From positions 1 through 35,421 of the forward strand of contig CALXSV010000117.1 of the NCBI GenBank assembly GCA_944391235.1: DNA of 35,421 nucleotides. Reading direction: 5' to 3'. The notes beneath the pieces are model-generated. The model was given only the letters and a program-made list of their open reading frames with translations. It was not told where the DNA came from and ran no database searches. Below are positions 1 through 35,421 of the stretch, piece by piece. Numbering within the stretch: position 1 is the stretch's first letter; each line of letters begins with the position of its first letter. Made by a program: the position numbers and the translations under genes. Origin of the DNA: an uncultured Clostridia bacterium (GTDB lineage: Bacteria > Bacillota > Dehalobacteriia > UBA4068).

Positions 1-1
1 T

Positions 2-136
2 GGCCGCAGTCTGAATAATCTCCCCGATAGTGCATCGGGGGCCACGATTTTGGAAGGCCTCCATGTTTCCGGCAGTCGTGTGGATGAAGCTGGGGAAGAC
101 ATAGCCACTTGGGTTGACAGCCTGGATTTGAACTGA
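2..136 (+). CDS. flavodoxin, C-terminal fragment (cut by window edge)
   Basis: This is the last 44 codons of a gene that starts outside the window and ends with TGA. The residues include EGLHVSGSRVDEAGEDIATW followed by VDSLDL, the usual C-terminal strand and helix of short-chain clostridial flavodoxins, which are FMN electron carriers. No FMN-binding loop is visible because the N-terminus is missing, so the assignment rests on the tail alone. The gene lies 25 bases upstream of a DUF4405 membrane protein and is probably co-transcribed with it. It resembles the flavodoxin tail left at 2930-3058, so this island carried at least three flavodoxin genes. Confidence 0.6.
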   Translation, partial: GRSLNNLPDSASGATILEGLHVSGSRVDEAGEDIATWVDSLDLN

Positions 137-161
137 TTTTGAACGAAAGGAGGGAGAATAC

Positions 162-857
162 GTGAAACCAAGAGTCATTTTCAAAGTCGCACTGGATGTT
201 CTGATGACACTGGGGCTGTTATTTTTGATGGGATATCAATTTTGGGGTGATGTGGCTCATGAATGGATAGGCGCTGGAATGTTTCTCCTGTTCATTTTAC
301 ATCATATCCTGAATGGAAATTGGTATAAATCCCTTTTTAAAAGAAAGTATACTCCCTCCCGTATTTTTCAGTTGCTCGTTGATGTATTGGTATTTCTCGC
401 TATGATTGGCCTGATGGTTAGCGGGATTATGCTATCCAACCATGTTTTTGCGTTTTTGAATATTCGGGGAGGCATATCCTTTGCACGCCTGCTACACATG
501 GTAGCGTCCCATTGGGGCTTTGTTCTGATGGCGCTTCATTTAGGGCTACACTGGAGTATGTTCCTGGGTATAGTCAGAAAAGCGCTGAAATTGCAACAGC
601 CCTCCCTTCTACGAAAGATCTTTTTGCACATCCTTGGAACGGGAATTGCCATCTATGGATTTACGGCATTTATTCAGCGCGATCTGCTCACCTATATGTT
701 GCTGCAAACACAGTTTGTATTCCTGGATTTCAGTGAACCGATTCCTCTCTTCTATTTAGATTATCTGGCTATTATGGGTACTTTTATTTTCCTGGCCTAT
801 TATATTTCTATGCTGCTGCGGAAATTGTCGGGAAAAAGGACGCATAAAAAGGGATAA
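162..857 (+). CDS. DUF4405-type membrane protein, possible haem-binding cytochrome-like protein
   Basis: The product has 231 residues and about six predicted membrane helices (near 7-27, 36-51, 69-91, 112-135, 152-170 and 200-220). Histidines fall in or beside the helices at 33, 47, 48, 94, 112, 117, 126 and 130. That pattern is typical of DUF4405 proteins, which are thought to bind haem like small b-type cytochromes; haem binding here is inferred. The GTG start at 162 has a strong AAGGAGGGAG ribosome site 4-6 bases upstream. The C-terminus is basic (RKLSGKRTHKKG). The neighbours are flavodoxins and flavin enzymes, so a role passing electrons between the membrane and soluble flavoproteins is plausible but unproven. 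Confidence 0.65.
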   Translation: MKPRVIFKVALDVLMTLGLLFLMGYQFWGDVAHEWIGAGMFLLFILHHILNGNWYKSLFKRKYTPSRIFQLLVDVLVFLAMIGLMVSGIMLSNHVFAFLNIRGGISFARLLHMVASHWGFVLMALHLGLHWSMFLGIVRKALKLQQPSLLRKIFLHILGTGIAIYGFTAFIQRDLLTYMLLQTQFVFLDFSEPIPLFYLDYLAIMGTFIFLAYYISMLLRKLSGKRTHKKG

Positions 858-870
858 AGGAAGATTATAC

Positions 871-1262
871 AGCCAGGAAGTTACGGAGCGCACAAGAGCG
901 GTGAAATTCGTTTTAGAAAAAGGATGTAGCTGTGCGCTCTCTAGTGGGCAGAAGCTGTATGCCAGCTATCCAAGAGTGATCCATTTCTTGGCACAGGGTA
1001 TTTACTTTAAGATGCTAGTGCAGCGGATAAAGTGATTGGAAAAGCAGCGGTTTTGTTACTTGTTCTGGCAGGAGTTAAACGTGCATATGCAACTGTTATG
1101 AGCGAATCTGGATTACTATTAAGGCATCTTGGCTTCTTGCGATATCGCGTCTCTATAATTCTAAATCGGGCTGGCCCCTGTCCCATGGAAGAAGCAATGG
1201 ATAGAATCAAAGATCCAGTTCGCGCATTAGGTTGTTTAGCATTTTATCAAATCATGGGATAA
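871..1262 (+). pseudogene. DUF1893 family gene, frameshifted
   Basis: Two frames together give one DUF1893-like protein. Frame 1 (about 871-1010) reads AVKFVLEKGCSCALSSGQKL, which resembles the family N-terminus. The homology then moves to another frame from base 1011 (DASAADKVIGKAAVLLLVLA, and later NRAGPCPMEEA and IKDPVRAL), ending with TAA at 1260-1262. The switch lies at TTTAAGATGCT, as if one G had been lost from AAGGAT. The stretch between RHLG and NRAG is also shorter and less conserved than I expect for the family. No convincing start codon or ribosome site is visible. DUF1893 proteins have no firmly known function. It could be a sequencing error, but neighbouring genes are broken as well. 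Confidence 0.6.
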
Positions 1263-1273
1263 GGAGGTTTCAA

Positions 1274-2290
1274 ATGAACAAGTTATCTTTTCTCTGTTTA
1301 GCGATGTTGTTTTGCATTGGTATATTGGCAGGATGCGCATCTGAGGAAGCACCGGCTTTATCGAATAGTAGTTCCTCGGAAGCCATTCCGTCGACATCCG
1401 AGCCGACTCAGTCGGAAGACGTCCCCGACGACACACCAACGGTGTATATGACAACTGATATTCGAGCAGAGGGACTGATGGCTATTTACGAGGCACTGGG
1501 AGCTTCGCCATCCGGAAATATTGCGGTGAAGCTTTCCACCGGAGAACCCGGAAGCAATTACCTGCGTACCGATTTAATTGGCGATCTGGTGCAGTCTTTC
1601 GATAATCCCACGATTGTGGAGTGTAATACAGCCTATGGCGGTCAGCGGGCCAATACTGCCATGCACTATCAGGTGGCGGAAGATCACGGTTATACTGCCA
1701 TCGCCAATGTGGATATTATGGATGAAAACGGCTCTATGACGCTTCCGGTCACCGGTGGCAGCAATCTGACTGAAAATTATGTGGGCGCGAATTTTGCCAA
1801 TTACGATTATTATGTGGTCTTGTCTCACTTCAAAGGCCATGCCATGGCCGGATACGGTGGTGCCATTAAGAACATTTCTATTGGAATTGCTTCTTCGGAG
1901 GGGAAGGCTCATATCCATTCCGGCGGTACCGGCGGCAGCATGTGAGGCGGCGACCAGGACGCCTTTTTGGAGAGTATGGCCGAGGCGGGAAAATCCGTTG
2001 TGGATTATTTGAACGGAAATATCCTCTATATCAATGTGATGAACCGTTTGAGCGTAGATTGCGACTGTGATGGTAATCCCGCCGAGCCGGATATGCATGA
2101 TATCGGCATCTTAGCATCTTTCGACCCGGTGGCTTTGGATCAGGCGTGTATCGATTTGGTTTATTCCGCTGAGGATGGCGATTCTCTCATTCAGCGTATT
2201 GAGTCCCGCAATGGTTTGCACACGCTGGAACATGCGGAGGAAATCGGGCTTGGCAGCCGCACTTATGAGCTGGTAAGCATTGACGAATAG
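1274..2290 (+). pseudogene. DUF362 family lipoprotein, interrupted by an in-frame TGA
   Basis: An ATG at 1274 follows AAGGAGG and opens a lipoprotein signal peptide with lipobox LAGC (Cys near residue 22), then a Ser/Thr-rich linker and a DUF362 domain. The frame stops at TGA 1943-1945 (codon 224) but continues in the same frame through FLESMAEAGKSVVDYL, MNRLSVDCDCDGNPAEPDM and DIGILASFDPVALDQ to TAG at 2290. Relatives, from memory, have tryptophan just before GGDQD, so TGG to TGA is the likely change. DUF362 proteins are linked to redox and cofactor processes without a settled reaction. A truncated 223-residue lipoprotein could still be made. A cysteine-rich C-terminal motif (DCDCD) lies beyond the stop. 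Confidence 0.75.
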
Positions 2291-2300
2291 AGGTGGATGA

Positions 2301-2929
2301 ATGAAATGATGGATTCACTTATTGCTGGCCGGACTGATGGCCTTTTCTTTGGCAGGCTGTTCGGGAGCCCCTGCACAAGAATCGTCTGACTCGGAACAGG
2401 TGCCAACTGCATCCGCCAGCACAGATGCTGCAGAAGAAATTGAAGTACCGGAAGGCTTCCTGCTGATTACTGGAGGCGCCTTTTCTATGGGCAGTCCGGA
2501 CAGCGAAGCCTGGCGCAGCGAAGATGAAAGGCAGCATTTTATCACGGTCAGCGATTTTTATATGAGTGCTTATGAAGTAACACAGCAGGAGTATCAAGAT
2601 GTAATGGGCGATAACCCTATTCAATACGGAAAGCTCCATCAGCGCGGAGGAATCTAATTATTGGGGCGATTACCCCTATATGATTGAGGATAATTACTTC
2701 AATCAAGGAAATCTGGAAACACCGCCCGGCGTTTACCGTCAGACCACTGTAGAAGTGAACAGCTTCTCTCCCAATGCCTGGGGTCTTTACAACATGCATG
2801 GGAACGTGGGCGAATGGGTTGGGGATTATTACGGCGAGTACAGCACGGAAGCCCAGACGGATCCCACCGGTCCGGAAACCGGCACACGGCGGGTGTATCG
2901 AGGCGATGGCTGGAACGACTTTGCCTCAA
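2301..2929 (+). pseudogene. SUMF1-like (formylglycine-generating enzyme family) lipoprotein remnant
   Basis: AGGTGG at 2291-2296 precedes ATG 2301, but codon 3 is TGA (2307-2309). After it the same frame gives a lipoprotein signal (AGLMAFSLAGCSG) and an SUMF1 start (ITGGAFSMGSPDSEAWRSED, SAYEVTQQEYQDVMGDNP). At about 2620 the homology jumps frame to TESSISAEESNYWGDYPYM, then GLYNMHGNVGEWVGDYYGEY and TRRVYRGDGWNDFA. The middle of the domain, including the usual PVEGVSW region, is missing, so an internal deletion with frame change is inferred. The end is also lost and the sequence runs straight into a flavodoxin tail. In intact relatives this domain is a lipid-anchored SUMF1/FGE-like fold that need not be catalytic. 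This copy cannot be functional. Confidence 0.8.
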
Positions 2930-3058
2930 ACCGCCATTGCCAAGTTGGCACTGGACGCTAATATGGCGGAGGGCCTTGCAATCCATTATTCGGGCGGCTC
3001 CGGTATGCTGGATGATGTAGCAGCATGGCTGGACGCCAATGGAATCGAGAGACAATAA
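2930..3058 (+). pseudogene. flavodoxin 3' end left by a deletion
   Basis: In the frame ending at TAA 3056-3058 the residues TAIAKLALDANMAEGLAIHY, SGGSGMLDDVAAWLDANGIE match the last 40 or so residues of a clostridial flavodoxin. There is no start or ribosome site, and upstream sequence in this frame is a shadow of the SUMF1-like remnant. The junction near 2929/2930 is therefore most simply a deletion that removed the 3' end of the SUMF1-like gene and the 5' part of a flavodoxin gene. No terminator separates it from the flavin reductase that follows. Confidence 0.7.
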
Positions 3059-3093
3059 ACTGCAAACATCATTATTTTCAGGAGGTATTTATC

Positions 3094-3636
3094 GTGAAGA
3101 AGAACATAGGAAATGTACTTGCCCTGTATCCCACGCCTCTTGTGGTGGTTGGGGCTATGGTGAACGGAAAGCCCAACTGGCTATTGGTAGGACATTTAGG
3201 CATTATGGGGCATGACCATGTGATGGTCAGTCTGGCAAAGCCTCATTACACGAATCAGGGCATCAAGGAGAACAAAAAGCTGTCCATCAATATTGTGGAT
3301 GAAACGTTGTTGGCGAAAGCGGACCGTTCTGGTTGCGTCAGCGGAAGCAAAGCGGATAAATCTGAGCTGTTTTCGTGCAGTATAAGCAAGGCCGGTGTCC
3401 CTATGATTGCGGATGCACCGGTTGTGATGGAATGCAATGTAGAGGATATTTATGAAACAAAAGGATTTGATAACTTTATCTGTACCATCGATAATACCTA
3501 TGCGGAGGAAAATGTGCTGACCGATGAAGGTAAATTGGATTATCGCATCTTAAAGCCGGTGCTGTTTGAGATGCCCACCTATGAGTATGTGAAAACCGGC
3601 GAGGTTTTAGCAAAGTGTATGTCTTTCGGAGAATAG
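3094..3636 (+). CDS. flavin reductase family protein (FMN-binding split barrel)
   Basis: The product has 180 residues with the FMN-binding split-barrel pattern of flavin reductase-like proteins: ALYPTPLVVVGAMVNGKPNW at the start, HDHVMVSLAKPHYTNQGIKE, and KLSINIVDETLL followed by a SGSKADKSELF segment. Such proteins bind FMN and use NAD(P)H or act as flavoprotein partners; the exact substrate cannot be read from sequence. The GTG start at 3094 lies 8 bases after GGAGG (3081-3085). The gene is intact, unlike those just upstream, and sits 60 bases before an intact flavodoxin, so a reductase and electron-carrier pairing is plausible. Confidence 0.8.
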   Translation: MKKNIGNVLALYPTPLVVVGAMVNGKPNWLLVGHLGIMGHDHVMVSLAKPHYTNQGIKENKKLSINIVDETLLAKADRSGCVSGSKADKSELFSCSISKAGVPMIADAPVVMECNVEDIYETKGFDNFICTIDNTYAEENVLTDEGKLDYRILKPVLFEMPTYEYVKTGEVLAKCMSFGE

Positions 3637-3696
3637 TGTTAGAGAAGCTGCGGCTTCTTATACATACAAATTTCCGAGGACAGGAGGCCGGAATCG

Positions 3697-4239
3697 ATGA
3701 AGAATAACATCAAGAGTGGAGATGGAAAAATGGAATGCGACTGGCCATTGATCATTTCCTATTCTTATTCGGGCAATACCCATCGCATTGCACATGGAAT
3801 TCAGGAGATTACAGGGGGCGACTGGTGCGAAATTTATCCGTGGCAGCCATATCCCATGGCGTTTCCCGAATTGCTGGGGCAGGTGAAAAAGGAAGTACAA
3901 TCCCACTATCGGCCGAGACTCTTGCCAGTGTCTCGTTCACCGCATCCCTATTCCGTTATTTTTGTCGGTACACCAAACTGGTGCGGAACGATTGCTCCAC
4001 CTCTCGCCTCCTGGCTATATAAAAACGACTTGTCTGGAAAAATCATTCTCCCATTTTATTCCCACTGTGGTGGAGTTTCGGGAGATCTTCGAGGGGATAT
4101 CGCCAAGCTGTGCCCCAAAGCGGATGTGCGGGAAGCCCTCAGTGTAATTGACGACGGAGAAAAAGAATTGGTAGATCTACTCCGCAAATGGCTTATCAAG
4201 ACTGGCATAATGGAATCTCGGATATTTCGTACTGGTTAA
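3697..4239 (+). CDS. flavodoxin-like protein
   Basis: The product has 180 residues. The FMN phosphate-binding loop is SYSYSGNTHR at residues 21-30, and GTPNWCGTIAPPLASWL at 91-107 together with YSHCGGVSGD at 121-130 fits the flavin-ring contacts of flavodoxin_4-type proteins. The ATG at 3697 is preceded by AGGAGG with 9 bases of spacing. About 16 residues precede the first strand, slightly longer than usual; an inner ATG at 3730 (MECDWPLIIS) could be the true start but has a weaker ribosome site. The role is single-electron transfer or NAD(P)H-dependent reduction through FMN. It is co-directional with the flavin reductase and cupin genes. Confidence 0.8.
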   Translation: MKNNIKSGDGKMECDWPLIISYSYSGNTHRIAHGIQEITGGDWCEIYPWQPYPMAFPELLGQVKKEVQSHYRPRLLPVSRSPHPYSVIFVGTPNWCGTIAPPLASWLYKNDLSGKIILPFYSHCGGVSGDLRGDIAKLCPKADVREALSVIDDGEKELVDLLRKWLIKTGIMESRIFRTG

Positions 4240-4302
4240 GCGATCCATGTCTGCATATGGGGACATGAGATCCATCATCATTTATATCAAGGAGGGCTTT
4301 TT

Positions 4303-4740
4303 ATGCGTATCAATGACAAAACTACATTTGACAAGGAAAACGTCTTCGGCCTGGGAAACGCCAATTCGGCCTATGCCCAGTATTTCATCGGCAATTCATA
4401 TCTGAATCCATTGACCGAAGTGGACAAGTGCCCGGTGTTCCTAGCCAACGTCACTTTCGAGCCTGGTTGCCGGAACAACTGGCATATCCATCACGCCAAA
4501 AGCGGAGGCGGCCAGATCCTGATCTGCACGGCTGGTGAGGGCTGGTATCAGGAAGAGGGGAAGGATGCGGTAAGCCTCACCCCCGGCACTGTCATCACGA
4601 TTCCGGCGGAAGTCAAGCACTGGCATGGCGCTAAAAAGGATAGCTGGTTCTCTCATATCGCCATTGAGGTGCCGGGGGAGGAAACCTCTAATGAGTGGCT
4701 GGAGGCAGTGGATGCCCAAGCTTATGGCGCCCTGGAATAA
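4303..4740 (+). CDS. cupin domain protein
   Basis: The product has 145 residues forming one cupin barrel. Motif 1 is WHIHHAKSGGGQILICTAGE (residues 60-79), with likely metal ligands His61, His63 or His64, and Gln71. Motif 2 is PGTVITIPAEVKHWHGA (94-110), with His106 and His108. This is the metal-binding cupin pattern found in small proteins next to carboxymuconolactone decarboxylases and aldo/keto reductases. The reaction is unknown; isomerase, decarboxylase and dioxygenase activities occur in relatives. The ATG at 4303 follows AAGGAGGG with 8-9 bases of spacing. The gene ends 14 bases before the aldo/keto reductase start, so the two are almost certainly one transcript. Confidence 0.85.
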   Translation: MRINDKTTFDKENVFGLGNANSAYAQYFIGNSYLNPLTEVDKCPVFLANVTFEPGCRNNWHIHHAKSGGGQILICTAGEGWYQEEGKDAVSLTPGTVITIPAEVKHWHGAKKDSWFSHIAIEVPGEETSNEWLEAVDAQAYGALE

Positions 4741-4754
4741 AGGAGGCAAGGGAA

Positions 4755-5801
4755 ATGCAATACACGAAATTAGGAAATTCAGAATTAAAGGTTTCCCGCA
4801 TCTGTATGGGATGTATGGGCTTTGGTGATGCGGGAAACGGCCAGCATAGCTGGACGCTGAACGAGGAGCGTTCTCGGGAGATTATCAAGCGGGGGCTGGA
4901 GCTTGGAGGCAACTTTTTTGATACGGCTATCGGCTACCAGAGCGGCACCAGCGAGCAGTACCTGGGCCGGGCTCTCCGAGATTTTGCAAAGCGGGAGGAT
5001 GTGGTGGTAGCTACTAAATTCCTGCCCCGCACCCAGGAGGAAATTGCTGCTGGCATCACCGGCCAGCAGCACATTGAGCAGATGGTCAGCACCAGCTTGA
5101 AGAATCTTGGATTGGACTACATTGACCTATATATCTATCACATGTGGGATTATGAGACGCCTCTCTACGACATTATGGAGGGACTCAACCGGATGGTGAA
5201 AGCTGGTAATGTGCGGTACATTGGCATTTCCAACTGCTTTGCTTATCAACTGGCCAAGGCAAATGCTCTGGCCGAGAGGGAGGGCTTTTCCAAGTTCGTT
5301 TCCATCCAGGGACATTACAATTTGATCTTCCGTGAGGAGGAGCGGGAGATGGCAAAGCTCTGTGCTGAGGATAACATTGCCATGACTCCTTACAGCTCCT
5401 TGGCTGGAGGTCGGCTTTCCAAGCACCCTGGTGAAACCTCCAAGCGTTTAGAAGAGGACAGCTATGCCAGATTCAAGTATGACGCTACTGCAGAACAGGA
5501 TGCAGCCATTATCAATCGAGTGGCGGAATTGGCGGAAAAAAGGGGCGTATCCATGACGGAGATTTCTTTGGCATGGCTGCTCACTAAAGTGACATCCCCA
5601 GTGGTAGGAGCCACAAAACTGCAACATATCGAAGGGGCAGCCAAAGCAGCCGAGCTTACCCTAGCACCGGAAGAATGCGCATATCTGGAGGAGCCATATG
5701 TTCCTCATAACCTGGTGGGCGTTATGGCACAGAACACACCGGCGGCCGCAAAACAGCAACACGTATGGTCCACCGGTAACCAGCAAATTGAAAAGGCATA
5801 A
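4755..5801 (+). CDS. aldo/keto reductase
   Basis: The product has 348 residues with the whole AKR barrel. The catalytic tetrad is visible as Asp56 and Tyr61 (FFDTAIGYQ), Lys88 (ATKF) and His129 (IYHMW). The NADPH-binding end includes PVVGATKLQHIEGAAKA. The enzyme should reduce aldehydes or ketones with NAD(P)H; the natural substrate is unknown. The ATG at 4755 lies 9 bases after AGGAGG. The similarity begins at MQYTKLGNSELKVSRICMG, so the longer upstream reading was not used. It lies between the cupin and carboxymuconolactone-decarboxylase genes with gaps of 14 and 10 bases, which suggests translational coupling in one operon. Confidence 0.92.
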   Translation: MQYTKLGNSELKVSRICMGCMGFGDAGNGQHSWTLNEERSREIIKRGLELGGNFFDTAIGYQSGTSEQYLGRALRDFAKREDVVVATKFLPRTQEEIAAGITGQQHIEQMVSTSLKNLGLDYIDLYIYHMWDYETPLYDIMEGLNRMVKAGNVRYIGISNCFAYQLAKANALAEREGFSKFVSIQGHYNLIFREEEREMAKLCAEDNIAMTPYSSLAGGRLSKHPGETSKRLEEDSYARFKYDATAEQDAAIINRVAELAEKRGVSMTEISLAWLLTKVTSPVVGATKLQHIEGAAKAAELTLAPEECAYLEEPYVPHNLVGVMAQNTPAAAKQQHVWSTGNQQIEKA

Positions 5802-5811
5802 GGAGGATTTT

Positions 5812-6507
5812 ATGATGGACTATCGAGAAACCGATCCGGAATTTGCAGAACGTTTTGAGCATTTTACTTTTGAGGAAGTGCCGGGGGAAGAAGGACAGCA
5901 GCTTGATGAAGCAACCCGCCATATGGCGATTCTCGCCACGCTGCTGGGCTGTCAGGGCGTGGATGCGTTCAGGGTGGAGTTGCCCCGTGCGCTAGATGCG
6001 GGGCTTTCCCCCGTTATGGTTAAAGAGGTGGTCTATCAGGCGGTGGACTATTTGGGCATCGGCCGGGTAAAACCGTTTCTGGATGCAACCAATGACATTT
6101 TAGTGGAACGGGGGGTAAAGCTGCCTTTGGAAAGGCAGGCGACCACAACCATGGCGAACCGACTGGAAAAAGGAATTCAAGCTCAGGTGGAGATTTTCGG
6201 GGACGCGATGAACGAAGCGTGGAAAAACGGCCACATCAACCGTTGGTTGGCAGAAAATTGTTTTGGCGATTACTACACCCGCACCGGACTTGATTTGGCC
6301 CAGCGGGCGATGATCACCTTCTGCTTTCTGGCAGCCCAGGGTGGCTGTGAGCCGCAGTTGATTGCTCATGCCGGTGGCAATATGAATTTGGGGAACGACA
6401 AGGCCTTTCTCGTTAAAGTTGTTTCCCAATGCTTGCCGTACATTGGCTATCCCCGCAGCTTGAATGCCATTACCTGCATCAACAAGGCAGTGGAATCCAG
6501 GAAGTAA
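5812..6507 (+). CDS. carboxymuconolactone decarboxylase family protein (two repeats)
   Basis: The product has 231 residues with two copies of the carboxymuconolactone-decarboxylase/AhpD fold: about 35-110 (DEATRHMAILATLLGCQGVD) and about 155-225 (DLAQRAMITFCFLAAQGGCE, GGNMNLGNDKAFLVKVVSQC). The CxxC pair of AhpD peroxidase is absent; single cysteines occur in each repeat. Proteins of this type accompany cupins and aldo/keto reductases and probably act on small carbonyl or lactone compounds, with function inferred from context only. AGGAGG ends at 5806. ATG 5812 (spacing 5) and ATG 5815 (spacing 8) are both possible, and the choice changes only one residue. Confidence 0.85.
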   Translation: MMDYRETDPEFAERFEHFTFEEVPGEEGQQLDEATRHMAILATLLGCQGVDAFRVELPRALDAGLSPVMVKEVVYQAVDYLGIGRVKPFLDATNDILVERGVKLPLERQATTTMANRLEKGIQAQVEIFGDAMNEAWKNGHINRWLAENCFGDYYTRTGLDLAQRAMITFCFLAAQGGCEPQLIAHAGGNMNLGNDKAFLVKVVSQCLPYIGYPRSLNAITCINKAVESRK

Positions 6508-6855
6508 GTATCCTTAGATTGTAGAAGTCGGTGAATCCTTTTCAAAATCCGTAATAAGGGAAGTCTATAAAGAAACCAGTTATCAGGTAAAAAATCCCAC
6601 CTTATGCGGAATCAATCAGCTTGTGGGGCAGGGTGCGTCAGTCTGCTTTATCTGCAATCCTTTGACGGCATTTTGCACTCTTCAGTAGATGGACGCATAT
6701 TTTAGCTGAATTGCAAGGATATCGTTCCTGCAAATATGACTCCTGATATGGCAGTTCTGATGAAATTGTTCGATGAGGGAGAGAAAAGCGAAATTACTAT
6801 TTTCCTGACCGTGCAGATGCGGCATATCTGATTTTATAAAGGGGGGAAAGCACAG
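6508..6855 (+). other. 348-base stretch without an intact gene; possible coding remnant
   Basis: No complete gene is seen. One frame from about 6522 reads VEVGESFSKSVIREVYKETS and NPTLCGINQLVGQGASVCFI before TAG near 6686. Another frame further on reads CKDIVPANMTPDMAVLMKLF and ends just before the permease ribosome site. The composition looks like decayed protein-coding sequence, but I do not recognise the family. No terminator hairpin or clear promoter is visible. A GGGGGGAAAG ribosome site for the permease lies at the right end. Confidence 0.4.
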
Positions 6856-7755
6856 ATGGAAATTCTCAGGCGAGAGTTTGTTTATCTCTGGTATTATTTC
6901 AGCGTCCAATTCGAGCAGATCTTCGGCTGGTGGGTGCTGGGTATGGTCATTGGCTCGGCTGTTTCTGTTTTTGCCAAGGACTATATTCACTGTGCTTTCC
7001 AATCCCTTCAAGGAAAGAAACTGGGATTTCTGGGAATTGTGGCGGCCAGCGCACTGGGCATTGCGTCCCCGTTATGTATGTACGGTACTATTCCCATCGC
7101 CGCTTCCTTTTCCAAGAGCGGGATGAAAGATAGTTGGTTGGCTGCATTTATGATGTCTTCCATTCTGCTGAACCCCCAACTGATTATTTACAGCGCGGCC
7201 TTGGGGGGAACCGTCCTGACGGTGCGTATTGTTTCTTGCTTCCTTTGCGGCATCGTTGCAGGGCTGCTGATCTGTTTTTTTTACAGAGACAGGCCTTTTT
7301 TCAACTTTACCGGCTTTGCCGAACCTCAAAATCGGGATACAGACCCTAACATTATCTTGCGCTATATCAAAAATCTTGGGCGGAATGTCAAGGCCACGGG
7401 GCTTTACTTCTTAATCGGTGTGCTACTTTCCGCTCTCTTTCAGCGGTATGTCCCTGCGGAAGCTATGACAGCCCTGTTTGGCGGGAATGAGGCACTGGGC
7501 GTGCTGATGGCAGCCACCATTGGCGTCCCCCTCTACGCCTGCGGTGGAGGGACTATTCCTTTGCTGCAGCAGTGGTTATGGGACGGTATGAGTGTGGGCA
7601 GCGCTGCCTCCTTTATGCTTACCGGGCCTTCCACGAAAATTACCAATCTGGGCGCTTTGAAGATCGTTTTAGGACTCCGACGCTTTTTACTGTATCTGAT
7701 CTATGTAATACTATTTTCGCTGGCTACCGGTTTGGTTGTAAATTTTGTGGTATAA
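6856..7755 (+). CDS. permease, PF03773 (ArsP/YraQ-like) family
   Basis: The product has 299 residues and eight or so hydrophobic segments in two halves. The first half carries ASPLCMYGTIPIAASFSKSG (70-89, Cys74) and the second carries TIGVPLYACGGGTIPLLQ (221-238, Cys229) and TGPSTKITNLGALKIVLG, the paired repeat signatures of this permease family. Relatives export organic arsenicals or carry unknown substrates; which applies here cannot be told. The ATG at 6856 follows a GGGGGGAAAG ribosome site. It is the last intact gene of the redox island, and a long partly degenerate gap precedes it, so it may have its own transcript. Confidence 0.85.
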   Translation: MEILRREFVYLWYYFSVQFEQIFGWWVLGMVIGSAVSVFAKDYIHCAFQSLQGKKLGFLGIVAASALGIASPLCMYGTIPIAASFSKSGMKDSWLAAFMMSSILLNPQLIIYSAALGGTVLTVRIVSCFLCGIVAGLLICFFYRDRPFFNFTGFAEPQNRDTDPNIILRYIKNLGRNVKATGLYFLIGVLLSALFQRYVPAEAMTALFGGNEALGVLMAATIGVPLYACGGGTIPLLQQWLWDGMSVGSAASFMLTGPSTKITNLGALKIVLGLRRFLLYLIYVILFSLATGLVVNFVV

Positions 7756-7799
7756 ATGCATTATCCTGGAAGAATAAATTCTAGAGAAAGGAAAGAAAT

Positions 7800-8096
7800 A
7801 TGTTGAAGCAACTGGTGACTGGAAACGCACCAGACTTCTTCCGCATGTTATTCGGACAAGCTTTGTCGTAGGCTCCGGTAGAAATCTTTCATTTCTTTAT
7901 GAATGCATACATGATTTTTATCAAATGCGGTGGAGAGGCCTCCGAAAGTGATGACATCTAGACTCAAGAGATGCTTAAAAGGGAAGAGCCGGCTGAGAAG
8001 TACCCAGAATTACAGAACAAGTACGGAACCCGTGAATTTTTGTGTCGAGGCGAGGGTATTAAGTGGATACAGCAGGAAGAATACGAAAAAATTTGA
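7800..8096 (+). pseudogene. unrecognised small ORF with two in-frame TAG codons
   Basis: One continuous frame runs from ATG 7800, behind an AAAGGAAAG ribosome site, to TGA 8094-8096. It is broken by TAG at 7869-7871 and again by TAG at about 7956-7958. The pieces read MLKQLVTGNAPDFFRMLFGQ, EIFHFFMNAYMIFIKCGGEA and MLKREEPAEKYPELQNKYGT, then FLCRGEGIKWIQQEEYEK. The last 41 codons (7971-8096) have a strongly protein-like, charged composition. If the stops were read through, the product would be 98 residues. I do not recognise the family. TAG ends several intact genes in this window (minD, the LCP gene, the flavin reductase), so a degraded gene is the simplest reading. Confidence 0.45.
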
Positions 8097-8262
8097 GGAG
8101 TATATACGGTGTTAGTTGGAGGAGGACGAGGCGAAAATAGACTGACGATGGAAATTTTCTAAACCCATTTATTGCAGCTGGTAGCGGAATTCTCGCGGCT
8201 ACAGATCGTACTTGCGCAATGAGATGTACAAGCTAGTAATATAGGGATTTTCCTACATATGA
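8097..8262. other. non-coding stretch before the island terminator
   Basis: This stretch, with the terminator after it and bases to 8369, makes up the rest of a roughly 600-base gap between the permease and the EamA gene. Short broken frames occur but none has a start site or a recognisable motif. No repeats, tRNA or mobile-element ends are visible. Confidence 0.4.
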
Positions 8263-8287
8263 AAACCCTCGGCTTTGCCGAGGGTTT
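8263..8287. terminator. perfect 11-bp hairpin, bidirectional terminator
   Basis: AAACCCTCGGC and GCCGAGGGTTT form a perfect 11-bp stem around a 3-base TTT loop. A T-rich stretch (ATTATTT) follows on the + side and TTTTCATAT on the minus side. It separates the + island from the minus-strand EamA gene and could stop both. Confidence 0.85.
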
Positions 8288-8369
8288 ATTATTTAAAACC
8301 TATTGAAAACATATCCTGTTTGGTTTCCAGATTTCTCCGTTAAGAGTGTTCTCCTGTATAGAGGTTTTT

Positions 8370-9314
8370 TCATTGTTCTCCTATCTGGGGATTCTCACTT
8401 ATTACCTGTTTTTCCTTGCTGCTGCTGGTTAGTACAGCTCCAATCATGCAAATGATAAGCAGCATAGCGCCCAAGCTTTGCCGCAGTCCTAGGGTTTCAT
8501 GAAGCAGTAGCCAGCCAAAAAAGCCACCGAATAGGGATTCGGAAGTAAATAAAATAGAAGCAGTGGTGGGAGGCAGAACTTTCTGCACGCCGGTCTGTAC
8601 CAAATTAGCATAGGCTGTTGCTAGAACAGCTGTAAAAATCAATGCGCTCCATACAACGGGCGGAAAATTGGCAGCAGTTGGAATGGGCTCTGTAAACAGC
8701 GCGGCTGCAACATTTAATAATGCAGTAAAGCTTAGCTGAAGCGCAGCCAGCAGTCGGGTATCCATCAGGCTTGTATAATGGTCCAGCACGATGAAATGAA
8801 TGGCAAAGAGCAAGGCGCATAGCAGCGTCCAGATATCGCCCTCGGCTACGGTAAAATTATCGCTTAGTGAGAACAGGGCCAGGGCAACAACTGTTAAAAA
8901 GGCCAAGGCCAACTGACTTTTTTTTATGCGGTGGGTGACAAACCAAGCGATAAGAGAGACAAAAACAACGTAGGTACCGGTAATAAAGGCTGAATTGGAT
9001 ACTGTGGTGCGGGTCAGACCAATGGTTTGCGTGAGATAGGCTGCCCATAGGGGTAGGGCAGTTAAAAATCCAGCTTTGAGTTTTTGTTTGTCCAGGGTGC
9101 GTACTGCTTTGCCGGCAATAAGCCAGAGCAAAACTGCGCCCATAGAAAAACGGATACCCAAAAACCACAGAGAGCTGATATAGTCCAGCGCATTTTTCAT
9201 AAAAACAAAGGCACAGCCCCAAATTGCCGTCACGGATAATATGCCCAGTATACCGAGGAAAATAGTATTTTTATTTTTGATTTGTGTATAATTATTATCT
9301 TTATTCATAAGCAT
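8370..9314 (-). CDS. EamA/DMT family transporter
   Basis: The product has 314 residues from the chosen ATG (complement of 9312-9314), with about ten membrane helices in two EamA repeats. The first repeat starts LSVTAIWGCAFVFMKNALDY and the second is near ALLFAIHFIVLDHYTSLMDT. The family exports small metabolites or drugs; the substrate is unknown. A much longer frame reaches 9578, but its first 88 residues are an antisense shadow of the + gene at 9358, so it was not used. GGAAG lies 7 bases upstream of the chosen start; a second ATG, two codons in, at 9308 is possible. A TTGACA / TAAGAT promoter overlaps the start. Confidence 0.85.
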   Translation of the reverse strand: MLMNKDNNYTQIKNKNTIFLGILGILSVTAIWGCAFVFMKNALDYISSLWFLGIRFSMGAVLLWLIAGKAVRTLDKQKLKAGFLTALPLWAAYLTQTIGLTRTTVSNSAFITGTYVVFVSLIAWFVTHRIKKSQLALAFLTVVALALFSLSDNFTVAEGDIWTLLCALLFAIHFIVLDHYTSLMDTRLLAALQLSFTALLNVAAALFTEPIPTAANFPPVVWSALIFTAVLATAYANLVQTGVQKVLPPTTASILFTSESLFGGFFGWLLLHETLGLRQSLGAMLLIICMIGAVLTSSSKEKQVISENPQIGEQ

Positions 9315-9315
9315 A

Positions 9316-9344
9316 ATCTTACTTCCATTTACTATATTTGTCAA
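9316..9344 (-). promoter_or_regulatory. sigma-A-like promoter overlapping the EamA start
   Basis: On the minus strand TTGACA (complement of 9339-9344) is followed after 17 bases by TAAGAT (complement of 9316-9321). The transcription start would fall near 9309, within the first codons of the longer start, which raises the chance that translation begins at ATG 9308 on a nearly leaderless message. Confidence 0.4.
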
Positions 9345-9357
9345 TGGGGGTGATTTT

Positions 9358-9768
9358 ATGCGCAGAAAAAAAACATATGGAGGTTGGCGTAGCCTGCTTA
9401 TGGCAGTGGGTATGCTGCTGCTGGGCCTATGTTTTCTCATCATTTTTTTGTGCACCGTGCAGCGTGATAGCAACATCTCCCTATTATTGCTATTATGGCT
9501 GGTGTTAAGCGGCTTTGTCTGCGGCTTTTCTTCTGGTTGGCGTGATGCCGGGCATTGGTTGTTGGGTGCTGTTTTCACAGCCTTTATGCTCTGGGCGGCT
9601 ACTGTAGCGCTGATTGCTTCGCTTCTGCCGCCTCTCTTTACACCCTATACCTTAGTGCGGCCTGTATTCCCGCTGCTGCCTTCCTCGCTGCTGGGCGCCT
9701 GGTTGGGCTGCGGTTTTGCCCGCGCTGTTGCATCCCGCCGCCAGCAGCAGGCTACGGAGGCCAGTTGA
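9358..9768 (+). CDS. small membrane protein, possibly TIGR04086/YrzE-like
   Basis: The product has 136 residues and four hydrophobic segments (about 11-34, 40-58, 65-88 and 100-122), with a basic N-terminus (MRRKKTYGG) and a basic tail (SRRQQQ). Length, four-helix layout and the glycine-rich GFVCGFSSGW segment resemble the TIGR04086 family of Bacillota membrane proteins of unknown role, but the match is from memory and weak. The ATG at 9358 follows GGGGGTG. It diverges from the EamA gene with 43 bases between the starts and ends at a bidirectional terminator. Confidence 0.6.
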   Translation: MRRKKTYGGWRSLLMAVGMLLLGLCFLIIFLCTVQRDSNISLLLLLWLVLSGFVCGFSSGWRDAGHWLLGAVFTAFMLWAATVALIASLLPPLFTPYTLVRPVFPLLPSSLLGAWLGCGFARAVASRRQQQATEAS

Positions 9769-9792
9769 GGAGATTCCTGCCTATGTTTGCAT

Positions 9793-9833
9793 AAAAAGAA
9801 GATCCTGGGCTTCAGACCCAGGATCTTCTTTTT
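9793..9833. terminator. bidirectional terminator between convergent genes
   Basis: AAAAAGAAGATCCTGGG pairs perfectly with CCCAGGATCTTCTTTTT across a 7-base loop. It has A-runs and T-runs on both sides, so it works in both directions. The TAA stop of the minus-strand gene that ends at 9832 lies at its edge. Confidence 0.92.
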
Positions 9834-11190
9834 ATGGCTTCCATTGTACAAGTAAGGGGTTTACCCTGGTTCGGTCGTAGCGATGGTATAGAAGACTGTT
9901 TACATCCAGACTATGTTGATAGTGACCTGTATATAGCAGGCCGCTAGCATCAAACACAGCTATATAAAAGCTGCATCCATCGTACGACTGATACCAGGCT
10001 ATAGCGAGTTTTTCTCCATCAAAGTCCATGGTTGTTTCATCATTATTCAGGTAAGGCAGTTGTCCTTCTATTTCAGGCAGGCTGCTGCGCATGGCCAGCT
10101 CATAGCCGTCCGCCATATTATAGCGCAGTACGGCAAATTCTCGCTGGGCAATCAAGGCCACAAGAAAGTCCTCGTAGAGAAACAGGTTGAAGGAGTCCGA
10201 GGCGGTATCCCCAGGCAGCAGCTCTAGCTTTTGTACCTCCTGCATACTGGCTGCATCAAGGATGGTCAGCATAAAACACTGGTTTTCAAAGGTTACAAGC
10301 AAGATCTGGCTTTTTTCCAAGTTGGTATAGAGGCCGATGACGGTGGCCTGTTGTGTATCTATGGCATACACCATAGATAAGGCATTATAGATAGGCTTTA
10401 CCACACCATTTTCCAGCTGCATTGGCAGATAATACAGGCCATAGCCGCCGGGAATCAAACTGGTGTCAAATACCTCTCCCGTGCTGGCCTGGTGATTGAA
10501 GGTAAAGCAAATGCCATCGTCTGTAATTATGCTGTAAACCGTTAAGTCGCTCCCCACCCCGGACATTCCTATACCCGTAACCTCGTCCTGCTCATTTTTG
10601 TCTATGGTAATTTCCAGCTGGCTTGTGGGCAGTACCGGAATTTGAAAGAAGCTGCTGAATACCTGGTTTGCCGCAATCTGTTCCTGATCGTTTTGAGGAA
10701 AATAGCCGGGATAGTCGAACTGTACGTAGATAGGATAATACTTGTAATAAGCACTTATATACACCAGCTCTGTATACTGCTGGCCGCTGGGGCTACGATT
10801 GGCCACATCGTACAGCGGTCTGCTTATGCCAAACTGTTGGGTTGTTTCTACATCCTCAAGCAGGAAGTAATCATAGATGCCATAAAAATCAAAATACAGT
10901 CCATGGTATCTGTGGCTGGAATACTCCGTTTTTTGCTCTTCACTAAAGTGGAATTCTGTGGAAAGGCTGGGTTGATGCCCTCCGCTATATACGCTGTCCC
11001 AGAATAGATGATATCCGGAATGCGCGTGGCAGTATACTTCCAACCCCTCTGTAGCGGTAATGTCTCCTGCCAGGGTAATTTCTCGAATATTTACGGCCTC
11101 CTTATCTGCATTTAGCCAGCTCGCTGCCGCATGAAAGAGCCCGGCGCACAAAAGGAGCAGTAACAGTACAAAGGTTAAACTTTTACGCAT
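9832..11190 (-). CDS. unrecognised exported or membrane-anchored protein of the ABC operon
   Basis: The product has 452 residues. The N-terminus has a signal or anchor segment (KSLTFVLLLLLLCAGLFHAA), after which the protein is soluble, acidic and rich in Tyr and Phe (YHGLYFDFYGIYDYFLLEDV). The C-terminal half has repeated short beta-strand-like stretches (LEKSQILLVTFENQCFMLTI, EDFLVALIAQREFAVLRYNM, SCSFYIAVFDASG-like), suggesting a beta-propeller or beta-sandwich; this is inference. I do not recognise a named family. It is the last gene of the GntR-permease-permease-ATPase operon, 17 bases after the ATPase gene, so it may be an external sensor or accessory subunit. AAGGAAGG lies upstream of the ATG at 11190. 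Confidence 0.75.
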   Translation of the reverse strand: MRKSLTFVLLLLLLCAGLFHAAASWLNADKEAVNIREITLAGDITATEGLEVYCHAHSGYHLFWDSVYSGGHQPSLSTEFHFSEEQKTEYSSHRYHGLYFDFYGIYDYFLLEDVETTQQFGISRPLYDVANRSPSGQQYTELVYISAYYKYYPIYVQFDYPGYFPQNDQEQIAANQVFSSFFQIPVLPTSQLEITIDKNEQDEVTGIGMSGVGSDLTVYSIITDDGICFTFNHQASTGEVFDTSLIPGGYGLYYLPMQLENGVVKPIYNALSMVYAIDTQQATVIGLYTNLEKSQILLVTFENQCFMLTILDAASMQEVQKLELLPGDTASDSFNLFLYEDFLVALIAQREFAVLRYNMADGYELAMRSSLPEIEGQLPYLNNDETTMDFDGEKLAIAWYQSYDGCSFYIAVFDASGLLYTGHYQHSLDVNSLLYHRYDRTRVNPLLVQWKP

Positions 11191-11207
11191 AAGCCTGCTT
11201 CCTTCCT

Positions 11208-11939
11208 TTATTCCTCACCTGTCAAATCACGCAGAGCTTTACGCACGCGGTCCGCTTGGTAATGATAGGTTTCCTTAACAAAATCAAGCAGGCTTTTACC
11301 GCTTTCATCCAGCTCCAACATAGATATATCTCCAACAATGTTTCCCTGGCGGATTAGCAGTGCACGGCTGATGAAGTTTTCAACCTCTTCTAGCAAATGG
11401 GTGGAAAGCAGCACGCTTTCGTGCGGCTCCAAAATCCCCAGCAAAACCTTATAAAAGTCTTCTCTATTAAAGACATCATTTCCGGCAAAGGGTTCGTCCA
11501 TCAGAATGTAATCTGCGCCCTGACTGAGCGCCAAAATTACCTCAAACTGGTTTTTCTGGCCCGCAGAAAAATGCTTTACCGCTTTATGCAGCGGCAGGGC
11601 AAAGAAATCCATCAGGCCGGTAAAACGGCGCGCATCAAAGCGGGGAAAATGTAGCTGGTAGAATTCTTTGTGCGCCTGCGGAGTAAGCGTAGGGAAAAAG
11701 GAATGTTCGCAGGTTGCAAAGGAAATGCGGGCGATGTTTTTCCTGTTAATAGGCTGTCCATCCAAGGTAATCTCACCACTGTAGCGCACATAGTTCAAAA
11801 TGCACTTCATAAGCGTAGTTTTACCGGCGCCATTTTCACCAAACAATCCGATAATTTCTCCCTGTGGCAAGCATAGATTTACCTGATCAAGCGCGCGTTT
11901 GGTACCATAATATTTACTTACCTTTTTGATTTCAAGCAT
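11208..11939 (-). CDS. ABC transporter ATP-binding protein (YtrB-like)
   Basis: The product has 243 residues from MLEIKKVSKYYG. Walker A is GENGAGKTT (34-42), the signature is FSAGQKNQ (124-131), a variant of LSGGQ, Walker B is YILMDEPFAGND (144-155), and the switch histidine is His181 in LLSTHLLEEV. This is the energising subunit of an ABC-2 type exporter with the two permeases upstream. A longer frame to 12065 overlaps the permease and was rejected because GGGAGG sits just before ATG 11939. The start overlaps the permease stop as TAATG, so the two are translationally coupled. Confidence 0.92.
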   Translation of the reverse strand: MLEIKKVSKYYGTKRALDQVNLCLPQGEIIGLFGENGAGKTTLMKCILNYVRYSGEITLDGQPINRKNIARISFATCEHSFFPTLTPQAHKEFYQLHFPRFDARRFTGLMDFFALPLHKAVKHFSAGQKNQFEVILALSQGADYILMDEPFAGNDVFNREDFYKVLLGILEPHESVLLSTHLLEEVENFISRALLIRQGNIVGDISMLELDESGKSLLDFVKETYHYQADRVRKALRDLTGEE

Positions 11940-12448
11940 TATATTCCTCCCATCCACACCTGCCACAGCGTTTGCCACTGGGCCGGAGGTAAACATTGCG
12001 CTGGTGTTATCAGCATATAAAAGGCATAATAGATTAGGAGCAACAGTATGGAAAGAAGCAGGCAAAGCAGCATGGTGGTAAGGGGAATACTAAGACAGCG
12101 TCTCCATAGCTCCCAGCGGCTGGGCAGGCGCTTCATCAGATAAATGCTTTTGCTTCCCTGGTAATGAAATGCATAGTGATAAGCAATAAGCCCCAGCATA
12201 GTCAAGGCGATAATGGCAAAGCCGGTTAGACTATGGCCCAGCAGAACTACAAAGTCCGGCATGTACGCGTCCTGAAAAAAGATTTTTTGGCTGTTTTGCC
12301 TATAAAACAAAGCGTTATAGCCCTGTCCATAGGCAATAAAGAATTTTAAACTGTAGAAAAAGGCGAGTAACAGAGCAGTCCCAATCCACTGCACTTCCTC
12401 CCGGTGGCTTATTCCGACTGGAACATATTTGCTAAACTCAATCTTCAT
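11939..12448 (-). CDS. membrane permease subunit of the ABC operon (second)
   Basis: The product has about 169 residues with three or four hydrophobic segments (VQWIGTALLLAFFYSLKFFI, LLGHSLTGFAIIALTMLGLI, TTMLLCLLLSILLLLIYYAF). The central YQGSKSIYLMKRLPSRWELW loop is typical of small permease-like proteins in YtrA-type operons. ATG 12448 has GGAAGG 9 bases upstream; an in-frame ATG three codons earlier (12457) is less well placed. It overlaps the end of the preceding permease gene by 11 bases and the ATPase start by one base. The substrate is unknown. Confidence 0.7.
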   Translation of the reverse strand: MKIEFSKYVPVGISHREEVQWIGTALLLAFFYSLKFFIAYGQGYNALFYRQNSQKIFFQDAYMPDFVVLLGHSLTGFAIIALTMLGLIAYHYAFHYQGSKSIYLMKRLPSRWELWRRCLSIPLTTMLLCLLLSILLLLIYYAFYMLITPAQCLPPAQWQTLWQVWMGGI

Positions 12449-13163
12449 TGTTTCCATCCTTCCATATGCCAACAAGACTCGTTCCGCTGATCAGCAGCGT
12501 ACAGAAGATGCTAAAGACATCTGTTGCGATCCCTATGGGTTGTACAAAGCTGACCAAGACCAGCGCGGCCAAAAGCCAAATGGACAGGCCCCGTAAATCG
12601 TGCCGCATTTTAAAGGAGTAGGATGCCGCAGTAATTCCCAGTCCGCCCACCAGGACAAAGTTGCGTACATAGCGATTGGTTTCGGCCAGAGGCAGTAAGC
12701 TATGCAAAAAGCTGCTCTGGTAAAAGGCGAGAAAAACAGTCTGCTCATTTATGTAGGTAGTGTCTATTCTTACCAGGTACAATTGGCAAAGCAGGAAAGC
12801 GAGGAGCGCCTGCAATGCCCAAAATATAAAAAAGCACAGCATATTGTAAACAGCGCACCATATTACAGTGCATTTTTCCGATACATAAAGGCGTTGTAGG
12901 GTATAGCGCAGTCTGCTTCCGGAATATTCGCAGCCCGTAAGGCTAAGGATTACGCAGAGCAGCAGGAAGGATATGCCGAAAATAAGCGGAATGCGGCTTT
13001 GTACAAACAGCTCTTCCAGAGAGATAGGCATATCTGGCTGCATGCGGAAAAGCGTAAGAGAAAAGGCTGCGCTCTCCACTAAGGCCATACAAACAATCAG
13101 GCCCACTACCTTATAGATTGAGCTTCTGGCCGCTAGCATAAAAACAGATAGGTGTTGTTTCAT
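12438..13163 (-). CDS. membrane permease subunit of the ABC operon (first)
   Basis: The product has 241 residues with about six hydrophobic segments (for example GLIVCMALVESAAFSLTLF, LIFGISFLLLCVILSLTGC, MLCFFIFWALQALLAFLLCQ, FVLVGGLGITAASYSF). No named domain is certain; position and shape make it an ABC-2 type membrane subunit. AAGGAG lies 7 bases before the ATG at 13163, and only 12 bases separate it from the GntR gene. The tail (GIWKDGNNED) is acidic and cytoplasmic. Confidence 0.75.
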   Translation of the reverse strand: MKQHLSVFMLAARSSIYKVVGLIVCMALVESAAFSLTLFRMQPDMPISLEELFVQSRIPLIFGISFLLLCVILSLTGCEYSGSRLRYTLQRLYVSEKCTVIWCAVYNMLCFFIFWALQALLAFLLCQLYLVRIDTTYINEQTVFLAFYQSSFLHSLLPLAETNRYVRNFVLVGGLGITAASYSFKMRHDLRGLSIWLLAALVLVSFVQPIGIATDVFSIFCTLLISGTSLVGIWKDGNNED

Positions 13164-13175
13164 GGTCTGCTCCTT

Positions 13176-13547
13176 TTAATCCCACAGTTTGTCAAGCAAA
13201 GATAGCGCTTCCTGTTTGGAGATACCCATCTGCTGCATGGCATGAATGAGCGATTTAATTTCGCCCTCCAATAGCTGGGCATGAATCTGCGCAACCTGCC
13301 TTTCATCCACGACCACATAGCTTTTTGCCCCGCTGTGGGATTGAATGATATGCTCCTCCTCCAACAGCCGGTACGCTTTTTGCACTGTATTTGGATTTAC
13401 CCCCAGCACTGCGGAGAGGACGCGGCGTGAAGGCAATTCATCCTGATTTTTTATTGTGCCGGCAACAATGCCCCATTTGATATAGCGGATGATTTGTAAA
13501 TAAATGGGACTGTCCGCATCCAGTACAAGGTTTTCAAATGTTATCAT
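13176..13547 (-). CDS. GntR family regulator, YtrA subfamily
   Basis: The product has 123 residues: a GntR winged helix-turn-helix at about 10-80 (DSPIYLQIIRYIKWGIVAGT, LPSRRVLSAVLGVNPNTVQK, AYRLLEEEHII) and a short C-terminal helical part instead of a large effector domain, as in YtrA. Such regulators repress their own operon and respond to cell-envelope stress, often antibiotics. It heads the minus-strand ABC operon. Two palindromes of form ACTGTAT-N10-ATACAGT lie 30-82 bases upstream of the start and overlap the promoter, so autoregulation is very likely. The ribosome site before ATG 13547 is weak. Confidence 0.9.
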   Translation of the reverse strand: MITFENLVLDADSPIYLQIIRYIKWGIVAGTIKNQDELPSRRVLSAVLGVNPNTVQKAYRLLEEEHIIQSHSGAKSYVVVDERQVAQIHAQLLEGEIKSLIHAMQQMGISKQEALSLLDKLWD

Positions 13548-13576
13548 GGTGTTTTCTCATAATCTTTTTTGCTGAA

Positions 13577-13629
13577 ACTGTATTACATGTATGATACAGT
13601 TTATGACTGTATCATACATGTAATACAGT
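13577..13629. promoter_or_regulatory. twin palindromic operator for the GntR/YtrA-type regulator
   Basis: Two 24-base sites (13577-13600 and 13606-13629) both read ACTGTAT-N10-ATACAGT and are exact reverse complements of each other across a 5-base spacer (TTATG). Each site is itself palindromic at its ends. The right-hand site covers the -10 region and part of the spacer of the minus-strand promoter; the left-hand site covers the region just after the transcription start. Binding by the GntR protein would block transcription. Confidence 0.85.
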
Positions 13630-13639
13630 ATTCTGTCAA
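13611..13639 (-). promoter_or_regulatory. near-consensus sigma-A promoter of the GntR/ABC operon
   Basis: On the minus strand TTGACA (complement of 13634-13639) and TATGAT (complement of 13611-13616) are separated by exactly 17 bases. The predicted transcription start is near 13604, which leaves a leader of about 57 bases before the GntR start. The -10 box lies inside an operator. Confidence 0.85.
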
Positions 13640-13697
13640 GCATAAAATAGTGGGGTTTTTTCCTGCCGCGTTCCTGTCGTATATCTGGTGAAATAGC

Positions 13698-13726
13698 TTG
13701 ATTTACCGTCCTGTACGTGGTAAAAT
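13698..13726 (+). promoter_or_regulatory. valS: sigma-A-like promoter of valS
   Basis: TTGATT (13698-13703) and TAAAAT (13721-13726) are separated by 17 bases. The transcription start would be near 13733, giving a leader of about 80 bases that is too short for a T-box. Confidence 0.75.
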
Positions 13727-13812
13727 TTTAGAATTAGGACAATTTTATTACTGCTATTTGTCCGCTTTGGGACTGCAGTAAATTTGGATAATCAATTTAG
13801 GAGATATATGTT

Positions 13813-16455
13813 ATGGAAGAAAGCAAAAACATCCTCGCTACGACTTATCAACCGCAGGATGTGGAACAGAAATGGTATAAGTTCTGGTTAGATAATGGTT
13901 GCTTTAGCAGCGAGATTAATCCGCAAGGGGAACCCTTCTGTATTGTTATGCCGCCGCCCAATGTAACGGGGCAGTTACACATGGGACATGCCTTGGATGG
14001 TACCTTGCAGGATGTTCTCACACGCTGGCGCCGGATGCAGGGTCGTCGCGCTCTGTGGTTGCCTGGTACAGACCATGCCGGTATTGCTACGCAGGCCAAG
14101 GTTGAGGAGGCTCTGCGCGAGGAGGGCGTTTCCCGCTATGATATCGGACGCGAGGCGTTTTTGGAAAAAGCATGGGAATGGAAGCACCGTTACCATGACC
14201 GTATTGTGCGACAGCTACAGAAGATGGGCAGCTCCTGCGACTGGGATAAGGAGCGCTTTACCCTGGACGAAGGCTGTTCCAAGGCGGTACGTGAAACCTT
14301 TGTTGAGCTTTATAATAAAAAACTGATTTATCGTGGCTCCTATATTACCAATTGGTGCAGCCATTGTCAGACAACTATTTCTGATATTGAGGTCGAGCAT
14401 ACGGAGCGGCCAAGTCATCTTTGGCATCTGCGTTATCCTTATGCGGATGGCAGCGGTTATGTTGTTGTTGCCACCACGCGTCCAGAAACCATGCTGGGCG
14501 ATACGGCAGTGGCTGTTCACCCAGAGGATCCCCGCTATACGGATAAGATTGGCAAGACGGTTATGCTGCCTATCGTGAATAAGGAAATCCCCCTGATTGG
14601 CGATGCTTACTGTGATATGGAATTTGGTACGGGTGCGGTAAAGATTACCCCCGCCCACGACCCCAATGACTTTGAAATTGGTCTGCGCCATCATCTGGAG
14701 CAAATAACTGTGATTGGCAAAGACGGCCGTATGAATGAAAATGCTGGCAAGTACCAAGGGCAAACCATTTTGGAATGTCGGGAAAATATTGTTGAAGAGT
14801 TCCGCAGTTTGGGCTTGCTTGAGGATATTACGGATCTGAGTCATTCTGTGGGAGAGTGCTACCGCTGTGGCACTGCCATTGAACCGCTGATTTCTCCACA
14901 ATGGTTTGTGCGAATGAAACCGTTGGCCGAGCCAGCTATTGCCGCAGTGGAGAAGGGGGATACACGTTTTGTGCCAGCGCGTTTTACCCGGACTTATACC
15001 AATTGGATGGAAAACATCCGCGATTGGTGCATTAGTCGCCAGTTGTGGTGGGGACACCGTATTCCTGTGTGGTATTGCCAGGACTGTGGCGCTGAGATTT
15101 GTGTTAAGGAAGATCCGGATTGCTGTCCGCAATGCGGCAGCAAGCATTTGGAGCAGGATCCGGACGTGCTGGATACCTGGTTCAGCTCTGCGCTGTGGCC
15201 CTTTTCTACATTGGGCTGGCCGGAGAAAACACAGCTGCTGCATGATTTCTACCCGACCAGCGTGCTGGTAACCGGTTATGATATCATCTTTTTCTGGGTT
15301 GCCAGGATGATGTTTTCCGGCCTTGAGCAGATGGGTGAAGTTCCATTTAAAGATGTATTTATCCACGGCATTGTGCGCGATGAGTTGGGCCGTAAGATGA
15401 GCAAATCGCTGGGCAATGGCATTGACCCCTTGGAAATTATTGATAGCTACGGTGCGGACAGCCTGCGCTTTACCCTGGTGACAGGCAATAGTCCTGGTAA
15501 TGATATGCGCTTTAAGCAGGATCGTATTGAAGGCGCACGTAACTTTATGAATAAGATTTGGAATGCCAGCCGTTTTTGCCTGATGAACCTGGAGGACTAC
15601 GACGAGGGCAAATATGCGCTAAATCTAACCCTGGTGGATAAATGGATTCTGACCCGTGCGGCCCGCGTTTCTGCTGAGGTCAACGCCAATCTGGAGAAAT
15701 ACGAGTTGGGTGAAGCCTTGCGCGCGATTTATGACTTCATTTGGGACGAATTCTGCGATTGGTATGTGGAATTGGCAAAGCCGAGACTTTATCGTGGCAC
15801 CGCAGAGGAGCGCTATACCGCTCAACATGTGTTGGCTGCTACCCTGCGCACTGCTTTGGAGTTGCTGCACCCCTTTGCTCCTTTTATTACCGAGGAACTG
15901 TGGCAGCAGCTGCCGCATGAGGGCCTTTCCATTATGCTGGCCAAATATCCGGATGGACAGGACGAACCTCTTTATGAAGAGGATGAAAAACGCTTTGCTA
16001 TTGTGATGGAAATTGTACGCAGTATCCGCAACATCCGTGCCGAGATGAAGGTACCCATGGGGAAGAAGGCTGCTGTTTTGCTGGCTGGAGAAGCAGAGGC
16101 TTTGGCTATGGTAGAGGATGCGCAGGCTTATATCATACAGTTGGCGCATGTCTCTGAGCTACAGTTTGCCGCAGCAGATACTCGGATTCCGGATAAAGCC
16201 GCTAAGTCGCATGTCCGCGGCATTGACATTTATCTGCCTTTAGAAGGGTTGATTGATGTTGACAAGGAAATCGCACGTATAGAAAAAGAGATTGCTGCTA
16301 CAGAAAACGATTTGAAACGTTTGTCCGGTAAGCTGTCCAATGCCGGCTTCCTGGCAAAAGCTCCAGCTGAGGTCGTGGAGAAGGAGAAGGCCCGTTACAG
16401 TGAGTATCAGGCCAAATTATCCTCCCTGCAGGAGCATTTGACCTTATTCAAATAA
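13813..16455 (+). CDS. valS: valyl-tRNA synthetase
   Basis: The product has 880 residues, the normal length for bacterial ValRS, and charges tRNA-Val with valine in the cytoplasm. The class I HIGH motif is HMGH (56-59) in PPPNVTGQLHMGHAL. The editing domain includes TTRPETMLGDTAVAVHPED. Zinc-type cysteine pairs occur in YCQDCGAEICVKEDPDCCPQ. The KMSKS loop is exact (528-532). The anticodon-binding domain and a C-terminal coiled-coil arm (DKEIARIEKEIAATENDLKR) are complete. ATG 13813 follows AGGAG with 9 bases of spacing. It has its own promoter and terminator. Confidence 0.98.
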   Translation: MEESKNILATTYQPQDVEQKWYKFWLDNGCFSSEINPQGEPFCIVMPPPNVTGQLHMGHALDGTLQDVLTRWRRMQGRRALWLPGTDHAGIATQAKVEEALREEGVSRYDIGREAFLEKAWEWKHRYHDRIVRQLQKMGSSCDWDKERFTLDEGCSKAVRETFVELYNKKLIYRGSYITNWCSHCQTTISDIEVEHTERPSHLWHLRYPYADGSGYVVVATTRPETMLGDTAVAVHPEDPRYTDKIGKTVMLPIVNKEIPLIGDAYCDMEFGTGAVKITPAHDPNDFEIGLRHHLEQITVIGKDGRMNENAGKYQGQTILECRENIVEEFRSLGLLEDITDLSHSVGECYRCGTAIEPLISPQWFVRMKPLAEPAIAAVEKGDTRFVPARFTRTYTNWMENIRDWCISRQLWWGHRIPVWYCQDCGAEICVKEDPDCCPQCGSKHLEQDPDVLDTWFSSALWPFSTLGWPEKTQLLHDFYPTSVLVTGYDIIFFWVARMMFSGLEQMGEVPFKDVFIHGIVRDELGRKMSKSLGNGIDPLEIIDSYGADSLRFTLVTGNSPGNDMRFKQDRIEGARNFMNKIWNASRFCLMNLEDYDEGKYALNLTLVDKWILTRAARVSAEVNANLEKYELGEALRAIYDFIWDEFCDWYVELAKPRLYRGTAEERYTAQHVLAATLRTALELLHPFAPFITEELWQQLPHEGLSIMLAKYPDGQDEPLYEEDEKRFAIVMEIVRSIRNIRAEMKVPMGKKAAVLLAGEAEALAMVEDAQAYIIQLAHVSELQFAAADTRIPDKAAKSHVRGIDIYLPLEGLIDVDKEIARIEKEIAATENDLKRLSGKLSNAGFLAKAPAEVVEKEKARYSEYQAKLSSLQEHLTLFK

Positions 16456-16476
16456 GACGTACACGGCTGTCTGCAG

Positions 16477-16514
16477 AAAACCGTTCTTCTTCCGATGGCA
16501 GAAGGACGGTTTTT
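16477..16514 (+). terminator. terminator after valS
   Basis: AAAACCGTTCTTCT pairs with AGAAGGACGGTTTT (one G-T pair) around a 9-base loop, and a TTTTT run ends the element. It lies between valS and folC, so folC may depend on read-through or an unseen promoter. Confidence 0.85.
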
Positions 16515-16541
16515 ACATGGAGTCGTATGAGGATGCGCATT

Positions 16542-17831
16542 ATGGATTATCAGCAAGCACAAGAAAAGTTAAGCAGTTTGACCAGCTTTGGCATCAAGCC
16601 GGGTTTGCAACGGGTTGAAGAATTGCTACGCCGTTTGGGAAACCCGCATAAACAAAAGATCTCCTTCCTGCATGTAGCAGGCACCAACGGTAAGGGCTCT
16701 GTGTGTGCAATGTTGGATGCAATTTTGCGCGCACAGGGGCTGCGCGTAGGACTTTTTACTTCGCCGCATTTGCTCCATCACTGCGAGCGCTACCGCATCA
16801 ATGGCGAGAATATGCCAGAGACTGTATTCATCAGCCTGTTTGAGGAAATCTGGACTGCCATCTGCGCAATGCGGCAGGAGGGCTGGGAAAGTCCAACGGA
16901 ATTTGAGGCAGTTACGGCCATGTCTTTGCTATGGTTTGCGCGTGAACAGGTGGATTATGCGATTCTGGAAGTTGGCTTGGGTGGCCGACTGGATAGCACC
17001 AATGTAATTCGCCCAGAGGTCTCTGTGATCACGAGCATCGGCATGGATCATATGGCCTATTTGGGCAACACAGTTGAGGAAATTGCCGCGGAAAAGGCGG
17101 GTATCATTAAAAAGCGGGTACCGCTTGTTACTTCTGCTAATGGGCCCGCACTTCGTGTTATTGAAGAAATCGCAGCCCGGCGCGGCTGCCCGGTTATGGC
17201 AGTGGGACATAATCTGATTCCTATCCCCCTGAAGCTTAGCGAACAAGGTACGGTATTTAATTTGATTCTGTCAGAATCGATTTATGTTGATTTGGAGGTA
17301 TCCCTTTTGGGCCTGCGTCAGGTGGAGAATGCGGCTGTGGCTGTGCAGGTGGCTGCCTTGCTGGATATTTCTGAATCTGCTATTCGCAGGGGATTGAAGG
17401 AGGTTCGCTGGCCCGGCCGTTTGGAGGTGTTCAGCCGCGATCCGCTGATTGTGCTGGACGGTGCGCATAATGAGCCTGGTTTCCAAGCGTTGGCTGAGTC
17501 TGTCAACCTGCTGTGGCATGGCAAACGGATTTGCGCTATTATGGGCATGTTGGCAGACAAGCAGCGTGAGCAGGCCCTGCCCCGATTGCTGCCTTTGCTG
17601 GACTCTGCGATTGTTACGCCGCCCCCTTATCTATCTCGTGTTGGGGACTGGCAGCGGTTGGTGGCTTTGTGCCGCGAAGCTGAGGTAGCGGCGGTGGCAG
17701 AGGAAGACAATCGCCGCGCTTTGCAAATGGGCCTGGCCCGGCTGAAAAGCGGAGACTGCGATATGCTGTTGATTTGCGGCTCCCTGTATTTGGTTGGTGA
17801 AGTACGCGGTTGGTTGGAGGAATGTGTATGA
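16542..17831 (+). CDS. folC: folylpolyglutamate synthase / dihydrofolate synthase
   Basis: The product has 429 residues, normal for FolC, and adds glutamate to (dihydro)folate or dihydropteroate with ATP. The P-loop is HVAGTNGKGSV (about 44-54), followed by GLFTSPHLLHHCERYRING, VGLGGRLDSTNV, SIGMDHMAYLG and EKAGIIK, all typical of the Mur-ligase-like fold, with WPGRLE and LDGAHN in the C-terminal part. Three in-frame ATGs (16527, 16533, 16542) exist; 16542 gives the family-like N-terminus MDYQQAQ and has GAGG 9 bases upstream. Its stop overlaps the maf start as ATGA. Confidence 0.95.
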   Translation: MDYQQAQEKLSSLTSFGIKPGLQRVEELLRRLGNPHKQKISFLHVAGTNGKGSVCAMLDAILRAQGLRVGLFTSPHLLHHCERYRINGENMPETVFISLFEEIWTAICAMRQEGWESPTEFEAVTAMSLLWFAREQVDYAILEVGLGGRLDSTNVIRPEVSVITSIGMDHMAYLGNTVEEIAAEKAGIIKKRVPLVTSANGPALRVIEEIAARRGCPVMAVGHNLIPIPLKLSEQGTVFNLILSESIYVDLEVSLLGLRQVENAAVAVQVAALLDISESAIRRGLKEVRWPGRLEVFSRDPLIVLDGAHNEPGFQALAESVNLLWHGKRICAIMGMLADKQREQALPRLLPLLDSAIVTPPPYLSRVGDWQRLVALCREAEVAAVAEEDNRRALQMGLARLKSGDCDMLLICGSLYLVGEVRGWLEECV

Positions 17832-18424
17832 GCCTGTTTACTACACGTAAAATTATTCTTGCCAGCGCCTCGCCACGCCGCCTCATGCTGCTGCGGCAGA
17901 TTGGTGTGGAACCGCAGGTTGTTTGTATGGAAACCGAGGAGTTGAAGCAACTGGGCCCGGGTATGCAGGCGGCAGAATTGGTTATGTATAATGCCCAGCG
18001 TAAAGGCGCTGCTGTGCAGCAGCTGGTGGGCCGACAGGACGCGCTTATTGTCTCTGCGGATACGGTGGTCATTTGCCATGGCACGCTCTTTGGCAAGCCT
18101 GCAGATGAGGAGGAGGCGGCGCAGATGCTGCGTCAGCTTTCTGGCAATACGCATAGCGTGTTTACCGGGCAATGTGTAATAGATGCCAAAACCGGCAGAC
18201 ATGCCTGTGGATACAGTGAAACCCAGGTGCGCTTTGTTCCGCTTTGTGAAGAGGACATTGCTGCATATATTGCCAGCGGTGACCCCATGGATAAGGCCGG
18301 AGCCTATGGTATGCAGAGCCTTGGCGGCTTGTTTGTGGAAGCGATTTCCGGTGATTACGGTACGGTAGTGGGACTTTCCCTGCCGTTATTACGTAGTTTA
18401 GTGCAAAAGCTGGAGAGCCACTGA
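17828..18424 (+). CDS. maf: Maf-like nucleotide pyrophosphatase
   Basis: The product has 198 residues. The substrate-binding loop is LASASPRRLMLLRQIG near the N-terminus, followed by VSADTVVICHGTLFGKP (the catalytic Asp region) and SGDPMDKAGAYGMQSLGG, which define Maf proteins that hydrolyse (modified) dTTP, UTP or related nucleotides to monophosphates. GGAGG at 17816-17820 stands 7 bases before ATG 17828, which overlaps the folC stop, so the pair is translationally coupled. In many clostridia maf is followed by radC-mreBCD before min; here min follows directly. Confidence 0.93.
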   Translation: MSLFTTRKIILASASPRRLMLLRQIGVEPQVVCMETEELKQLGPGMQAAELVMYNAQRKGAAVQQLVGRQDALIVSADTVVICHGTLFGKPADEEEAAQMLRQLSGNTHSVFTGQCVIDAKTGRHACGYSETQVRFVPLCEEDIAAYIASGDPMDKAGAYGMQSLGGLFVEAISGDYGTVVGLSLPLLRSLVQKLESH

Positions 18425-18448
18425 GAATTTGAGAGAATCTTAGAGAAT
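18423..18448. repeat. three GAGAAT repeats at exact 10-base spacing
   Basis: GAGAAT occurs at 18423, 18433 and 18443, one helical turn apart, across the maf stop and the start of the maf-minC gap. It could be a protein-binding site for min regulation or a chance direct repeat. Confidence 0.4.
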
Positions 18449-18537
18449 AAGTCGTAGATAAATCCAAGAAGGGGCAGGAAAAATCATCTTTTCCGCGAAA
18501 TTAATTTAATTTGAAAGCTGTCATAAGGAGATCTTTT

Positions 18538-18909
18538 ATGAACAGAAAGTGGTCACAAAGTCTGGCCAATAAGCCAACATTATTATATGATAAAAGTTTG
18601 CGTTCCGGTCAGAATATCCATTTTGACGGCAATGTGGTGGTGCTTGGCGACGTTAATCCCGGCGCTGAAATTGTAGCCGGTGGGCATATTTTAGTGATGG
18701 GAGCCCTGCGCGGACTGGTACATGCTGGTGCTGCTGGGGACGAATCCGCTACTGTTACTGCTTTATGCTTTGAGCCCACCCAAGTCAGGATCGCCAGTCA
18801 TATCACCCGGCCTCCGGATGATAATGCCAACGGTGGCATAAAACCGCCGGAAGTCGCCCGTATTCGGGATGATAATGTGGTGATTGAAGAATATCAGCCG
18901 CCTAGATAA
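18538..18909 (+). CDS. minC: MinC, C-terminal domain only
   Basis: The product has only 123 residues; MinC is usually about 210-230. It has the complete C-terminal beta-helix (SLRSGQNIHFDGNVVVLGDV, NPGAEIVAGGHILVMGALRG, FEPTQVRIASHITRPPD), which dimerises and binds MinD. The N-terminal domain, which inhibits FtsZ polymerisation, is missing: only about 18 unrelated residues (MNRKWSQSLANKPTLLYD) precede the beta-helix. AAGGAG lies 7 bases before ATG 18538, and no coding trace of the missing part is seen in the 113 bases after maf. The protein may be an adapter for MinD or a partial division inhibitor; a separate N-domain gene could lie elsewhere. Confidence 0.9.
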   Translation: MNRKWSQSLANKPTLLYDKSLRSGQNIHFDGNVVVLGDVNPGAEIVAGGHILVMGALRGLVHAGAAGDESATVTALCFEPTQVRIASHITRPPDDNANGGIKPPEVARIRDDNVVIEEYQPPR

Positions 18910-18974
18910 GGTGGTGGAACCCTTGCAAGCAGGAAACCAATTCTTCCGTTATTAGGCGGAAAAGGAGGGTATAA

Positions 18975-19769
18975 ATGGGTAAAGTTATCGTTATTACATC
19001 CGGTAAGGGTGGCGTCGGCAAAACAACCACTACGGCCAACGTGGGAACTGCTCTAGCTATGCTGGGCAAAAAGGTTGTTATGGTAGATACGGATATCGGC
19101 CTGCGCAATCTGGATGTGGTTTTAGGGTTGGAAAACCGGATTGTTTATGATTTGGTGGATGCTGTACGCGGAAACTGCCGCTTAAAACAGGCGCTAATTA
19201 AGGATAAAAGAATCGAAAACCTGTTCTTGCTGCCGGCAGCGCAGACCAAGGATAAGACTGCCGTGTCTACCGACCAGATGGCAGAATTGTGCGAGAAATT
19301 AAAAGAAGAGTTTGATTTTGTGCTTATCGATTGCCCGGCTGGTATTGAGCATGGGTTTAAAAATGCCATTGCCGGTGCGGAGGAGGCGGTTGTAGTAACA
19401 ACCCCTGAGGTTTCTGCCGTACGTGATGCGGACCGCATCATTGGCCTGCTGGAAGCTGCGGGAATTACCGCGCCAGTTCTGGTGGTAAACCGTATTCGTA
19501 CCAATATGGTTAAAAGCGGCGATATGATGAGCGTAGAGGATATTTTGGATATCCTGGCCGTTGATTTGCTGGGTATTGTTCCAGATGACGATGCGATTGT
19601 TATCTCTACAAACCGCGGTGAACCCACAGTCTTTGATGACAACTCCCGTCCTGGCCTTGCCTTCCGCAATATTGCACGTCGTTTGGATGGGGAAAATGTG
19701 CCATTGATCAGCTTGGAAGAGAAGCAGGGCTTTTGGGGTCGGCTGAAACATATGTTCAAGTCAGAATAG
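18975..19769 (+). CDS. minD: septum site-determining ATPase MinD
   Basis: The product has 264 residues, full length. The deviant Walker A is GKGGVGKTTTT (10-20), the switch I-like stretch is DTDIGLRNLDVVLGLENRIV, and Walker B is FDFVLIDCPAGIE. The C-terminus GFWGRLKHMFKSE is the amphipathic membrane-targeting helix. MinD binds the membrane with ATP, recruits MinC and is released by MinE. A GGAGG ribosome site precedes ATG 18975. It lies 65 bases after minC and 10 bases before minE, so the three form an operon. Confidence 0.98.
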   Translation: MGKVIVITSGKGGVGKTTTTANVGTALAMLGKKVVMVDTDIGLRNLDVVLGLENRIVYDLVDAVRGNCRLKQALIKDKRIENLFLLPAAQTKDKTAVSTDQMAELCEKLKEEFDFVLIDCPAGIEHGFKNAIAGAEEAVVVTTPEVSAVRDADRIIGLLEAAGITAPVLVVNRIRTNMVKSGDMMSVEDILDILAVDLLGIVPDDDAIVISTNRGEPTVFDDNSRPGLAFRNIARRLDGENVPLISLEEKQGFWGRLKHMFKSE

Positions 19770-19779
19770 GAGGGCTCAG

Positions 19780-20058
19780 ATGGGTTTAGCCAACATTATG
19801 TCACGTTTCTTTGGCAGGGAAGAGGAAGTCAATACGTCCAAGAACGAGGCTAAGAAGCGTCTGCGCCTGGTTTTGGTGCATGACCGCTTGGACATTTCTG
19901 AATCCATGATGGAAAATTTGCGGGAAGACCTGATTGCTACCATTGGTAAATATATGGAAATTGATCAGGATGCCCTAGATGTTACCTTGTCCCGCGAGGA
20001 TGAAGGGGTTGCTCTGGTTGCCAATATTCCGGTGTTGAACGTCAAACGTCAAGCCTGA
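19780..20058 (+). CDS. minE: cell division topological specificity factor MinE
   Basis: The product has 92 residues, typical length. The N-terminal membrane-targeting segment is MGLANIMSRFFGRE. The MinD-activating and dimer-forming part includes AKKRLRLVLVHDRLDISESM, LREDLIATIGKYMEID and VALVANIPVLNV. MinE stimulates MinD ATPase and drives oscillation, so this cell probably has a moving Min system. GGAGGG lies just before ATG 19780. Confidence 0.97.
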   Translation: MGLANIMSRFFGREEEVNTSKNEAKKRLRLVLVHDRLDISESMMENLREDLIATIGKYMEIDQDALDVTLSREDEGVALVANIPVLNVKRQA

Positions 20059-20073
20059 TGCAGGATGCTTTCT

Positions 20074-20101
20074 ATCCGGGTGACCAAATGGTCACCCGGA
20101 T
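20074..20101 (+). terminator. terminator after minCDE
   Basis: ATCCGGGTGACC pairs perfectly with GGTCACCCGGAT around a 4-base AAAT loop, followed by TTTGTTCGTTT. The 12-bp stem is strong, the T-run is broken, and it lies between minE and the first amidohydrolase. Confidence 0.85.
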
Positions 20102-20137
20102 TTGTTCGTTTGCAATCCGCAATTCACGAGGTTTTCA

Positions 20138-20935
20138 ATGATTATTGATATACATACCCACTGCTATCCGCAGCGTATTGCCCAGCATGTGCTGCGCGCT
20201 TCCGGTCGGAACAACAGTTTTCCCCCGGTGTGCGATGCTACTTTAGCTGGCACGCGCGCCTTGATGCAGGCCTGCGGTGTAGATAAATTTGCCTTGTTGC
20301 CGGTTGGGACTATGCCTTCCTGTCATAGCTCCAATCAGTTTTCCTGCGACCATGCCGATGAAATGATCATCCCCTTTGGCACTGTACACCCTGCTGCGGA
20401 GGATTTGGAGGGTGAGGTCGAACGACTGGCGCTTATGGGTTTGAAGGGCGTTAAATTACATCCACAGTATCAGCAAACCCTGATTTCTGATACGCGCTAT
20501 ATCCGTATTATCCGCCGGGCTGCTACATTGGGCCTGGTTGTTATCTTTCACGCTGGCATCGACCCGGAGCTGTCGCCTCCATGGTTGTCGTTGCCCTCTG
20601 ACATTGCCCGGTTATTGGATGTCGTAGAGGATACGGATGGTTTGGTGTTGATTGCTGCGCATCTAGGCGGCTTTGGTATGTTTGATGATGTGGAAAAGTA
20701 TTTGGTTGGCCGCAATCTTTACTTTGATACAGCTTGTATTGCGAAAAGCATTTCTGCTGCGCAGTATCGCCGTATCATTGAGCGGCATGGATATACGCGT
20801 ATTCTGTTTGGCAGTGATTGTCCCTGGCAGCGGCCGGATGTTAATATACAAGCCATCCGGCGTCTGGGTTTGCCCCAGGAACAGCTGGAGATGATTCTGG
20901 GCGGCAATGCGCAGCGTATTTTACATATACAATAA
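20138..20935 (+). CDS. amidohydrolase family protein (PF04909-like), copy 1
   Basis: The product has 265 residues with the TIM-barrel metal-dependent hydrolase pattern: the N-terminal HxH is DIHTHCYP (His5, His7), later GLKGVKLHPQYQQ, VIFHAGIDP, IAAHLGG and the C-terminal metal ligand in ILFGSDCPW. Relatives decarboxylate or hydrolyse aromatic and heterocyclic acids; the substrate is not predictable. ATG 20138 has GAGG 6 bases upstream; a longer TTG reading was rejected. The next gene encodes a clear paralogue 28 bases downstream. Copy 1 has AHLGG and copy 2 has PHMGA, so their active sites differ. Confidence 0.88.
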   Translation: MIIDIHTHCYPQRIAQHVLRASGRNNSFPPVCDATLAGTRALMQACGVDKFALLPVGTMPSCHSSNQFSCDHADEMIIPFGTVHPAAEDLEGEVERLALMGLKGVKLHPQYQQTLISDTRYIRIIRRAATLGLVVIFHAGIDPELSPPWLSLPSDIARLLDVVEDTDGLVLIAAHLGGFGMFDDVEKYLVGRNLYFDTACIAKSISAAQYRRIIERHGYTRILFGSDCPWQRPDVNIQAIRRLGLPQEQLEMILGGNAQRILHIQ

Positions 20936-20963
20936 TAGATGATTTCTAAAAAGGTAGATAGCA

Positions 20964-21776
20964 ATGATTATAGATTTTCATACTCATATGTACCCAGATA
21001 ATGTTGCTAAGATTATTATGTCCCGTCTACCCAGACCCAGTGGCATTGTGCCTTCTACAGATGCCACATATGCCGGTACCAAGGCCAAGCTGCTGGAATG
21101 GGGCGTAGATAAGCATGTCATGCTGCCAGTTGGTACGCATCCGGATTGCAGTGCTCCCAATGCCTTTGCCGCCAGCATTGCGGATGACTATACCCTGTGC
21201 TTTGGTACGGTACATCCGCGCGCCAAGGATGTCGAAGCAGAGGTGGAGAAGGTCGCGGAGATGGGCTTGCGTGGGGTAAAGCTGCATCCTCAGTACCAGG
21301 GTGTGATCATCAATGACGCAGCCTATGTGCGCATAGTAAAACGCTGCGCGAAGTTGAAACTGCCAGTGCTTTTCCATACCGGCGCTGATCCGGGACGCCC
21401 TTATGCTCTGCTGGCTGAGCCGGAGGATATTGTCAAGCTGCTGAATATCGTTGAAGATTTGGATGGTCTGACCATGATTCTGCCGCATATGGGCGCGTTG
21501 ATGCAGTATGATGAAGTAGAGCGCCTATTGGTTGGCCGTAATGTTTATTTTGACACTTCTTTTTCCTGTGAGCATATTGACCCTGTGCAGTTTCGGCGTA
21601 TGATAGATAACCATGGCTACCAGCGTATTTTATATGGCAGTGATTGTCCCTGGATTAATGGTAAACTGTGTATTGAGGCTGTACGCGCCCTACACCTGCC
21701 AGCTGAGCAGGAGGAGGCTATCTTCTGGCGCAATGCGGCTCGTCTTCTTAAGCTTGATATCACAAGCCCAGATTAA
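20964..21776 (+). CDS. amidohydrolase family protein (PF04909-like), copy 2
   Basis: The product has 270 residues and is a tandem paralogue of the gene before it: DFHTHMYP, GLRGVKLHPQYQG, VLFHTGADPG, ILPHMGAL and ILYGSDCPW line up throughout without large gaps, and GGCAGTGATTGTCCCTGG is identical at the DNA level in both genes. It should have the same fold and probably a related reaction. The ribosome site before ATG 20964 is weak (AAGGTAG). The two genes are probably co-transcribed and end at a hairpin near 21.8 kb. Their location between min and smc is not a usual arrangement. Confidence 0.88.
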   Translation: MIIDFHTHMYPDNVAKIIMSRLPRPSGIVPSTDATYAGTKAKLLEWGVDKHVMLPVGTHPDCSAPNAFAASIADDYTLCFGTVHPRAKDVEAEVEKVAEMGLRGVKLHPQYQGVIINDAAYVRIVKRCAKLKLPVLFHTGADPGRPYALLAEPEDIVKLLNIVEDLDGLTMILPHMGALMQYDEVERLLVGRNVYFDTSFSCEHIDPVQFRRMIDNHGYQRILYGSDCPWINGKLCIEAVRALHLPAEQEEAIFWRNAARLLKLDITSPD

Positions 21777-21803
21777 ACCGCATTTCCTGAAAACTCCAAT
21801 CTA

Positions 21804-21829
21804 ACGGCGACCCACGGGCCGCCGTTTTT
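21804..21829 (+). terminator. terminator after the amidohydrolase pair
   Basis: ACGGCG pairs with CGCCGT around a short GC-rich loop, followed by TTTTC. The stem is short but GC-rich and sits just before the smc promoter. Confidence 0.65.
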
Positions 21830-21831
21830 CC

Positions 21832-21860
21832 TTGGCTTTATCCTTTGCATCTGCTATAAT
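21832..21860 (+). promoter_or_regulatory. smc: sigma-A promoter of smc
   Basis: TTGGCT (21832-21837) and a perfect TATAAT (21855-21860) are separated by 17 bases, and the smc start lies 27 bases downstream of the -10 box. Confidence 0.75.
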
Positions 21861-21887
21861 GATGCATAGACGAGTTGGGAGGCCACC

Positions 21888-24800
21888 ATGTACCTTAAAA
21901 GCATTGAGTTAAATGGATTTAAATCTTTTCCTACAAAAACAAGGCTGGATTTTGAGCCGGGCATCAGTTGTATTGTCGGTCCCAATGGCAGCGGTAAGAG
22001 CAATCTTATCGATGCTTTGCGTTGGGTGCTGGGTGAAACTAGTGCACGCTCCATTCGTGGTGGCAAAATGGAAGATGTAATCTTTTCCGGTAGCAGCAAA
22101 CGCCGGCCGTTGGGTATGGCTGAGGTTAGTCTGATTCTGGATAATAGCGATGGTTATCTGCCCTTGGATTTTTCGGAAATCAGTGTAACGCGTCGCGTAA
22201 CCCGCAATGGGGGCAGTGAATACTTTATCAATGGCAAAGCCTGCCGTCTGAAAGAGCTGCGTGAGCTGTTTGTTGATACGGGCATTGGTGTAGATGGCTT
22301 ATCCGTGATTACGCAGGGCCGTATTAATGAGTTGATTTCCGCACGTCCAGAGGAAAGGCGTGCATTGGTGGAAGAGGCTGCTGGTATCATCAAGTACCGC
22401 GACCGCAAGTTGGAGGCGGGGCGTCGACTGGCTGAAACCGAGCGCCATTTGGAGCGGCTGGGTGATATTATCAACGAGCTGTCCTCCCGCGTGGAGCCGC
22501 TGCGTCTTCAAGCGGAAAAGGCAGAAAAATTCCGCACTTTGCGGCAGGAAGAGGACCAGCTGGAAATTGGTGTTTCTGTCAAGATTTTGAGTGAGGCCAA
22601 TGACAAGATTACAGCTTTAACCACACAGATAGATGAAAAAAACCAGGCAGTTGTGGCTGACGAAAGTCAGCGTCTCAGTCTGGCTGCGGAGGCGGAAAAA
22701 CTCCGACTGTCTATCGCGGGTCTAGATGATCAAGTAAGCCGGGCTAATGAGCAGTATTATCATTTGCAGACGATGCGTGAAAAGGCTGAAGGGGATCGGC
22801 GATTGGCGGAGGTAAGTTTGGCCAATAGTGAAGAAAGCTGCACTCGTCTGCAACGTGAATTAACGCAGCTGGAGGCGCAGCTACACAGCCGGCAGGAAGA
22901 ATACGAGCAGCTGTCTGCACATATCAGCCGTACGGAGCAGGAGATGGCGGAGCAGGAGCGGCTTGTTCTCTCCGGAGAAGGCGGCGATGCAGATCTGTCT
23001 GAGCGCACAGCTGCTTTGGCAGAGCTGTTGTCACGGCTTAACCGGGAAAACAGTAGTTTAAACTCTGAGCTAGCTTCCGCAACGAGCAAATACGAGTTCC
23101 GGCAGGAACAGTTAACAAAAAATAAGGAAAATTTGGCACGTCTGAACGGGGAAAGCGAGCGTCTTTCCGCTGCGCTTACTGAGGCAACTGATGCGGCCGC
23201 GTCTTTAGATAAGGAAATAGACAGACTGGAGCAGGCGCATAAGGAAAAAACAGCAGCCCTACAGGAAAACGAGCTAGAATTGAAACGCCTTATGCAGCGC
23301 ACGCAGGATTTGGCAGCGCGTCAGGCGGACGCACATTTTCGTGTCCATTCCGCAGCCACCCGGCTGAATATGCTTAATGAAATGGCGGCTGGCTATGAAG
23401 GATTTTTCCCTGGTGTTAAGGCCTTAATGGCAGCGAACCGCAAAGGCAAGGCTCCCGCAGGCTTGATCGGTGTGGTGGCGGAGTTGATAAATGTTCCGCC
23501 AGTATACCGTGTGGCATTGGAAGCGCATTTGGGCTCCAATTTACAAAATATTGTCTGTGAAAACGCCGCAGCCGCGCGGGCTGCTGTGGAGTATCTTAAA
23601 CGCAATAAGCTGGGCCGCGCTACGTTTCTTCCCTTAGACATATTAAAAGTAAGAGAGCCTGCGGATCTGTCCCGCGCTTTGGGGCTTCCTGGGGTACACG
23701 GCCGGGCCAGTGAATTGGTTGAGGTAGATTCACGTTTGCGCCCAGCTGTGGATTTTCTGCTTAACAGCGTACTGGTGGTCGAAAACATGGAGTCAGCCCT
23801 AGCTGCGGCAAAGGCTTTAAAATACCGCGTTAGCGTTGTTACATTGGAAGGGGATCATGTGAACCCTGGCGCCTCCATTTCCGGTGGTAGCCGCGGCGCT
23901 AAAAGCGGTGAACTGCTTTCACAGAAAAGCAAAATTGATGATGCGCAGCAAAAATTGTCTGTGGCTAAGGAAGAAGAGCAAGCTGCGGATCAACAACTGA
24001 ATCAGGCGCGTGAGCAAGCGCAGCAGGTCAATAAGAAAAATGACAATCTCAGTACGATTGTGCGCGATTTGAACGTGCGTCTTAGCGATAGCGTACAGCA
24101 AAAAGAGCAATTGCTCTTCCGTAGGCAAACTATGCTGGAGCGTTATGACGAGCTTCTGGTGGATGTGGAAACTTTACATCAGGAAATCCAGCTGCTAAGT
24201 ACGGAGGTGGGAAGCGCAGAAGGTATCGTTGCCTCGTTGCAGCAACAGCAGCAAGCGCTGACTGAGCAGATTGCTACGGTGCAGGAGGATTTGACACAGG
24301 CGGAGGATGCTTTGAGCCGTAGCCGGCAGGATGTGACGGAAAGTCGGGTGGCGCTTGCCGCCTCCAAACAAAAGCTGCGTGGACAGAGGATTTCTTTGGA
24401 AAAACTGCAGACAGATCTTACCGATTTAGGCTGGGAGGCAGAGGAGCGTTCTACGGATTTGCAGGCTGCCCAGCAGCAGGCTGCTGTAGCTGGTCAGGCC
24501 ATTGAGACTGCCGATGAACAGCTCAAGGAGCTGGGCTTACGGTTGTCGGATGCAGAGCAGAAGCTCGAGCAATGCCGACATGGACTGGCCGCAGAAAGTG
24601 CCCGGCTGAATGAGTTGGATAAGGCGGACCGCGAGCATCTGCGCCATCAGGATAAAATAAAGAATGAACTGCATCAGCTGGAAATCCGGCGGGAGCGCTG
24701 GCAGGCTGATTTTGAAAATGAATCAGCCAAGCTTGCTGAAAAGTTTTCTTTGGATTTGGTCGCAGCACGCCAACGCGTTGGAGAGACGCCTGCCCGTACG

Positions 24801-25460
24801 GTAATGCTTAGCCGGCTTACACAGCTGCGCCGTGAGATTGCCGCTTTAGGCAATGTAAATATTGACGCTATTGAGGAGTATCGGGAGGTCAGTGCACGCT
24901 ATACCTTTCTCAGCGGGCAACGCGAGGATATGCTAGCAGCAAAGGAGCAGCTCAATGATGTTATTCGCGAGATGAACAGCGTAATGGCCAGCCGCTTCCG
25001 AACTACTTTTGCACAATTGAGCGAGGCCTTTCATAACAGCTTTGTTCGTTTGTTTGGCGGTGGCAGAGCACAGTTGCTGTTGTCGGATGCAGAGGATATT
25101 TTAGAAACCGGTGTGGAAATCAGCGTATCTCTGCCTGGGAAAAAGGTATCGAATTACAATTTGCTGTCCGGCGGTGAAAAATCTTTGGTGGGCATTGCCT
25201 TGATGTTTGCCATGCTTACGGTACGCACTACGCCGTTTTGCGTATTGGACGAAGTGGACGCTGCTTTGGATGAGGCAAACATCGATCGCTATACTGCCTT
25301 TTTAACGGATAGAGCGAGCAGCAATCAGTTTATTATGATTTCTCACCGTCAGTCTACTATGGAAGCCGCCTCTTCCTTATGGGGGGTAACAATGGCAGAG
25401 GAAGGGGTTAGCCGGGTTATTAGCGTGCGGCTAACAGAAAGCGGTTATGAAGCCGAATAA
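21888..25460 (+). CDS. smc: chromosome segregation protein SMC
   Basis: The product has 1190 residues, the normal length. The head starts MYLKSIELNGFKSFPTKTRL with Walker A GPNGSGKS (31-38). Two long coiled-coil arms flank a hinge at about 505-690 (GFFPGVKALMAAN, LIGVVAELINVPPVY, VSVVTLEGDHVNPGASISGG). The C-terminal head has the signature LSGGEKS (1093-1099) and Walker B VLDEVDAALDEAN with Asp1121-Glu1122. SMC dimers with ScpAB load on DNA and fold and separate chromosomes. rnc, often just upstream of smc in Bacillota, is not here; smc has its own promoter. The ftsY gene starts 17 bases after its stop. Confidence 0.98.
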   Translation: MYLKSIELNGFKSFPTKTRLDFEPGISCIVGPNGSGKSNLIDALRWVLGETSARSIRGGKMEDVIFSGSSKRRPLGMAEVSLILDNSDGYLPLDFSEISVTRRVTRNGGSEYFINGKACRLKELRELFVDTGIGVDGLSVITQGRINELISARPEERRALVEEAAGIIKYRDRKLEAGRRLAETERHLERLGDIINELSSRVEPLRLQAEKAEKFRTLRQEEDQLEIGVSVKILSEANDKITALTTQIDEKNQAVVADESQRLSLAAEAEKLRLSIAGLDDQVSRANEQYYHLQTMREKAEGDRRLAEVSLANSEESCTRLQRELTQLEAQLHSRQEEYEQLSAHISRTEQEMAEQERLVLSGEGGDADLSERTAALAELLSRLNRENSSLNSELASATSKYEFRQEQLTKNKENLARLNGESERLSAALTEATDAAASLDKEIDRLEQAHKEKTAALQENELELKRLMQRTQDLAARQADAHFRVHSAATRLNMLNEMAAGYEGFFPGVKALMAANRKGKAPAGLIGVVAELINVPPVYRVALEAHLGSNLQNIVCENAAAARAAVEYLKRNKLGRATFLPLDILKVREPADLSRALGLPGVHGRASELVEVDSRLRPAVDFLLNSVLVVENMESALAAAKALKYRVSVVTLEGDHVNPGASISGGSRGAKSGELLSQKSKIDDAQQKLSVAKEEEQAADQQLNQAREQAQQVNKKNDNLSTIVRDLNVRLSDSVQQKEQLLFRRQTMLERYDELLVDVETLHQEIQLLSTEVGSAEGIVASLQQQQQALTEQIATVQEDLTQAEDALSRSRQDVTESRVALAASKQKLRGQRISLEKLQTDLTDLGWEAEERSTDLQAAQQQAAVAGQAIETADEQLKELGLRLSDAEQKLEQCRHGLAAESARLNELDKADREHLRHQDKIKNELHQLEIRRERWQADFENESAKLAEKFSLDLVAARQRVGETPARTVMLSRLTQLRREIAALGNVNIDAIEEYREVSARYTFLSGQREDMLAAKEQLNDVIREMNSVMASRFRTTFAQLSEAFHNSFVRLFGGGRAQLLLSDAEDILETGVEISVSLPGKKVSNYNLLSGGEKSLVGIALMFAMLTVRTTPFCVLDEVDAALDEANIDRYTAFLTDRASSNQFIMISHRQSTMEAASSLWGVTMAEEGVSRVISVRLTESGYEAE

Positions 25461-25477
25461 AGAGAGGAGTATGTGGA

Positions 25478-26392
25478 ATGGGGTTTTTTAGTCGGATTAG
25501 TGAAGGGCTTGCGCGTACGCGCAACAGCTTTACCAATGGAGTGAAATCCATTTTTTCCGGACGAGTGGATGAAGATTTTTTTGAGGAGCTATTTGATGCC
25601 TTGATTCAGGCCGATGTGGGCGTACAGACCTCGGATAAGCTGACGGAGCGGCTGCGTGAGCGTGCTAAAGCAGAAAAAATTCGTGAGCGGGAGCAGCTAT
25701 GGTCTATTTTGGAAGAGGAGATTACGGCAATTTTAAGCACGGACAAAGGCGGTGGAATTGCTCTGGATGCGGATAAACTGAATGTGATTATGATGATTGG
25801 CGTTAATGGTGCTGGTAAAACCACTACCATTGGAAAACTGGCTGCACGTTATAAGGCGGAGGGTAAGCGCGTGCTTTTGGCTGCCGCTGATACTTACCGT
25901 GCAGCTGCGGCCGACCAGTTGGAAGGCTGGGCCAAACGTGTGGATGTTCCGCTTATTCGCCAGGGTGAGGGTGCTGACGCTGCAGCTGTGGTCTTTGATG
26001 CGGTGGCTGCGGCCCATGCGCGCAAAATAGACGTATTGATTGTGGATACGGCAGGACGTTTGCAGAATAAAACAAACCTTATGTCGGAATTGGCAAAAGT
26101 GGGCCGTGTTATCGCGCGTGAAGCGCCAGAGGCAAAGGTTCAGCATATGCTGGTGGTAGACGGCGGCACAGGGCAAAACGCCATTTCCCAGGCCCGGGAG
26201 TTTTCGGCTGTTGTACCCTTATCTGGAATTATTATTACTAAGCTAGATGGCTCTGCCAAAGGTGGGGCTGTTATTGGCATTGTGGATGAAATTAAACTGC
26301 CAATCAAACTGATTGGCGTGGGCGAAAAAGTAGAGGATTTGCGTGATTTTGTGGCAGAGGAATACGCCCATGCTCTATTTAATCATGCATAA
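25478..26392 (+). CDS. ftsY: signal recognition particle receptor FtsY
   Basis: The product has 304 residues: the N and G domains without the long acidic A domain, as in most Gram-positive bacteria. G1 is GVNGAGKTTTIGKLA (108-122), followed by LAAADTYRAAAADQLEGWA, VDTAGRLQNKTNL and ITKLDGSAKGGAVIG. FtsY is a GTPase that receives ribosome-nascent-chain-SRP complexes at the membrane. Its N-terminal GFFSRISEGLARTRNSF helix may contact lipids. GAGAGGAG precedes ATG 25478. The gene follows smc closely, a common Bacillota pair. Confidence 0.97.
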   Translation: MGFFSRISEGLARTRNSFTNGVKSIFSGRVDEDFFEELFDALIQADVGVQTSDKLTERLRERAKAEKIREREQLWSILEEEITAILSTDKGGGIALDADKLNVIMMIGVNGAGKTTTIGKLAARYKAEGKRVLLAAADTYRAAAADQLEGWAKRVDVPLIRQGEGADAAAVVFDAVAAAHARKIDVLIVDTAGRLQNKTNLMSELAKVGRVIAREAPEAKVQHMLVVDGGTGQNAISQAREFSAVVPLSGIIITKLDGSAKGGAVIGIVDEIKLPIKLIGVGEKVEDLRDFVAEEYAHALFNHA

Positions 26393-26503
26393 TAGAATTT
26401 GTTCTATACTATTTTTATTGTCGGCAGGAATAGGCCCGGCAATATGGAATTATAAACATAAGCAACATGTAGGAAACAGAATAATTGCAAAGAGGTGAAT
26501 CGT

Positions 26504-27025
26504 ATGCAAGTAAACTTTAAAGCTAGAAATATGGAAATCTCTGAATCAATTAGCGAGTATGCGATCAAAAGACTTTCTAAATTTGATAAACTGATTGGTG
26601 CAGACGAGGCATTTGTCACCATGCGCTCTATTAAGGATCGTTACCGTGTTGAGGTTTCCATTCCGTATCATGGAATAACGATTCGCGGTGAAGAGGAAGG
26701 CTACGATATGTATGCCTGTATTGACCTCGTAACAGATAAGCTTGAAAGCCAGATTCATAAATATCGCAGCCGTTTGATTAAGCGTGGACGCAATCGCGAC
26801 ACAGTCCCTCCGGTGGAGACGGTCGCTGATGAGTGGGTTGAAGATGTGGTTCCGGTAAGGGAAAAAACCTTTTCCACCAAACCCATGACAACCGAAGAAG
26901 CTATTATGCAGATGAACCTGCTTTCGCATTCCTTCTTCGCTTATGTCAGCAGCGATACCAAGGCTGTTAATGTTGTCTATCGTCGCAATGACGGCGGTTA
27001 TGGTCTGCTGGTTCCTGAGCGCTAA
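26504..27025 (+). CDS. hpf: ribosome hibernation-promoting factor, long form
   Basis: The product has 173 residues. The N-terminal HPF/RaiA domain (about 1-100; QVNFKARNMEISESISEYAI, KFDKLIGADEAFVTMR) binds the decoding site of the 30S subunit. The C-terminal dimer-forming domain (about 115-173; KPMTTEEAIMQMNLLSHSFF, VVYRRNDGGYGLL) pairs two ribosomes into 100S dimers. ATG 26504 is 6 bases after AAGAGGTG; a GTG three codons earlier is not needed. An A/T-rich 111-base gap before it contains an imperfect hairpin (ATTGTCGG / CCGGCAAT) without a T-run. Confidence 0.95.
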   Translation: MQVNFKARNMEISESISEYAIKRLSKFDKLIGADEAFVTMRSIKDRYRVEVSIPYHGITIRGEEEGYDMYACIDLVTDKLESQIHKYRSRLIKRGRNRDTVPPVETVADEWVEDVVPVREKTFSTKPMTTEEAIMQMNLLSHSFFAYVSSDTKAVNVVYRRNDGGYGLLVPER

Positions 27026-27059
27026 GCAATAGAGCGAGCAGCGGCTTTTAGAGATATTT

Positions 27060-27086
27060 CAGGGAACGACTACAAGTCGTTCCCTG
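27060..27086 (+). terminator. terminator after hpf
   Basis: CAGGGAACGAC pairs with GTCGTTCCCTG around a 5-base TACAA loop, followed by TTTCTGCTTTT. The stem is perfect over 11 bp. Confidence 0.8.
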
Positions 27087-27167
27087 TTTCTGCTTTTGCT
27101 GTAGTACAACAGGGGCAAATTGCTTCCTGAAGATTTAGTGAATACCTGATGTAATTTGCCGCCAGAT

Positions 27168-27189
27168 GTGCTATTATAAAAAATAGCAC
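27168..27189. promoter_or_regulatory. inverted repeat upstream of the LCP gene
   Basis: GTGCTATT and AATAGCAC form an 8-bp perfect inverted repeat with a 6-base A/T loop, 68 bases before the LCP start. It has no T-run, so an operator or leader hairpin is more likely than a terminator. No clear promoter could be fixed in this gap. Confidence 0.4.
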
Positions 27190-27256
27190 GAGCAGGAAAA
27201 GGTAGTACCGTGCAGAAAACAATAAAAGTTTAATGCTATTTTGAAGGAGAACTATT

Positions 27257-28462
27257 ATGTCTGACAAGGAGTTTTGGCCTCAGGATGTGCAAACAGGTGA
27301 GGCGGTTGCAGAAAATAAAAAGTCTTGGTTTAAACGTCTGTCTTTTCCAAGAAAATTGTTATATATCCTGTTGTTTATCTTTGTGATCAGCTGGTGCTTT
27401 TTTCTGGGCCATCGTGCCTTTGGCTACGTATATGCACAGGAGCTGGAGGAAAAGGGTGTTTACACAGTAGATGGTACTTATTTTAATACGGCTGAAGATG
27501 CTTATGTTCCGGTGGAGCTGACGGGCATTAAAACCGTGCTGCTCATTGGTTGCGATACGCGCGAGGGCGATGTGGTAGCACGTAGTGATACCATTATGGT
27601 GGCCTTTCTTAATATGGATACCGGCTCGGTCAATCTGCTCTCCATTCCGCGGGATAGCTATGTGCGCATTCCGGGTTGGGGGTCCAGTAAAATTAACCAT
27701 GCCTTTGCCTATGGCGGGGTAACGCTTACACAGGCTACGGTAGAGTATTTACTGGGCATTACCATAGATGACTATGTTGTCATTGATTTCCAGGGCTTCC
27801 GCGAGGTGGTTGACGCCATTGGCGGTATAGAAATCGATGTGGATATGGATATGTATAACTATGGCGAAAATATTGATTTAAAGGCTGGCTTGCAAACGCT
27901 CAATGGCCAACAGGCCTTAGGTTATGTGCGCTATCGTGGCGCGGATTGCAGCGATTATCAGCGCATTGAGCATCAGCAGAATTTCCTTCAGGCGCTGATT
28001 GATAAATTGCTTTCTTTTTCTACCTTGCCTAAGATGGCCAGCATTATCAATATTGCGATGAGCAATGTTACCACGTCTCTTACTACTTTAAGTGCCAAGG
28101 ACTACGCCTCCTATGCATTGAAAATGGATTTGCAGAATATGAATACTTATACGGTACAGGGCACTTCTATGTACATGCTAACCAGCGGTGTATGGATTAG
28201 TTATGAGATAATTAACCAAAGCTCGCTTACCACGATTCTGAATGAGATTGCCGGAGATGGCTTCACCTTTTCACCCAATGTTGTAACCGATAATGGCCAA
28301 GGTCGGTATACCCTGCCGGACGATACCAGCGTTACCACAGATACACCAAGCGACGATGGCAGTTATTATGATGATGAAGAAATCCTGGATACTGTTGATA
28401 GCAGTGACGATACGCAGGAGACGGTTGATAGCAGTGAGACCTGGGAAGACAGTCAGGAATAG
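27257..28462 (+). CDS. LytR-CpsA-Psr (LCP) family cell wall polymer ligase
   Basis: The product has 401 residues: a basic cytoplasmic head, one membrane anchor (about 33-51) and an external LCP domain. The domain shows IKTVLLIGCDTREGDVVARS, LLSIPRDSYVRIP, KINHAFAYGG and YVRYRGADCSDYQRIEHQQ, the usual polyprenyl-phosphate and metal-binding segments. LCP enzymes attach teichoic acid or other glycopolymers to peptidoglycan. The C-terminal 50 residues are very acidic, and a 10-residue unit beginning TVDSS is repeated there. GAAGGAG precedes ATG 27257. The next gene, a TagA/WecG-type glycosyltransferase, starts 12 bases after its stop, which fits a wall-polymer pathway. Confidence 0.93.
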   Translation: MSDKEFWPQDVQTGEAVAENKKSWFKRLSFPRKLLYILLFIFVISWCFFLGHRAFGYVYAQELEEKGVYTVDGTYFNTAEDAYVPVELTGIKTVLLIGCDTREGDVVARSDTIMVAFLNMDTGSVNLLSIPRDSYVRIPGWGSSKINHAFAYGGVTLTQATVEYLLGITIDDYVVIDFQGFREVVDAIGGIEIDVDMDMYNYGENIDLKAGLQTLNGQQALGYVRYRGADCSDYQRIEHQQNFLQALIDKLLSFSTLPKMASIINIAMSNVTTSLTTLSAKDYASYALKMDLQNMNTYTVQGTSMYMLTSGVWISYEIINQSSLTTILNEIAGDGFTFSPNVVTDNGQGRYTLPDDTSVTTDTPSDDGSYYDDEEILDTVDSSDDTQETVDSSETWEDSQE

Positions 28463-28474
28463 CAGGAGTTTAGC

Positions 28475-29215
28475 ATGCTGAGAGTTTTGGGTATTCGGGT
28501 GGATGAATATGATATGCAGCAAAGCCTCGATAAAATCGGGGCTTTGCTTTCCTGTGCGCAGCCCTATACGCAGCAGGTTGTTACCATTAATCCAGAAGGC
28601 GTGTGGCTGGCGCATGCGGATAATCAATTGGCACAGATTGTCGAGCAGGCTGCTGTAGTAACAGCGGATGGTAATGGCATTCTATGGGCGGCCAGAAAGC
28701 TGGGACGGCCCTTAAAGGAGCGCGTTGCGGGAATCGAGCTGATGGAGAAGCTGTGCCAACGTGCAGCTGATAAAGGCTGGCGTATCTACCTTCTGGGTGC
28801 CAAACCGGGTTTTGCAGCGCAGGCAGCGCAGGTATTAGAGACTACCTATGCTGGGCTCAACATCGTTGGTACGGAAAACGGCTATTTTCGTGAGCGGGAA
28901 GCAGATGTCATTTCAGCAATTCGTCTAGCTAAGCCGGATCTGCTTTTTGTCGCCCTGGGTATGCCCTTTCAGGAGCAGTGGATTTATACACATCGCAAGG
29001 AGCTGGGCTGTAAGGTGGCTATTGGTGTGGGCGGTAGTCTGGACGTGCTTTCTGGTCATGTAAAGCGTGCGCCGCAGTTGTGGCAAAAGCTTAAGCTGGA
29101 ATGGCTGTGGCGGCTTTTATCAGATTTAAAACGCTGGCGGCGTTATCTGGTGATTCCCCGGTTTATGCATGCGGTAAAAAAAGAAGCGCAGTATTTGCAA
29201 AAGGAGAAAGCATAA
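28475..29215 (+). CDS. WecG/TagA/CpsF family glycosyltransferase (GT26)
   Basis: The product has 246 residues. Family motifs are VTINPEGVWLAHAD, AAVVTADGNGILWAA (with the catalytic Asp in TADG), ERVAGIELMEKLC, YLLGAKPGFA, LLFVALGMPFQEQWI and GVGGSLDVLSGHVKRAPQ. The C-terminal LEWLWRLLSDLKRWRRYL is the usual membrane-associating appendage. The enzyme probably adds ManNAc or a similar amino sugar to a lipid-linked GlcNAc during teichoic-acid-like polymer synthesis; the exact sugar is not deducible. It lies directly after the LCP ligase gene, so assembly and attachment may be coordinated. Confidence 0.92.
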   Translation: MLRVLGIRVDEYDMQQSLDKIGALLSCAQPYTQQVVTINPEGVWLAHADNQLAQIVEQAAVVTADGNGILWAARKLGRPLKERVAGIELMEKLCQRAADKGWRIYLLGAKPGFAAQAAQVLETTYAGLNIVGTENGYFREREADVISAIRLAKPDLLFVALGMPFQEQWIYTHRKELGCKVAIGVGGSLDVLSGHVKRAPQLWQKLKLEWLWRLLSDLKRWRRYLVIPRFMHAVKKEAQYLQKEKA

Positions 29216-29219
29216 AACG

Positions 29220-29255
29220 AAACAGGCGTACCTCCTACGAGCTACGCCTGTTTTT
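29220..29255 (+). terminator. terminator after the glycosyltransferase
   Basis: AAACAGGCGTA pairs with TACGCCTGTTT around a 12-base loop, followed by a T-run ending in TTTTTAT. It stands between the + glycosyltransferase gene and the minus-strand SASP gene and could also serve the latter. Confidence 0.85.
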
Positions 29256-29292
29256 ATATTGGGGCAAAATCCCTTGCTGCCAAATGTCCAGC

Positions 29293-29550
29293 TTAGTTCT
29301 GCTGGGACTGGATGGTCTGCGAGGCATTGTTCACGGAACCGGTCTGACCCTGAGCCAGAGCCTGTTCAGCGAAAGCGACCATTTTACGGGTCATATTGCC
29401 GCCGACATAACCGTTCTGACGAGAAGAGAGCTGACCCTTATCGATCTGATCGTAGTTGGCAATGCCCAGTTCGTTGGCAACTTCCATTTTGAAATTGTTC
29501 AGAGCGCTGGAAGCGGCCGGAACAGTAGGAGTGTTGTTGCTTTTTGCCAT
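29293..29550 (-). CDS. small acid-soluble spore protein, alpha/beta type
   Basis: The product has 85 residues from MAKSNNTPTVPAA. The family signature is clear: FKMEVANELGI holds the GPR cleavage site, then GQLSSRQNGYVGGNMTRKMV is the conserved DNA-binding second half. These proteins coat spore DNA, protect it from UV and heat, and are degraded for amino acids at germination. The ribosome site AAGGAGGTGA before ATG 29550 is near-perfect, as expected for a very highly made protein; a longer upstream reading has no such site. The gene for its protease, gpr, lies 94 bases upstream on the same strand. Confidence 0.96.
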   Translation of the reverse strand: MAKSNNTPTVPAASSALNNFKMEVANELGIANYDQIDKGQLSSRQNGYVGGNMTRKMVAFAEQALAQGQTGSVNNASQTIQSQQN

Positions 29551-29582
29551 GGTGTGTTCACCTCCTTTGACGTTGTTGATTG

Positions 29583-29612
29583 TATTGTGAGCATTTTTCT
29601 GACGCTTTATGT
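29583..29612 (-). promoter_or_regulatory. possible sigma-G promoter of the SASP gene
   Basis: On the minus strand ACATA (complement of 29608-29612) and CACAATA (complement of 29583-29589) are separated by 18 bases. They match 4 of 5 and 6 of 7 positions of the forespore sigma-G pattern as I recall it (GHATR and CATWMTA). Forespore expression is what this gene needs, but short A/T-rich matches occur by chance. Confidence 0.4.
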
Positions 29613-29644
29613 CATACAAAATTTTCCTTATTTTCGTATGGCAG

Positions 29645-30613
29645 TTAGCGTATAAAATCATTGTAATTTTCTACTGTGCAATCCGGATGCGCATAGATGG
29701 CACAGGCAGCAGCAATGATTTCCGACTGGTTTTCAATTAATTCGTCGATATCGCGCGGCGTAACCATAAGTTGGCCGCGGAATACGGACAAAAGCTGCTT
29801 TTCCGCATATTCACGCGCTATATCATCGAGATCTGGCGGTAAAACCATGGCGCGCTGACGCCAGTTATCTGCCAGAGCGCTAATGGTTTCGTTAATGATG
29901 GCTGCGCTATCTACAACTGTTGGTACGCCAAGAGCAATCATGTGGCAGCCCAGTGTGTCGTCATTGATAGGGCGTATTTGTCCGCCAACTCCACTGCCCG
30001 GACTGATACCGCTGTCATTAAGCTGTATGGTGGTTCCAACACGGCGAATGGAAGCCGCGGCGAGAGAATCAATAACAATGACCGCGGTTGGCTGGATTTC
30101 CCTACACACACTGCGCAGCAAATCCAGGGTGGCAATGCCGGAGCTACCTTGCACTCCGGGCGCAATCAGGCAGACTTTGCCCAGTCCGGATGGATGCTCG
30201 CGCGCGGAAAACAGCTGGCGGGTTGCATAGCTTAATGAGATGACGCGCGGACCCAATGAATCTGCTACCGCGCAGTTGTTACCCAGTCCCGCCAGCAACA
30301 GCGTACCATCCTGTAAAGGAGGCAGCAGACGCGATATTTCTTGCGCTAATAGTTTTACTGTGTCCGTAAACGCAGTGCTGTTGTCTAAAATGGGTGTATC
30401 TATGGTAATATAACGACCGCAGGGTTTGTTGATGGCGCGGCTTCCTTGTTCGTTTAATACAGTAATCGTATGCACGGTGGCGTTGTTTTCCTGTCTTACT
30501 TCTTCATTAATCCCCGCTATTTCCACATTGGCGGCTCCGCGGAGCAAGGCCGTGGCTTCGCAGGCCAAATCCAGGCGGCTGGCTAAGCCCGGCAAATTAT
30601 AAAAGTTTTGCAT
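29645..30613 (-). CDS. gpr: spore germination protease GPR
   Basis: The product has 322 residues and belongs to peptidase family A25. The N-terminus LASRLDLACEATALL corresponds to the propeptide-cleavage region (compare RTDLALEA in relatives). The core has GRYITIDTPIL, LLLAGLGNNCAVADSLGPRV, CLIAPGVQGSSGIATLDLL, VIVIDSLAAASIRRVGTTIQ and GISPGSGVGGQ. GPR is made as a zymogen in the forespore, activates itself and cleaves SASPs during germination. AAGGAGT stands 7 bases before the ATG at 30613. The SASP gene follows on the same strand, so substrate and protease are neighbours. Confidence 0.96.
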   Translation of the reverse strand: MQNFYNLPGLASRLDLACEATALLRGAANVEIAGINEEVRQENNATVHTITVLNEQGSRAINKPCGRYITIDTPILDNSTAFTDTVKLLAQEISRLLPPLQDGTLLLAGLGNNCAVADSLGPRVISLSYATRQLFSAREHPSGLGKVCLIAPGVQGSSGIATLDLLRSVCREIQPTAVIVIDSLAAASIRRVGTTIQLNDSGISPGSGVGGQIRPINDDTLGCHMIALGVPTVVDSAAIINETISALADNWRQRAMVLPPDLDDIAREYAEKQLLSVFRGQLMVTPRDIDELIENQSEIIAAACAIYAHPDCTVENYNDFIR

Positions 30614-30790
30614 GTTCCACTCCTTTTTAAGTTGTTTTTCTTATTTTGTGCGCTGTTGAGAAAATTATCGTCATTTTCTTATTATAAAAAGTTTTAATTA
30701 TAAAAAAGGCAGGAACAGTCGGCTAGGGCGCGAAATATTAAAAATTAAGGGATTATGTGTATAAAGGATAATTCCTCTTAGGAGTTTCGT

Positions 30791-31342
30791 ATGCGAATTA
30801 TTTCCGGCAGAGCAAGAGGCCGCCGGCTGCTCACGCTGAAAGGGCAGCATACCCGGCCGACTGCGGATCGTGTAAAAGAAGCGGTTTTTTCTACGCTTAC
30901 GGCTTATTTGGCAGAGGCAAGGGTGCTGGATGCTTTTGCTGGCAGCGGCGCCTTGGGTCTGGAAGCCATGAGCAGAGGCGCGGCACAAGCTGTATTTATT
31001 GAGGCAGATTTCTCTGCCGCAGGAATATGCGCAAAAAATATTTCTTTACTTGGTTTTGATAACTGCCGACTGATAAAGGGCGATTGTTTTAAAGTGATGG
31101 CCGCTTTGTCCAGAAAGCAGCAGTTTGATTTAATTTTTCTTGACCCGCCGTATAATCGTGGATTGCTGAATCAGGCCATGACTGTGATTGCGCAGCAGCA
31201 TTTGCTGTCAGATGATGGGATTGTTGTGGCTGAGACAACAGCGAAGGACAGCGAATTTTCGCCGGATGAAAACTGGCGGCTGATAAAAAGCAGCACCTAT
31301 GGTATAACGGCAGTGCATTATTGCTGTTATGCAAATATGTAA
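30791..31342 (+). CDS. rsmD: 16S rRNA (guanine(966)-N(2))-methyltransferase RsmD
   Basis: The product has 183 residues. The N-terminus MRIISGRARGRRLLTLKGQH and TRPTADRVKEAVFSTL is diagnostic; motif I is VLDAFAGSGALGLEAMSRG and motif IV is LIFLDPPYNRG. It methylates G966 (E. coli numbering) of 16S rRNA using S-adenosylmethionine. TAGGAG precedes ATG 30791. In many Bacillota coaD follows directly; here a coiled-coil gene follows instead. It diverges from gpr across a 177-base A/T-rich gap in which I could not fix a promoter. Confidence 0.95.
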   Translation: MRIISGRARGRRLLTLKGQHTRPTADRVKEAVFSTLTAYLAEARVLDAFAGSGALGLEAMSRGAAQAVFIEADFSAAGICAKNISLLGFDNCRLIKGDCFKVMAALSRKQQFDLIFLDPPYNRGLLNQAMTVIAQQHLLSDDGIVVAETTAKDSEFSPDENWRLIKSSTYGITAVHYCCYANM

Positions 31343-31399
31343 ATTTGCGGGTGCTGATCGGATATTCGTTTGATTTGTGCACAAGGAGGCGTACATAAA

Positions 31400-31924
31400 A
31401 TGGCAGAAAATACAGATAGCTTAGGCATGGCAACAATACTCAAGGAAATGGAGGAGGCAATTAGCTCTGCCTCTAAGGTTCCACTATCCAGTAAGGTTAT
31501 GATAGACGCGGATGTCATGCTGGATTATGTGGATAAAATTTACGCCGCATTGCCTGATGAGTTGAAAAAGGCGCAGCAGGTTTTGGATCATAGCGATAAG
31601 TTGCTGGAAACCATAGAAGACCGCAGTAAACGGATTATTTCCGAGGCGCGGGAGCAAGCGGAGCAGCTTACCCAGGAAACAGAGATTTACCGCGAGGCTA
31701 CGCTGCGTGCGCAGGAGATGCTCAAGCGGGCGGAATTGGCTAGCATACAGCTACGCCATGAGTCCATTATGTATTGCGACGATGTACTGCGTCAATTGGA
31801 AGAAAATATTAATCATACGCTGAATAGCATTCACCAGAACCGCGAGGATCTGAAGGGCTTTAAGTATTATTCGCTGGACGGAATTGATATGAGCCTAATT
31901 CAGGAGAAAAAGGACGAAAAATAA
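31400..31924 (+). CDS. coiled-coil protein of unknown role (AtpF/DivIVA-like shape)
   Basis: The product has 174 residues and no membrane segment. From about residue 58 to 150 it is a long charged helix (ELKKAQQVLDHSDKLLETIE, RIISEAREQAEQLTQETEIY, ATLRAQEMLKRAELASIQLR), like the stalk helix of ATP synthase b subunits or DivIVA-type proteins. The N-terminal part (MATILKEMEEAISSASKVPL) may be a separate short domain. Genes of this shape occur near ylbJ and ackA in related clostridia, often labelled ATPase, without known function. AAGGAGG stands 10 bases before ATG 31400. It ends at a terminator shared with ylbJ. Confidence 0.75.
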   Translation: MAENTDSLGMATILKEMEEAISSASKVPLSSKVMIDADVMLDYVDKIYAALPDELKKAQQVLDHSDKLLETIEDRSKRIISEAREQAEQLTQETEIYREATLRAQEMLKRAELASIQLRHESIMYCDDVLRQLEENINHTLNSIHQNREDLKGFKYYSLDGIDMSLIQEKKDEK

Positions 31925-31931
31925 GCTGCAT

Positions 31932-31968
31932 AAAAATAACGTTAAAACCCAGTTTTGGCGTTATTTTT
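31932..31968. terminator. bidirectional terminator between convergent genes
   Basis: AAAAATAACG pairs with CGTTATTTTT, and AAAAC pairs with GTTTT inside it, giving a two-part hairpin with A-runs and T-runs at the ends. The TAA of ylbJ (complement of 31942-31944) lies inside the loop side of the stem. Confidence 0.85.
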
Positions 31969-33072
31969 TTTTGCCCTTCTGTTATAGCTGGCTTTGCGCC
32001 TGGAAGTAATCCTAGCCATGCCCAGCCATAGCAAAACAATGGTCATAGCAGTTATGAGACTGTATGTAAGCGGGGAAATAGAATGGACAGCCTCAATCGG
32101 CAGCGTACTGGTTTGCTGTACAATGTGGGGAAGCAGCAAGGCTGTGTATATACAGGCTGCAGCTGCATGCAATGGTCGGCAAATCAAATAGAGCCGTGGG
32201 CTGATGTCTGTGTCCGATACCATTGCCAGCACCTGCATTTGCACGGAAAAACCGCCAAAAGCCAGTATCGCTGCGGCAAGTGGCAGCGCCAGCGCCAGGG
32301 GTAAGCCACTGGTAGACAATGTGTCTATCCCTAGTGACATTTCCCATACACCGCTTAACATGGCGCGCAGCATTGGGGTGATGCTGCTGGGAAGAATGAG
32401 GCAGATCAACTCGGCTAAAACGGAGAAAAAGGCCATGTAGCAGCCAATAATCAAAATGTTGTTAGTGGCGGCACGGGCTGCCTCTTTCATCAAGTTGCCC
32501 AGACTGCCGGGCGGTGTCGCTGTGCTGGGTAGGGCTGTCGCAGCGGATGTTTTGCTGCTGCGGCTAAACAGGCCCAGAATAATACCCAGCAGTAAGTCCA
32601 GCCCATAGTGTCCGCTGGCCAGCAGCATTGCTGCTGCTGGTTGTCCAAATAAGCCAGCGGCTACGGCTACTGTTATGTACAGAGGGCCGGCATTGTTGGT
32701 AAAGGCAAGCAGACGCGCGGCCTCCTCTCGGCTAATCAGACCTTGCCGGCGTAAATCCGCTGTGACTGCGGCGCCGGTGGGAAAGCCTGAACAAAAGCCA
32801 AGAACTATAGCAAGCGAGGCTGCGCCAGGCAGGTTGAATAACGGCCGCATAAACGGAGCAAAGCAGTGTCCAGCCGCCTGGGCTGCGCCTATGGAAATCA
32901 GCAGATTACTAATAATAAAAAAGGGCAGTAAAGAGGGGACAATGACTTCCCACCATAGATGTAGGCCGTTCATTGCCGCAGCAACGCTCTGCTGCGGCAG
33001 TAGCAGCATGCTTATGGCCATCACTGCCAATGTCATGCCGAGGAAGATGCTTAAGTATTTTTTTCGTTTCAT
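31942..33072 (-). CDS. ylbJ: sporulation integral membrane protein YlbJ
   Basis: The product has 376 residues with about eight to nine membrane helices and two gate-like repeats of the nucleoside-recognition type (EVIVPSLLPFFIISNLLISI, LGFCSGFPTGAAVTADLRRQ, FTNNAGPLYITVAVAAGLFG). The second half includes LSGVWEMSLGIDTLSTSG. In Bacillus YlbJ is made in the mother cell and is needed for normal spores. The C-terminus is very basic (RRKASYNRRAKKNNAK). GGAG lies 9 bases before the ATG at 33072. It diverges from ackA and converges with the coiled-coil gene. Confidence 0.93.
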   Translation of the reverse strand: MKRKKYLSIFLGMTLAVMAISMLLLPQQSVAAAMNGLHLWWEVIVPSLLPFFIISNLLISIGAAQAAGHCFAPFMRPLFNLPGAASLAIVLGFCSGFPTGAAVTADLRRQGLISREEAARLLAFTNNAGPLYITVAVAAGLFGQPAAAMLLASGHYGLDLLLGIILGLFSRSSKTSAATALPSTATPPGSLGNLMKEAARAATNNILIIGCYMAFFSVLAELICLILPSSITPMLRAMLSGVWEMSLGIDTLSTSGLPLALALPLAAAILAFGGFSVQMQVLAMVSDTDISPRLYLICRPLHAAAACIYTALLLPHIVQQTSTLPIEAVHSISPLTYSLITAMTIVLLWLGMARITSRRKASYNRRAKKNNAKTGF

Positions 33073-33115
33073 AGCGATTTTCTCCGTTTTTGCCCTATTA
33101 AGCAGGGTTTTTCTG

Positions 33116-33144
33116 TTGATTTAATAATTTCTATGTGTTATACT
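33116..33144 (+). promoter_or_regulatory. ackA: sigma-A promoter of ackA
   Basis: TTGATT (33116-33121) and TATACT (33139-33144) are separated by 17 bases, and the ackA start lies 41 bases after the -10 box. Confidence 0.8.
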
Positions 33145-33185
33145 ATGCTTCAGGGTTTTATTTATTTATATTTGGAGGTCTACTC

Positions 33186-34376
33186 ATGAAAATTTTGGTT
33201 TTGAACTGCGGTTCTTCTTCCCTCAAATATCAGCTCTTTAATATGGATGACGAGAGCGTTATGGCGAAAGGCCTGGTTGAAAAAATTGGTCTTTCCGATT
33301 CCATTCTTACACATCAGCCTGCCAATCAGGATAAGGTTAAAATCGAGACCTCTATTCCCGAACATGGTGTAGCGATTGAGTTGGTGGTTAAAGCTCTGCT
33401 GGACGAAAAACACGGCGTAATCAAGGACATGAAAGAAATTGATGCCGTTGGTCACCGCACCATCCACGGCGGCACCAGCTTTACGGAATCCTGCATTATT
33501 ACGGATGACGTGATCGCCGAGATGGAGCGCCTGGTTGATTTGGCGCCGCTGCACAATCCGCCGAGTATTCTTGGTATCCGTGCTTGCCAGGATAAGATGC
33601 CTGGGATTCCTATGGTTGGCGTTTTTGATACCGCTTTTCATCAAACCATGGATGCCGCACATTATCTCTATGGTCTGCCTTATGAATATTATGAAAAATA
33701 TCAGATGCGCCGTTTTGGCTTCCACGGTACTTCGCATCGTTTCGTATCCATCCGTTGCCGTGAATTGCTGGGCAACCCCGAGCATAGCAAAATCATTACC
33801 TGCCACTTGGGTAACGGCTCTTCCATTGCTGCTATTGTAGATGGCAAAGTCATTGACACCTCCATGGGCTATACGCCGCTGGAAGGTCTGGTCATGGGTA
33901 CCCGCTGCGGCGATCTGGATCCGGCTATCCTGCCCTTCCTGATGAGAAAAGAGGGTCTGGACGCTGACGCGCTGGATGCAGTCATCAATAAAAAATCTGG
34001 TTTGCTGGGCATTTCTGGCGTAAGCTCTGACATGCGAGATATTGAAGCTGCAGCAGCGGATGGCAACGAGCGCGCACAGGTGGCAATGGAAATTTTCCGC
34101 AAAACCGTTATTCATTACATTGGCGCTTATGCCGCGGAGATGAATGGTGTAGATGCCATCCTCTTTACCGCTGGTATTGGTGAAAACGATATTGCAAACC
34201 GTGCGGCAATCTGTGAGAATTTGAGTTATTTGGGCGTAGAGTTTGATAAAGAGGCCAATGACTGCCGTGGCAAGGAAGTTATGATCAGCACGCCAAACTC
34301 TAAGGTAAAAGTATTTGTTATCCCCACTAATGAGGAGCTGATGATTGCCCGCGACACCGCTGCCTTAGTAAAATAA
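33186..34376 (+). CDS. ackA: acetate kinase
   Basis: The product has 396 residues, the normal length. The N-terminal phosphate-binding strand is MKILVLNCGSSSLKYQLF. Other motifs are VGHRTIHGG, VGVFDTAFHQTM, RRFGFHGTSHRF, HLGNGSSIAAI (catalytic His region), DTSMGYTPLEGLVMGTRCGD and LFTAGIGEND. It converts acetyl phosphate and ADP to acetate and ATP, the final ATP step in many anaerobes. GGAGG precedes ATG 33186; the upstream extension was rejected because MKILVLNCGSS is the family start. pta is not adjacent. A hairpin follows. Confidence 0.98.
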   Translation: MKILVLNCGSSSLKYQLFNMDDESVMAKGLVEKIGLSDSILTHQPANQDKVKIETSIPEHGVAIELVVKALLDEKHGVIKDMKEIDAVGHRTIHGGTSFTESCIITDDVIAEMERLVDLAPLHNPPSILGIRACQDKMPGIPMVGVFDTAFHQTMDAAHYLYGLPYEYYEKYQMRRFGFHGTSHRFVSIRCRELLGNPEHSKIITCHLGNGSSIAAIVDGKVIDTSMGYTPLEGLVMGTRCGDLDPAILPFLMRKEGLDADALDAVINKKSGLLGISGVSSDMRDIEAAAADGNERAQVAMEIFRKTVIHYIGAYAAEMNGVDAILFTAGIGENDIANRAAICENLSYLGVEFDKEANDCRGKEVMISTPNSKVKVFVIPTNEELMIARDTAALVK

Positions 34377-34403
34377 TTTTGGTACCTGCTACATTCGGTT
34401 TCG

Positions 34404-34438
34404 GTGGAGCAGCGTCTTAGCGGCGCTGCTCCACTTTA
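34404..34438 (+). terminator. hairpin after ackA, probable terminator
   Basis: GTGGAGCAGCG pairs perfectly with CGCTGCTCCAC around a 9-base loop. Only TTTACG follows, so termination may be incomplete. Confidence 0.65.
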
Positions 34439-34486
34439 CGCCAAGCAATGTATGCACGCTGTGGCGGATTTTTTCTAGCATAGCAG

Positions 34487-34515
34487 TTGACAGCGGCGAA
34501 TTATATCTGTATAAT
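34487..34515 (+). promoter_or_regulatory. yceD: perfect-consensus sigma-A promoter of yceD-rpmF
   Basis: TTGACA (34487-34492) and TATAAT (34510-34515) are separated by exactly 17 bases. The predicted transcription start near 34522 leaves a leader of only about 11 bases, so the message would begin at or inside the GGGAG ribosome site. Confidence 0.88.
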
Positions 34516-34532
34516 ATTCCGGGAGCATAATC

Positions 34533-35063
34533 ATGAAAGTCTCGATAGCAAAAATTAAAAGCAAAGCTGCTATGGCTGTTGATTTTACCTTTACAGAGAC
34601 TATCCATGCCGCAGATTATGGCTACGATGATTTTGTCGTAGCTGGTTTGGCGTCTGTTTCTGGCAAAATAGTTAATTTGGGGCTGGGTGTAGATAACAGC
34701 GGTCAGTACCAGGCGGATATTCATTATCAGACTGAAATTGAATTGATATGCAGCCGCTGTGTTAAGCCTTTTACTATTCCTGTTGAAGGTGCGCTGTGCG
34801 CGCAGTTTGTAGATGGCGCGCCAGATGAAAGCGATGGCGAGGCAGACATCTTTTCTATTGAAAAAGATCATGCAGATATTGCTGCGGTTGTTTTGTCAGA
34901 AATCTTTTTTACCCTGCCGATGCAGCCCCTCTGCCGGGAGGATTGCAAGGGTTTGTGTCCCAAATGCGGAGTTGACCTAAATGTAAACAGCTGTTCCTGC
35001 GAGCGGGTTGCTATTGACCCCCGTTGGGAAAAGTTAAAGAGTTTGTTACCAACCGAAGATTGA
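34533..35063 (+). CDS. yceD: YceD/DUF177 family protein
   Basis: The product has 176 residues. Two metal-type cysteine clusters are seen: CSRCVKPF in the middle and CREDCKGLCPKCGVDLNVNS followed by CSC near the end, then DPRWEKLKSLL, which is the usual C-terminus. YceD proteins are almost always encoded just before rpmF and are linked to 23S rRNA and 50S biogenesis. The ATG at 34533 follows GGGAG. The gene is 18 bases before rpmF. Confidence 0.92.
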   Translation: MKVSIAKIKSKAAMAVDFTFTETIHAADYGYDDFVVAGLASVSGKIVNLGLGVDNSGQYQADIHYQTEIELICSRCVKPFTIPVEGALCAQFVDGAPDESDGEADIFSIEKDHADIAAVVLSEIFFTLPMQPLCREDCKGLCPKCGVDLNVNSCSCERVAIDPRWEKLKSLLPTED

Positions 35064-35081
35064 GAAAGGAGTGCTTGAGTA

Positions 35082-35273
35082 ATGGGCGTCCCGAAAGGAA
35101 AAACTTCCAAAGCCAATCGTCGTATGAACAGAGCTTCCCGCTATACCTCGGAAGCACCGGCGCTGGCTGTTTGTCCGAAGTGCCATGCATTGAAACAGCC
35201 GCATCATGTTTGCATGAGCTGCGGTTACTATAATGACAAGGCTGTCTTGGTCAAAAAATGGAGCAATGACTAA
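35082..35273 (+). CDS. rpmF: 50S ribosomal protein L32
   Basis: The product has 63 residues: a basic start (MGVPKGKTSKANRRMNRAS), and a zinc ribbon with CPKC and CMSC (AVCPKCHALKQPHHVCMSCG), then YYNDKAVLVKK. It is the zinc-containing (C+) form of L32. GAAAGGAG precedes ATG 35082. The gene is co-transcribed with yceD and ends at a hairpin before plsX. Confidence 0.97.
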   Translation: MGVPKGKTSKANRRMNRASRYTSEAPALAVCPKCHALKQPHHVCMSCGYYNDKAVLVKKWSND

Positions 35274-35280
35274 TTAGCGC

Positions 35281-35316
35281 AAAAGGGGCTCAATACTTGT
35301 TATTGAGCCTTTTTTC
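35281..35316 (+). terminator. terminator after rpmF
   Basis: GGCTCAATA pairs with TATTGAGCC around a CTTGT loop, followed by a TTTTTT run. It separates rpmF from plsX, which may therefore have its own start of transcription. Confidence 0.88.
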
Positions 35317-35373
35317 ATATCATGTACGATTTATATACCGTTTTTATGAGTGATATTCGCGAGGAGGTCTTTT

Positions 35374-35421
35374 ATGCGAATTGCTATTGATGCCATGGGC
35401 GGGGATCATGCGCCGGAGGCC
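35374..35421 (+). CDS. plsX: phosphate acyltransferase PlsX, first 16 codons (cut by window edge)
   Basis: Only MRIAIDAMGGDHAPEA is inside the window. This is the strongly conserved PlsX N-terminus. The enzyme makes acyl phosphate from acyl-ACP for phospholipid synthesis. GAGGAGG lies 6 bases before ATG 35374. fapR, which often lies between rpmF and plsX, is absent. Confidence 0.93.
   Translation, partial: MRIAIDAMGGDHAPEA

Follow-up and report, generated by a model that had tools for sequence, protein, structure and literature searches.

The window analysed here is a stretch of 35,421 nucleotides in which a minC gene encoding the C-terminal domain of MinC alone lies directly upstream of intact minD and minE genes. 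The features at this locus are the following.

18525 to 18531, plus strand: Shine-Dalgarno-like AAGGAGA 5' of minC, read from the sequence
18538 to 18909, plus strand: short minC, 123 aa, C-terminal beta-helix domain alone (PF03775, 117 bits)
18538 to 18585, plus strand: 16-codon N-terminal tail ahead of the MinC_C match, without an N-domain
18601 to 18612, plus strand: RSGQ motif, residues 22–25 of short MinC, invariant in a 24-sequence alignment
18975 to 19769, plus strand: minD, 264 aa (TIGR01968, 412.7 bits, cut-off 212.9)
19780 to 20058, plus strand: minE, 92 aa (TIGR01215, 71.4 bits, cut-off 49.3)
20074 to 20101, plus strand: terminator-like 12-bp stem-loop 3' of minE, from a consensus scan only

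The short minC gene extends from an ATG at 18538, about 7 nt downstream of the end of AAGGAG, to a stop codon at 18907–18909. Its product matches the MinC_C family PF03775 with 117.1 bits (cut-off 33.2, E 4e-34), residues 17–117 covering profile positions 2–102 of 102, and this is the sole family above cut-off; neither of the two MinC_N models (PF05209 and PF22642) matches it. The NCBIfam minC equivalog TIGR01222 is matched with 100.4 bits (cut-off 95.25), over model positions 118–225 of 226 only. These matches, together with the MinD and MinE scores above cut-off, bear out the sequence-only reading of the locus as a C-domain-only MinC with a start and a ribosome site, ahead of intact minD and minE. 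The frame is free of stop codons for 32 codons ahead of RSGQ and no further; therefore it has no room for a MinC N-domain, and a hidden upstream frame encoding one is ruled out. Close relatives are equally short at this locus. Most minD-adjacent copies of the class have an in-frame start 19–24 codons before RSGQ, and the starts equivalent to that of the window are in most relatives also preceded by Shine-Dalgarno-like sites. The short gene is not a truncation artefact, since its start, its ribosome site and its position ahead of minD are repeated all through the class. Chance is excluded because the same gene precedes minD across the class and because, relative to the nearest relative, dN is 0.12 for a dS of 1.9, a dS value near saturation. 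With 225 contigs and 79% completeness, the assembly would allow for a short minC that arose by decay or by misassembly, but this explanation is extremely improbable, given that the same form with a conserved start region is present in separate assemblies throughout the class and that dN lies far below dS. The identical form in separate genomes rules out an assembly error in particular.

Two terminator-like sites were found, compared with 2.0 expected in shuffled sequences. Between minE and smc, the adjacent frames at 20102–20935 and 20964–21776 (277 and 270 aa) are similar and amidohydrolase-like, and look like a tandem duplication. The window frames 29645–30613 and 31942–33072 are presumably the spore protease Gpr and YlbJ, and we take frames at 3031–4492 of L087, near the full-length MinC described below, to be SigG and SpoIIR; these readings would fit an endospore-forming lineage. 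Contig C157 of G000 (L181, 1–1500) carries on its plus strand an ORF (2–763) of 246–253 aa that weakly matches the FtsZ profile in its C-terminal part (34 bits, positions 203–341) and no recognisable GTPase part; its start is uncertain because the frame runs off the contig end.

The genome of the window also encodes a second MinC. When the genome was searched with PF05209, a MinC N-domain was found on contig C111 (19897–20103, minus strand; 35.6 bits, above cut-off), and a second MinC_C match shares its frame. The encoded protein, about 222 residues long, is a full MinC. Its gene adjoins mutS and is divergent from a ttcA-like gene, which we read as ttcA. Because of this full-length MinC the genome is not devoid of a MinC N-domain, and the proposal of the sequence-only reading that MinD, the MinC C-domain and MinE alone place the septum is not upheld for this genome. 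Its other proposal, of an N-domain encoded as a protein of its own, came close, the difference being that this protein is an entire second MinC. This pairing is widespread in the class: both a short and a full-length MinC were found in 22 of the 43 genomes searched, with frames of 120–171 aa (stop to stop) and 217–266 aa respectively. Every minC of the class found beside minD is short; the full-length copies that we inspected lie away from minD, mostly next to MutS, TtcA or DUF523 homologues. No MinC_C match was found in two genomes of family f1, to which the window's genome belongs, G013 (99% complete) and G014; FtsZ is present in G013. No paper describing a short MinC or such a pair was found in the literature searched.

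An AlphaFold2 model of the short MinC (24 sequences, from the window and related) is beta-rich with a mean pLDDT of 86 and low confidence over residues 1–10. Nine PDB entries match it at E below 0.001; each is a MinC, and 4v02 is the best (TM 0.80). RSGQ is the MinD-binding motif of known MinC proteins (PMC5548801). It is retained in nearly all short copies, a group that in our table also contains about seven full-length operon copies misplaced by the motif filter, and is more variable in the orphan copies, 24 of 38 of which keep it. The sequence-only reading had further suggested that the residues ahead of the beta-helix might form a new interaction motif. As a general motif this suggestion was rejected, since these residues are not conserved outside family f1; the first ten of them are also modelled with low confidence. 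A W...PT pattern (W, then L/I/M, and a PT pair) is common to most family f1 tails only and is absent from the tails of families f2, f4 and f6. Elsewhere the tails differ again, with charged stretches of about 130 residues in the operon MinCs of family f18, and a shared LMQL(T/S)PP...PPEIYP pattern in those of L186, L187 and L190 (genomes G145, G111 and G176). The tail patterns may reflect family-specific contacts and are not one conserved motif.

In the working model MinC is two-pronged, with a C-domain that targets and an N-domain that acts on FtsZ. The C-domain dimerises, binds MinD through RSGQ and binds the FtsZ tail peptide (PMC5548801, PMC6771821, PMC3618327), its dimer and MinD faces being known from MinCD structures (PMC6771821), while the N-domain acts on the FtsZ polymer interface (PMC11938149). 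Because the two domains have these separate activities and RSGQ is kept in the short copies, we favour here, with slightly better than even confidence, a split system in which the short minC is the operon-borne member of an old pair of minC paralogues and the N-domain is supplied in trans by the full-length MinC. The short MinC would form the usual beta-helix dimer, MinD-ATP would hold it at the membrane via RSGQ, and MinE would remove it, so that it would follow the MinDE pattern. The full-length MinC would bring in the FtsZ-capping N-domain in one of two ways: as a further member of the same MinD array, or as the partner of a short MinC in a dimer formed through the C-domain face that both share. 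The short MinC would then set the density of N-domains on MinD, and the dose of inhibitor could be adjusted independently of the minDE genes. Also in favour of this system are the full-length MinC on C111, the recurrence of the pair within and beyond the class, and the separate clade of the orphans.

The pairing extends beyond the class. In a phylum sample of 219 genomes, many have more than one MinC_C match among the matches listed. In all 21 genomes outside the class from which both copies were retrieved (18 first, including G044, G046, G053 and G055, then G145, G111 and G176), the minD-adjacent copy has no recognisable MinC_N and the other copy has one, a count that gives no estimate of frequency because these genomes were picked partly for having one short listed frame. 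In Desulfotomaculum copahuensis, a named isolate, the operon gene starts 35–37 codons before RSGQ and a full-length orphan lies on another contig. A single full-length MinC beside minD was found in six genomes (G043, G045, G047, G048, G054 and G058). G057 is an exception: it has two MinCs, and its operon copy has a weak N-domain match (18.5 bits), so a strict rule by which every genome with a second MinC has lost the N-domain from its operon copy was rejected. Seven other genomes (G072, G075, G158, G204, G219, G228 and G247) may be further exceptions: PF03775 matches each of them more than once, and their operon copy carries an N-domain. G053, G134 and G163 were rejected as carriers of two full-length MinCs, since their operon copies have a charged tail and not MinC_N.

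In a first tree a supported clade (96/89) unites 22 of the full-length orphans and separates them from the operon copies. A wider quick tree, run after removal of distant and long-branch rows, including the class orphan L072, places 35 of 36 orphans on one side of a branch (SH-aLRT 97), and the one orphan outside it has a very long branch. Because the orphans form their own clade, short and full-length MinC are two old paralogues; the trees rest on about 107 columns with many unresolved forks, so the claim is limited to two old paralogous groups and carries no number of N-domain losses. We infer that a duplication came first, that the operon copy then lost its N-domain, and that the orphan disappeared last, in the groups that have the short copy only.

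These last groups comprise 14 genomes of the class, 90–99% complete, whose single MinC_C match is the short one (G020, G021, G023, G024, G026, G028–G032, G036, G038, G040 and G042; groups f2/g14, f3, f5 and f7). In all 14, minD and minE follow the short gene, and none has a PF05209 match at E 0.01. As PF05209 is weak on Gram-positive MinC (PMC3618327), the search was repeated with PF22642 and with a profile of 22 N-domains. With the latter, genomes known to have a full-length MinC score 1e-10 to 1e-29, and none of the 14 matches at E 1; G022 and G034, two among the strongest of the scoring genomes, were themselves sources for the profile. Every PF22642 match in the 14 genomes is below cut-off; the best, in G042 (5.5e-5), was rejected as MinC_N, the 523-aa protein being read as flagellar FliF beside FliG. 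An N-domain missed through weakness of the PF05209 model is therefore rejected, as neither repeat search gave an accepted MinC_N. In draft assemblies a gene may still have been missed, though the 14 genomes agree. The reading of a MinC that is C-domain only may thus, from gene content, apply to these sister lineages. We give an even chance to the proposition that f2/g14, f3, f5 and f7 still place the division site with such a MinC, MinD and MinE and with no MinC N-domain in the genome. If this is true, the FtsZ-capping domain would be dispensable in a natural MinCDE system, and the two-MinC state of the window would be the state before its loss.

In these relatives the C-domain would have to act alone, which leads to a second explanation, possible but rather unlikely, in which the short MinC with MinD alone is a Z-ring inhibitor that binds the FtsZ C-terminal peptide and displaces anchors using the same peptide, the orphan being used at other times, for example in sporulation or at some growth stage. 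It would account for the short-only genomes keeping minC, minD and minE with no detectable N-domain, and a recognisable FtsZ C-terminal peptide is conserved in all six of those examined (G020, G021, G023, G026, G036 and G038). In line with it, E. coli MinC_C is reported to bind the FtsZ C-terminal peptide and to antagonise Z rings in vivo (PMC3618327, PMC11938149), but this inhibition was reported for overexpression, and in vitro MinC_C by itself fails to shorten FtsZ filaments (PMC11938149). It is also weakened at the residue level: the alignment has L60 of the short MinC at the position of E. coli R172. That arginine is implicated in septal interaction. In a third explanation the short MinC has ceased to act on FtsZ and adjusts the cycling of MinD and MinE; it might, for instance, link MinD dimers or contend with MinE for MinD. 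This explanation agrees with the constant association of the gene with minD and minE and with reports that MinC modulates the oscillation rate and that MinC and MinE compete for one site on MinD (PMC6771821). It would leave the short-only lineages with a MinDE system devoid of any FtsZ effector, and we consider it improbable. The split system that we favour has evidence against it too: most orphans keep RSGQ and therefore may bind MinD unaided, not every lineage needs a full-length partner, as the short-only genomes show, and the operon copy of G057 has its weak N-domain match despite a second MinC. A minD-linked gene with the targeting half alone, together with relatives that seem to retain this half only, would make the contributions of the two domains testable without engineered truncations, and warns that automatic annotation can call such genes MinC from the C-terminal half alone.

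Compared with known systems, the short MinC resembles the two-domain MinC of E. coli, Thermotoga maritima and Clostridioides difficile by its C-domain fold, its RSGQ motif and its place before minD and minE, and differs from them in lacking the FtsZ-capping N-domain and in having a full-length paralogue encoded elsewhere. FapA/DUF342 (PF03961) has a short beta-solenoid similarity to it over 32 residues, with 29.1 bits, below the cut-off of 31, and the context here is minDE. The MinCD copolymers of Aquifex aeolicus and Pseudomonas aeruginosa (PDB 4v02 and 6riq) include the best structural match of our model, 4v02, and in the P. aeruginosa filament the ordered part of MinC is the C-domain. Both copolymers are formed by two-domain MinC, unlike the short MinC, and the C-terminal helix of A. 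aeolicus MinC has no counterpart in the model. Engineered E. coli MinC_C constructs consist of the same domain without the N-domain and work with MinD; they are laboratory truncations, whereas the short minC occurs naturally and is conserved.
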